This document shows positions 1 to 64,000 of a DNA stretch of 64,000 nucleotides, piece after piece; position 1 is the first letter of the stretch; each line of letters begins with the position of its first letter. Position numbers and translations under genes: made by a program. The notes below the pieces were generated by a model. It saw only the letters and a list, made by a program, of their open reading frames with translations, did no database searches and was not told where the DNA came from. The stretch comes from Zeus faber (taxonomy: Eukaryota > Chordata > Actinopteri > Zeiformes > Zeidae): positions 44,192,223 to 44,256,222 of the forward strand of contig OY482846.1 in assembly GCA_960531495.1 (NCBI GenBank), given 5' to 3'.

Positions 1-39
<39 letters not shown>

Positions 40-842
40 CATTGGGGTGTAATAAAGGATCAGAGAGATGGCTGCCTGAGGCACGTCGCACAGGAGCAGG
101 GCCACAGGGTTGACCCCGAGGCCCCCATCGCCGTTGGACGGCTGCCTGGGAGGCGTTCATTACTCACCGAGCCTGTCACTTCAGAGACGAGGGGCGGGGG
201 GGGGGGGGGGGCTTATTAAGTGGAGACCTGCAGCAGCCATTTGGGAGATAGCGCAGCCCCCGGAACGCGGGACGACAAAGGGGCGCGCGGAGACAACTCG
301 TCCGGAGCGGAGATTGAACAAATGAAAACTTTCCACTCGCCGAGAATTTTCGCTGGCTCCGCAGGAAAAGCGACGGGGGGCCAGCGGAGACCGACTGCAA
401 CGGGCCCCCAATCCTCGAGTCGGGGAGGTAAACAGCCTCCGGGAAATCTGCCTGGGTCTCGGACGCCGGCAAAAAACCTGACAGCCGCGTTGATCCGTCG
501 TTTCGTTGATGAAGACCGCAATGCGTCCGGACCGGAGTTGCGAAAAAAATGGGCTGCTTAGTTTTGAGAAAGGCGTCCGGCCCCCAAACGGCGACGGGAA
601 AAAAAAGCCAATGAGGACACTCACACGTTGAGTTGAACAGCCCCCATCCAGTAATCATTCACGCACCACTTTTATTTTTTTTTTTTTCCACCAACTTTGC
701 ACAATCCCAGAATAGCAGCGCACCCTTCTAAACAACGTGTTCCGCCCGCCCGCCGCCATAAATCACCGCCTCCACGCCCGCGTGACGGTTCGAGGTCAAG
801 CCGGGAGCTCCGTGGGTTTCCATGGCGAGCGGAACGGCCGCG
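1..842. other. Downstream flank of ZRANB3, no gene recognised
   Basis: It opens with a (CA)n run (1-38). Positions 100-560 are GC-rich with a G homopolymer at about 187-211. Long overlapping open frames here run through all frames and look like a by-product of GC content; none shows a known domain. Confidence 0.6.
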
Positions 843-1215
843 TTTATTTTTCTTTTTCTTAATTAATCTCGGTCTGTACGGCGGACCACCCTTTTTGTGG
901 AACACAGGTGAGAGGAGATCGTGGTTTTCTGTCGCCCCGGTAAGACAAACTCAAAGGCACGTCCAGGATTTTTATTTGTGTCATGTCAGTTTAGTTTGGC
1001 GCTTTTGTTTTATTTTTTTTACATTTTTTGGTTATTTAACGAAGGAGTCTCGTTGTCAACACAAACCGTCACCCTGAAGCAGCGTCCTGACCGAGACTCC
1101 TGCATCGGTGACCGTTCACACATCGGTGATTTAGCGGCTTTGAAAATAAAGCATGATCGGGGACGGAGCACAGGGGCATCTGAAGTCGGTCGGACATTGA
1201 CTTTCGGCCCGGGCG
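843..1215 (-). other. zranb3: ZRANB3 3' UTR with candidate poly(A) signals
   Basis: On the minus strand, AATAAA hexamers lie at 1009-1014, 971-976 and 843-848, that is about 200, 240 and 370 bases past the stop. The stretch is rich in A on the transcript strand. Which signal is used cannot be read from sequence alone, so the left limit given here is the furthest candidate. Confidence 0.45.
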
Positions 1216-1311
1216 TCATTTCTTACGGAAGAATCTGGAAATATCCAACGTTCCCTTGGCGGCCTGGCCTCTCTTCATCTGGCTCCGGTCCTTGGCCTGT
1301 CGGGTCGTTCT
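1216..1311 (-). CDS. zranb3: ZRANB3 terminal coding exon (C-terminal tail)
   Basis: The exon encodes residues 836-866 and the TGA stop (1216-1218). It starts RTTRQAKDRSQ, like the human RTARQAKERSQ, and ends LDISRFFRKK. The acceptor is CCTCACAG just before AGA at 1311, and phase 0 fits the preceding HNH exon. In human ZRANB3 the extreme C-terminus carries an APIM-type PCNA-binding motif (RFLVK). Here the matching residues are RFFRK, which departs from the APIM consensus at positions 3 and 4. Instead, residues 856-863 read TLDISRFF, the pattern of a PIP box with T in place of the first Q. The stretch is only 31 codons long, so it is easily missed; the similarity on both sides of the exon join makes it firm. 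Confidence 0.92.
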   Translation of the reverse strand, partial: RTTRQAKDRSQMKRGQAAKGTLDISRFFRKK

Positions 1312-1861
1312 CTGTGAGGACCGAGGGAAACAGTCATGTGGCCCAGCCGAGTTAAGGCCTTGTGAATACAGTGAACACCTCCACCCTCCCACTCATAACA
1401 AACAACAAATAATATCACAACAAATCTAAACACGTAAAGTTTAAAATGCAGTCCTGGTTTTCCCCCAAGTTTTCTGATTAAATGTGTTTTTTTTGTATAT
1501 TCTGTATATTTGGCGATTTCTGGGGAGCAGTTACGGGTTACGTGTCTTGCTCAAGGACACTCGAATATGCCGCTAAGGCACTGGCCACTAGGGGGCGGTG
1601 CATGTACTTTTTTTTTGTAGAGGAAGAGTTTAATCTCGACTGCAGGCGGTTTTTGTGAAAAGACGGTGTTGCTTTTCCTCCGCCCAAGCTCAGCGAACAT
1701 GGAGGGGCAGGAAACTAGGATTGTTATTTGTCATTGACTGCGGCGAGTACCGACAGACGCCTTGACTGCGGCAGTTTTATTTTTTTATTTTTTATGAGAC
1801 TATTACTCCCTTTCGAGCCGATGCTGCGAGCGTGTGAGTGGGTGTGTGCGCGTGCACGTAC
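1312..1861. other. Intron 3' of the HNH exon
   Basis: A short intron. Around 1545-1605 it has the phrase GTGTCTTGCTCAAGGACAC followed by ACTAGGGGGCGG, resembling a phrase near 61525, so it is probably a fragment of a dispersed repeat. Nothing else was recognised. Confidence 0.5.
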
Positions 1862-1993
1862 GGCTCGGTGGCAGACCGTGCACAGGGTCTGCAGGTTGTC
1901 AAGGGAACACTGTCCGCCCCCGCCGTACACCGGCCGGATGTGATCCACCTGCCAGAAGTCCCCCTCCACCGGCGCACGGATGATCTCATTTAG
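1862..1993 (-). CDS. zranb3: ZRANB3 exon, HNH nuclease core
   Basis: It encodes residues 792-835 (44 codons, phase 0 to 0). The HNH signature is complete: D808-H809 in FWQVDHIRPVYGGGG, N824 in LDNLQ and H833 in CTVCHR. C829 and C832 pair with the CxxC of the preceding exon to hold the structural zinc. In the family this domain cuts fork or splayed DNA in an ATP-dependent way. The acceptor is CCCCGCAG directly after a (TG)n run, and the donor is GTACGT. The exon is almost identical to human over its second half, so the nuclease is expected to be intact. Confidence 0.97.
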
Positions 1994-1998
1994 CTGCG

Positions 1999-2001
<3 letters not shown>

Positions 2002-2031
<30 letters not shown>
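2002..2031. repeat. (CA)n microsatellite at an intron 3' end
   Basis: About 15 AC units. On the ZRANB3 strand they read (TG)n and stop some 8 bases before the acceptor AG of the HNH exon. Confidence 0.95.
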
Positions 2032-2035
<4 letters not shown>

Positions 2036-2262
2036 GCAAGCACAAGCAATTTATGACACAGTAAATGTTGCTCCTCATGTTATTTTTATTTCTTTCTTTT
2101 TTGTTGACGGCCCCCCTCATACACACATCACATTAGAGTGGGCGTTGCTATTAACGCCTCTATTTGGAGAGCGACGTCGAGTGCGTAGGTGTTCCATTTG
2201 ACAATAAAGGAAATAGAAATCAATAAAAATTGAACTACAATCATAACACACACCGACACACC

Positions 2263-2412
2263 TATCATCTCATTACAACGGCACCTGTCAAGTGGTGGGA
2301 TATATTAGGCAGCAAGTGAACAGTCAGTTCTTGAAGTTGATGTGTTGGAAGCGGGAAAAGTGGGCAAGCGTAAGAGTCTAAGCCACTTTGACAAGGACCA
2401 AATTGTGATGGC
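2263..2412 (+). mobile_element. Tc1-like transposon fragment (family A, copy 1)
   Basis: About 150 bp that match the left part of the copies at 21972 and 31386, including GGCACCTGTCAAG and AGTGAACAGTCAGTTCTTG. It ends in the first codons of the transposase, whose start is GTG instead of ATG. Both outer ends are missing. Confidence 0.85.
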
Positions 2413-2603
2413 AAAACAAAACACATGAACATAAGAAACGAAATCACCCCAAACATGGATACATATGCACCAAGCCACCCCAATAAACACCCCCGCCCCG
2501 AAAAGAACAGACACACATAAATACCCCTCTCCACATAGACCAGCCCCAAAGCACTCACTGTCAAAACCACACACAAATATATAAACATACACTTATACCA
2601 AAG

Positions 2604-2606
<3 letters not shown>

Positions 2607-2656
<50 letters not shown>
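2607..2656. repeat. (CA)n microsatellite
   Basis: 25 uninterrupted AC units within an intron. Confidence 0.97.
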
Positions 2657-2661
<5 letters not shown>

Positions 2662-3018
2662 CTGAGGCAGTCAAGTGTGGGACGGTTGCGCATTGATGAG
2701 CAATAGTGAATCTCTGTTCCTCTCATCAATCGTGGGGTGACGAGTGTGTGTGCGCGCGTGTGTGTGTGTGTGCATGTGCATGTGCGCGTGTGTTCCGGAT
2801 AACTGACTGGCCAAATCAACCGGGTGGGGGGGGGGGGGCTTACTCGGATGAAGGCCTTAGTACTGGTGTGGGGGCGGATGGGAGGGTGGGGTGGGATCAA
2901 TGGGTCCAGCTACCCACATGCCTTTACAGCTCCGATCACCCTGTGTGAGTGTGCACGTATTCCTGGTTGAAAAGCACACAAAGGTCTCTCTCTCCACCCA
3001 CGCAAATGCCGATCAATC

Positions 3019-3140
<122 letters not shown>

Positions 3141-3592
3141 ACCCAGTATGAAGTCGTTTTTTAGAGCCTGTGAGTACTGAATAATATAATAATGCTCAGC
3201 GATTTTGCAGGCCATTTGAGTTTATGGTCACAATTATTACATGCTCGCCCCATCGCAATTATTTGGGTAGATTATAATCTCTTTTTTGTAAAATCGTTTG
3301 ATTCTGCAATCGTCACTGTCCAAATTCAAGCGAAATTTTACACCGATGTGAGAAACGTCGCGATGAATAGAATGTGAATCAGGTGTGAGGCAAATCGACC
3401 GTCTCGCTGAAATTTCACGCCCCGATGTTCAAAGCCAATAAATGTCCCCCCTGCAAAAGTGAGAGTGTATTATTGCGCTATTATAAGAATATACTGTTAT
3501 AGCTGCAAAAAAAGAAAAAAAAAAAGGCAATTCAACTGTTAATCACAAATTATTTCTATGCCAATTCATTAATTAGAATAATGAAACGTCAC

Positions 3593-3785
3593 CTGCTTGA
3601 GCGGCAGCTGAGCCAGCCAGGTGTTATCCAGGATGTCCTTGCGCTGGGAGATGGCGGCGTCTCGAACGCGCAGGAAGAGGTCGCGGGCGGCGAGGCCACA
3701 TTGCTGGCACACGCCCTGCTCCGCCTCCAGCACCCGAGCTCGCATGTAAGACTGACTGGAGCGGAGCTGGAACTCATCCTGGCAC
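3593..3785 (-). CDS. zranb3: ZRANB3 exon, N-terminal part of HNH domain
   Basis: It encodes residues 727 (split codon) to 791, from CQDEFQLRSSQSYMRAR to WLAQLPLKQ. The CxxC at C753 and C756 (GVCQQCGL) supplies half of the zinc site completed by the next exon. RDLFLRVRDA and SQRKDIL match conserved helical segments of the human protein. The acceptor is CCACCAG, preceded by a run of C on this strand; the donor is AAGCAG|GTGACG. Entry phase is 2 and exit phase 0, and both fit the neighbours. Confidence 0.96.
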
Positions 3786-4157
3786 CTGGTGGGGGGGGGT
3801 CGGTTTTCGATTGAAGTGTTTGATTTGCACGATTATACCGAAGCCATCTTTAGTCAAAATAAACTGTTGCCCCTCATAAAGTACAGTTCTACCTTAACGG
3901 TTCCACCTTAAAAAAAAGGACTTCAGTCTCCATACAGGGCTTTTAACCCTCATTCGTGTCTTCAATATGAATGACGCAATGAGGTTGTTGTTGAATATTA
4001 AGCTTTTAGAAATAATGCAACTTAAGGCCTTCCAGAAAAATGATGCATCTACAACATGGAGAGTTGTGTGTTTTCCGATAAAAATGGATGCCGACGCACG
4101 TAAATAGGTGCTGGCACGTTTTTTTTAAATGTACTTATTCTGGAATGTTCCTCGCAC

Positions 4158-4352
4158 CTGTGGCTGCAGAAGCGTCCGTCCCAGGCGCCCCCCGCGGTGG
4201 GACACACGCCGTGACAGGACAGGCACAGCGGGACGCCCTGGCTGTCCACAGCCTGCAGGAATCCCGCTTGCTTGGAGGAGGACGGGCCTTCGCCGGGAGC
4301 CTCTGAGGAAGGGGACCCGGTGCTACCCTGAGAAGACTCTGCTTCTGTCAGC
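4158..4352 (-). CDS. zranb3: ZRANB3 exon, linker and first HNH-associated Cys cluster
   Basis: It encodes residues 662-727. The first 40 residues are a Ser/Glu/Gly-rich linker (TEAESSQGSTGSP...) of low complexity. From GFLQAVDSQGVPLCLSC onward it matches human GYLQAVDNEGNPLCLRC, then WDGRFCSHRC, which gives two CxxC-like pairs ahead of the HNH fold. The acceptor CTCTCTAG sits at the end of a (CT)n run that serves as the polypyrimidine tract. The donor is CACAG|GTGCGA. The intron to the next exon is only 372 bp. Confidence 0.94.
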
Positions 4353-5786
4353 CTAGAGAGAGAGAGAGAGAGAGAGAGACAAAAACTTTTAAATATATTT
4401 TCATGTTGACAGTAACAAACAAACTAAAGTATTCCTGTCACATTTTTCCTCTCAGTAATAGTTAAAAAATAACATACATAAACACAAACAATCCAAAATG
4501 CAGCAGCAACGTGTCATGACGGTCCAGAGAGCCCCTCTGAAAAAAGAAGTGATCCCCTCTTAGGTGTAAATTTGATTGTCAGGACAGTCTGTGTCTGCAG
4601 CGGACATACAGTCCTGATCTGTTTACTCATTCATGTCTACATGATCCTGGCTCTGAGTAGCCAGCGGTGTCACTGCACTTGTCTCCCTGCTTCCCCTCGA
4701 GGGAGGTGGTGCCAATACAGCTCTTTAAGTTGAAATTGAGAGGGACAGAAGTGAGATTGCGATAGAGATATGAGAAGGAAGACAGGTAGAAATGCAGTCA
4801 GAAATTGATAGAGGATCAAAGAGAATTGTCACTATCGCACGTTCTTGTTAGATGTGATTTAGTCCAAACTTGCGTAACCTGTCTTCACTGAAGTTAGGGA
4901 GATGACAGTGAAACAAAGATTAAAACATTTATTATTGTACATTCTCTAATGGTGCTAATACCTCTGAATGAAATAATGAAGTTTGAGTTCTTGAAGGACC
5001 TCTGGGGGTCCCCGGACACCATGTTGAGAACCACTCCCAATATACTGGATGTAAACAATATATTTGGGTTAAGGGGTTTAACGTGGATACGTGTGTGTAG
5101 CTGTTGTGTAGGAGTACGTATCTATTCCATCACATGTGTGTTCCTGCATGCATTCCTGTGTGGTTGTCAGCTTGGCATAAGGCAACGTGTGCTTTGGGCA
5201 CGTGCCACAGGGTGCCACCGGGGTGCTAGCAACATGCTGAGGGCGACAGATGGAGCAAAATTCCCCATCCGCCTGGCCAACATGGTTCCAGACTCAGTGA
5301 GCGAGAGCGAGAGTGAGAAATAGAGAGAGAGAGAAGGTGATTGACGCAAAAAGCAGCTTGTTCAAATTGTACAGTGTGTGCCTGTGCATTAATACTGATA
5401 ATAAATACCGATACATAAAAGACAATAATGTTGGTAATACAATCTTCGCATTTTATCCATGTTGTTTACGGTTCCATGATCAATCAAATGTGTTCTTGAA
5501 GGAAATGGTTCCCCCCAGGGATTAATAAGAGCGCAATAGCACGTCATTGACGTATTGTGAATAATTTATTTAAGAGCATCCATCCCTCAATAAGTCGCCT
5601 GACCTTATCCCATATAGTTTTGTGAGCCCCTTGCACTGCCTGTTGCAATGGATGTATTCTGCCGTTCAGCCTGCTATGTCTTCGACTTGTGTGCGAAAGC
5701 GAGAGAGAGAGCGAGAGAAATTGTGCATTTTCTGGTGGTTGCTATGGCAATTTTCTGCATGGGGCAGCTGGCACTGGCATCTTACT

Positions 5787-5848
<62 letters not shown>

Positions 5849-6180
5849 AGCCTTGTGCACGAGGTGCATACATGTCTCCATCCTGCAACGCTCCATGGAG
5901 GATGCTGGATGATCAAACCGTAATCCTCAAGGATGGTAATAAGCGCATGTAGGACCACCGCGAGCCAGGATGAGCAGCCCCGGACAATCAAGCATCCGTC
6001 TTCCAGCCAAATTTTGTTCCTTTTTTTTCCCTCCTCCACCTCTACTGCTGCTCTGTTCATTCATCCTCCGTCCTATCTTACTTAAAAATAGGCAATTCCA
6101 GAATTGAAATATTTGAGTGAAGTAGGGAACTTTTTAAAGACATGATTCTCTCCATGACTTCCTCTTGACTTCATTGTAAG
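4353..6180. other. Intron stretch without a recognised gene
   Basis: It holds the (GA)n/(CT)n run next to the acceptor (4353-4379), a short GA-rich patch near 5296-5335 and the (CA)n run at 5789-5846. Open frames here are short and show no domain. Confidence 0.6.
5789..5846. repeat. (CA)n microsatellite
   Basis: About 29 pure AC units in the intron. Confidence 0.97.
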
Positions 6181-6325
6181 AAAGCAATGTTTACTGGACT
6201 GTTGTATTAGGCCTGGTGTGGCAGACATCAGGTTGAGGCACGGTCTGCAGGTGACAGCGCTGGTTTTGTACTGCCTCTGTCCCCGCCACCTCCAACAGGG
6301 AGCTAACAGGAGGACCAGCATCCGA

Positions 6326-6475
6326 CCAGGTCCCCAGCCCCTCCCTGCACCCCAAAGGAGAATGTCCGGGGGGCAACTGCATCTGGCCCCAGGACCCACG
6401 TGGGATTCACCAGGTCCCAAGCTCATCCCCGCGCCCTGGAGGACAATGTCCGGGTCCCGCTGCATCTGGAGCAGT
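6326..6475. repeat. Imperfect tandem duplication, unit about 85 bp
   Basis: Two diverged copies, each with CCAGGTCCC, then ATGTCCGGG, then CTGCATCTGG. They start near 6326 and 6411. It lies just upstream of the Gypsy remnant and may be part of that element. Confidence 0.55.
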
Positions 6476-6639
6476 CGTGCCCTACACGTTGCCTTTGAAC
6501 AGGTAGTTAGAATCAATGGGGAATTGGTTTGCCCAGACGCCGCGCACACTCACCCATATTTGTTGATGATTAGGGGCAGGTCAGTCGAGTGATCCGTGAC
6601 ACTCAGTCACGAGAGGAAATTACCCAGTTGTTGGTTTCG

Positions 6640-7500
6640 AAAAGCCGCCGCGAAATTCCAGGCGGCTCATCATAACCCAATGGCCGGTTGCCTCCGACAT
6701 GATAACGTACTGCAGCGGATAATGGCCCGCTTCTATTCGCTTCTATTGGCTGGGCATTTGTGCAGATGTGTGTAAATGGTGCGCTGCATGTCCAATAAGT
6801 CAATCCTCCAGCTACACAAACTCCGCCGTTGAGGCCTCTCCCCCTAGTCAAGGCGCCTTCGAAAGACTCGCTCTGGACCTCATCGGGCTGTTAGACCGCA
6901 GTGTTCGCGGGTATCGTTCTATGTTGGTCCTGGTGGATTATGCAATCTGGTACCCTGAGATGCTGCCATTGTATAGTATTATGGCCAATACATTGGCGCA
7001 GGCACTGTTTAGAGTCATCTCCCGAGTTGAGATTCCGAAGGCAAATTCTGACCGGCAAGGGCATTTCCTTTATGCCACCGACACTTTGGGAACTTTATGA
7101 GCTAGCGGCCATCCGCTCAATTCAGACCAATGTGAACTCCTCTTTGGCAGGAGATCCGGGGGATGATGGACCTAATTAAGGAAAACTATGAGGAAGGGCC
7201 TAGTATAAGTAAGAACGAAGTTCAGTACATAATGGACCTAGGAGCAGAGCTAAACGCACTGGCTTGTCACGGGAGAATTTGCTCTTCAGTGGTGGTTGTA
7301 TGACAGAGAGGCTCGACTCAGGCAATTTGCAGCGGGAGACAAGGTGTTAGTGTTGCCCCCTACGTCCGGCTAGAAATTACTGGCAGAGTGGCAGGGGCCC
7401 TTCATGGTCACACGGCGGGTTGAGGAGGTTGATATTGAGGTTTAGTGGTCGGACAGCGGCAGGGCGACTCAGATTTATCATCTTTACCTCCTAAAGGTTT
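6640..7500 (+). mobile_element. Ty3/Gypsy LTR-retrotransposon remnant (integrase region)
   Basis: Translated pieces in shifting frames include AAHHNPMAG (zinc-binding His pair), VCKWCAACP (the Cys pair), then ERLALDLIGLLDRSVRGYRS and LVLVDYAIWYPE, the start of the integrase catalytic core. Further on come DLIKENYEEGPSISKNEVQY, GDKVLVLPP and ATQIYHLYLL, typical of the C-terminal part of fish Gypsy Pol. A deletion after RSIQTNV removes most of the core, including later catalytic residues, and there are several stops and frameshifts, so it is dead. No LTR was identified with confidence. Confidence 0.85.
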
Positions 7501-7509
7501 GAGGCGTCT

Positions 7510-10300
7510 GCCTCATGATCAACAGCAGCTGGTGTAACCCGAACAACATCAAGACTCTCTCCTGCTCACCGAACCTGGAACAGCTGACCATCTCATGCCC
7601 TCCATACGACCTTCCCCGGGAATTCAGCATGGTCATCATCACAGCCGTATACATTCCAACGCAAGCGGACACCGTCACAGCACAATCGGACCTATATGAT
7701 TTGTTGTGCAGACTTCAAAATAAACGTCCCAACACGGCTGTGGTGGTGGCTGGGGACTTTAACAGGGAGAACGTTCAAAAGTTCTGCTTAATTTCCATCA
7801 ACACATCACGTGTGCCACCAGGGGAGAAAGAACTTTGGACCACTACTACACACCGTACAAGAATGGGACAAGAGTCGAGACATCACCAAGGTTTGTACTG
7901 CTGGTACAAACCTTGGTGATGTCCCGTCTCGACTACTGCAACGCCCTCTTAACAGGCTTGCCGGCCTGTGCGGTGAAGCCACTACAGATGACACAGAATG
8001 CGGCGGCGCGACTGGTGTTCAACCAGCCAAAGAGGGCACATGTCACTCCGCTGCTCATCGAGCTCCACTGGTTACCTGTAGTCGCTTGCATCAAGTTCAA
8101 GTCTCTTATGCTGGCCTACAGAGTGATTGCTGGGAACGCTCCCACCTACTTAAATGCTCTTGTAAGAGCACATATTGCCCCCCGGATGCTACGCTCGTCA
8201 AATGGGCGTCGCCTGGCTCTGCCGGCCATACAGCCACAGCAATCCAGGCTATTCTCATTTGTAGTCCCACATTGGTGGAACGAGCTGCCAAAAATGACCA
8301 GAGCGGGGACCTCCCTCTCTGTCTTTAAGAAGCACTTGAAGACCCAGCTCTTCAGTGAGTACCTCCTGTCCTAACCTACAATTACTTAGCACCACCTAGC
8401 AGTATTTATTGTTACACTTATGTTGTTGTTACACTAATCTCTGTCGCAATGTAGCTTGAATGTTATTCTCCCTTGTAAGTCGCTTTGGATAAAAGCGTCT
8501 GCTAAATGACCAAATGTAAATGTAAATGTAAATGTAAATGTAAGACCGTCTCAGTCCCTGCTTTCGGGAAATCCAATCACACATCCATCTCGTTACTTCC
8601 TGTTTACAGGCTGTGCATCAACCGGTGAACGGTAGTGACGAGGGATGTAAAGCTGTGGTCTGACCAATCAGAGGCCGCGCTTCAGGACGCTCTGCGTGAA
8701 GTCAACTGGGACATGTTCCAATCAAGTTCCAATGACGTCAACGAGTTTACGGAAGTAGCTACGAGCTTCATAGCTACGTTGGCGGACAGCATTGTTCCCA
8801 CAGTGAAAGTTTGGCTATTTCCAAAACAGAAATCGTGGGTCGATAAATCCATCCGTGGCGCTCTGAATGCTCGCACGGCCGCTTACATGGACAACTACAA
8901 AGTGGCGTCATACAAAACTACGGAGGGCGGTGAAGGACGCTAAACTGACGTACAGGGACACAGTGGAGCGTCAGATGGAGCAACGGGACACCAGACGCTT
9001 GTGGCAGGCGCTGCGGACTATGACCAACCACAGGAGCAGCCCCTCCCCAGCACGAGTGTGGACGCCTCCCTAGCCAATGAACTGAACTCCTTTTATGTGC
9101 AGTTTGAGGCTGGCGACAACACCGCTAGCTTGCAGGCAAATTGGAGTTACACCGCTGGGGTTAAGCGTGCACTCTCAGTGTCTGAGTATGACGTCAGGTG
9201 GGCTCTGATGCGTGTGAAAACAGGAAAGCTGCAGGCCCAGATGGCATATCTGGGCGAATACTGAAGACCTGTGCTAACCATATAGCCCCAGTGCTCACTA
9301 GGATATTCAACGCTTCCCTGACCGAGTCAGTGATCCAGTCCTAATTCAAGAGGTCCACCATCATCCCTATGCCGAAGAACGCCTCTCCAGCTTGCTTGAA
9401 TGACTACCGTCCGTAGCCCTCGACTCGGTGGGGATGAAGTTCTTCGAGAAGCTCATTAAGGATTACATCAGCGCCTCCCTTCCCCACACCATTGACCTGC
9501 GGCAGAACAGATCCATGGACGACGCTGTCTCCCAGGTACTGCACACCACGCTCACGCACCTGTATGGCCGGAAGAGGGCCTATGTGAGATTGCTGTTCAT
9601 TGACTACAGTTCAGCTTTCAACACCCTAGTCCCCACCAGACTGGCTGTCAAGCTGCGGGAGCTAGGACTGAACACGCCGCTGTGTGCCTGGACCCTGGAC
9701 TTCCTCACAGCCAGGCCCCAGGTGTTTAGGGTGGGGAGGCACACGTCCAGCTACCTCACCCTGAACACAGGACCCCCTCAGGGCTGTGTTCTCAGTCCCC
9801 TACTGTACTCCCTGTATACACATGACGAGGTGACCAGGTCCAGCTCCAACACAATCATCAAGTTTGCTGACGACACCATCATGATGGGCCTGATCAGTGA
9901 CGACAACAAGAAAGCCTACCGCAAGGAGGTGGCTGATCTGTCCCTCTGGTGCCAGGACAACAGCCTCCTTCAAGTACCCGGGAGTCCACATCACGGAGTC
10001 GATAAACCTGGACTATACATACAGACACTCAGGTGAGAAAGGCGAGGCAGTGGCTTTCACCACCTCAGGCAGCTGAAGAAATTCAGAGTCTCAGTGAGGA
10101 TCCTCAAGTCCTTCTACTGTGGAGCGGTGGAGAGCATCCTGACAGGCAACATCACTGCCTGGTTTGGGAACTGTACTGCTCAGGACAGGCGGGCCCTGCA
10201 GAGGGTGGTGCGGTCAGCTGAACGTACCACTGGAACTACCCTCCCCTCCCTGCGGGACTTATACACCGGGAGGTGTAGTAGCAGAGCCCCAAAAAACCGG
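7510..10300 (+). mobile_element. Jockey/CR1-group LINE, split copy
   Basis: Pieces in order: AP-endonuclease (VYIPTQADTV, then VVVAGDFN), continuing after an L2 insert (7874-8542) with DVKLWSDQSEAALQDALREV and RGALNARTAAY. Reverse transcriptase follows, with FIDYSSAFNT, PPQGCVLSPLLYSLYTHD and the catalytic block IIKFADDT. After LWCQDNSL it jumps to VPGSPHHG; the copy at 57.7-58.4 kb has about 45 more residues here, so this one has an internal deletion. It ends in SILTGNITAWFGNCTAQDRR and stops near 10300 without its usual 3' tail. Stops and frameshifts make it inactive. Its 5' edge meets the Gypsy remnant directly. Confidence 0.85.
7874..8542 (+). mobile_element. L2-clade LINE 3' end nested in another LINE
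   Basis: It encodes the C-terminal part of the L2 polyprotein (LVQTLVMSRLDYCNALLTG, AAARLVFNQPKRAHVTPLL, then FSFVVPHWWNELP), stop at about 8373. The 3' UTR has the fish L2/V-SINE-type tail GTCGCTTTGGATAAAAGCG and TCTGCTAAATGAC, with terminal AAATGT repeats. It separates KNGTR from KTVSVPAFGKS of the host LINE, proving later insertion. The reading frame over about 500 bp is intact, so it is fairly young. Confidence 0.9.
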
Positions 10301-10500
10301 ACCGAACCTGCAGATTAATTCATTTGGTTACCTTATGTTTATGTTGGCCAGCGAGCCTTTTTGTTGGACTGTAAATAAAAACTGGCCTTGTCAGCACCTC
10401 ACTGCCCAACTGACTGTCTCTCTCCGTGAACCCGTGTCTGTGGAGTCTCCCACACCTGGTTCTTTATTTTTCCAAAATGTTGTTTAAACTTATTGTTTAA
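10301..10500. other. Unassigned sequence after the LINE
   Basis: It contains TTGGACTGTAAATAAAAACT, resembling the poly(A)-signal part of an LTR, so it may be the far end of the Gypsy element broken by the LINE. This is inference only. Confidence 0.3.
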
Positions 10501-10739
10501 AATTTACTTTTTCCAAGTGTGTGCATCAACCGATTTACCCGTCCATCTCTTGATTGATAAATTGCCACCCACTTATCCATCTTGATTCGGGCACTTTGGC
10601 CAGTCAGTAGAACAATAATGTCAGAGTGCCTAAAAAGAATAGTAAAAAAAGAAGAAAAAGACACAATTCATTGAAATAAGAATAAATAAGTGAATGAATA
10701 AAATAAATACATTAAAAAGAAAAAAAAGTAGCTATCGAT

Positions 10740-10884
10740 CTACCCATCCCTCTATCCATCCGCCCACCCACCCATCCTTCCTTCTAACCATCCACCCATC
10801 CCTCTATCCAACCACCCTTCTAGCCATCCATCCATCCATCCATCCATCCACCAACCCACCCACCCTCCCTCCCTCCCTCCCCAC
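10740..10884. repeat. (CATC)n / (CCCT)n simple repeats beside a splice donor
   Basis: Degenerate CATC, CACC and CCCT tetranucleotides. On the ZRANB3 strand this is a G-rich run (GGGGAGGGAGGGAGGG and onward) that begins right at the proposed donor GTGGGG. Confidence 0.9.
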
Positions 10885-11028
10885 CTCTCGGCAGCAGGTG
10901 TTGGGAGTGCTGAGGCGGCCGACCTCCTCTTGGCAAAGAAGTTCTCCTTGGTGACGAGGCGGGTGGTGCCCCCCTCCTGCTGGGCCTTCGCCAGCGATGT
11001 CTGGGCCACGTCTTCCTTGTCCAGGTAC
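10885..11028 (-). CDS. zranb3: ZRANB3 exon, linker after substrate-recognition domain
   Basis: It encodes residues 614-662: [17 protein letters not shown], then [17 protein letters not shown], matching human YITKEDVA and RLITKES. The acceptor is CCCCCCCAG. The 3' border is uncertain. I place it at GAGAG|GTGGGG (10885). A second GT site with the same phase exists at AAGAGGAG|GTCGGC (exon end 10924); using it would drop 13 codons ([13 protein letters not shown] plus the split codon). The downstream intron opens with a G-rich simple repeat. Transcript data would settle which site is used. Confidence 0.85.
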
Positions 11029-12089
11029 CTGGGGGGGAGAGCAAGAGAGCGAGAGAGAGCGAGAGGAGGTGTAATGGAGATATTTCACACCTTGTTTAAC
11101 CTTCCTACATAATGAAGACAACAGTGTTGTCTTCGTTTTGTTGTTTTGCAGCAGCGAAGGCCTAGGTGTTGACAGTGGGCGGATCCGCACGGATGGGGTA
11201 CGCTTGAAGCGGATGACACCAAGACCGCTCCAAAGAAAAACAGTTTGCGAGCTTGTTTTTTTCCGTTTTTAATACAACCTCCAGAGTTGCCGCCGGCGTG
11301 CCGCGAATGAGCCAAGATGGAAATAGTTATGGCACTCAAGCCTGGTTCCAGGAACGCATGGGAGAAGGGCTAGAGCGTGACACCACCCAAACGTGTCAAA
11401 GCCAAAGTAGATCATATTTGGTTGACAACGGGCATAATACCCTGTCATTACAATAAAATGTCGATAAAAAGTGTTTGAAAAAAAGTCTGGTTTCTAGGAG
11501 ACTGAGACCCCAAAAACGAGATCCCAACACGGAAAAGTCAAATTGATAATTTGTGCTCCAACTACCTTCAAGTACCATCGACAGTGGTTGCAGCTTTTAC
11601 TAAAGCTAATTCGCTGTTTTGCATCGTTTGTGTTAATGATTTGTACATCTTTATATATCTGACTATTTCTGTTTCGTATTTTTTGGCTATTTGTATATAT
11701 ATTTGATGATACAATTTTTATCCTTATTCAATATTTGAACTTCATTTTATTCTCCATTTTTCCGAACTCTGCACCTGGCGGAATAAAGTGATTCTGATTA
11801 ATTTCTTTGAGCGGAATATGTAACTTTTTTTTTAAGGGCGCAGCAGTCCTTTAATGCTCTCACCAGGAGAAGGATCAGAAAGCGTGTCATGTATTAATGG
11901 AAACACTTCATGAGTGAGTTAGCGTGTGACGGCTACCGGCCGGCCTCCAAATTTCTCGCCATTCGCCGTCTGACACGTCGCTCGATAACAGCTAATGGTG
12001 TGTAATGGCTCAATTCGTGAACTTATTTTGAGGCCGAGTTGCGAGTAGAAATGAGGGAAAAAAATTAAATAAAGCACACGCACAGATGC

Positions 12090-12142
<53 letters not shown>

Positions 12143-13132
12143 GTATCAAGAAAAATCAATAACTGAGAAAGCTCAGAGGCCTACAGCAAATACGGGGGAC
12201 AAAAAAATGGAGCGTTTACCGTGTAGAACAATTGTGACACACTTAAGTGCAAGACCTGTTTCACTAATAACGGAGTGATGAGACCGAAACTGGAGGTTAA
12301 GTGGAGGTAAACGGTGACGTGAAAAATGCTGCTCTCGGTTTCTCTCATCAGCTTCGGTCCTGATCGACGAGGACAAGGGGAGAAGAGGAGGGGAGGAGAT
12401 AAGATAAGGGAGAAGAGGGGAGACGGGTGCAACCTCAAAGGGGAGGAGAGGATTCTCTGGGAGACAGGAGGAGGAAGCAGTCAGATGGGCCCTCCACCAC
12501 CAGAGGAGCAAACTCTCTCCCCCCTCCCCACTCCTCCACTTCAAAACAGCCATCACAGAGAGGGTGGATGAAAGGCATTTTCACCTCCGCGTGTGTGCAC
12601 AGGTGTACACGTATGCGCGTGTCATGGGAAGTCTGACACGGTTATTTTCTTAATGGTCCCCTACCCTCCAATAAAAAAGCGAATCTATTTAGATTTGATT
12701 GCCTCCGCCCGCCCGCCGCCCGCCACACGCACAAAGCTCCCCCCCAAACATCCTTCGCCACGAGCTGAAACCTGAATACGGGAAAAAAAACCAATAAACA
12801 AAACCTGAGGCTGAGAGGAAACAAAAAGGACACGCCTCCTGCGAGTTTGGGCTTTGATATTATTTCGGAGGCTGCGGGGAAATCGGGGAGAATTGCATTA
12901 GGTCTGGAGTGGCTGAAAAGCGATCGTCCCCGCAGCGGCCCCCTGCTGGGGGCTGGAGGGCGCTGCGGCCTGATTGGTTCTGATTGGAGAATAAATCAGA
13001 CGCGTGTCAAATCAAGCCGCGCACGCCGCCTCCCACTCGCCCCCTGATTAGGTTCCACGCAAATGAGCTGCCCAGCTGGCTGAGTCACATGCTGACGAAC
13101 ACGTGTGTCTGTGGATTCCGAGTTTCACTGCA
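11029..13132. other. Intron stretch without a recognised gene
   Basis: Next to the exon is a CT-rich tract on the ZRANB3 strand. A (CA)n run lies at 12095-12140. Positions 12310-12560 are purine-rich. No conserved frame was seen. Confidence 0.55.
12095..12140. repeat. (CA)n microsatellite
   Basis: About 23 CA units following a CACG-rich lead-in. Confidence 0.96.
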
Positions 13133-13222
13133 TATTACATTACATTTCACTGCATATATGTATGGAAGTATGTATATGTATGTGACAAATAAAAATCTTG
13201 AATCTTGAATCTTGAATCTTGA
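13133..13222 (+). mobile_element. Jockey/CR1-group LINE 3' tail
   Basis: A short 3' end with TATGTATGTGACAAATAAAA followed by four TCTTGAA repeats. The same end recurs at 28549 and, inverted, at 13909. Only the last 90 bp are present, a strongly 5'-truncated insertion. Confidence 0.85.
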
Positions 13223-13695
13223 GTAACATTCTTTCGCATTTTTTTTTTCTTTTTTTTTTTTTTGTCAAATACGCGCAAATCGACAGAAACTTCGATATAG
13301 ACGACGTCCAATTCAAAGACATAAGAGCGTGGTCCTGGCCTGAAGACAGATCAGTGGGAGGAATAAAAGTAAAAATACCTTGACACATAATTCTGGTAGA
13401 AGTGAAAGTAACATATTGAGACGTTTTTACTTAAGTAAAAGCAGAAACGTTTAAAAGCAAGTGCACTATATTTCCCCGAAATGTACTTAAAGTATAATAA
13501 AAAAAGGACTCATCATACCCACAGCCCTGAGACTACGATGCTTAAGTACTTAAGTAGTAACTTTTTTTTCTGCAGATGAGTGCACATGGACATTCTTACT
13601 ACAATTTACAAGGAAACAGTACTGGTGGCGTCCTAGTTATTTACACGTGCATGGAGATCCTGAATCACGGATGAGGCCCTGGCGGCGGCACCCAC

Positions 13696-13838
13696 CTCTT
13701 GGTGCTGGAGTGCGGGCGTCGGGCGGCAGCCAGCGCCTCCAGGCCGAGCACCGGGCTGCGGAAGAGGAGGCTGCTGCGACGCAACAGCCGCTGCTTCATG
13801 GCCGTCAGGGCGCTCCAGTCCCGCACGAAGCGCAGCAC
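13696..13838 (-). CDS. zranb3: ZRANB3 exon, end of substrate-recognition domain
   Basis: It encodes residues 567-614: VLRFVRDWSALTAMKQR, then LLFRSPVLGLEALAAARR, closely like human ILRFVREWSSLTAMKQR and LFCSPILALEEI. This is the C-terminal part of the SRD, which in the human protein recognises forked DNA and is required for the nuclease activity. The acceptor is CATGCCCAG, the donor AAGAG|GTGGGTG, phase 0 to 2. The exon is GC-rich compared with its AT-rich surroundings. Confidence 0.95.
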
Positions 13839-13908
13839 CTGGGCATGGAATGTTCAATCCAATTATTAAATTTATTTTGAATTTCGGCTTCTTTATTTTG
13901 TGTAATTT

Positions 13909-14335
13909 CAAGATTCAAGATTCAAGATTTTTATTCGTCACTTACATATACATGCTTTCATATATATATATGCAGTGAAATGTCATGCAACGCACCCGGT
14001 GACACAATATGTCCTAGGAAAATTTTCTAATAGCCCAAGTAACTGACTCCTACAACGTAATACAGTAAGTCGAATACTTATAGAATAAAATAAAAATATA
14101 TAGAATACAATAAAATACAATAAAAATAAAATAAAATACAATAAAAATAAAATGAAATAAAATGAAATAGATAGAGGGAATATGCTTATGTATATGGAAT
14201 AGGCAATTATGTATATACAGATATGTGCATTAAAGTGGCATGTGAATAAAGTGAGGTAGTGTTTGGGATAATACAGCACAGTATACAACAGTACGGCGCA
14301 GCAATACGGCATCACGAACAACCCTGAACAGTGAC
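13909..14335 (-). mobile_element. Jockey/CR1-group LINE 3' UTR copy
   Basis: It starts with inverted TTCAAGA repeats and runs through GCAACGCACCCGGTGACAC to the CAGTACGGCGCAGCAATAC phrase. The same sequence flanks the L2 insertion at 56691-57660. At 14240-14262 it preserves the uninterrupted site (CATGTGAATAAAGTGAGG) that is split by the L2 copy there. No coding part remains. Confidence 0.85.
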
Positions 14336-16330
14336 TGCAGGCTTTACCATTTTCTAGTTACCAAAGTTTCAGACCGAGACAACAGGTGATTAGCCACTCG
14401 GAAACCAAAGAGCCCTATGGATTGGCTTCTTTGCATCACCTGTTGTCAGCCAATGAGGCCTCACGAAAAAGCTGTCGAATCCATCATACCATAGTCATTC
14501 ATATCATACGACAATAAAAAACAACAACAAACCACACAGTCTTAATTTCCCCCCTGCTTGTTCATTTTTTGTATTAAATTACCATTGCCCTCTAAACAAA
14601 TTACAAATTCTATTCCCTCTATTTCAACTTGCATGGAGTCCAGGCCTGCAACAAACACATTTGCGTACGTTGTTTGCGCATATACGCATCCGCACGCACG
14701 CGCACGCACGCAGGCGGATACGAGAAAATACAATTTTCCACACGACTGGCCCAAACTTATCCAACCAAACAGTGTTGTGTCATTAGGTGCAAGTGGGAGA
14801 TCAGCGAAGCTCCGAGATTGGAGATCTGCAGAGTTACTCCCGGGCGCCCCCTCCTCCAAAAAAATAAAAATAATAAAAAAATAAAAACCCTCGGAGGAAA
14901 AACTCTCCCGGCAAAGTGAACGTATGCAGTCTGAAGCATCGTGGGGCGGATGGAAAATGTACAGAGCAGTGAAGGTGCGACGCGTCCGGTAAGTTTACTT
15001 CTGCCGGGAGGAAAAAAATAGCGTGGTCTCGAAAGTGAGCTCATTGGGCGGGGTTATTCTACCCGGTACCACGCAAAGGAAATACCATCGGGCTGCTTTA
15101 TTCACTGCTTGCTGAAAAAAAACTCTGCAGAATGAATAACTTCACGGAAATAATAACAGATGGGGTTTTCAAAATCAATCATCTCACTGTTATTGTAACA
15201 AAAATATTGGCATTCCACCAAAGATAAGAACTTCACACCGAATGTGTAATTGCACCCAACCGTTGGATTCACCCCCTAGGGGCTGTTGGATGAACTGCGT
15301 CTGGGTTTCGCATCACAGAGTATGTCAAGGGAAATAGGAGGGCTGATTGGATATTTACCGGTTAAGCAGGAACTTTAAAACTGCCTTAATATAGAGTTAA
15401 CAAAGCGCGAACAAAAATAAAGAATAAACACAATTCACCGACAGAACATAATAAGAGATTTATACTGAGAGACAGTGTATGTGGTGACATCCAAGGTTAA
15501 CGTTAATAATGTCATTACTGTGACTTATTCACCTAGTTTTAAACCCAGCTCCAATAAAAAAACTTAACTGACGTCACATGTCAATAGTGTAGGGTCGGAC
15601 TGAAAGTTGTGGTAAATGTAGAACAACTTTAACGCATCCCAGAGCCTTGAACAGACGTGCAAATTCAGCACTCCCCATAGCGATTAATGGAATTCTGGTT
15701 TGTTCTGGTTGTTTGTCTGATTGGGTGTGGAGCAGGCTTTAATGTGTCCTTTTCTTTTTAGCCGAGACGGAAACGTTTTTATTTCAACGCAATATATATT
15801 TCACTCATTATATAAAAAAAGTTTGAGCGTTCGAAAAAATGATATATATATATATAATAGAAGCTTTTAATGAGCCGATCAATTTGGGAAGTTTAGACAA
15901 TCATCAAGCTTGTTCTCTGAATTGCCTTCTATAACATTTGATTTAAAACGGGTGCTATTTCCTTTAAAGACAAATACTGGCTTTACATCAAAGATCGACA
16001 TCGGCCTGAAAATCGTGGGTTGAATGTGCTCCTTGGGTCAAGGTGAGTTTAAATGCCAGTACATCACCACCCACCTACACAAATACAGACATGCCTCTTA
16101 TTGATTGCGATGGACACACTGAGGTCTAAAAACAGCCTTTGAGCGATGCATGCTGGACAGAGCATCGATCCACAGAACAACAATAACGGATTGCATGAGT
16201 TTAACATTTAACTCTGTGTTTGTGTGGTCATTTGAGGCGATCATTCATTCCTCTCTCGCTCTCTCTCTCTCTGTCTCTCTCCCTCTCTCTTCTTTATTCA
16301 TCAACTTTTGTCTTAATTTGGCGGTCAGCC
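14336..16330. other. Intron stretch without a recognised gene
   Basis: AT-rich sequence with a short (TA)n at 15843-15856 and a CT-rich patch at 16250-16290 just before the Tx1-type LINE. No domain-bearing frame was found. Confidence 0.5.
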
Positions 16331-16339
16331 GGGCACCGA

Positions 16340-18660
16340 CTCTGTCCCTATGGCACGGAACGCGGGTCCAGTCGATCCCCGGTGTGAGTGTGGAGCGGGT
16401 CCTGGACTCTGTGGCCCCGGGACGTCGGGTCCAAGAACCTGTTTTTCGCTGCTAGAATGAGCGGGCAGTCGATTTTGTGAAGCAGGAGCGCTTCGTGGCC
16501 CAAATGGTGGAGAGCGGAGTCACAGTGGACGACCCGTTTGTGCAGGTGTCGCCGCTGGTGCGGCCCTCCACCAGGGTGGTGGCCCCATTCATCTCCAATG
16601 AGGCAACCAGAGCGAGAGCCGCAACGCTTCGGTAAAATTGTAAGCCTGTTTAAAACAATCGCACTGGGGTGTAAAAAGGAGGAGCTGCAGCATGTGCAGT
16701 CCCTGCGGAGGCAGGTTCTCAGGCCGCTCAGCGCCTCGGAGCAGGAGCTGGACATCAGGTTCAGGGTCAAGCATGAAGAGGGTTACTACATGATTTATGG
16801 CAACTCGGGAAACATGAAGTGCTATGGTGAAGTACGGCACAAGAAGGCCGGGTGATTGCAGAGGTGGCGCGCTGCCGGGGAGCCAGCTGCCGGGGAGCCA
16901 GCTGCCGGGGAGCCAGCTGCCGGGGAGCCAGCTGCTGGGTACCCCCCAATCCGGGTGTGGGGGACACCCCGGCTCTGTGCCCCCCCCCGGACACCGGGGA
17001 GCACTTTATTTTAGCAGGGGACTGGAACGGCACTGTGGATTTTACTGTGGACAGGACTGGTGAGGAACCCCCCCCTTCAGTCCACCACCACCACTGTCTG
17101 CACTTCTCACACAGTTCAGTTTGGTTGATGCCTTGAGGATTTAACACCCTGACTCCAGGCAGTACACCTGGGTGAAGGGGTAGAGGGTGAGTGCAGCCAG
17201 GCTGGACAGGATCTATGTGTGCAAGGCCGTCAGCCTCAGGTTAGCACGGAGTTCTATCCCCCCGGTTGGTTATACAGATCACCATTTCATTTCTATTCAA
17301 CTTTGTTTTTTAGCCAAGAGGAGAAACATCCTAACACCAGATTTTACAGAACAGGTTCTTTTGTGATTGTTGTAAGGATTTTTGGGCTTTTTGGGGCACA
17401 AAGAAATAGGATTTTGAGTCCTTGAGCAAGTGGTGGGAAGTGGGGAAGGCCCAGATCCGGACTTTCTGCCAGCAGTACACTGCATACTGCACTACACACA
17501 CACACCAGCTAAGCACCGTGGAGACAGAGACTAAAAATATAGAAAACATGTCAATGTCAATTATTATATATAATTATTATGTCAATTAATGATAACGATG
17601 CTCCCAGCAGTTTTTTCTTTCATTTGGAAGGACTGCGGCCCAGAGGAAGCTGATGGCCTGCCTCAGTCTGCCCGACGGGACAGTGACCGCAGACCGGCAG
17701 AGATGTGGCGGTGGAGTTCTATGCTACCCCCTACAGGGCAGAGGACCGGGTGGAGGAATCCACCACACAGCTTCTTCAAGGGCTCCCTCAGCTGTGAGCT
17801 GAGGAGCGGGTCGCCCTGGATGCCCCCATCACCCTGGAGGAACTCACCGCTGCAGTGGGGCAGATGGCACTGGGCAAGGTGTATGGGCTTCCTGCTGAGT
17901 TTTTCAGACACTTCTGGAGCTGCCTGGGGCAGGACCTCATGGACGTCCTGCTGGAATGGGTGGGAAGGGGCTCCCTGGCGGCCTCCTGTCATCGGGCTGC
18001 CCTGTCTCTGCTGCCCAAGAAGGTAGACCTTGTGCTCCTCAAAAACTTGACGCCTGTAGCCCTCCTCTGTGCTGACAACAAGGTGCTCCCCAAAGTGCTG
18101 GCCAACAGGTTCAGAGAACACTTGCTGGTGGTACACAGAGACCAGGCCTACTGCATCCCTGACGGGGCCATCACTGACAATTTATTTTTAATGGGGGGCA
18201 TTTTTGACACTAAATTATATGATTCACTCAGGGTGTACTCTCACTGGATCAAGAGAAGGCTTTTCATCGGGTTGACCACTTTATTGGGGCATTGTGTATG
18301 GTCAAGGTGTCTGAGCCGTCCCATACCAGTAGGGAGGGGGATTAGCCAGGCCATCACAGTCTCAGCCTACGCCAACGACATCAGCGTCAGGCAGATGTTA
18401 TCTCACTCGTAGACCGCCTTTAAATCCCTCAGGGGGCCTCGTCTGCAAAAGTAAACTGGGAGAAGAGTGGGGCCCTGCAGGTGGGGGAATGGAAGGAGGG
18501 GGCACCCCCCCGGTCTGGGGAAGGGTAGGGATGAGAGTGCTAAGGGTGCATCTAGGCTCAGAGCAGTTTCAGGAGAAAAACTGCGAGGGTCTGCTGGAGA
18601 AGAGGAGGAGGAGATCAATTATTTTTTAGAGGGGCTGTCTGGACCATCATGATGAATGAC
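16340..18660 (+). mobile_element. Tx1-type LINE remnant
   Basis: ORF1-like region first: KIVSLFKTIALGCKKEELQH and EGYYMIYGNSGNMKCYGEVR, a nucleic-acid-binding protein with a damaged zinc knuckle. A 15-bp tandem repeat follows. The endonuclease part reads FILAGDWNGTVDFTVDRTGE and AARLDRIYVC, then YTDHH. The reverse transcriptase part includes QMALGKVYGLPAEFF, LLPKKVDL, KVLPKVLANRFREHL and AYCIPDGAITDNLFLMGGIF. A deletion then removes most of the palm, and the catalytic YADD reads YAND. Many frameshifts; inactive. Confidence 0.85.
16872..16935 (+). repeat. 15-bp minisatellite inside the Tx1-type LINE
   Basis: Four near-perfect copies of CTGCCGGGGAGCCAG. In one frame it encodes repeated LPGSQ; all three frames stay open. 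Confidence 0.9.
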
Positions 18661-19018
18661 GTGTTGCTGCTGCATTTTGGATTATTTATTTGTTTATGTA
18701 TTTCATTTTTGAATTTCTATTACGGAGAGGGAAAAATGTGACGGGAATACTTAATTTTGTTTGTTGCTTTTGTTACTGTCAACATGAAAATATGTTTCCT
18801 AAAAGGTTTCTCTCTCTCTCATTCTCTCTCCTCATATGAAGTATGACTTCATCTGTCACTACTTTTCCCCCACGTTCTTCAACATTGAAGTAGCTTTTAG
18901 CGAGCCACCTCGGTTAAAACCAAGAAAATACCCCCTTATTGTTAATTGACATCAAGGTAAGATTCACATACTATAATATCCAATAAAATGTCCATATACC
19001 GTTTGGTAGATTGCACGC

Positions 19019-19023
<5 letters not shown>

Positions 19024-19066
<43 letters not shown>
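19024..19066. repeat. (CA)n microsatellite forming a splice donor
   Basis: About 21 units. On the ZRANB3 strand this is (GT)n starting with the first intron base after ATACAG. Confidence 0.95.
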
Positions 19067-19068
<2 letters not shown>

Positions 19069-19171
19069 GTATTCTGTTTCCCTGACAGCGGCTCAGGGCC
19101 TCGGGCAGGTCGTCCCAGTTGTCCAGCTGGATGTCCAGAGGCACAAAGTTACAGTTTAACGGGACGTCATC
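19067..19171 (-). CDS. zranb3: ZRANB3 exon, middle of substrate-recognition domain
   Basis: It encodes residues 532-566: DDVPLNCNFVPLDIQLDNWD and DLPEALSRCQGNRIQ. Human reads MSCNFIPLDIKLDLWEDLP at this place. The acceptor is TTGTCTTTCAG. The exon ends ATACAG, and the 5' splice site is simply the first GT of a (GT)n microsatellite filling 19024-19066, so the intron begins GTGTGTGTGT. Phase 0 at both ends. Confidence 0.95.
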
Positions 19172-20994
19172 CTGAAAGACAAGAGACACAGATAAGGGCC
19201 AATCAGCCCGAGTTAGAAGACCTGGGGCCACTCTACTAGTTGTTGGACTAGTCCTTCACGACCTTAGTCTAGGACTTCCTAGTCTGGAACTCATTCATAG
19301 TAAATTAAGAAACGTCTCAGGAAGGCATTTCAAAATTCTGTGTTCACTCAAATAGGATTATCTTATCCCTGATGTAAATTAAACCCTGTCTGCGAAACCA
19401 CGCCCAAGTGTATCTGAAGTGTATTTGTAAAGATTGTATTTGTAAAGAGACACAGGACATTATTTCCATTAGGCCACTGTATTTTAGAGACAGTGAATCG
19501 TGCGCTTTGTGGAATGTGATCGTACACAAAGAATAATATAATAAGTATAATAGAATAATATAATAGTATAATCGAATAAATAATAAAAAGAATGCTGAAG
19601 TGCTTGATTTAACTTTCAACACACGCTCGCTTGTGTTAAATACTAGTGATACCCTGTTGATACCCACTGATACCAAAACGAGTGACGTGAGACAAACAAA
19701 CCGTGCACAGCGAACAGATCTCTGAAACAACTCAGGAATCGGGAGTCACTCCCGAAAATGAATCTGCTCTTTTCCGAAAAAAAATTACTGAGGATTACAT
19801 TCATGTGGGCGGAAAAAGGGCATAATTCATGTTGAATGTGACGAGAGTCAAATGGGTCCAATGAACGAGGAGTCGAACGATTGAACAATGTTTTGACCGA
19901 GTCATTCTTCTGGAACCGAATCTTAGACAGAAAAAAAAAAAAAAAAAAAAAGGAGCCAAATGTTTCATCACCAGTTGAAAGGCTGCGAATATAGACCATA
20001 AAACTCAGCCCCAACAGCCCTTTTAACACTTCCAGTATTTTTCTTATTGGCCGCTCCTGGTGACAAATCCTGTTTTGATTGTGCGTCGAGCGCTCTCCAT
20101 GTGAATTTCGAGGATTACCCCCCCCCCCCTGGGCTGACAGCTCCTTCAGTTTATAATCTAAGCAGCGGTGGCGGGGGTGGGGTGGCGGGGGTGGGCGCTT
20201 TTATCTCCCACGCCGGCTTTACCGCCCCGGCTGCACACCGCACATGACAGTCGCCGGTCGTGGCCAAGGTAATATCGTGGCGGTGATTAGATTCGGAGCT
20301 TTGTCTTCCGCTCATTTTAAACCCCTTCCCCGGACCTCCCCTCATCGCTTATCTGCGTTTCAGGATTTTGATCCCTAATGAATGAAACAAAGCGCGGGTC
20401 AGGCTTCCTCTAAGAACTAAAAGAGGGACATGGGGAGGGGGCTTCCTCCTCAATGCACTGAAATATGATGGCGATCCAGGATCCAGCATCGGGACGGCAG
20501 CGGAAATCAATTGGTTTTTAAGCGCATTGCAAAAAAAAAAAAAAAAATCTGTCAATGTTTTCTTTTAAATATGAGTGGAGGTTTCAGTGGATATTTCTTC
20601 TTAAAACCAGAGGCCAAATAATAAATAAATAAAATACTCTGCAGTGTTATGAATAGGTCTGCAAAACACTTGAGGCATCTGGAAATTTGAGGTTTCTTCC
20701 TAACCCTTGAAAAAGTTATTTAGTTGAATTCAAAGAAATCCCTCGAATGAACCATTTTCAATTCGATATTGTAGTTGAGTAGATATTTATTTCCTGGAAA
20801 GCTAGCTGAATGACCTTATATACACACAACTCTTGTACAGTCAGTTCATCTCAAAAGGAAATAAAAAAAATATCAATATTGAAAAAAAATGTAAATTAAG
20901 CCTTTGAAATTCTTACATTAGATTAAATGATGTCATTTATTGCTTTATGCATTGTTATTGCATTATATCAAATTCTTGCTTGTCGAATAAATAT

Positions 20995-21043
<49 letters not shown>

Positions 21044-21238
21044 TATATTTTAATTATAAATTGGCCTGAGCTGATCCAAGGCTGAACAAGCAAAAATAAA
21101 ATAAAAAAGAAAATAAATGGGAAAAAAATTAAAAAAGGTGAATTTGTCTAACTCGATTTGGTCAAAATCCCTTTCAGGAGCGCAATAGCAAACACAATCT
21201 GGACTTAAGACAAAAATAAATGACAGGGGGAACCTGTC

Positions 21239-21269
<31 letters not shown>

Positions 21270-21968
21270 CACAATGGGCAAAACAAAGCCACCGGAACAA
21301 TATGGGCCCAAGGGCACATGTTTTTGGGTGCTCCAGATCAAAGAGGACAAAAACAGATGGCTGTAGAGGTGGAGAACGACAAGGGGGTCGTTAATCCCGT
21401 GCTAAGCCGAGCGAGCGCAGAAAAGAAAGGACACTTTTGATTGATTCAATTGCGGCAGATTTGGTCTCCGTCGGCTCCCAAAGGGTTGAAAAATAAAAAA
21501 AATAAAAATAAACGAATCGGAAAATGAGCGCCAGTCATCATTTAAACATGGGGCCAAATTGTCATTGTGCTATTATACTGGTGTTTTAAATGATTAAACT
21601 GTGCCCGGTGGAACTTTGTGCTTTGCATTTGTTTTGGTTTGTAGACTTTTGAATCTGCTTAATTTCTGAACTTGCCTCATGTGTCCTTACATATGCTCAA
21701 CATCTCTGTTTTTGCCTTCGGTTGTTGTATGCGTTTCTTGTTGTATTGTAGCTATTTGTATTTCCATTGTTACTTGGTTTGCAATGTGTTTCTCTTAATG
21801 CTCCCTTCAGAAGCAAAATTGTTCTTGCGGGCCAACATACACACTGGCTAGCCAGTGAATATTACCATTTGCATATTCAAGAAACACCCCCTTCCAAACT
21901 AGTATTTGGACCTTGCATCAGCTTGTTTACTCAAAAACTTTCATTGTAGCTTTCATGTGTGCCAAAAT
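19172..21968. other. Intron stretch without a recognised gene
   Basis: AT-rich, with A runs near 19929-19950, 20530-20547 and 21239-21267 and a (TA)n run at 21001-21036. The GC-rich patch at 20040-20300 has only short open frames and no domain. Confidence 0.5.
21001..21036. repeat. (TA)n microsatellite
   Basis: About 18 TA units in AT-rich intron. Confidence 0.95.
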
Positions 21969-21971
21969 ATA

Positions 21972-22653
21972 CACCGATCAGCCACAACATTAAAACCACT
22001 GACAGGTGAAGTGAATGACATTGATCATCTTGTTCCAACGGCACCTGTCAAGGGGTGGGATATACGTACTAGGCAGCAAGTGAACAGTCAGTTCTTGGAG
22101 TTGATGTGTTGGAAGCAGGAAAAATGGTCAAGCATAAGGATCTCAGCCAATTTGACAAGGACCAAATTGTGATGGCCAGATGACTGTTAATGCAGCTGTG
22201 ATAGAAAGGTGTCAGAACACGCAGTGCATCACAGCTTGCTGTGTATGGGGCTGTGTAGCTGCAGACCGGTCAGAGTGTCCATGCTGAGCCCACCACTGAA
22301 AGCGCCTACAATGGACACGTGAGCGTCAGAACCGGACCATGGAGCAATGGAAGAAGGTGTCCTGGTCTGATGAATCACCTTTTATTTTACATCATGTGGA
22401 TGGGCGGGCGCGTGTGAGTCGTTTACCTGGGGAGAGATGATACTACTATGGGAAGAAGGCAAGCCGGCGGAGGCAGTGTGATGCTTTTGGAAATGTTCTG
22501 CTGGGAAACATTGGGTCCTGGTATTCATGTGGATGGTACTTTGACATGTACCATCTTCTTAAACATTGCTAGGCGAGTCAGAGCTGTTTTGGTGGCATGA
22601 GAGGGATCTACACAATATTAGTCAGGTGGTTTTAATGTTGTGGCTGATCGGTG
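21972..22653 (+). mobile_element. Tc1-like transposon (family A, copy 2), internally deleted
   Basis: The terminal inverted repeats are CACCGATCAGCCACAACATT on the left and AATGTTGTGGCTGATCGGTG on the right, flanked by TA. Between them the transposase region has at least two large deletions, so the element is about 0.7 kb. The surviving part contains CCATGGAGCAATGGAAGAAG. It cannot make transposase and would be non-autonomous. Confidence 0.93.
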
Positions 22654-22664
22654 TATACAGCATA

Positions 22665-24242
22665 CAGTGGGGAGAACAATTATTTGATACACTACCGATT
22701 TGCAGGTTTTCCCACTTACAAAGCATGTAGAGGTCTGTCGTTTTTATCATAGGTACATCTCAACAGTGAGAGACTAAATCTAAAACAAAAATCCAGAAAA
22801 TCACATTGTATGATTTTTAAATAATTAATTTGCATTTTATTGCATGAAACAAGTATTTGATACATCAGAAAAACAGAACCTAATATTTGGTACAGAAACC
22901 TTTGTTTGCAATTACAGAGATCAAGACATTTCCTGTAGTTCTTAACCAGGTTTGCACACACTGCAGCAGGGATTTTGGCCCACTCCTCCATACAGATCTT
23001 CTCCAGATCCTTCAGGTTTCGGGGCTGTCGCTGGGCAACACAGACTTTCAGCTCTCTCCAAAGATTTTCTATTGGATTCAGGTCTGGAGACTGGCTAGGC
23101 CACTCTAGGACCTTGAGATGCTTCTTACGGAGCCACTCCTTCGTTGCCCTGGCTGTGTGTTTCGGGTCGTTGTCATGCTGGAAGACCCAGCCACGCCCCA
23201 TCTTCAATGCTGAGGGAAGGAGGTTGTTGGCCAAGATCTCGCGATACATGGCCCCATCCCCAATACGGTGCAGTCGTCCTGTCCCCTTTGCAGAAAAGCA
23301 TCCCCAAAGAATGTTTCCACCTCCATGCTTCACTGTTGGGATGGTGTTCTTGGGGTTGTTCTCATCTTCCCCCAAACATGGCGAGGGGAGTTTAAACCAC
23401 AAAGCTCTATTTTGGTCTCATCAGACCACATGACCTTCTCCCATTCCTCCTCTGGATCATCCAGATGGTCATTGGCAAACTTCAGACGGGCCTGGACATG
23501 CGCTGGCTTGAGCAGAGGGACCCTGCGTGCGCTGCAGGATTTTAATCCATGACGGCGTAGTGTGTTACTTGTGGTTTTCTTTGATAGTGTGGTCCCAGCT
23601 CACTTCAGGTCATTGTCCAGGTCCTGCCGTGTAGTTCTGGGCTGATCCCTCACCTTTCTTATGATCATTGAGGCTCCATGAGGTGAGATCTTGCATGGAG
23701 CCCCAGTCCGAGGGAGATTGACTGTCATCTTGAACTTCTTCCATTTTATAATAATTGCGCCAACAGTTGTTGTCTTTTCACCAAGCTGCTTGCCTCCTGT
23801 CCTGTAGCCCCTCCCAGCCTTGTGCAGGTCTACAATGTTGTCCCTGATGTCCTTAGACAGCTATCTGGTCTTGCCCATTGTGGAGAGGTTGGAGTCTGAT
23901 TGATTTGAGTGTGGATAGGAGTGTTTTATACAGGTAACAAGTTCAAAGAGTTGCAGTTAATACAGGTAATGAGTGGAGAATGGGAGGGCTTCCTAAAGAA
24001 AAACAAACAGGTCTGTGAGAGCCGAAATTATTACTGGTTGGGAGGTGAAATACTTATTTCATGCGATAAAATGCTAATTAATTATTTAAAAATCATACAA
24101 CGTGATTTTCTGGATTTTTGTTTTAGATTCCGTCTTTCACAGTTGAGATGTACCTATGATAAAAATGACAGACCTCTACATGCTTTGTAAGTAGGAAAAC
24201 CTGCAAAATCGGCAGTGTATCAAATACTTGTTCCCCCCACTG
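22665..24242 (-). mobile_element. Tc1-like transposon (family B), near full length
   Basis: It is flanked by TA on both sides, with ends CAGTGGGG and CCCCCCACTG and inverted repeats of roughly 200 bp that each contain GACCTCTACATGCTTTGTAA or its complement. The length of 1578 bp suits an intact Tc1 element of the long-repeat type seen in fish. The transposase gene is on the minus strand. Confidence 0.95.
22830..23882 (-). pseudogene. Tc1-like transposase pseudogene
   Basis: It starts MGKTR at 23882, followed at once by a TAG stop in the sixth codon. Downstream, the DNA-binding part ([20 protein letters not shown]) and catalytic core are recognisable: [31 protein letters not shown] and [15 protein letters not shown], giving the DDE triad positions. 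A frameshift after RHVWGK separates the first half from the second, and another stop lies near the middle. It is inactivated but well preserved. Confidence 0.92.
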
Positions 24243-24315
24243 TATATGAAAAAATAAAAAATAAATTTAGGTTCAAGGTTTCTGAAGCCTAACACGCACA
24301 CGCACACGGACACAC

Positions 24316-24425
<110 letters not shown>

Positions 24426-24427
24426 AC

Positions 24428-24511
24428 CTTGGTGTACAGATAGATTCGGTCCGTGTTCTGACTGGTGCAGAACTGGAGGCCGGGGTACCGAGGCCGAGAG
24501 GCGCTGTCGTT

Positions 24512-24549
<38 letters not shown>

Positions 24550-24597
24550 CCCCTCTGGATGAAGCCGGACATGGTGGGCGCTCCTCTGTCTCATTGC
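24428..24597 (-). CDS. zranb3: ZRANB3 exon, poly-Asp run and start of substrate-recognition domain
   Basis: It encodes residues 475-531. The first part is an unconserved linker with an unbroken run of 12 aspartates (residues 492-503), each coded GAT. It ends in YPGLQFCTSQNTDRIYLYTK, matching human LMFCASRNTDRIHIYTK, the start of the SRD. The acceptor is CATTCCTAG and the donor ACCAAG|GTACGT, followed at once by a (GT)n tract of about 105 bp. Phase 1 to 0. The aspartate codons form a trinucleotide microsatellite that may vary in length between individuals. Confidence 0.93.
24512..24547 (-). repeat. Coding (GAT)12 trinucleotide repeat
   Basis: Twelve perfect ATC units on the plus strand, read as twelve GAT codons (Asp) inside the ZRANB3 exon. 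Confidence 0.97.
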
Positions 24598-26560
24598 CTA
24601 GGAATGTTAGACAATATGAAAGCCACCGCTGCTGACCTTTGGCAGATCCATCACATACCTCCTGGCATCATTCGTCCCTTTATGGCGTAAGGGAATGACC
24701 AGGCACAGACTTTACAATGGACCTTAAAAATAGTTTTAGAGCTCTTTTGTGTGTGCGTGTGTGTGTGTCTGTAGGGGAAAATGAATGGCTGCCAGAAGAA
24801 AGCACAGAAGCGGTGAGAAATGAGGTGAGATGAGAAAGTGACGGCCCACGTTCTAAAAAACAAAGTGGACTGGCGTTGGTGGCACCAACATAACTGCACT
24901 CAATCCGCTGATCTGAATCTACATATCTGAATTTGTATTTGGTGCGAAAAAACTGTACATGCGTTTTGTCATGTTCCATTAATTCCCGCGTTGGTCTGTG
25001 GCTCTGTTCTCAAGAACAAGAAGGATTGAAGAGAACTTCTGTGGACGAGGCCCAATTTCTTTTATTTTCCCCTCATACGGGAAGGGAAGGAGAAAAGGTC
25101 AAAGATGGACAGAGATAAACAGTCCGTCATGGAAAGAGAGAGAGAGAGACAGGCGGGGTACGTGAGAAAGAGAGGGAGAGACTGACCAGGGAAGATGAAG
25201 ACAGACAGGACGATAGGAGACGATAAACCGAGGGGGAAGAGTTTGAAAGAAAATAAATGAATGAGGAACGCCGGCGAGTGCAAGTTTTTTCTTTTCCTTT
25301 TTTTTACGAGATGGAACCGAGAGGGAGAAAGGCAAGGCGGAGAGAAAGATGGAGCGATGGGAGGTGTGGGGGTGGGGGGCGGGCCATTAATGTCAGCTGT
25401 GTAGCTCGATAATCTCGTCATCAGCGGCCATCGGCAAAAGGTCAGAGCGCTGGAAATGAGAGACGCTGAGCGGACGGCACTCCACCGCGCTTCATTTAGA
25501 CAATGACCTGTAAGGCTTTGATAATACCAACACCACCACCGCCCTCCCACCCCCACCACCACCACCAGCACGCTCCTAAATCATTGCACAGCCCAAGCAT
25601 AACAAGAAAAAGGACGACGACAACACGTTAGTCCAGGAATGGCGTGAAATGACGCCAACGGGTCGAGTCAATGACTCTGCTGAGTCGACTTGCAAATTTG
25701 TCCGGTTCTACTCCCGCAGCATTTGGGGGAGGGTTTGATGACCCCATCCCCTCCGCGAGCCCGGAGCTCGTTACGGGTGGGGGTTGGGGGTGGCTAGAAT
25801 CTCCGGGGTTTCAATTTGCCTTCATTGGAAATCGAAAGTGGCTTAGAAAGAAGTACCCCGGGTGGTGGTGGTGGTGGTGGTGGTGGTGGGAGCAATAATG
25901 AAGACATCCAAGACGTTCTTCATTGCCTGACATTACCTGCCAGGCTTCTAGGAAAACAGGGGAATGAAAAGTCGAGGGGGTGGAAGGACGGAGCACTTTG
26001 GAGGAAACCACGGCGGGCGGTGTCCATGTCTCCGTCAGCATCGATACGCCGACTGAGAATAATAATAATTAAAAAAACAAAACTTTAAGCGAGCATCCCA
26101 TTGGTTGCTGTGTTTCCTTTCTTTGGGCCCAGAGTGCCGGGAGCTACGACTGACTCCTCAGAACAGGGGTTTGGAACTGCAGGTTCGGACCCCCTGGATC
26201 AGCACTGCAGGTTTGGACACAGGGATTCTAGATGGCTCTGCAGAGCTGTCCTGTCCAACCCCAGATTTGGAAAGCTTTGGTCAGAACTTCCAGGGTCCGC
26301 ACTGCATGTTTGGGCTGCCTGGGTCAAAGAGCTGCAGCTTTTGACCGCCTGGGTCAGAACTGCATGTTTGGACCGCCGGGGTGAGAGAATTGCAGGTTTA
26401 GAAAGCCTGTCATCACCGCAAATAAAACATATAAACATGCCTATGAAATAAATCCTGAAATTGATAAACGAGGCAATAAATATATAACTGCACTGTACTG
26501 TGGGTCCGACCACAAAATGGTTTTATTCAGTGTCTCATGGCAATTGTTTTTAATCATTCA
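24598..26560. other. Intron stretch without a recognised gene
   Basis: It contains purine-rich sequence at 25050-25370, a (CCA)n patch near 25530-25570, a (GGT)9 run at 25862-25889 and imperfect short tandem repeats at 26165-26410. No conserved frame. Confidence 0.5.
26165..26410. repeat. Imperfect tandem repeats around ACTGCAGGTTTGGACC
   Basis: The phrase AACTGCAGGTT/ACTGCATGTTTGG with CCTGGGTCAGA recurs about seven times at roughly 30-40 bp spacing, strongly diverged. Probably an old minisatellite. Confidence 0.55.
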
Positions 26561-26574
26561 CAACAATCCCGTCC

Positions 26575-28190
26575 GCCGTCATGTTTTTAACTTTGTCAGC
26601 GAGTATGTTTTCTGAGCTTTTCAATGCTGCTGCTTCGCCCTTAACTGCCTTTTACCCTGATTTTAAAACAGAGGAGCTCGTCTCCCATTTTAATGACACG
26701 TGTCTGACCGCCCTGGACTCTGTCGCCCGACACGAGGAGAAAAAGTCGATTATCGCAGCCCTGGCTAAATGAATCCGCCCAGGACCTCAAGAGAGACTGC
26801 AGGAAAAAGGAACGGGAGGAGATCTGGAAAGACTATGCGTAATTATCAAAGGGCAGTTAAAGGGGCAAGAGCAGCGTTCAGAATTGTATTTAAGGTAATA
26901 GACTCCGTCATCACCCTGTCATCATACTCAGGCCTCACCGAAGACGTGTGAGGAGTTTTTCAACATTTTTGCTAGAAAATACGAGAATATAAGACGGAAA
27001 ATGACGCCCCTTGTCCAAGTTATACATGCTAGTGGCGACATTGACGGTGTCACCGTCACTTTTACTTGAAACCAACATGAAATCAACCACGTGCAGCCTG
27101 GATATCATCCCCACCAAATTTCTTGAAGAGGTGATTGACACAATTGGACCCAGTTTATTATCTATTATTAATGGCTCGCCGGAGAAATGCATTTTTCCTT
27201 CTGCCTTTAAACATCCTCTTTTAAAGAAGCCTAACCTTGATCCCTTTGTTCTTCACAATTTCAGGCCCACTTCTAAACTTCCATTTCTTTTAAGGGTTTT
27301 AAAGAAGGTGGTATCAACCCAGCTTTTGGCTTCTTTGAGAAATTCCAGTCTGGTTTTAGAACTTAAGCACAGAAACGGCCCTCCTCAAAGTAACCAACGG
27401 TATCCTTTTAGCAGCTGACAGGGGGGACAGTGTCATTTTAATTATTTGAGATCTAAGTGCAGCCTTTGACACTGGAGATCAAGCCGTTTTAACTGAGCGT
27501 CTTAACACCTGGGATGGCATCAAGGACACTGCACTTGGCTGGTTTCATTGTCAGCTTTTAGAAAGAACCTTTGCGGTCTCCATAGGTTACGACTCATCGT
27601 GCGCGGCTCAAATTACCTGTGGTGTACCGCAAGGTTCCGTTTTAGGTCCAGTTTTATTTTCCATGTACATCTCTATTTGCCAAATCATCCAGAGACACAA
27701 CGTCTCTTTTCCTTGTTACGCAGACGACGCACAGATATACCTTCCTCTGAGACCTGGTGACCCAAACACCCTGGCTGCTGTTGTAGATCGTCTCAATGAT
27801 ATCAACCGTTGGATGGCACAGCATTTCCTTCAACTCAATAATTCAAAATTGGTACGATCCTTGGTACTCTGTCCGCAAATAATGAAGTCTGTTGCCAGAA
27901 ACTTGGGAGCACTGTTTGACTCTGACCTAAACTTTGAACAACAAATAAACAGATATGTTGACCCCGTATGAGCCAGTGCGCAGCCTTAGATTCTCAGGCG
28001 GGCGGGGCGCTCCTGGCTGTTTCCATCAGGGCCCCTCGGCATTTGGAACGACCTGGCTGAGGAGATTCGGCAAGCAGAGTCATTGTCTTCTTTTAAATGA
28101 CTTTTAAAACCTATTTTTAGAGATCTACTTTTATGTGATGTCACCGCCTTTCTTAATCCATTTAATTTTTTCACTTATTTACTTTTTCAT
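26575..28190 (+). mobile_element. L2-like LINE remnant
   Basis: Degenerate reverse transcriptase in mixed frames: ETALLKVTNGILLAADRGDS, DLSAAFDTGDQAVL, ITCGVPQGSVLGPVLFSMYI and FPCYADDAQIYLPLRPGD, then WMAQHFLQLNNSK and ARNLGALFDSDLNFEQQI. The catalytic YADD is kept, but many in-frame stops and a deletion before the C-terminal IWNDLAEEIRQAESL make it inactive. It ends near 28190 in an AT-rich tail. Confidence 0.85.
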
Positions 28191-28439
28191 TTTATTTCTA
28201 TTTCTTATTATCATAAGGCATCTATTTATTTGTGCAGCTGCCAGATGACAGTTGGTTATTAAGTCAGCACATTTGAACATCCCTAGTTTGTATGTGTTTT
28301 TAAATAGCCTGAATGGACTGTAAATTCGCCCCCAAAAAAGACCATAATGCATTTTTTTTTTTCAGGGGACAGTGCCGTTACAATAGTAGAGGAAAACTGC
28401 GGATGATATTATATATTTCAATATTATAATCACAATATG

Positions 28440-28530
28440 TTTGATTATTATCATTACATTATTATTATTATTATTATTATTAATAAATTATTATTATTAT
28501 TATTATTATTATTAAATATTATTATTAAGA
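28440..28530. repeat. (ATT)n repeat
   Basis: Interrupted ATT trinucleotides, about 20 units in two blocks. Confidence 0.9.
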
Positions 28531-28548
28531 CTTATTGTGTGCTATCAC

Positions 28549-28646
28549 CGGGTGCGTTGCATTACATTTCACTGCATATATGTATGGAAGTATGTATATG
28601 TATGTGACAAATAAAAATCTTGAATCTTGAATCTTGAATCTTGAAT
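28549..28646 (+). mobile_element. Jockey/CR1-group LINE 3' tail
   Basis: It begins in CACCGGGTGCGTTGCATTAC and ends in four TCTTGAA repeats, matching the copy at 13133 almost base for base. Heavily 5'-truncated. Confidence 0.88.
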
Positions 28647-28649
28647 GAT

Positions 28650-30430
28650 CAAATTGATTCAATTTCTATGACTTGGGATTAACATTTGTTTTTTATCCAG
28701 TCATTTCCATACGAATTTCTGCATAATGGACCATTACGCAGTCGGAGGAGAGGCAGACGGCCAACGGCAGGGAACCAATGAGCCTTTCAGCGTGGCTTTA
28801 GCAGCTTCCACTGGTGACTGCTGTGTAAAAACATTAGCAAATATAAAGTATATGCGTTCATGGGTGCGGCATTCAAATTCTAGCAACACAGGCGTTTGCC
28901 GGGCAAGTATCACATGGCAGGATTAAAATGGGGCTTGGATACCCATGAAAATACTTCAACTTGAAATCCCAAACGCATACAGGCGTGTCCAGAGCTGTTG
29001 AAGGGTTAAACATTATACTATTGGACCGGTGTCATGCTGCCTAATCAAAATAAACTCCTAACTGTGTTACTGCTACTGGAACCGAAACCAAAAAGTGAAA
29101 TCACTACCATTTGTACCAAACATTTTCATTTGGGTGCGGCACTGTAAATCAGCCCGGTTCCCCGCGGAGTGGGTTGGTTTTAAGGTGGAAACCCACACGA
29201 GGGCTTGGGAAGACACCAGCGCGAGCTCTCATCTGCCAGACACATACATGGCAGCCAATCACAACATTCCGACCCACCTGTGCCCTGTAGCCGATCACAT
29301 TTGTTTCGCGTTGCCAGAGTAATTGCAATTGTTACTTATTGCACCTTACTTCATTATTTTCATTTCGTTGAGCTGTTTATTACTTATTGTCGAGTGTGTC
29401 TTGTACTTATTACAAGACACATTCCATTCCTGAAGACAACATGTTTTAGCACCACAAAACTTAAAAAATCCTATCACTTCTTTATCTGTAGTGAAACCTT
29501 GCAGGTCTGAAGTGTTCAGAGTTGCTTTATTGGCAATTTGTTTTTTGTTTTTTTAATTTCTTTCTTTCATCCCCCCCTCCCCCCTCCGCTGTTTGCCACG
29601 GCAGAACGCGCCAACTGCATTAAGTGGGCCATTTTAACGGTGGGAGCAATTCATCTTACAAAAGCCGTCTTATTAGACTGTCACTTACACAGTATGAACA
29701 GAGCCTTTTCAAACCACCCCGGAGGGATTTTACTTGTTATTTTACTGCCGAAAGAAAAGAAAAACATCGCCCTAATTGGACCGTGTCGCCTCATCTTCTT
29801 CTGGATCGACAAAAAAAAAAAAAAAAAAAAAAGATTAAAATAAAACGACGCCCCCAAGAAGGAAAAACAAAAAGATAAATGACTTGAATAGTGCTCACAT
29901 TCGGGCCGCATTTCCACTATGCTAACTTTGATGGGACCTACGCCAGGTTTGTTAACCGCTCCCACTGTAAATACGGAAAAAAACTCGTAGAATACCATTT
30001 TTACTGCCTTTACTTCCGGTCCAAATCCAGACACGCAGATGGGTTTTTTGTATGGGGCAATCTTACCGCATCCCAGCGTGCCCGAATATTGCCCGACGAA
30101 ACTACACGGTCGACAGCCATTTTGGAAGTTGATCGCGGATCGACGGAAGCGCTTCTCCAAGGCTCCCCACTACGCCCAGTCAGATTTGGGGGCTGCCTTT
30201 GAAGTTCGAGAAAAAAAAAAAAAGCCCTCTCGACCCCGTCGTCGTTCGTCTGTTTTGCCTGCGTCAGTATGTCGACCTTCTGAATCGCACAATGTAAACA
30301 CAATGGACGAAAAATCGGAATTACGCAAATTTATTGGAATCGGGCATCGGGGCCTTCTCGTGGTGGAAGCTGCCTTTTGAGGCTGGGGTTTGGATTAGGT
30401 TGGTTCAAGAGTTTAATGGTGTGAGTGAAA
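28650..30430. other. Intron stretch without a recognised gene
   Basis: It has an A run at 29811-29832. Positions 29890-30360 have open frames on both strands with even base composition, but no domain and no phase-matching splice pair was found. Confidence 0.45.
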
Positions 30431-30431
30431 T

Positions 30432-30545
30432 AGATGGATGGATGGGTGGGTGGATGGGTGGATGGGTGGATGGATGGGTGGGTGGGTGGATGGATGGATA
30501 GGTTGGTGGGTGGATGGAGGGATGGGTGGGTGGATGGATGGAGGT
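30432..30545. repeat. (GGAT)n / (GGTG)n simple repeat
   Basis: Degenerate GGAT and GGTG units over about 110 bp. Confidence 0.93.
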
Positions 30546-30687
30546 ACGGTATTCCCCCTCATTTGAATCTTGCCGACAGTGCCGGCACCTCAATGAGATT
30601 GCTGTCTGTGTTTACCTACTTTATTATTAGAGGGGGGAGCGCCTTGGCCTGTCTGCCAGGCGAGGAAACTAATATCGGAGAAATCAA

Positions 30688-30690
<3 letters not shown>

Positions 30691-30748
<58 letters not shown>
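30691..30748. repeat. (GT)n microsatellite
   Basis: About 29 units with one T interruption. Confidence 0.96.
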
Positions 30749-30922
30749 AGGGCGCTCCACTGTCTACTCTGCGCCCCCTCCTTCGGACACTGCTGGCAGG
30801 TAGAGTGACACAGCTAAGCATCCCAAAGCATTCTGTACTTACAGACTGTTCTAGATGTTCCAATCATCGCCTCCACGAATAACGAACGAGTGTTTGTTTC
30901 CCTGTAGTTCAGTGGGAGGCGA

Positions 30923-30923
<1 letters not shown>

Positions 30924-30991
<68 letters not shown>
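30924..30991. repeat. (GT)n microsatellite
   Basis: About 34 pure units, 175 bp from the preceding run. Confidence 0.97.
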
Positions 30992-30993
<2 letters not shown>

Positions 30994-31385
30994 AGACGGT
31001 TGTTTGAAAAATGGCTCAATCAAAACAGAAACTCAGCATAACAACTTCAGGTGTGGCATGCATTTTTATTTTATAGCTCTTCATATTATGCCTAGTGTAA
31101 ACACTGATTAGTAATGAGCCCTAAGTTCGCACACCGGAAGTAACGATTCAGCCTCCGCCCTATTCAGGGGAGCTTTTCCATTAGCTGTAGCTCCTCCAAC
31201 CTTGTGTCTCGATACAGTACTACATGTCAAGGTAGTTACTACACCGCTAGACGCAGCCTTTCCTTTAATACATGGTCATAATTCCTATTCATAAATTATA
31301 CCCTTAACAGTATTACCAATAACAAATTCATCCTGAGCATTTTGTTACTATTCTGTTCTGCATTTTTTGACAAGTTGTAAATATG

Positions 31386-32267
31386 CACCGATTAGCCACA
31401 TTATAATCACTGAGGTGAAGTGAATAACGTTGATCATCTCATTCCAACGGCGCCTGTCAAGGGGTGAGATATACTAGGCAGCAACTGAACAGTCGGTTCT
31501 TGACGTTGATGTGCTGGAAGCAGGAAAAATGGGGAAGCGTAAGGATCTGAGCCACTTTGACAAGGACCAAATTGTGATGGCCAGACGACTGGGTCAGAGC
31601 ATCTCCAAAACGACAGGTCTTGTGGGGTGTTCCTGGTAAGCAGTGGTTACTACCTACCAGAAGTGGTCCAAGGGTGGACAACGGGTGAACCGGCGACAGG
31701 GTGATCGGCGCACATGGGCTCATTGATGTACGTAGGGAGTGAAGTCTAGCCCATTTGGTCCGATCCCACAGAAGAGCTACTGTAGCACAAATTACTGAAA
31801 AAGTTGATGCTGCTGTGATAGAAAGTAGTCATAGCACACAGTGCATCACAGCTTGCTGTGTATGGGGCTGTGTAGCTGCAGAATGGGCAGAGTGCCTATG
31901 CTGAACCCTTTCCACCACTGAAAGCACCTACAATCGACACGTGAGCGTTAAAACTAGAGCATGGAGCAATGGAAGAAGGTGGGCTGGTCTGATGAATCAG
32001 GTTTTCTTCTACATCATGTGGATGGGTGGGGTTAGGGTCTGATCCGATGGAGCATCTGTAGGATGTGTTCGAACAACAAGCATGACGCCTCAACTTGCAG
32101 GACTTAAAGGATCTGCTGCTAACGTCTTGGTGTCAGATACCACAGGACACCTTCAGAGGTCTTGTGGACTCCATGCCTCCACGGGTCAGAGCTGTTTTGG
32201 CGGCACAAAGGGAGCTACATAATACTAGCTCAATTAGTGGTGGCTTCATTGTTGTGGCTGATCGGTG
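31386..32267 (+). mobile_element. Tc1-like transposon (family A, copy 3), deleted
   Basis: The ends CACCGATTAGCC and GGCTGATCGGTG are inverted repeats. The transposase start is present, [20 protein letters not shown] near 31530, followed by [14 protein letters not shown], then a stop and frameshifts. The middle catalytic part is deleted between VWMGGVRV and the C-terminal TCRT-like region. It is about 0.9 kb, against roughly 1.6 kb for a full element. Confidence 0.92.
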
Positions 32268-32269
32268 CA

Positions 32270-33075
32270 TATAAGACAATTAGATAGATTTCGATTTCTT
32301 TCATGTACTTGCATAAGCTGTAGTATAAGCTTGAGAATATTCGAAAAGCGTGTGACCCTGCTTATTGACACGTTCTGAACAACATGGAAGCTGCCTTGAA
32401 GCCATGGGGAACGCGACAAACACAACTAACGTAAACTACACTAAAACAGGGTTCATTCTGGCATTACAAAATTTAATTCAAGGACTTTCAAGTACGACTT
32501 TTGACCACTATTTTTTTCATTTTCAAGGACATCTTCACGCAAAACAAATATTAACAAATTGGCAATGTGATGTTCATGAATGAAAATATTATAATGTTAG
32601 TCTCATTGTCTATTATTTATGAGTATATCTATTATCTATACTGTATATCGATTATCACTCTCATTATCATCTACTATTATAAGTGTCTATTTCCAACCAT
32701 GCTCGATTACATTGACAATCACTGGCATAATCCATGTGGTAAAAGCCATTCAGCAAAAGTCTGCAATTTTGTGGTAATAAACCAGCGAGAACAGCCCGTG
32801 ACAACCGAAACGTTGTGCTGTGAACTGAAATAGGCACTATGGCCCTGCCAGACCGTCACATGAGTAATAACAGTAAGAATAATAATGATAATCATTATAA
32901 TATAAAGTGATAACCCGCTCCACTCCTCACATCTCCTCCATGGCCCCATATGGAAGGGGGGTATACACTTCTATTATTAGTGATGACATTGGGGGGTGTA
33001 ATGCCGGGCAGCTGTTGAGGTGCCACCAGCCAATTTTCTCCAAGATATGAGGAGTGGGGAGATTACAGGTGTCTG
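32270..33075. other. Intron stretch without a recognised gene
   Basis: AT-rich sequence with short open frames only. Confidence 0.5.
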
Positions 33076-33079
33076 AGTG

Positions 33080-33122
33080 AGTGTGTGTGTGTGTGTGTGT
33101 GTGTGTACGTGTACGTGTGCGC

Positions 33123-33167
<45 letters not shown>
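33080..33167. repeat. (GT)n microsatellite next to the proposed 33177 exon
   Basis: A (GT)n run interrupted by TACGTGTACG and CGCGCG. It reads (CA)n on the ZRANB3 strand and starts about 10 bases after the proposed donor. Confidence 0.95.
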
Positions 33168-33168
<1 letters not shown>

Positions 33169-33176
33169 AGGATTAC

Positions 33177-33428
33177 CCCGTGTGTGTTCAGGGAGGGGGC
33201 GGCTGTGGTCTCGCTCTCCCCGTGCTTGTTTGCCTCCGCGCCTCCCCTTGTTGGCCGCCCCGACGGGATCCCAGTGTTTGTGTTCGGGGCCCTCTGCCTC
33301 CTCTCCCCGCTCTTCCTCCTGTTTGTCTTGGCAGACCCCCACCGGCCGCCCCCCGCCTTCCGGCTCGCAGTCGGAGTCGGAGAGGACGACGCAGGGCGGG
33401 GTGGTCCACCGCGGCTCCGGCTCGGGCG
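33177..33428 (-). CDS. zranb3: Probable additional ZRANB3 exon with SUMO-interacting-like motif
   Basis: This is an open stretch of 252 bases on the ZRANB3 strand, between the zinc-finger exon and the poly-Asp exon. It has a good acceptor (TCCACCCCCTCCCAAG) and a usable donor (CACGGG|GTAATC). Both borders are phase 1, exactly what the two neighbours need, so it joins as residues 391-475. It is GC-rich and hydrophilic, with acidic blocks (KQEEERGEEAEGPEHKHWD) and a basic tail. Residues 403-410, CVVLSDSD, have the hydrophobic-core-plus-acidic form of a SUMO-interacting motif. The human protein also has a long unconserved linker here, so similarity cannot confirm it. Because it is symmetric, it could be a cassette exon. 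The evidence is splice signals, phase and composition only. Confidence 0.62.
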
Positions 33429-33826
33429 CTTGGGAGGGGGTGGAGACAAGGATCGATTTATTTATTTGTTACTCTCGGCGACTCTTTCACAGTGAAATGG
33501 GTCTCGGGAGTGTCGAGATTGGAGCGCTGGACGCCGAGAAGCCGGACAAAAAAAAAAAAAAAAGGGGTCACAAAAGATTTTAAAACATTCTGGGAATTCT
33601 TCCACCGAATGGAAAAAAAGACGGATAGATACACAGACAGACAGACATATACAAGAAACAACAAATTGTCAATAAAATAAAGGTAAACATTAACTGAAAC
33701 ATATTTTTGCAATATACAATAAGTAAATGATGACAATAACAAGAAAAAAAAATTGGCAATGTAAAATAAAACTAGAAATGAACAATAAATAGTACAATTA
33801 ACCTTAACTTTTTATATATAGTATAT

Positions 33827-33921
<95 letters not shown>

Positions 33922-35880
33922 AAACTACTAGGAGGCATTTGGGCAGTTTTTAAAGGCCCCAGCACATTTAACACCGTTCTGCAGTCGCTGGCTCACCGTA
34001 AAAAAAAAAAAAAAAATTTTAAAAAACCCCAACAAACAAAATAAAAAAACAAACCAACCATCCAAAGCTGTTCATCGGAACAATTAATTCCCCGGATCCT
34101 CTCTGTGTTTGCTTAATTGCTTGTTTGCAGCCGCTCGATCAAAAACCAAACAGAACGGTTCGGAGCGAGTGCTGCATCTGTGCTCCGCTTAAGACACAAA
34201 CAAGCGGGGAAGTTCAAGGCGCTGGCGGTGGAACGGTGCCAATCAGAGGTGATTTCTGCGTGAGCCACACAAGTGATGAACGTTTATGGGGGAAGACGCT
34301 TGATGAATTCCGGGTTTATCCTGTCGCAGCTCCTGAACTCCGAAACTAAAGCAACGTTTTAAAAGCTGCGACTCCCAACCTGTCAAGTGTGCATGTCGTC
34401 GGAGCACGTGAACGTGAACGGCTGGGTTCATGGCCAAGTCGGTCAAATTGTGCAAAAATCCGAGTACAAAGAGGAAAGGCGGCGCTGAAAAGGCTAGAGG
34501 CAGAAAAATGAAGTCACTTCAAGCTGATGCTACAACTTGCATGAAGATAAGTGATATGTTTGCGTGCGCCAGCAGCAGCAGGAGCACTGCCGGTGGCGTG
34601 CAACAGCATTTGTTTTTCCCAAATTGCAAGGGATTTCTTTTTCCCCCCAAAGGTAGCACCGCCGTGTTCAAGGCCAGTCGGAAATGCTTACCGTGCTGCC
34701 TTTGAGCGGAAATATACATTTGAGATATTATTTATGATTTATGGACCAGAAACACCCTTACACTACTACGAATATGTAGAAGCTGGTGTTTGTTTATTTA
34801 AATATTATTTTATTGTTTCTAGACTGGCGATACCCAGGCCAAGAGTAAGAGTCTGTACCTTAGCAGTAGACCAAAAAAAACGTACAATACGTATTTTTTG
34901 TAAAATTTTAGATATAATTTATAGTTTGTTTGTTTATTTGAATGTTATTCATTGGTTAACTGCACTTTAGAAGTAGAAATGTGTACGGTTAGTACCTGAT
35001 GTTCATAATTATTTATTGTTTATAGACCTGCCCTGAAGAGTAAGTCCTTCAAGTTTCAAGGTCAAAGTGATCAAATCGGCAACGGTTATCTGACTCATTT
35101 CCTGTGTTGAAATAGATTATACAGCCTGTTCAAATATAGACATAGACGGATATAGACACTGACTGTCTGAATCTATCATGGTATCCTCGCAGTGGTGGCC
35201 TGCTGGCAACAAACCTTTCACTTGCTCTTAAAATAGCTATGATTTAGTGTTACAGTAGCCTAGAGTATCCATCCATTATGCGTATAAGTGGTGGTATAAG
35301 GGCTGGTGTGTTTCTATGTGCGTCGATGGGGCAGGGGTGGTGGTGGTGGTGGGGGCAGTGGTGGAGTGTCCGTGGGCTGGGTAAAAAAGTCAGGAGCCAT
35401 CTTTTAGTCCTAATCCGTCTCTGACTATTGGGATCAGGTTTATGAAAAAATGAAGGAAAAACACATTTTTACCCCGGTCATCTGACGTTGTTCTACATAA
35501 TTTTGGCCAGAACAAGCTTTCCGTTTCTCTTTTTATTTTGGAATTTGATTTATTAGCACAAAAATAGTGGGAGGAGCCCTTTGCCAAATAGGGAAATATC
35601 TATAAACCCATGGTGATGATTTGTTGAAGATGGAGATAAAGATTCATGATTGTTATGAAGCTTGACTGTAATACCGATAGCAAGTATCGCCAAAATGGAG
35701 TATGTCATGATTGGATTGACAAAAATAATGCCATCAAAATGTGTATTATTGAAAACACCCAAGTTGGTGAAATTAACTGGCTTGTGACATTTTAGTTTAT
35801 AATCCATCTTGTGATTGGAGAATCACTGTGAAAGTTGCTGAGCTCACCAAACACCCGATTTGGAGCCCTCATACCATGTT
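33429..35880. other. Intron stretch without a recognised gene
   Basis: It holds a compound (TA)n-(CA)n-(TA)n microsatellite at 33816-33922 and A-rich patches. No gene was seen. Confidence 0.5.
33816..33922. repeat. Compound (TA)n(CA)n(TA)n microsatellite
   Basis: TA units, then about 27 CA units, then TA units, forming a nearly symmetric block. Confidence 0.95.
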
Positions 35881-35887
35881 TTGGCAT

Positions 35888-36335
35888 GTTGTGGCACGGT
35901 GGCGCAGTGCATTGCACTGCTGCCTCACAGCAAGAAGGTCCTGGGTTCGATTCCCGCCTGGGGCGCTGTTGGCACTGTGCCCGGCGGGTTATCTCCCAAA
36001 TAGGAGCCTTTCTGTGTGGAGTTTGCATGTTCTCCCCGTGCTCACATGGGGTTTCCTCCACCTCACGTCAGTAAGGACCCCCACCAAAAACATGCACCCA
36101 TCATTGTCTGACCAGCAATGGACAATTATCACCAGGTCCCCGGGCGCGTCCACGTACGCTGCCCACTGCTCCTGGCTGTGCCCCCGGAGGAAGGACAAGC
36201 CAGGATGGGTCAAAAGCAGAGGATCCATTTCACCGGACACCATCAAAGCATGTGTGTGTGTGCAAGCATGTGTTGTAGTGTGGTGTGTTGCGTGACTAAT
36301 AAAGACTGTTTCCTTCTTCTTCTTTCTTTTGTACA
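35888..36335 (+). mobile_element. SINE-like dispersed repeat
   Basis: The head GGCACGGTGGCGCAGTGCA with GGTTCGATTCC resembles Pol III A and B boxes of a tRNA-derived promoter. The body has GTGTGGAGTTTGCATGTTCT and TTTCACCGGACACC. The tail is AATAAAGACTGTTTCCTTC with CTT repeats. From memory, such sequences are very common in fish genomes. No protein frame. Confidence 0.75.
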
Positions 36336-36339
36336 AATT

Positions 36340-38093
36340 TAAGCCCAATGCTTACTGCTAACGTCAGTTAGATTCGAAACATTTGATTTCTTTCCGAGGT
36401 CCAAACATGTAACAGGGTCAGAAAGAAATCAAACACAGTTTTACAGTTTAACTCATCAAGGTAGTCGTCATTCCAGGTAGCCCACTGACAGCTACGACCA
36501 CACACTGCGGCATTCTTAGGAACCAGATGATAATAAAATCCTTTCCCGCTCTGTAATGGCTGGATGAGAAAGAGCATTCGAACAATTCGCTCCAATAATT
36601 TCAGTTGCTCGTTTGGTTACACGAGTGACGCCCAACTGCACGTCGCTCCTTAGTGAGTGATGCATCCCTCTCGGTTTAGCTTTGTTCATGCTCACTTTTA
36701 GAGATGAGCGCTGGGGCTCGAGGTGGGAAGACTCGAACAAAACCGTGGCCTGTGAGGGACAAACAGGGCTAATTAGCCGTCGTCCTTCTGGGTTCCTCTT
36801 CCTTTTCGCAAAAATGCCAGCTTCGAACAACCTACCTACCAAAATGTCACCCCACTCAACCCCCCACCACCACCACCACCATCAGCCCCTTCCCCCCACG
36901 GTGCTGTCCACCCCTTTGCTAACAAGCCATCTGGGGGTAAGGGGTTGGTGGGGCACAGTGCACCGCGCCGGGAAGACAGCTCAATTTATGTCTCCGTGTT
37001 CTCGTCCCCGGGGAGGATGTTAAGGGCGTTAAGGGGAGACGTACGTGTAGTCGTCTACACAGTTTCCGAACCCCCCCCCCCAAAAAAAACAGCCTCAAAT
37101 TCCCCCACAAAAGAGTTCACAGACGCGCACCCTGGGTAATTCTCACTTAGCGTGCGATTGTCAGTGCAGTAATCCTGAAAGCCCGAACATCCCAAATCCC
37201 AGAGTAACCCCTGCGTACATACAACTCCGTCCGTACCATGAAAAAAAGGTATTGATTTTTGATACCCAGCCCTAATTATAAAACATAATCATCAGATAAA
37301 GTATTTGTGTTTTATGATATGACCACATGATTCCAGGTGACATTTATTGCGCTTGAATGCTTAGTCTAAAGTCAGTGCTTTGCCCCATCCGAGGTGCCAA
37401 ATTATCTCCGTTCCTGGGCTTGCAGTGGATTCCAGTGTCATACTGAGAGATGGATCTATAAATACGGTCATTATTTTTTTTTGTGTCATTCACAGAATTA
37501 ACGGGCTGTTAAATCCAACACCTAGCGAGTTGGTGCCGCAGCCAGCTGCTGCTGAGAATGCACAGCGACGAGCGCTGTCTACTCGCTGAATAGTTGTCAA
37601 GCAAAAAGCAGAGGGAGGGGTCGGCTGTCTGAACTTCTGTGTGTGTGTGTGTGCGTGTGCGTGTCGTTTCGTATGTTTTTTTTAGCATCTGAAAACATGC
37701 TGAGTGAAATGAGCCACCACGCACAATTTTTTTGAGGAACTGGACCTCTGAAGTTAACCTGAAATGGACCCGCCACCGAGTTTTGAGTTTTCGGGACCGA
37801 CCGGTTGAGAACCACTGGACTATTCCAAAGCCATTAGGCCGGGATTCAGATAGCAAAGTGTTTGCTTGAGGACTATTCTGAACCCACTCCATTCCTCGGT
37901 AAGTAAGCAGGGCGAGTGTGTAGGCAGCCAAAACAACGCCTCAGGTGTGTTCTGTCCCTTAAGCCGGTTCCCTTCAGGTCTCAAATTAAAAAAAAACAAG
38001 TAAAAATTTGAGATCCTACCTTCACATAAAGATTCATTTGCCTTGACTATCACAGAAATAAGATACACAACATGCACATGGTCCAACACTTAC
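36340..38093. other. Intron stretch without a recognised gene
   Basis: A (CAC)n patch at 36863-36886, a C run at 37070-37081 and a short (GT)n at 37640-37665. No conserved frame. Confidence 0.5.
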
Positions 38094-38299
38094 TATCAGT
38101 AGAGTGTGGGGCCTCGCACATCTCGCAGTAAGTAAGGAGGGCGCTGTTGGCGTAGGTGCAGGCCGCACAGCTCCACTTCTCATTGGGGGGGGGTGCTATG
38201 CGAGACAGCCGAGGCGTGGCCAGGGGGGAGGAGGCCGGGCTGGAAGTGCCCGAGCTGGCTCGGCCCCTCAAGGACTTTCGCCTCCCCGGGAATCGGGAC
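38094..38299 (-). CDS. zranb3: ZRANB3 exon, NZF (RanBP2-type) zinc finger
   Basis: It encodes residues 322-391. After a Ser/Pro/Arg-rich linker comes a full NZF: W364, C366, C369, N373, C380 and C383 in WSCAACTYANSALLTYCEMC. The T370-Y371 pair after the second Cys is the TY/TF type linked to ubiquitin binding. In human ZRANB3 this finger binds K63-linked polyubiquitinated PCNA. The acceptor is ACTACTCCCAG and the donor GATA|GTAAGTG, phase 2 to 1. Confidence 0.97.
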
Positions 38300-39251
38300 C
38301 TGGGAGTAGTGCTGCCCGATAAGGATTGATATATTATTAAGGGCTGGCAGCGTCACACACTGTGATGTCTGAAAGGTAATTGGCCGTAATCTTCAATCTA
38401 GCTCACAACAAGAACCAGATGTGAAAAGGTTGTTTTGTACATGATTCCTCGCAAAATGACATGTTAGACAGATCTCATGTTCCTTTCGGGCCCTTTTGGG
38501 GCACTGCACAACTTGCAAGGCTTTTGGATTTAGAAGAAGGGGTTTCGAATTCAAAAGCATACCATGGAATATACAAATTTGGTGTTAAAATACCTCAGAC
38601 TATAAAGTCTTGCATGTCGTCCGTCTCTACCTGGGTGTCTCTGTGCCACGAGGCGTCCTGATCCTTTTAACCTGGGGGGAGAAGTCCGAATCTGGTGAGG
38701 GTGATGCCTCCTGGACCTGGACCTGGACCTCCTCCTCCTCATCCTCCTCCTCCTCTTCTCCTTCCTCCTCCTCCTCCTCCTCTCTGGCCCTTTTCCTTCT
38801 CTTCTTTTCGCTGGTGCTGGGCGAGAAGAAGGTGCGGATGTCGTGCTGCTTGTCCTTCTCAAACTGGGAAGATGAAGAGAGAACCGCACAGGCTTCCATG
38901 CATCAGCGCGCTCTACTGATTTGTAATGGGAACGTCTTAGACGCCAGAGACGGCGGCACCAAGGGCGCAAGGCCCCAGTCACACGGGCATTTCTGACCGC
39001 AAAATATCGCGCTGAATTCAATTTGTTTCAATGCAATGGCCGCGACTGGTGGATTTGCTTCGGGCAGTAAAGTCATTGCAAAGCTTTAGAGTAGAGTTTA
39101 GCGCATGCAGAATTATGATGCATATTGTATGACAGTGTATTGAAACGTCCCGCTGCCCAAAGCATGTTTATGAAGATAGTCAAATAACAAATTGACTTAT
39201 TTACAACTAAGAATATAGTCTCTGGTGGCCTCTTGACAAGGACAGACTCAC
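38300..39251 (-). other. zranb3: Two short introns around the PIP-box exon
   Basis: The introns at 38300-38630 (331 bp) and 38864-39251 (388 bp) contain no recognised repeat. This is the only compact part of the gene: three exons within 1.4 kb. Confidence 0.85.
38631..38863 (-). CDS. zranb3: ZRANB3 exon, PIP box and acidic tract
   Basis: It encodes residues 245-322. It opens FEKDKQHDIRTFFSPS, in which Q250-I253-F256-F257 form a canonical PIP box (QHDIRTFF) that docks on PCNA; human reads QHDIRSFF. A Lys/Arg stretch (KKRRKRAR) follows, which could be a nuclear localisation signal. Then comes a very acidic segment of mostly Glu, and VQVQVQEASPSPDSDFSP. The acidic run is coded by imperfect GAG/GAA repeats and is unlike the human protein. 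The acceptor is CATCTTCCCAG and the donor CCCAG|GTAGAG, phase 0 to 2. Confidence 0.96.
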
Positions 39252-39428
39252 ATGGGAGAAGAACACTCCGTCCTTGTCGTTTCCCGCTTTCCCATCCTGA
39301 GGTGCGGGCCGCATTTCGCTGGGCGTCCACGCCGTGGCGAAGTTGAGGAACTCCCACTTGTCCTTGTCGCCCTCCTCGGCATGCAGGTACTCCTTCCTGC
39401 CGTTCAGGGTGCTGCCCGTCACAGTTTC
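39252..39428 (-). CDS. zranb3: ZRANB3 exon, linker between helicase and PIP box
   Basis: It encodes residues 186-244: ETVTGSTLNGRKEYLHAEEG, then DKDKWEFLNFATAWTPSE, ending in GVFFSH. Human reads QVTGSTLNGRKEKIQAEEG and DKEKWDFLQFAEAWTP. It is the conserved strap after helicase motif VI. The acceptor is GGTGTCCCAG, the donor TCCCAT|GTGAGT, and it has 59 whole codons in phase 0. Confidence 0.96.
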
Positions 39429-40080
39429 CTGGGACACCACAGGGGGCGGTGCCGGGGGCCGTGTAAAGAGCATGCGATTCGATTTTACATCAGTACACTG
39501 GCAGCAGCTGCTAGACATGGTGCAGCAGTCCCATTTTCCCCCCAAGCAGAAGAGGATCGGCTCCAAACAGGACGCTGCTTTGAAATTCCACAGAAGTGAC
39601 TGGCTTAAACCACGCCAGGTCGCATTCGTCAATAGCAACTCCATGTATGCGGTAAAGGTATCCCAGAACAGTATTAGGTGACACTGAAAATTTCTCACAA
39701 ACACTTTCTAGGTACAGGCTGCATCTACTCCATTTACGGGTCAGTGGATGGAGGACTGTTTTGTATCACCCTCATTTTATGCATTTTCCTTAATTTCCTT
39801 GACATGCCACTGAGCGAGTACTCGAAATTCCTCTACTCTTCTTGAGTTATCATTGGCCAACCAGAAGTGAGGTACTTAAGAAATGCTAGGTGAGAGCTAT
39901 GTGCCTTTCCCAAAGGGCTTCGACAAAATAAATCCTTATTTGTTTAGAGAAAAAAACAGGATCGGATCAGTTCATTTATTATTTTTTACCCAATCTTAAC
40001 GGTCAACCAAACCAGCCCCCCCTTCCTGATACCTATATCAGATGGGTAATAACAATAATAATAATAACAATAAAAACAAC

Positions 40081-40112
<32 letters not shown>

Positions 40113-41326
40113 CAATAATAATAATAACAATAATGACAATAATAATAATAATAATAATAATGGCCACAAATTGCCAAACAATTGCATTATCCTTTGTCAA
40201 ATGAGTGTTTAATGCATTGATATTATGTTTACAGATTAAACTGTAAGAAAATAATATAGGATATTCATACATTTGCGTAAATCAACCACTTGGATTCATG
40301 TTGGTCAAGCAAAGATTTCAGTCTCCGGAACAATGTCCTTTCCACAGGGTTCAGGTACAGTCTTTGCACACGGTGGACTAGGCTTGAGTGCTTTGTTCAA
40401 ACGCATGGGTTATCATATTTACACCCATGGAAATAGTCTTCAAAAGCTGCCTGAATTGTTAGTCCAAAAAAAAAAAAAAAAGAGACCTTCATATTTGAAT
40501 GAATAGATGCCTGCCATTTCCTCCATTGTCCTCTCACTTTTCTCTTTTGGGGTGGGAGGTTAATGTCACCCCCCGAATCTTCTTGGCAGTTTCATGCGGG
40601 ATAATGGTCTAATTTTCTTGCTCCGCTCCCGACATTAATGATACTGCCTCAGACAAAGTAAAGTGTTTGATAACCTAGAAAACTGAGCATATATATTACC
40701 GGTGTTAAATACGCTAAACCTGGAAATAGAAACCCATTATATGAGTTGAAGCGGGTTTCAGTTATAACCGGCTGCTTTTTACCTCCCCATAATAGTACTC
40801 TGGGATACGTTTACGGCAGAATGGCGTACGGACGGCTGCTCCCAACAAATCAAGAGTTTGCTGTGGTTTAGGCCCATCACGTCGCCTTTAGTTTGAAAGC
40901 AGTTTCCAGTCAGCTATTTTTTTGTTGATAATGTCCCAATACACAATGTCAAGCGATTAACTAATCTTCTAAAGTCAATGTGAACACTCTGGGCCAATGA
41001 ATGGCTTGGAAACAGGGTTTGTACAGGTGAAATTAACTTAATTTGCTTAAGTCAAATCTTTCACAGCACCTTGATGTTTTAGTATATAACCTAATAATAT
41101 GTGCCGTCTCATATTTTTCAAGATAGATGATAAGGTTTCTCACAAATGCATATTAAATTTGACACTACAGTAAAACTTTTCATTTATTTATCAATTCAGC
41201 ATTTTCCACGCTACAGCCGGCTGGTCGGCTTTTAGCCTCCTGCCTTTCACTTTCAATTAGATAGATGGATAGATAATTTATTTTCCTCAAAGAGGAAATT
41301 AATTTCCACCACACCCCGGTGGGTAC
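39429..41326. other. Intron stretch without a recognised gene
   Basis: It contains an (AAT/AAC)n block at 40048-40160 and an A run at 40467-40481. A short AGATAGATGGATAGATAATT phrase near 41258 looks like the end of a dispersed repeat. Confidence 0.5.
40048..40160. repeat. (AAT)n/(AAC)n repeat
   Basis: About 37 trinucleotides of ATA/ACA type. Confidence 0.93.
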
Positions 41327-41506
41327 CTTGCGGTTGAGCATGCCCCACATAACGGTGTCGAAGGTGCCCTTGGCGATGAGGTAGTGCACGTGCACGGAGG
41401 AGGTCTGTCCGATGCGGTGGGCGCGGTCCTCAGCCTGCTTGACGTGGCCCGGGTTCCAGTACAGCTCGGCAAACACCACGTGGGTGGCCGCCGTGAAGGT
41501 CAGGCC
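41327..41506 (-). CDS. zranb3: ZRANB3 exon, helicase motif VI
   Basis: It encodes residues 126-185. [20 protein letters not shown] continues motif V. Q149-Q159, [11 protein letters not shown], is SNF2 motif VI with the arginine finger residues R153 and R156. It then runs [18 protein letters not shown] and ends MLNRK. In SNF2 enzymes this motif couples ATP hydrolysis to translocation on DNA. The acceptor is GGGGTCCCAG, preceded by a TG-rich stretch; the donor is CGCAAG|GTACCC. Sixty codons, phase 0. Confidence 0.97.
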
Positions 41507-41875
41507 CTGGGACCCCACACACGTAGACGCAAACACACGCACACACATACCGCAACATATTGGTGTGGTGGATATCCCTACTTTTCGTTTTAGGTAGGCG
41601 CAGCTTTCGCCAATCAAACGGCAATATAAGTTATATAATTGTGAGAGGACTGACACTTTACTTGAGATGTTTATGCAGTAAAAGAAATGTAGGAATAATG
41701 ATGATATTAACAAGACTGCGTGCTTGTATGTGAGTCTGCACGTGTGGTTGGATGGATGAATGGATGGTTAGATGGAGAAATGAATGGATGGATGGTTGGA
41801 TAGAATGATGGTTAAATAGAAGAACAGACATATGGATAGATGGAAGGACAGACAGATGGATGGACGTCAGGGTAC

Positions 41876-41995
41876 CTGTCCAGCTGCCTGAATGCTGAGG
41901 ACGGCCACCCTGGTCGCCGGGTCGCTCTGGAACTTGTGGACCAGCTGGATCCTCTCGGCCGACGGGACGCTGCCGTCGATGCGGATGTAACCGGC
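41876..41995 (-). CDS. zranb3: ZRANB3 exon, helicase motifs IVa-V
   Basis: It encodes residues 86-125. RIDGSVPSAER (from R90) and FQSDPATRVAVLSIQAAGQ (to Q125) match the human RIDGSVSSSER and the motif V region. The acceptor is GCGGTCTCCAG and the donor GGACAG|GTACCC. Forty codons, phase 0. An L2-like LINE remnant begins only about 80 bp upstream of the acceptor (42075), so the branch-point region is squeezed between exon and transposon. Confidence 0.97.
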
Positions 41996-42074
41996 CTGGA
42001 GACCGCAGCGACAAGGACGGACATCAACTCGTCTTCATTAAACCAGACTTTTTAAATTTGATACACAGATTAGA

Positions 42075-42950
42075 TCGGCTGTCAAAACCTGGTTCTTCCA
42101 GCTAAGACTCCTAACCAGGGTTAAGGCACATCTCTCTGGTAATGACCTTGAAAGAGTTATTCATGTTTTTTATTACTTCTCGGTTGGACTACTGCAATTC
42201 CCTGTATGCGGGTATGGATAAATCTTCTCTAAATCGTCTGAAACTAGTAAAAAAAAATAAAAACGCAGCCACTCGTCTACTAAGTGGAAGCAGAAAGCAT
42301 GAACGTTCAACCCCGGTATTGGCTTCCCTCCACTGGCCTCCTGTCTGCTTTAGGATTGATTTCAAGATTTTATTGCTTGTTTTTAAGATTGTCAATGGGC
42401 TGGCGCCACCATATCTCGCTGAGCTCGTCCACCACTATACTCCAGCTCGAACACTCAAGTCGACAAACCAGGCGCTCCCGGATGTTCTGCAATCCAGGCT
42501 CAAAAAAAAAAAAAAAAAAAGAAAAAAGGTAGCTCTGCCCATAACATAGAAAGCTTCAAGTCTCTGTTAAAAACACACTTTTATTCATTGGCATTCCCCT
42601 TGAGGAACGGGTCAACGTGAAGGCTTCATCTGTTCTGCCGCAATTCTTTTATTGATATATCCTTTTTTATTATCCCTTTATTTTATTGTATATATTTTTA
42701 TATTTATTTTATTTATCTAACTTAAAATAATAATGATAATTATCTTAAATTTTACATGTATGGTTCTATTCTCATATTTTTATTTGCTATATCATTATTT
42801 TAAATTGAAGCTATCCGATATAACTGTTTTACTGCATTCCTATGGCGCTTCTGTATTATTCATGTATTTCATTTTTCAAGCCTGTTCAGCACTTTGGTCG
42901 ACTGTGGTTGTTAATGTGCTGTATGAATAAACGTCGGTGTGATTTAATTT
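42075..42950 (+). mobile_element. L2-like LINE 3' end
   Basis: It encodes FFITSRLDYCNSLYAGMDKS, NAATRLLSGSRKHERSTPVL and ASLHWPPVCFRIDFKILLLV, the C-terminal domain of an L2-like element related to the copy at 26575. An A run at about 42502-42519 has expanded inside the coding part. It ends with a GCTGTATGAATAAACGTCGG tail. Confidence 0.85.
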
Positions 42951-44380
42951 GAAGAACCGCCGACTGGGTGATCAGGTCGCGTATTGTCATGAAGGGGATT
43001 CGTTGACGATAATGCCCAGCCGACTTTTCACACGGCTACTTATTCAAATAAAAATAGTGAGACTGATTTGAAATGATTGTTCGCGTATTAGTATGCCTGC
43101 TTTAAGAGCTCCCGCTAAGAGAAATACCTAACTCTACGACGACGTGGCAAACTATTTGTGCTGCAAAAAATTTCCCCCTACATATGTTGAACACATTTAT
43201 TGTTATTAGTGTAAAACTGAACAAATTGGCATTCATCACTTCAAATCTTTCGACGTAGCGTCACGAGATGTCGCCGCTAGCTCATGTTAGCATTAGCACG
43301 TAGGCGGAGCCAGACGAGGGACGTGGATCCAGGCGGAGAAGTGGTTTCTCGTGACAACGCTCATTATTAACAGACAGCGGTCATTATGCGGAAATAGCCG
43401 AACGCTGATTACTGGGATTGACCAATCAGAATGACGTATTCCACTGAGCCCTGTAATAAAGAAAACCCAATAACACCACAGCAACAGTGGCCTCAAGGCT
43501 GCGGCAGGCGTTTTCAGGTTTCACTCAGGTTCCTTCACACTGGCGCTGGGCCAGTCACGAGACCTCTGCTGCCGATCGATCGTCTTCTCCCAGAGAGACG
43601 CAAAGAGGCGGAGCAGATAATTTATTTATTCATTTTATTTTCTAATCCAAAATCCAAATATCAATTGTCAACTTTGGAAAAAAATACAACAACGTAAGCC
43701 CAAATAATAACCATATTTCAGCGGGCTCCACTGTGTGGCTTTAGTAGGGGGGACAATAACGCCTTTCCCGACATTCATTTTTATAATCACGGCAGGAGAA
43801 AAACGTGGCAACAATAGCGTTTTAAGAAGTCACAAATTCCAGAATGAATGACTTCATTTAGTCGATAAGAAAAAGGAGCCTCAACAGCCCAGAAAAAAAA
43901 AAGTTGATATAGATATTGATGATATTGACATCGTTCCGAGAAAATTCTCTGACGGCAAAAGCTACAAACGCGGTTGACGCCTTGTTTAAACCGCTATGTC
44001 ACAAACTCCTGGCGTTTGAAGTTTCATCCAAATCGATCGACATACAAAGCGGAAATTAGTGAAAAACTGATCAAATCACAGACGTGGTCTAATGAAACTC
44101 CACGGCAAAATATGTCCAACCCGGCTTAAAGCATCTGCAACACAACAATGACATAAATTATGAAGTTGCAGTTGAGGTGTCGTATAAACTGGTATGTCAC
44201 AAACACGTTGTGATACATGATTCATCCAAATCGATCCACATGCGGAGCAGATATTAGTAGAAAAACTGAAAAATATTCAGCAGGCCGGGCTTCACTGACA
44301 CGCCGCTGTTCGTAAACAAAATGAACCAGCTGAGATTTACAGTCAGACGCTTGACATGTTGACTGTACGGTCTACTGGTT
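42951..44380. other. Intron stretch without a recognised gene
   Basis: The sentence-like repeat TGATTCATCCAAATCGAT occurs near 44020 and 44219, in two related blocks about 200 bp apart, suggesting an old local duplication. Nothing coding. Confidence 0.45.
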
Positions 44381-44577
44381 TTTTTTTTAGATATATTTTT
44401 GGCATTTTCATGCTTTATTTGATAGTGACAGTTCTGGGGAGAAAGGGAAGGCAGGGGACAGGGAGAGAAGGGATTACATGCAGCAAATGGCCTCGTGCCA
44501 GAATCGAATCCGGGCCGCTGCGGTAAGGACTTAGCCTTGTATATGGTACGCTCTATGCGCCGAGCCACGGGGTGCCC
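44381..44577 (-). mobile_element. tRNA-derived SINE
   Basis: Read on the minus strand it starts GGGGCACCCCGTGGCTCGGC, contains an A-box-like TGGCTCGGCGCATAGA and a B-box-like GGATTCGATTC about 50 bp later, then a pyrimidine-rich body and an A-rich tail with AATAAA. Spacing and box order fit a Pol III promoter. It is not a functional tRNA, because the acceptor stem does not close. Confidence 0.8.
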
Positions 44578-44589
44578 CAATTCACTGTT

Positions 44590-46501
44590 TTTTAACAGAC
44601 GTTATCTGGTGCCCCTGTAGCCAGAAAATCCGTCTTTTTACACTTTTTAACGTTTTTTATTTTTATTTTTTGTACAGTGTAAAGCACTTCTCCAGCACTT
44701 TAAATGTGTATAATCAAAGCTTCATCTCGATTTATAAGTATGTGTGGCCCGTTTTTTGAAGAACAGAGAGGATCTTCACTTGACGGGAACAAAATGTTTA
44801 TTCATTTGTCGTTTCCTCATCATTTACCTGTGGCAGAGTTGAAAACCTTTGACAAAGCCCCATTTGAATATATGGAAGCTCTGTCCATTGATCATATTAA
44901 GTGATGGACGTCGGATACTGATTGCACTCAACAGTTTGGCCGCGTGGCTGTAAGTTTGCTGCGACGTCAGGCATCCCGGCCTCGTGCGTCGGCTGACGCG
45001 AGGCAGCCGGCTCGCTGTCCTCAGGCGAGGGTGACGCGATGATTATGCCGCATAATCAAAGAGGTGTCAGGGTTTTGTGACAAAGGCACAGCAGGAGTAC
45101 AGGCGCCAGAAAAATACAGTAAGTGGCCAATTATTATATCTCTGGGGAGCAGGGGAAGCAAAGAGATGTGAAATATGAATGAGCTCAGGACCATTAGTAT
45201 TTTCTGTTTATGGTGCATCAACAACTGTGGGGGTCTTAATTGCCAGTGGAAAAAAAAAAAGAATTTGGTATGGAGATAGGAGTGGACTGCAAATGAAAAG
45301 ATTTGTTTCCGAGATGACGTAGTCGCTATGAAGTGACCCCCCGACTGCTACTAAGTAATTGATCGTGCGACCGGCAAAACAAAAACCGCAGCACTTTTCA
45401 AAAGGAATGTAGGGAACTTTGGTCCTGTGTTCACCGAGTCAACTTCTGTGAAGCATCTACCCTGAAGTTAAAAGGTATTGAAGAAGTGAAGGTACCACCC
45501 GCCTCCACCCAGAATAGGAAAATACACTCATTAGCAACAATTAAGTCAACCGAGAAAAGATGGTAGGCATCCATCAGTCTATACTAACTGACCCATTTAT
45601 TCGAAGTCAGTCTTATTGTCCCGACATCCGATTATCCACAGTATGTCTCTCTAGCTCTGTCTCTCACTCTTGATATATCTGTCCATATGTCCCCCTCCGC
45701 AACCTCTCCAACAGTCTGTACAACCGTCTACAGTCCGTCTCTCCATCAACCCCACCTACAGTAGAATCTCATCAGGAATGAAAGCTGCACGTGGTTTATT
45801 TAAACTCTATCAGAGACAAACATATGAACACGCTACAGTATTTTCCTCACGCTCAACATAAAATCAATTCGTCCAACTTTGTCAGGAACAAACATTTGTT
45901 CGTCCAATAACACTCACATTTTTATCTTTAACTGCAGTCTCTATAAAACTAAAGACTTTCAAAACACATTGTCACACAACAAGACTTTCTGTCCATCCCA
46001 GCAGTGTGTACACTAGGATTTTTGTGATGACAGGGGATCACACATCTGGGGATTGTAGCACACAACATAGGAGCAAAGACTTTACATAACAGGAAACCAA
46101 GCTGATATTACTCAAAGCTCCCAGACCACTCTGGTGCTGATCACAAGAGTTGCTGACTGTCTCAAACGAAATGACTGCAGTGGACAGGAGCACACTCTTC
46201 AGGTCAGAGACATTTGCTTATTGAGATTGCCTCGTCTGATTGTCTGTCTGGGACTTGAAAATCCAAGCTCAAGTAATTTGAAGTATACTAGGCAGAAGAG
46301 TCCCTGACAAGATTCTTACAGACATTTTTAAATGGGAGGCCATAACGTTTTCAAATACGCATTTGACAACAGACGTACTATTTTGCAGCCACCACTGCCA
46401 ACACAACTAACCAACTGACCAACATGGTCGACACAAAAAAAGCTGGTCTGGCTGACCGAGAAGGTTGTGAGGTTGGGAGAAAATGGGGTCCACTCACTTA
46501 C
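44590..46501. other. Intron stretch without a recognised gene
   Basis: Ordinary AT-rich intron with only short open frames. Confidence 0.5.
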
Positions 46502-46621
46502 CTTAGCCTCGATGACAGCCTCTGTGCAGGCCTGCAACATCGTGAGGTGGTGGGCGAACACCAGGAACTTGATCTGCTCCGTCTCCAGCATCATCTTGAT
46601 GTAGTCCTTCACCGCTCCCGC
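46502..46621 (-). CDS. zranb3: ZRANB3 exon, helicase motif IV
   Basis: It encodes residues 46-85: AGAVKDYIKMMLETEQ, IKFLVFAHHLTMLQAC and TEAVIEAK. The KFLVFAHH segment is motif IV, at the start of the C-terminal RecA-like lobe. It is almost identical to human. The acceptor is CTTGTGGGCAG, and upstream of it lies a (TG)n tract of about 50 bp rather than a plain C/T tract. The donor is GCTAAG|GTAAGT, a consensus site. Phase 0 at both ends. Confidence 0.97.
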
Positions 46622-46640
46622 CTGCCCACAAGACGCACGC

Positions 46641-46644
<4 letters not shown>

Positions 46645-46695
<51 letters not shown>
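46645..46695. repeat. (CA)n microsatellite at an intron 3' end
   Basis: About 25 units. It reads (TG)n on the ZRANB3 strand and lies some 24 bases before the acceptor AG of the 46502 exon. Confidence 0.96.
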
Positions 46696-46698
<3 letters not shown>

Positions 46699-47568
46699 AA
46701 CAACTGAACTCGGCACAGGGAACACCACACATACACAGGGCTCAGCCGGATCAGACAGGAAGTCAATTATTCGCCCTGGCATCTTTCCTCTGTAATCAAT
46801 TCCCTATTGAACGCAGCGGCATTAGGAGCGAGAGTGGGTGCGCTCTTCTTTTGTCAGCTAGCCGATTGCAAAATCAGGTCAATGTTGGCCGGAGATATGA
46901 TTGGGACCGGGACCAAAAGGTAAGAAAAACAAAATAGTGAAATAACAGCACACACACACACATCAAGCGCCAAATGAGTTTGGTTCCACGGTTACGTCGC
47001 CTTTGCAAAGTGTAATGCCAACATTTTACCCTAATTCCTGACAAACAATTAACATGAGATGTACAGTGGCATCATCTACATTTCCACAAATTACTTTGCG
47101 ACGTGCATAGGATACTTTGGCACCGTTGGCTGCATGTTTGGGAGATATTGGAGAGAAGAGGGTTGATTTATGCACCGCCTTTGCCATTTTTCCATCAGAG
47201 CACAGCAGAGTCTTGAGCTGTATTATGCCAATCAATATTAATTAGGGGTTGTTCATTGACTATTTCTGGAGAATCATGGGCGTTAACAGGGGGGCAATAT
47301 TCCTGTTCGAGTGCACTAAATTCCAAGTTGAGCACATTTTGAGGCTGATGTGCCATCGCAGTTTTAACCACACGCAGCATTTCAGTGTGGAATCAAAGGA
47401 CAGTGCTGTTTTCATGAATGAGGCCCCTGGTGATCTGGCCATGTAGGAAGCGATACACGCTGGATACATGCCTTTGCGTCTCTGTTAAATTGGAACTTAA
47501 AAAAATCTTGCAAACCGGATTTAAACCGTGTACTCAAAATGGTACTCGTCCGGCGCGCATATATACAC

Positions 47569-47570
<2 letters not shown>
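46696..47570. other. Intron stretch without a recognised gene
   Basis: No recognised repeat family or coding frame. Confidence 0.45.
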
Positions 47571-47649
<79 letters not shown>

Positions 47650-47681
47650 CATACATACATACATACACACACACATATATA

Positions 47682-47721
<40 letters not shown>

Positions 47722-47740
47722 AACATACAGTATATATACA
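47560..47740. repeat. Compound (CA)n/(TA)n/(ACAT)n microsatellite
   Basis: Alternating blocks of CA, TA and ACAT units directly before the left end of the Tc1-like element. Confidence 0.93.
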
Positions 47741-47985
47741 TACAGTATACACCGCGTTCCAAATTATTATGCAAATTGGATTCAAGTGTCATAAACATTT
47801 AATTTTTCAATTCAATTTAGTTTTTCAATTCAACTCATGGATGGTGTTGTGTCTCAGGGCTCTTTGGATCACTGAAATCAATCTCAGACACCTGTGATAA
47901 TTAGTTTGCCAGGTGAGCCCAATTCAAGGAAAACTACTTAAGAAGGACGTTCCACATTATTAAGCAGCCACAGGTTTCAAGCAAC

Positions 47986-49044
47986 ATGGGAAAGAAAAAG
48001 GATCTCTCTGCTGCCGAAAAGCCTCAAATAGTGCAACGCCTTGGACAAGGTATGAAAACATTAGATATTTCACAAAACCTTAAGCGTGATCATCGTACTG
48101 TGAAGAGATTTGTGGCTGATTCAGATCACAGACGGGTTGGTGCAGATAAAGGCAGAATGAGGAAGGTTTCTGCCAGACAAATTCATGGGATTAAGAGAGC
48201 AGCTGCTAAAATGTCGTTACAAAGCAGCAAACGACCGTATGTGTATGTATGTGACAAATAATCTCTTGAATTTGAACTTGAACAGGTATTTGAAGCTGCT
48301 GGTGCCTCTGGAGTGCCGCCAACCTCAAGGTGTAGGATCCTCCAGAGGCTTGCAGTTGTGCATAAAGCTACTATTGGGCCCCCCGTAACCAACGCTCACA
48401 AGCAGAAACGGTTGCAGGGGGCCCAGAAATACATGAAGACTCATTTTCAAACAGTCTTGTTTACTGATGAGTGCCGTGCAACCCTGGATGGTGCAGATGG
48501 ATGGAGTAGTGGATGGTTGGTGGATGGCCACTATGTCCCAACAAGGCTGCCACGTCAGCAAGGAGGTGGCGGAGTCATGTTTTGGGCCGGAATCATGGGG
48601 AGAGAGCTGGTCGGCCCCTTTAGGGTCCCTGAAGGTGTGAAAATGACCTCGGCAAAGTATATAGAGTTTGACTGAGCACTTTCTTCCACGGTACAAAAAG
48701 AAGAACCGTGCCTTCCGTAGCAAAACCATCTTCATGCCTGACAACGCACCATCTCATGCTGTAAAGAATACCTCTGTCATTGGCTGCTATGGGCATAAAA
48801 GGAGAGAAACTCATGGTGTGGCCCCCATCCTCCCCTGACCTCCACCCTATTGAGAACCTTTGGAGCATCCTCCAGCAAAAGATCTATGAGGGTGGAGGCA
48901 GTTGGCATCAAAACAGCAGGTCAGGGAGGCTGTTCTGACATCCTGCAAAGAAATTCAAGCAGAAACTCTCCAAAAACTCCCAAGTTCAATTGATGCAAGA
49001 ATTGTGAAGGTGATATCACAGAAGGCTCCTATGTTAACATGTAA
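47986..49044 (+). pseudogene. Tc1-like transposase pseudogene (family C)
   Basis: It begins MGKKKDLSAAEKPQIVQRLG with a helix-turn-helix DNA-binding part (KTLDISQNLKRDHRTVKRFV). The frame is interrupted at about 48232 by foreign sequence, resumes with EAAGASGVPPTSRCRILQRL, and then shows the catalytic block HFQTVLFTDECRATLDG and GGGVMFWAGIMGRELVGPFR. After KYIEFD there is a stop, and the rest (HDNAPSH-like and [13 protein letters not shown]-like parts) lies in other frames. Inactive. Confidence 0.92.
48232..48284 (+). mobile_element. LINE 3' tail inserted in the transposase
   Basis: GTATGTATGTGACAAATAAT with a TCTTGAA-like end, matching the last bases of the jockey/CR1-group LINE tails at 13133 and 28549. 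Only about 50 bp were inserted. Confidence 0.7.
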
Positions 49045-49306
49045 CTTGGCCTGTTAAGATTTTTCTGAATGAAATAGATTTTGATTTCAGTAAATGACTC
49101 CTAATGCTGCACATTCAACAAATGACCATTTTCAGGGCATTTTGAGTTTATTTTTGAAAAAAATACTTTTATCATTGGGAGGTTTGTTCAATAACATTGG
49201 AATTATACCCTGACGGTTGATGACTTGAAAATTATACTGACTGTCATTTGCATCGACTATTTAGGAAAATCAGAGAAAAATATAATTTGCATAATAATTT
49301 GGAACG

Positions 49307-49426
<120 letters not shown>

Positions 49427-52400
49427 GTGTGTGTATCAATACATCAAATTCCCTTGTAACTAAGAACACCAGTGTAGAGGGCGTTCTGGGGCATTGCTGG
49501 GATCCCCAACACCATTGGAGAAGTAGATTGCACCCAGGTGTGCATCAAAACACCATGAAGACACTGCAATCAATTTAAAGATAGGAAAATCCACTTTTTT
49601 ATTTTTGCACTCAAAGTGCGAACTTCAGGAGACGCAGCGTTCACTGCCTCTGTTATTGCGGCCCAAACTCAATTTTACCTCACACCGGCCTTCAGAGGAG
49701 ACGCTACGAAAAATGACGCCATTTCTGGCTCCAACTGAGATAATTCATTATATTCCAGTTCTCGTAAAAAGTTTTTTCCTCTTTCTCCTTTAAGGACCAT
49801 AGTTTGCTTTGTAGTCAATTTAATTTACTGTTAATTCAGAATGATCCAGATTCCCGAAACACACTCACTTGTCTCCGGATGTAAACGTGCATGCTTTACT
49901 CTCTGCGCACAAAATACCATCATTTCCATGTACAGCCTGTCAGGTTGTACGATTGAAAGAATCGTTTTAGGATGATGACAGAAGTAAAGCAGGATTATGA
50001 TGGGTTAACCCTGCACACATAACGCTGACCCATTCTTATTTATGATCACACCGCGCTACCTCCATCTCCAGCTGTGACCTCCCACAAAGCTCGGCTCTCT
50101 GCAGTCAGGGGGGCCGTGTTGAACCCCAGGCTCTGCTTGGGTTGGGCCGGGTCAAGGTGGATGGAGTAAGGATGGAGTAAGAAATATAACACCACTCAAT
50201 AATGGGACCGGCCTAAGACATTATGGCCTAACCCTCCATCTTGGCGAGGGTTAAGCGTGCCCTGACGTGACCGGGGGTAAAACCTACATTTACCATTCGT
50301 GGCCGTACAAAGGGCCGCACACAGTCGCCTTAAAGACACTGTGTATTATCCGGTTGCCCTTCAAACCCTGGGTAATGATTAAACACCAGCCAGGCAGGAA
50401 ACGGTTTGCCAGGCTTTTCCGCTTGGGTATTATTAGCCGACGTGCACAATAATGAATCTCATCGCCAGGTCTGCCGACCTGTTCCGTTCTATACTGGGTT
50501 GGTTGGGTTAGTTGGGCGGGGATGCGGGGGGGGGGGGGGGGGGTCCTCATTACTGGACAGTTTGGCTTTGCTTGCTTCCTTCCGCTGAGTTTAATTAGCG
50601 CACAAACTTCTCTGCCGTCTGAAGCGGGGCCGTTAGCTCGCTTTAAAGTCCGGCATCAGAGCCGTTCTCTCTGGGTAATTGGGAGCAGATGCTTGGCTGG
50701 TGAAGAAGTAAAAATTACCCAGAGGGTGGTTGGCAGATTGGGTGCCTGGCGCGCTGGCAGGCGGAGTGACATAGATGTGCGAAATAATCTCACACGATTT
50801 CACCCCATTCCGCACCAAACCCAAGCTCGCCGCCCAAAATAGAGGAGAGGAGGGGGGGAGGGGGGGACTGTATACACAGTCTGTGCCACAAAAAAGTCGA
50901 GAGAAAGTGAGGCTGATTCTAAGAAAAGCGACAGGAGAGGAAATGAGACCGGGCTGGCGGTACTGATTTTCGCCAGTCTGGTCGAGTAGGTGGTTGGTGG
51001 GGCGGGGCACTTTGTTGTCGGAAGAAAGTCAGACGGAATAAACTGAGCAGAAATTTCCAATCAGCCAACAATGGCAGGATCCAAGGTGGGTGTGTGGGGG
51101 GGGGTGCAGCACCACCAATTGCGTTCGGTGGTCATCTCCGGGCTCCGTTAACCTCGGGGGTTAGGCGCCGGGCTAATTAAGGAGTGCGCAGGCCCTCGGA
51201 GATGGCAGATGATAGCGGGAGTGACACGTCAGATGGAAACGTTTCCCTCTGGACTAATTATTCCCTGTCAAGGAATTGACAGCGAGGCAAACGGGTGTAC
51301 ACCGCTTTATTATGCGGCACAAAACGAGGCGGCAAAGCCAAGCATTGTCGGCAAAATCCATCCCAAGGAACGAGGCGAAGGGCTGACGCCGTTTCCAAAT
51401 ATAAAACCGATGAACCCGTAACGTTTGGGTCCCGACTGGTTATTTTTCGGCTTTCATTTCTCACCTTTGCTTGCTTCAGTTATCTCTCCGCCGGGCTAAT
51501 GGGGCCGGGAGTGGTTCTATTGGAGCAAAGCGTGCAGCGGTCTGACCCGTCCTGGGCGCCAACCTTTCTCTCAGGTATCAGCTACGTCCTAGCGTCACCA
51601 CCCCATCTCATTATAAAACAGTCACTACAATCCTGAGTCTCCATGGCAACAGCACCACCGCAGTGCGATTATGGAAACTTGTGATGACATGCACTCATGC
51701 CTGGCGAGACACAACCGAATAACACCTCCGCTATAACCCTACTTGGTCTAAGTGCTTTCACTTGTGACCATTAGGCTCCGTTTCCATGGCGATGCTCTCC
51801 CTCGAGATCTCATTGAGCGATTTGCAGAGTGCTCCGAGCACCAAAATTGTGCAGCGCCGCTAAAACCTTGTTTCCAGGAACATTACTAATGCAACGCTAA
51901 AGCAATGGCTGTTAAACATTTCCGATTTCTTTACCCTTTTTCTTTTCTTTGTTTGTAGTCGCTTTGCTCCCGTATTAGGAGAAACGGCGGAGGCTGTAAC
52001 CCACGGAGGAGAGACGAAACGCAAAAGGCATTCATCCATGGACGGACAGCGTCTACTGACTGGCTGAAATGCGTTTCCTTTACTTAATGGTCTTCGCTGA
52101 TTCTGTTTATCCCTCTACCTACTAAGTAGCAAAGCCGCTGCTCTGCTGGGTTAGTCATGTACACGACTGTTATGGAACCGTATGCACTGTAACCCACTGT
52201 CCTTTGTACGCTTACTGTGTGGTGCCATGTTGTTTCAAGGCCACCTCAAGCATGTTTTCTTATTATTACTCGTAGTAATAGACTAGTAATAATAATACTA
52301 GTTACGACGGCAGTATTATTGACCCACCTGCTCGGTCATAATATCCACATTTCTGATTGTGTCTCAAATATTTCTTGTGTGTAAATATCTCATGAAAGTG

Positions 52401-53056
52401 CCGATTGTTATGGCCAAAATATCAATATTGTGGTCGTTGGCAAAAAAATACTGTGATCCGTATTCGTAATTCCCAGGGAACTAAATATGCTTTAGTGCAA
52501 ACATATTGATGACTTCTTTACTGACTGGACACTGATTACTATTTATTTGGAAATTTGACGGACGTCCTTCTATCTCTCGCTGCCTAAAGCTCGGGCTCCA
52601 TTATGTGATTTTCGAGGACGATTTGGCAACGATTTGAGATCGTGGCAGTCCAGGGTAGTCACGCTGTAGAATCGTAGCTGTCATCGATATGTGTGCGAGT
52701 AAAAGACTCAGACATCTATCTCTATACGATCCCAATCGTCCAGGTCACAATTCCATCAAACATCTTTCATTTTAATCGGGGCTCTCTTTCCAAAATCCTT
52801 CGGTGTGTGTGTGTGCCCTAAATCGCAACGGCAATTTTCAACAGCTAATGAGATTGCGTACCTGCACGGCAGCGAAGCCATAGAGGCGTGAGAACGTAAG
52901 CACGCACGGTGCTCGTTCCGTTACACACAGATCACAGGCGTCCCATCACTGGTGCGCCGCGGGGACAGTTGGTACCGTTAGAGAGGGAGCGATCGGGTGC
53001 AGAGCTGTGATTACTTAAAACTTTATAGTTATGTTTACAATAATATTGAGGGGGAC

Positions 53057-53091
53057 AACTCTTGTTTTCCCAGGAAGGGAAAACAAGAGTT
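53057..53091. repeat. Perfect inverted repeat (15-bp arms, 5-base loop)
   Basis: Arms AACTCTTGTTTTCCC and GGGAAAACAAGAGTT separated by AGGAA. Further partial pairing (GGGGG with CCCCC) lies outside. Confidence 0.95.
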
Positions 53092-54289
53092 CCCGGATCC
53101 CCCTGGTCCCTCTGTAATTTCCACCCCTGGCCGTGCCCCGCTCATATTTGCATTTAGTAGCCAAATCCAATTAGACTGACATAATTCTGAGATTATTTTA
53201 TTCAGAAATTATTTATAATAACCGGACATACAAAAAAATAATAATAATAATCCCCCATGTGTTTAATGGACTGTCATCCCGGCTGACACAGACTCCAGTG
53301 CCCCTGCTGCTACAAACTCCATCCAGAACCTTGCTCCCCTGCCAGGCCCGTGCACCCACACTGAAGCACTCGCACCCGGCCCGCACACACAAGCGTTAAG
53401 CTCAAGTGACGCGGGAGCGGAGCAACTAAAAGGTTTCTCTCAAAGTCCTTGAATAGAGGATGGAAGACAGTGAGTGATGATAACTTAACAATGATTATTG
53501 TGTTTATATTCCATATCCTCCTGGAACTTTCACCTCGGAAAAAGGAAATACAAAAATAAATGATAAATTTATATATATTATTTGCGGTGATGACGGTAAT
53601 GAACCCGGTACCACAGTGACATCACAAAACCGCAGTACTGCAGTTAATGCGGTTATTGTCGCAGCCCTGCTTATGGAATAATGCCAGACTCATGAGTGTC
53701 TGATTAGTGTATAATGTCAGCGCTGCAAGTTCACTGCACAGAAAACCACAGCAGCGAGCTGTAGGGCATTTGTTCCCTTGTCAAAATACTGTGAGACATC
53801 TCGCCTCTCGCAGGAAGACACATTCTCGCTGGAGTGTTGGAGTTCCACACAACCGCGGTCATCTGTTCTCTGTCTTTAGTCTTGTGCTGCTCAAAGACAG
53901 CAGCTATTATGTGCGTGCGCAGAAGAGACAGTTGAATCCCTTCTGATGAACACTTTTTTAAAATTATTTAGTTGTTTATGTTATTCATCCACCGATTTGT
54001 TATTATCATTATTTTTTGTTGAAAACCTCATGACACTGTGTGTGGGTGGGGATCGGACTGTTTGTCTAGGGTAGTGTGTTGGGGCTATAAATGTATATAA
54101 AAAAAAATAAAAATCCAGATTTGTTGAATGCATTGTGCACTATGTAACAATGAAATGTGCTATTTTTAAATAAAAATATTGATAACAAAATATATTCTGT
54201 GATATATGATTTTGGTCAAATGTAAATCAGCCCCCCCAATTTTCCATTTGGTGTAAAGCATGAAGCTAAATTTACTGCATATGACCTTT

Positions 54290-54412
54290 AAAATGGTACT
54301 CCTTAAAATGGTACTCCCTAAAATGGTACACCTTAAAATGGTACACCTTAAAATGGTACACCTTAAAATGGTACACCTTAAAATGGTACTCCTTAAAATG
54401 GTACTCCCTCCG
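54290..54412. repeat. 15-bp minisatellite
   Basis: About eight copies of AAAATGGTACACCTT, some with ACT in place of ACA. The copies differ by one or two bases. Confidence 0.95.
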
Positions 54413-55071
54413 GTGCTACTTGTGTAGTGGGACCAAGTGGGTGGATGAGAGCAGCTGTTGTAAATACATCGTTGGCGTAAGTAACAATTGGGACATCGGA
54501 TGCGTTTCACTTGTAATTTGTATTCCTCTCACTCCGTATCAAAAGTTAAATCCTCCGTCTGAAGGTTTTCTTTTTCTCTTTGCTGTTACAGAAATTGATG
54601 TGGGGAGGAAACACCAAAAGACCTGTACAAATTCTGAAAAAGGTCAAGTTTTGTTCTATTTTTCCTGGATCCCTGTAGAGGCTTGATGCTACATATTTCT
54701 TGGGGGCCTCATACCTTTCCAGATTCGGCTATTTTTATATTTTAATTTCTTTTTAATATTTTAATTTTTATTTTTTCCCAAAGAAGTCTTTCATTCAAAA
54801 TTTCACTTTCTCTTTCTTTGAGTTGAACTGGATGGCTTGGGAGGTCTTGCACCATTTTGGTAAAAACTCAAGGCAGTCAGTTGACCCCGCTACCCAAACG
54901 AACCCTGGCTAAACACACTTACTTACGTCTTTGACATAATTTTCCACATTCTCTTAAATCCTGTCTGAACCCCTCATATAACACCAGTTTAATGTCTACA
55001 TCCAGCTACCATCACTGAGAAACACCCGTTGTCTTGTTGTGTAGGCGAGTTGAGGGGCCCCTCCCCATTAC

Positions 55072-55206
55072 CTTGGCGATGGCTGTCTGCTTGTACATGC
55101 GCGTCACCAGGCTCATCACCTCCGTGAAGGGGTTGTCGGAGGCTGCGGCCCCCGATCCCAGTCCCCTCATCAGCCTCTCCCACTCGGCGAAGCTGGCCGA
55201 GGCCTC
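55072..55206 (-). CDS. zranb3: ZRANB3 exon, bridge between the two helicase lobes
   Basis: It encodes residues 1-45 of the visible part: ASFAEWERLMRG, then VMSLVTRMYKQTAIAK. Human has SSFEEWKKLMRAPNSG and VMGLITRMFKQTAIAK, so this joins lobe 1 to lobe 2. The acceptor is ATCGTGTTCGCAG, the donor GCCAAG|GTAATG, phase 0. No earlier exon could be found between here and 64000. The preceding exon should encode a sequence like LTQLPPKIRQR, and nothing convincing was seen. Confidence 0.95.
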
Positions 55207-56690
55207 CTGCGAACACGATGAGAGAGCTGCGTGAAGGAGGCGGCTGGAGGTTCCTTTCCTCATTGTATTGTATTAAACTAACATTGTACTGAGAACAGGG
55301 TTTGGTGGAAATGTTCACTCGTGGTTCTTTTTCCAAAAAGATCTTTCTTCTGTTTGTAGTATAAAACCAAATTTACGCTCTTAGTATATATGGCTTCTTT
55401 ATATACTGTATATACATATAAAGGGAAAACAATTTATGGTGCCACCAGGAGACCTACTTTCCTCCAGAAAACAGAGAGGGAGGGAGCGAAAGAGGGCACA
55501 GCAGGAGGTGTAATTCCCCAAGATACAACCCCCCCCCCCCCGATCCACCCACACCTCCTACGTTTGCGGGGCTGCGCTAGCTGGGTCATGCACTCCTCCC
55601 AATTATAGCCAGCTTGTGACAAGCCAGGGTCGGAGACGGAGAAGCAGCCGGCCCGGCGCAATAAATCAAGAGGGAGCCCGCCGCTGCTCTCCCGGGGGTG
55701 ATTGGCGAAGGGTATTTAAGGCGGTCGAAGGGTTGGGGGTCGGGGAGGCGTGGGGTGCGGTGGGACGGGGAGATACGCGGCGGGAGAGTCCGCTTGCGAG
55801 GCGCCCCGTTAAGGAAAATAAATACAAACAAGTCAGGCAACCTTTCTCCGCGGTCCACCACGGAATGCCCGCCCGCTAACGTGTTACCGAAAACATCATT
55901 TTTATCGGTACGTATTTTCAGAGAAACTGAAGGAAGCAAAGAAGTCCAAAGTTTAAAACTAAGCCATACCAGATATGTTCAACACCTGGAAGAGAGCTCA
56001 ATGGGTGGAGAGGGAGATCTCGTGTTTCTGTTTTCACAATCATATTCCCAATTTTGCATACTGTTTGTTCAGCTGAATTCATACACAAAAGAAAATACTT
56101 CAGCTTGAAGTATTCATTGTAATAGTTAAATAAAACAAAAGTCAAATTAGAAAAAAAATACAATTAAAAGGGGGGATGGGGAGTTGGTTGTGCATGTGTG
56201 TAATGGTACTGTATGAGTGTGTGTATATGCATGAGATGAGGGGTGACAAAGATACATGTATGATTCAGAATGTGTAGAAGGATTTACATCACTTTAATAA
56301 TGGCCTTATTAGTGGCCGGCCTCCACCCTTAAATGAACATATCTTTCTGGAGTCTCAAAGAGTACGTCATTTGTTCCATCTGATAAATTTCCCATACTTT
56401 CTCAGACCACATATTGTATGTTGGGGGGTGGGGGTCAGGTTTTAAACACTTAAGGGGGAGGTACACTTATAAAGATGTTTTTGACCGAAAGAGAAAAGTG
56501 TTCAGAACAAGATAAGATGACTTGGTGATCTGGGGTCTTTCTGTGTTCTTTGTGTAAGGCCCCGAGCCCAACGTTGTCCTCTGTCTTTCTCTGGTTCTGA
56601 GAGAGCTGCCCCCGTAGCTAATGTTCCCAATGCCATTGTGTTGTGGCAGGGTTAGGCCATTGTGTTGTGGTCATTCAACCTCCTCCTTTT
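55207..56690. other. Intron stretch without a recognised gene
   Basis: It includes a C run at 55530-55540 and a GC-rich block at 55540-55880. Open frames there show no similarity to the missing ZRANB3 exons. Confidence 0.5.
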
Positions 56691-58428
56691 TTATTCGTCA
56701 CATACATATACATACTTCCGTACATATATGCAGTGTAATGTCAATGCAACGCACCCGGTGATTACGCACATTATGTTCTAGATTGAACACAATAGCTACC
56801 TAATTTCTACTTGACTAACTAACTGAAACGAACTGATTCCTAAAACGTAATGCAGTAAGTAAATATAATAATACTGAATAAAATAAAATAACTCAAAAGT
56901 AATACTGGGTGGGGGTACAAAATAGAAATAAAGGGAATGGACTTACAGTATGTATATGGGATAGGTGATTATGTATATACAGATATGTGCATTAAAGTGG
57001 CATGTGAATTCACATTTACATTTAGTCATTTAGCAGACGCTTTTATCCAAAGCGACTTACAAGGGAGAATAACATTCAAGCAACATTGCGTCAGAGACAT
57101 TAGTGTAACAATAAATACTGCTAGGTAGTGCTAAGTAATTGTAGGTTAGGACAGGAGGTACTCACTGAAGAGCTGGGTCTTCAAGTACTTCTTAAAGACA
57201 GAGAGGGAGGTCCCTGCTCTGGTCATTTTTGGCAGCTCGTTCCACCAACGTGGAACTACAAATGAGAATAGCCTGGATTGCCGTGGCTGTATGGCCGGCA
57301 GAGCCAGGCGACGCTCATCTGACGAGCGCAGCACCCGGGGGGCAACATGTGCTCTTACAAGAGCATTTAAGTAGGCGGGAGCGTTCCCAGCAATCACTCT
57401 GTAGGCCAGCATAAGAGACTTGAACTTGATGCGAGCGGCTACAGGAAACCAGTGGAGCTCGATGAGCAGCGGAGTGACATGTGCCCTCTTTGGCTGGTTG
57501 AACACCAGTCGCACCGCCGCGAATAAAGTGAGGTAGTGTGTGTGGAGATATACAGCACAGTATACAACAGTACGGCGCAGCAATACAGTAACACCGAACA
57601 GAACAGCAATACAGCACAGTATGCAGTAACCCAGAACAGTGATACAGTATGCAGTACAGTATGCTACATACAGTACAGTAAGGCAGTGGGGCCTATGTGA
57701 GTGACTCAGTGAGGGCCCCTGGTGGGTTCAGCATTGACAGACTTTATAGCTTGCGGGAAGAAACTCAGTCTTTCTGTTCTCGCTGCGTGGGCGCTTGCCC
57801 AACCACAGCAGCTGGAACAGTCCGTTGTTGGGGTGATGAGGATCCTTCATGATCCTGCGTGCTCTGCTACTACACCTCCTGGTGTATAAGTCCTGCAGGG
57901 AGGGGAGGGTAGTTCCAGTGGTATGTTGGGCTGAACACACCACCCTCTGCAGGGCCCGCCTGTCCTGAGCAGTACAGTTCCCAAAGCAGGCAGTAATGTT
58001 GCCTGTCAGGATGCTCTCCACCGCTCCACAGTAGAAGGACTTGAGGATCCTCACTGAGACTCTGAATTTCTTCAGCTGCCTGAGGTGGTAAAGACGCTGT
58101 CTCACCTTTCTCACCTGAGTGTCTGTTTGTAAATTCCATGTTAAGTCCTCTGTGATGTGGACTCCCAGGTACTTGAAGCTGCTCACCCTGTCAACAGAAG
58201 CCCCATTAATAAGCAAGGGCGCGTGCGTCCTCAGTTGTAATCCTCTCCTAAAGTCCACCATCAGCTCCTTAGTTTTGCTGACGTTCAGGTGGAGGCTGTT
58301 GTCATGGCACCAGAGTGACAGGTCAGCCACCTCCTCGCGGTAGGCCTTCTCATCGCCGTCAGTGATCAGGCCCACCACGACGGTGTCGTCAGCAAACTTG
58401 ATGATGGTGTTGGAGCTGGACCTGGCCA
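56691..58428 (-). mobile_element. Jockey/CR1-group LINE, split copy
   Basis: The frame at 57728-58425 runs from RSSSNTIIKFADDTVVVGLI through TKELMVDFRRGLQL and VHITEDLTWNLQTDTQV to FGNCTAQDRRALQRVV and KDPHHPNNGLFQLL, about 230 codons without a stop. It starts inside the palm of the reverse transcriptase, so the copy is 5'-truncated. The 3' UTR is interrupted by an L2 copy at 57009-57527. The terminal TCTTGAA repeats are lost. It supplies the piece deleted from the copy at 7510. Confidence 0.9.
57009..57527 (-). mobile_element. L2-clade LINE 3' end nested in a LINE 3' UTR
   Basis: It encodes RLVFNQPKRAHVTPLLIELH to SFVVPRWWNELPKMTRAGTS and stops at about 57146. The tail on this strand is GTCGCTTTGGATAAAAGCG then TCTGCTAAATGACTAAATG. 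It is nearly the same sequence as the copy at 7874. GAAT is repeated on both sides as a short target-site duplication. Confidence 0.93.
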
Positions 58429-58998
58429 CATGAGCATTTCCATTCTGCTTATGGGTTCCTAACTTTTGGATATTTCAGTGGCGCTCCCAACTCGCTCATG
58501 TTGTCTCGATGCGGCAGGAGACTGGCAAATGTAATAATCCATCCAATGAGTCATGTCCCGAAGAGCCACGCTCCCCCATGTTTCTTGACATCGCTCCCAC
58601 GTGCAGATAAAGTAAGGGCAAAGCACCGCGGCCAAAAATATTTCTGCAAAGCTTCTGCTGCTGATTTGAGACACAGTGATGGAAACGGGATCAGGGAGCA
58701 GACACACTTCTGTCTACATCCTGGAAAGTGGCTGACCGCAGAAAACACTCAAATGTTTGTCTTGAATTCACTACATTTTTATAATTTAATATCACTATAT
58801 TACTATATGACTAATATTTTCTGTTATTCATTTAAATAGTTTTGGTTTGTAATTGTTTTTGTAGATCATTGCTTATAAGAAAGAGTAATAAATATTTTCA
58901 TAAATGAAGGGAAGGAAAAACCTTCCCGTCACGGTTGACAGTTTATTGATTACAGCCTCGTGCCAAGAATAAAGATATTATTCTTTTTATTTTCTATG

Positions 58999-58999
<1 letters not shown>

Positions 59000-59043
<44 letters not shown>
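59000..59043. repeat. (TA)n microsatellite
   Basis: About 22 TA units, next to the end of the L1-type remnant. Confidence 0.95.
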
Positions 59044-59044
<1 letters not shown>

Positions 59045-60611
59045 CAATGTCAGTTTTCTTCCCCCAATACCTTGCAGCCCAAGTAAAAATAACCTAACTT
59101 TCTTATCCCAGTTGCCTGTTTGCAATTTTATCAAGAACTCCTCAACTGGAGGGGGCTCCAAGACTTTACCCTGTTCTTTATGTTTTGTTAAAAAGTTCTT
59201 TATTTATAACTATTTGAAAAGGTTTATGTTCGGAAGCGTAAATTCCCCTCTTAACGGTTCAAATGATTTAAGGCTGCCATCCTTATGGAGTCGGCGTAGA
59301 TTAGTCATCTGCATCTGTATATGTAGATGGGAGGGTACAAAACCCTTTATGAATCCAATATTGGTTCGTGGTGAAACTGCTTTAGACAATTCAAAGGATA
59401 GTTTTATTTTCCTCCAAATGTTCAGTGCGACTCTCGTGCATTCACCCATTTGAGTTTGTTTTAAGGCGACGTCTCGAGTCCCTTTCATGAATAGTTCACG
59501 GTGAATTACCGGGATAACATTTCCGGCACCTCTAGTGATTTACACTATTCACACACGCAGCTACATTTCGGAGCATTTCCACCTTGCTCCTTTTCACACA
59601 TGGCATGATAATGCTGGAATAGGTGGGGCGAGGGACAGTCTGTTCCAGTGTAGCTCGCTTGGACAATCTGAATCTGTTTTGGTTATTTTCCTGGCTCTCA
59701 GAGACCGGCGCTTCGCTTTCCGCCCCCATTGAAAAATGTCCTATTGCATCCGGGAAGGTCCGCTGACGTCATTCCACATCATAATTAGCCGTGTGTTTCT
59801 GTTTGTTTAAACAACGGAAGCCTCAGTGTGGACAATGGACGGATGAAGAAAGATCAATTTGTCATCAATAGGTAACATCTGAAATGGATAGAAGAGCCTA
59901 GACGGCACATTCATGCGCACACTCTCGACACGGCCTAAAGCCATGGGGGGGGGAGTTCAACACCAAGATATTTAACTCCATCTTTAGGCCATTTAAACCC
60001 ACTCTGGAGTTTGACCATCGGTGTAATTCTCCGACCTATATCCATATCCATTGTTTTATCCACATTTACTTTATAACTCGAGAAGTACCCATAATATGTG
60101 GAAATAAGATCCTTTAAGTGTGGGATTGATGTTGGGGGTTCAGCTTGATATAAAAGCACATCATCTATGTACAATGATATTTGGATGTTGTTCTTTATTT
60201 ATTGTCAGTCCAATAACGTCATGGTCATCTCTAATAACCTGTGCTGGTGGTTCAATACTGGTATTGAACAGTGGGGGCGACAGAGAGCAGAACACTGTCT
60301 GCAGCCACGTTCTACTGCAAATCGCTCTGATAGAACCCGTTCACTCTGACGGCAGCTTGTGGATAAGAGTACGCAGCAGTGTTTGTATCCACTTCATGAA
60401 ATTAAGGCCGAATTGGAATTGTTTCAATGTTTGAAATAAGCCTTGCGAGGACACCGGGTCGAACGCCTTCTGGGCATCGAACGATCACATCGTCGCTTCC
60501 TCCTCCTCGACCTTTAGATGAGTCATTCAATTTGGTAATCTTCTGATGTTGTCCCCGTAATATCTTCCTGTAATAGACCCGGCCTGATCGGGATGAATAC
60601 TTTTTTCGGTA

Positions 60612-60690
60612 ATTTTATTGATGCGTCTAGCTAGAACGGCTGTTAATAGAATATATTAACAGCCGTTCTAGCTAGACGCATCAATAAAAT
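60612..60690. repeat. Perfect 37-bp inverted repeat
   Basis: Arms 60612-60648 and 60654-60690 are exact reverse complements; the loop is GAATA. The arm codes VLARRINKI-like L1 sequence on either strand. Confidence 0.97.
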
Positions 60691-60723
60691 GATCAATGCA
60701 GTTAAATTAAATGAAAATCAAAA

Positions 60724-60769
60724 TGAAGGCAGACCTACATATTATTATTATTATGCAGGTCTGCCTTCA
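60724..60769. repeat. Inverted repeat (17-bp arms, one mismatch)
   Basis: TGAAGGCAGACCTACAT at 60724-60740 pairs with ATGCAGGTCTGCCTTCA at 60753-60769 around an (ATT)4 loop. Confidence 0.95.
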
Positions 60770-61384
60770 GCAGTGATATGGGCCTGTATGATTGGCCTTT
60801 GGTGGAGTGCTTGCCTCCCTTACGTATTACAGCTACTGTCGCCTCCCTCCAGCAGGGGGCCATAGTTGCAGATTGTAACCAGGTTACAAGCGCTCAGCAG
60901 TAAAGGTTGATACGGTTTCTTTAAACGTTTTATAAACTTCATTAATATACCCGTCCGGTCTAGAGCTTTAACTGTTTTCTAGCGTATAGATTACCTGTTG
61001 CATTTCCCACTCCTAGATCAGTTCATCCAACTCTTTCGCCGTAGGATCAGATAAATATTTGAATTTGTTGTCTTTTAAAAAAATTGTGCCCATTCTTTAT
61101 CATCTGTGCCAGTATCCATGTTTTTGTAAAGGGATTTATACGATTCTGCAAAAGATTTTTATCGTATTTTGTGAGTGTTAAGACTTCAAATCTCTGTACT
61201 AAATTAGATGATTAATGTTTTTGGGGTGTTAATGCTAACAATCTACCTGCCCCGTTACCATCTTTGTAGTATTTTTGATTGGTAAACCTTCGTTGCCCTC
61301 GATCATTTCGGCGATTCAGGCTTTTTAGATCTCTACGTGCTTGTTGGAGAGCATTAAGTCAATTGGAGGTTGGTGTTCTTTGAT

Positions 61385-61550
61385 CAGATTAGATCCAACT
61401 TATTGTCATTGCACAGAGTACATGTACTGAGGCATTCCTCTGCGTTCTCATCATCCTAGTAACTGATGTAGCTCGAAGCGGTGGGCTGCCATGCGGCGGC
61501 GCCCGGGGAGCAGTTGGAGGGTTAAGTGTCTTGATCGAGGACACATCACC
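61385..61550. mobile_element. Dispersed repeat inserted in the L1-type remnant
   Basis: It begins AGATTAGATCCAACTTATTG TCATTGCAC and ends near GTGTCTTGATCGAGGACAC, interrupting the L1 frame. The second phrase resembles one at 1545-1575. Family not identified. Confidence 0.55.
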
Positions 61551-62009
61551 TTCCTCCATCTTTTTTCCCTGCCCTTGTAAGTGAGATAATGCGACCTCTG
61601 ATGCACGCCTTGGCGCAGTCCCATAGAACGAGAGATGATATTTCGGGCGAGACATTCGTATCTCGGTAACGACTCAGTTCGGTCGTTACAAATGTGATAG
61701 ATTCCTTATCGTTTAAAAGCAACGCGTTTAATCTCCGTCGTTCGGTTGCGGTGGAAGGCACGGGCGGGGCCAGATCGGGGTCGATCCGAACTCTTCACCG
61801 AGGAGGCGCTGGTCCTGGCGTCGGGCGAACCGTCGTATTTGCATTTCGGCAGCGTCGGCGCCACATCGATCTTACTGACCTTAACCGACACTGTTTTATC
61901 GATGATAGATTTTGAGCTTTTTAGGCGCAATTTAAAATACATGTCGTTTAAATATCAAATGAGTAAGAATTCTGCAGGATCTCTGAAAGGCGTGTCTTAC
62001 TCCATTCGT

Positions 62010-64000
62010 CCCTGACTAGCCCCCCCCCCCCCCACCCCCGATCTCTCGTGGTTCTGAGGGTATTTGTACGGCACAGCTAAAAATGTTCTCCCTCGTAGAA
62101 AAAAACGAAAGTGTGAGGTTTTTTTTTTGACAGCGCATGATTAATTGTGTGCAATTAATAGTGTATGTGTGCGTGCAGGGTGATCAGGGGACTGGGGGGG
62201 ATGTGGGAAGGCCTCATTAATGCCGACGCCCGCTCAAACATTCACCATCGCGATCACAAACACACAGCAGCCGGCGTCACGTCGCATACGTCTCGCGCGG
62301 ATCAGGCCTAAGAATATTTATAAAAAAAAAGAAAAAACACCAACCTAATTAACACACGACAGACCACAAAATAATGGGTCTTCCTCACCTTCGAAGTTTC
62401 ACAACTTACGCAACGCGTGAGAGGCGCGGCCGAGTTTATGGTAAATACGTTCACCGAGTGCGCCCCCTGGATATCTCGGTGTGACGTGGCCTATTTTTGA
62501 GCGCGGCGTATAAGGGATAAGGTCCCTTTATAGGAAAACACACACATCGTAATCCTTCTAGAATTTGCTAAAGCAGGCCAAAAAAAAAAAAAAAAAAAAA
62601 AAGTGTCTGAGCATTCTCAATGATATTCATTGTGGCTCCGGATTTAGCGCCGACAAAAGGTTACAGCGGGAAAACGTAAAGGGCAAGAGGGGAATAAAAG
62701 GTGCCTGGCCGGCAGAGATAAAACTCATCATTAGGGAGTAAAATGAGGTGGGAGTCGGGTGGAGGACGGTGGAGGGACGGGCAAAAAAAAAAATGGAGAA
62801 AGAAAGATGGCTGAGCAGGAAGCCTGACCTGTAGGTAACCAGCTGTCAAAGTGAAAAGAAAAAGGACGGTTTGGTAGTTGTGTTCGGGTTAGAATAACGC
62901 AAACCCTGCTTGAGCGGAAACTCAGAGGCAGTTCATCCGACGGCCACCAGGGGCAGGATCAGACTGCCCAACACGATCACGCGTTAGCGGTGACGCGCAC
63001 GTCAGAACAAGTGTGAGAACGTTTTCCACTAGTTACCCAATTTCGTAAATAACATACGTTTTAAACAATGGATAAACTAGTTTACGCTATGTATTTAGTT
63101 TGACTTTGATTTTGTTTCCCTCAAGACTTTCAGTGATGTTCAATTCAATTAAATATTTATATATTGTTCTAAATTTGCACGTAGAGGCAACATTGGCCCT
63201 TTGCCCGTGGATATTCAATGGAAAATCTACAAAATTAAACCAATATTTACAGCTTTACACATCACAGAATAAACACAGAAATAATGACATGTACCATCCC
63301 AAGCTGCCTGTTGGCCCTGGTAGTGAATTTATATAACTCATTCTATAAGATTAAAAAACATGAAGATCACGATGCCACCTGCTGACACAGCAACAGCAGG
63401 GTGGAATCTGATTGGCTTATAACAGGAAACCGCTCTGAAGCTGAAGGCAACATGATCACGTTTTCCGGGGGCCCAGTGAGAACAGCCATTTGCAACCGAA
63501 ACTGGCTTCGACTTATCAAAAAATGTAACACAAATTCAGAATTCCAATTTGTTCGCCACTGGGAACTCAGAACTTCCAATTTGAGTTTAAGAGAGAGTGA
63601 GACGGGAACAAACAACGAGAGCTCTTTTGACATGGCTTGACTTCCATCCCTCTCTTACAAGCTTGTGTGCAGTGGCACTACGTAAAAAAAATGAAGAACA
63701 TGTTTAGATATTGTTTAATAGGAGATGAGGGAAAGATCTTGCATCATAATCATCAACTTTCTTGTTGTCGTGCCGTTGTTCTCATTAATTGGCGAATACC
63801 GAAATAACGGTTTATGTCAAACTAGGTTTGTGGAAATGTTCGCATGTGCCCTTTTCGATCTAATCTGATTGTACGGATGTTTCTCGGCTGAGGCCTGTTA
63901 GCTTACAAGAGGAGTGCGGCGGAAAAACGGGCGCGGTCGAGCACCGGCCGGGCGGACGACAGCGCGGCTCCCTTTCCCGTGGCCGCCGAGCTGCCTCCAA
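62010..64000. other. Right end, no gene recognised
   Basis: It has a C run near 62022-62035, an A run at 62579-62602 and a GC-rich end (63900-64000). The region should still be a ZRANB3 intron, but no exon for the ATPase lobe was found. Confidence 0.5.

Follow-up and report, generated by a model that had tools for sequence, protein, structure and literature searches.

The window, a 64,000-nucleotide stretch of Zeus faber contig OY482846.1, carries a minus-strand gene that, by its exon sequences, is ZRANB3, of which about the last three quarters, towards the C terminus, are present. A tblastn search with human ZRANB3, the probe being an approximate version of the human sequence, placed a collinear exon series from 55221 to 1219 against human residues 279 to 1079; the part equivalent to human residues 1-278 was not found within the window. 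When published human residues were compared with the probe sequence, 4 of 19 misfitted, 3 of those 4 lying between NZF and HNH. The exon at 3785-3593, independently of that probe, matches PDB 5mkw (named ZRANB3; 1.5e-15), and Pfam places a RanBP-type zinc finger in 38310-38094 (PF00641, 5.5e-08), Helicase_C in 41506-41327 and HNH in 1993-1862, which bears out the gene identity given in the earlier note. The domains follow one another in the order of ZRANB3 (C part of the SNF2 helicase, PIP box, NZF, HNH and APIM), and the human protein has the same domain set as the fish gene, being described as an SNF2-type motor with PIP, NZF, substrate-recognition domain, HNH and APIM (PMC12841045, PMC5481773).

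Exon A (38631..38863, minus strand), found by tblastn with the human probe and with its edges set by splice consensus and reading frame, encodes the PIP box (QHDIRTFF) and an acidic linker. Exon B (38094..38311, minus strand) encodes the NZF zinc finger recognised by Pfam and ends in phase 1 at the donor ATA/GTAAGT (GAT A/GTAAGT), 38094 being its final base. Exon D, the recognised exon that follows (24428..24597, minus strand; tblastn and splice frame), starts in phase 1 at 24597 and encodes an acidic linker with a 12-Asp run, together with the first part of the substrate-recognition region, to which exon E (19067..19171, minus strand; tblastn and splice sites) also belongs. The 12 consecutive Asp of exon D come from a run of GAT triplets, and exon A encodes a Glu-rich run; acidic linkers derived from repeats thus flank the NZF on both sides.

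Within the 13.5-kb intron between exons B and D lies a candidate symmetric exon, C (33177..33428, minus strand), with flanking AG and GT and a linker-like sequence. The earlier note had described a GC-rich, open segment of 252 bases that fits phase 1-1 between two exons and has splice sites, and this description was confirmed for 33428-33177 (252 nt, 71% GC, minus strand). Sequence, phase and open frame can be read directly from the DNA: the bases before the segment are ...CCCCCTCCCAAG, with a pyrimidine-rich tract and AG at 33429..33450 (minus strand) as candidate acceptor (0.6 bits), and the bases after it are GTAATC, a candidate weak donor at 33171..33176 (minus strand; score -0.08, about -0.1 bits). 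Since exon B ends and exon D starts in phase 1, the B-C-D and B-D splices are both open, giving an A-B-C-D-E product of 326 residues and an A-B-D-E product of 242 residues. The segment therefore has the AG and GT edges, symmetric phase and two open isoforms of a cassette exon. Its translation begins T-PEPEPRWTTPPCVVLSDSDCEPEGGG..., and the complete in-frame reading is TPEPEPRWTTPPCVVLSDSDCEPEGGGRPVGVCQDKQEEERGEEAEGPEHKHWDPVGAANKGRRGGKQARGERDHSRPLPEHTRG.

The main arguments of the earlier note for an exon here, the open frame and the splice sites, proved weak. Five of the six frames are open across the whole segment and T makes up only 6% of its coding strand (chance of one open 83-codon frame, ~0.31), so the open frame is not evidence for an exon and was dropped as support. 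Splice-site strength, scored with approximate weight matrices, was likewise dropped as non-discriminating: in the host intron 77 of 729 AG and 69 of 774 GT score at least as high as the sites of exon C, and 19 other symmetric open candidates (overlapping, at 9 places) beat its splice sum. Nor do weak sites exclude exon C, because some recognised exons score no better: those at 41506 and 38311 have acceptors of -1.5 and -1.2, and 41327 is a donor of -0.2 (in a scoring that left out exon H and usable donors of exons A, G, 465 and K).

We compared the segment with the coding signature of the gene, using a codon model built from 14 of the exons recognised (exon K left out and exon A one base too long; edges of exons 465, H and K were approximate here and in the periodicity, pseudo-exon and array analyses). 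In leave-one-out runs the true frame came first in 14 of 14 known exons, and the claimed frame of exon C ranked first of six, narrowly (-0.38 vs -0.43 bit per codon). Mononucleotide shuffles matched this score in 4 of 2000 cases in that frame and in 12 of 2000 in any forward frame; when the segment was split in thirds, some other frame outscored the claimed frame in each third. A plus-strand gene at the segment was considered and rejected: although open, all three frames of that strand score below the claimed frame. As a further comparison, we collected pseudo-exons that are symmetric, open and 150-350 nt long and that fall no more than 1 bit short of exon C at either splice site. This yielded 45, of which 27 lie outside regions classed as transposon (the region at 16.1-18.7 kb, which contains one of the four transposon-class loci, was classed as a mobile element by eye). 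Frame rank alone is weak evidence, since the frames had been preselected as open and 28 of the 45 pseudo-exons rank first; frame score and first rank together were equalled by 1 of the 27. This single pseudo-exon, at 26823-26656 on the minus strand, may be a second optional exon or a product of chance.

GC content by codon position in exon C is 0.80/0.55/0.78, a coding-type periodicity with a chi2 of 14.8, where known exons run from 3.6 to 36.2. Of 6542 overlapping non-exon windows, 189 (2.9%) are at least as periodic. Most of these windows, 115, overlap four open reading frames with transposon-type Pfam matches (7 of the 115 overlap only an endonuclease match below Pfam's cut-off), 69 fall at 16.3-18.3 kb, which is rich in open reading frames without a transposon Pfam match, and 5 fall at 32.45-32.73 kb and are unexplained. 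Among 142 non-exon windows above 60% GC, 23% attain the periodicity of exon C, so composition alone is no proof. The high GC of the segment resembles that of the exons of the ZRANB3 gene, and 10 of 21 GC islands (200 bp, 0.62) lie clear of exon C and of every known exon. Two of the periodic places deserve mention in their own right. The region at 16300-18300 is rich in GC and open reading frames with coding-type periodicity, and of three open reading frames taken from 16.1-18.7 kb, one matches a pentapeptide repeat weakly in Pfam and the other two match nothing there; at 32453-32732, five overlapping windows show coding-type GC periodicity with no known exon or mobile-element match.

Searches with the segment itself returned little. 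It has no Pfam match, no repeat family covers it within 32400-34400 (among the 25 of 59 inverted pairs listed), and Rfam at gathering threshold gave no structural RNA over 30000-36000. A PDB search with the segment, its first residue entered as C and not T, gave two weak matches to designed-looking SAKe proteins, and a PDB search with the 20-residue motif peptide gave no match. In viral and prokaryote collections, where a fish sequence is not expected, 4 and 67 stretches fit a pattern and none is a relative. Elsewhere in the window we noted a transposase-type open reading frame at 22719-23417 (minus strand; DDE_3, 5.1e-11), reverse transcriptase RVT_1 matches at 57731-58474 (minus strand; below Pfam's cut-off) and 9404-10033 (plus strand), and an endonuclease match below Pfam's cut-off at 7503-7916 (plus strand).

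At 33081..33167 (minus strand) the array scan found an array that reads (CA)n in the direction of the transcript, 9 nt from the donor edge of exon C. Among the recognised exons, 4 of 15 have a dinucleotide array no more than 25 nt from an edge (expected 0.23), and 2 of 20000 random placements reached 4 such exons. The arrays near ZRANB3 exon edges lie at 24318-24423, 19018-19066, 2002-2031 and 46640-46695; the array beyond exon E begins at the first intron base. CA repeats are bound by hnRNP L, which represses a CD45 exon (PMC3823766); the passages concerned do not deal with ZRANB3. By analogy, hnRNP L may regulate exon C through the (CA)n array.

Translation and pattern search identified within exon C the string CVVLSDSDCEPE (33358..33393, minus strand), where the linker reads C-V-V-L-S-D-S-D-C-E-P-E. 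Within the six frames of the window, the pattern [VIL]{3}S[DE]S[DE] has a single match, against a mean of 0.0 over 60 dinucleotide-shuffled versions, and none of 3000 segment shuffles contains it. For [VIL]{3}[DEST]{4} with two acids the window has 3 matches where 0.53 are expected, and again none of 3000 segment shuffles has one. Both patterns were chosen after seeing the motif, so these figures overstate the surprise. Looser SIM patterns show no excess in the window. An approximate ELM-like pattern with Cys allowed matches 3 times where 3.68 are expected (and in 2 of 3000 shuffles of the segment), and the strict forms hhXh and hXhh match 7 times where 11.27 are expected, with no match inside the segment. 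The published SIM core is hhXh or hXhh with h being I, V or L (PMC8616421), and the SIM has been termed a loose motif (PMC12751080). The C-V-V-L of exon C departs from the strict core by one residue, a Cys at a position reserved for I, V or L, and the acidic, phosphorylatable Ser flank SDSDCEPE follows directly. Of the reading in the earlier note, that a hydrophobic patch followed by acidic residues resembles a SIM, the string and its acidic Ser flank thus held, and the strict core was missed by one residue. The exon C string could, from its sequence, act like a SIM.

When the segment was included in a MAFFT alignment, the approximate human linker KKVQTISDCEKQ aligned opposite PPCVVLSDSDCEPE. 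The collinear SDCE match to this linker has a local score equalled by 26 of 1000 shuffles and, since the human sequence used is approximate, with 4 of 19 residues misfitting, is a lead only. At the collinear place the approximate human linker has only VQTISDCE and presumably no clear SIM, in contrast to the SIM-like string of the fish segment. Homology of the fish motif to a human pre-NZF string of the same approximate sequence, DIIDYESDVEPE, was also tried and rejected: the segment follows the NZF exon, and it is a stretch of the fish exon preceding the NZF that aligns with that string. That local match was equalled by 99 of 1000 shuffles.

Taken together, these results give 33428-33177 slightly better than an even chance of being an authentic, probably alternatively included, coding exon of ZRANB3; alternative inclusion is suggested by the weakness of both splice sites together with the (CA)n array just past the donor. 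The interpretation in the earlier note is partly supported, as periodicity and the best in-frame score lean, narrowly, to an exon. Somewhat short of an even chance is the reading that no exon exists and that a GC-rich, T-poor intron patch has by chance acquired AG and GT edges and an open frame. Five open frames in six, weak splice sites that 19 other symmetric candidates surpass, a B-D splice that joins cleanly and the 10 GC islands outside known exons and exon C all fit such a patch, but it would not by itself account for the coding-type periodicity and frame score, nor for the motif or the dinucleotide array close by. Very improbable, in our judgement, is a segment that is coding and yet derives from an inserted mobile element or retrocopy and not from ZRANB3: more than half of the equally periodic non-exon windows (115 of 189) do overlap open reading frames with transposon-type Pfam matches, but the segment has neither a Pfam match nor, among the inverted pairs listed for 32400-34400, a covering repeat family, and its phase agrees with both neighbouring exons.

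Even a real exon might supply a fast-evolving linker only, with a fortuitous SIM-like string and no SUMO binding. We regard this as unlikely, its share being part of the probability given to the exon. Such a fortuitous match would be in keeping with a strict core missed by one cysteine and with the VQTISDCE of the approximate human linker; many SIM consensus matches, as PMC8616421 warns, are not true SIMs. It sits less well with the absence of hhhS[DE]S[DE] from all 3000 segment shuffles and with the presence of DAXX-type SDSD serines. Supposing that the exon is real, we judge SUMO binding by its product marginally more probable than its absence; an authentic exon and a SUMO-binding product, taken jointly, are somewhat unlikely.

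Returning to the favoured reading of an authentic exon, transcription and splicing of C, as we infer them from the sequence, would separate the NZF, which binds K63-linked ubiquitin, from the substrate-recognition domain by 84 further linker residues. The VVL strand would pair with the SIM groove of SUMO, and the acids, together with phosphorylation of the two serines, would contact SUMO basic residues. Inclusion of exon C would then give ZRANB3 an option of reading SUMO beside its PIP box and NZF, with a predicted effect on recruitment to modified PCNA. The fullest form of this proposal, in which an optional exon of the fish lineage adds a phospho-regulated SIM immediately after the NZF and splicing sets whether SUMO is read in addition to ubiquitin on PCNA, or mixed SUMO-ubiquitin chains in a RAP80-like manner, is speculative and decidedly unlikely. 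If true, a splice-controlled SUMO reader would link fork reversal directly to SUMO-PCNA.

ZRANB3 is described as reading PCNA via its PIP box, APIM and ubiquitin-binding NZF (PMC12841045, PMC5481773). The term SUMO has 0 occurrences in the main text of a 2026 ZRANB3 review (PMC12841045) and none in that of a 2017 ZRANB3 structural paper (PMC5481773), and PMC6213728 mentions ZRANB3 and SUMO in separate passages. In a survey of mostly open-access literature, largely at the level of search listings, we saw no report of SUMO binding by ZRANB3.

The closest resemblance in sequence is to the SIM of DAXX, IIVLSDSD, both serines of which are CK2 targets and which is regulated by phosphorylation (PMC8616421). 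DAXX shares VL-SDSD and the two serines with the exon C string; at position 1 its Ile is replaced by Cys, and position 2 in exon C is Val. Unlike that of DAXX, the exon C string lies in a helicase/nuclease, between the NZF and the substrate-recognition domain, and its SUMO binding is only predicted. RAP80 likewise places a SIM beside a K63-type ubiquitin reader in one DNA-repair protein (PMC12751080). RAP80 reads via tandem UIM helices, whereas fish ZRANB3 would do so via an NZF, with a PIP box in addition and possibly with an optional exon. Yeast Srs2, a UvrD-type helicase, has its SIM and PIP box both at the C terminus; ZRANB3 is an SNF2 translocase-nuclease with a SIM that is only predicted. 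The two motifs of Srs2 recruit the helicase to SUMOylated PCNA, and SUMO-PCNA thereby recruits Srs2 in yeast (PMC12577367). In the best case, exon C would provide a splice-controlled SUMO reader beside the NZF, with a logic comparable to that of RAP80 (SIM and UIMs) and of Srs2 (SIM and PIP box).
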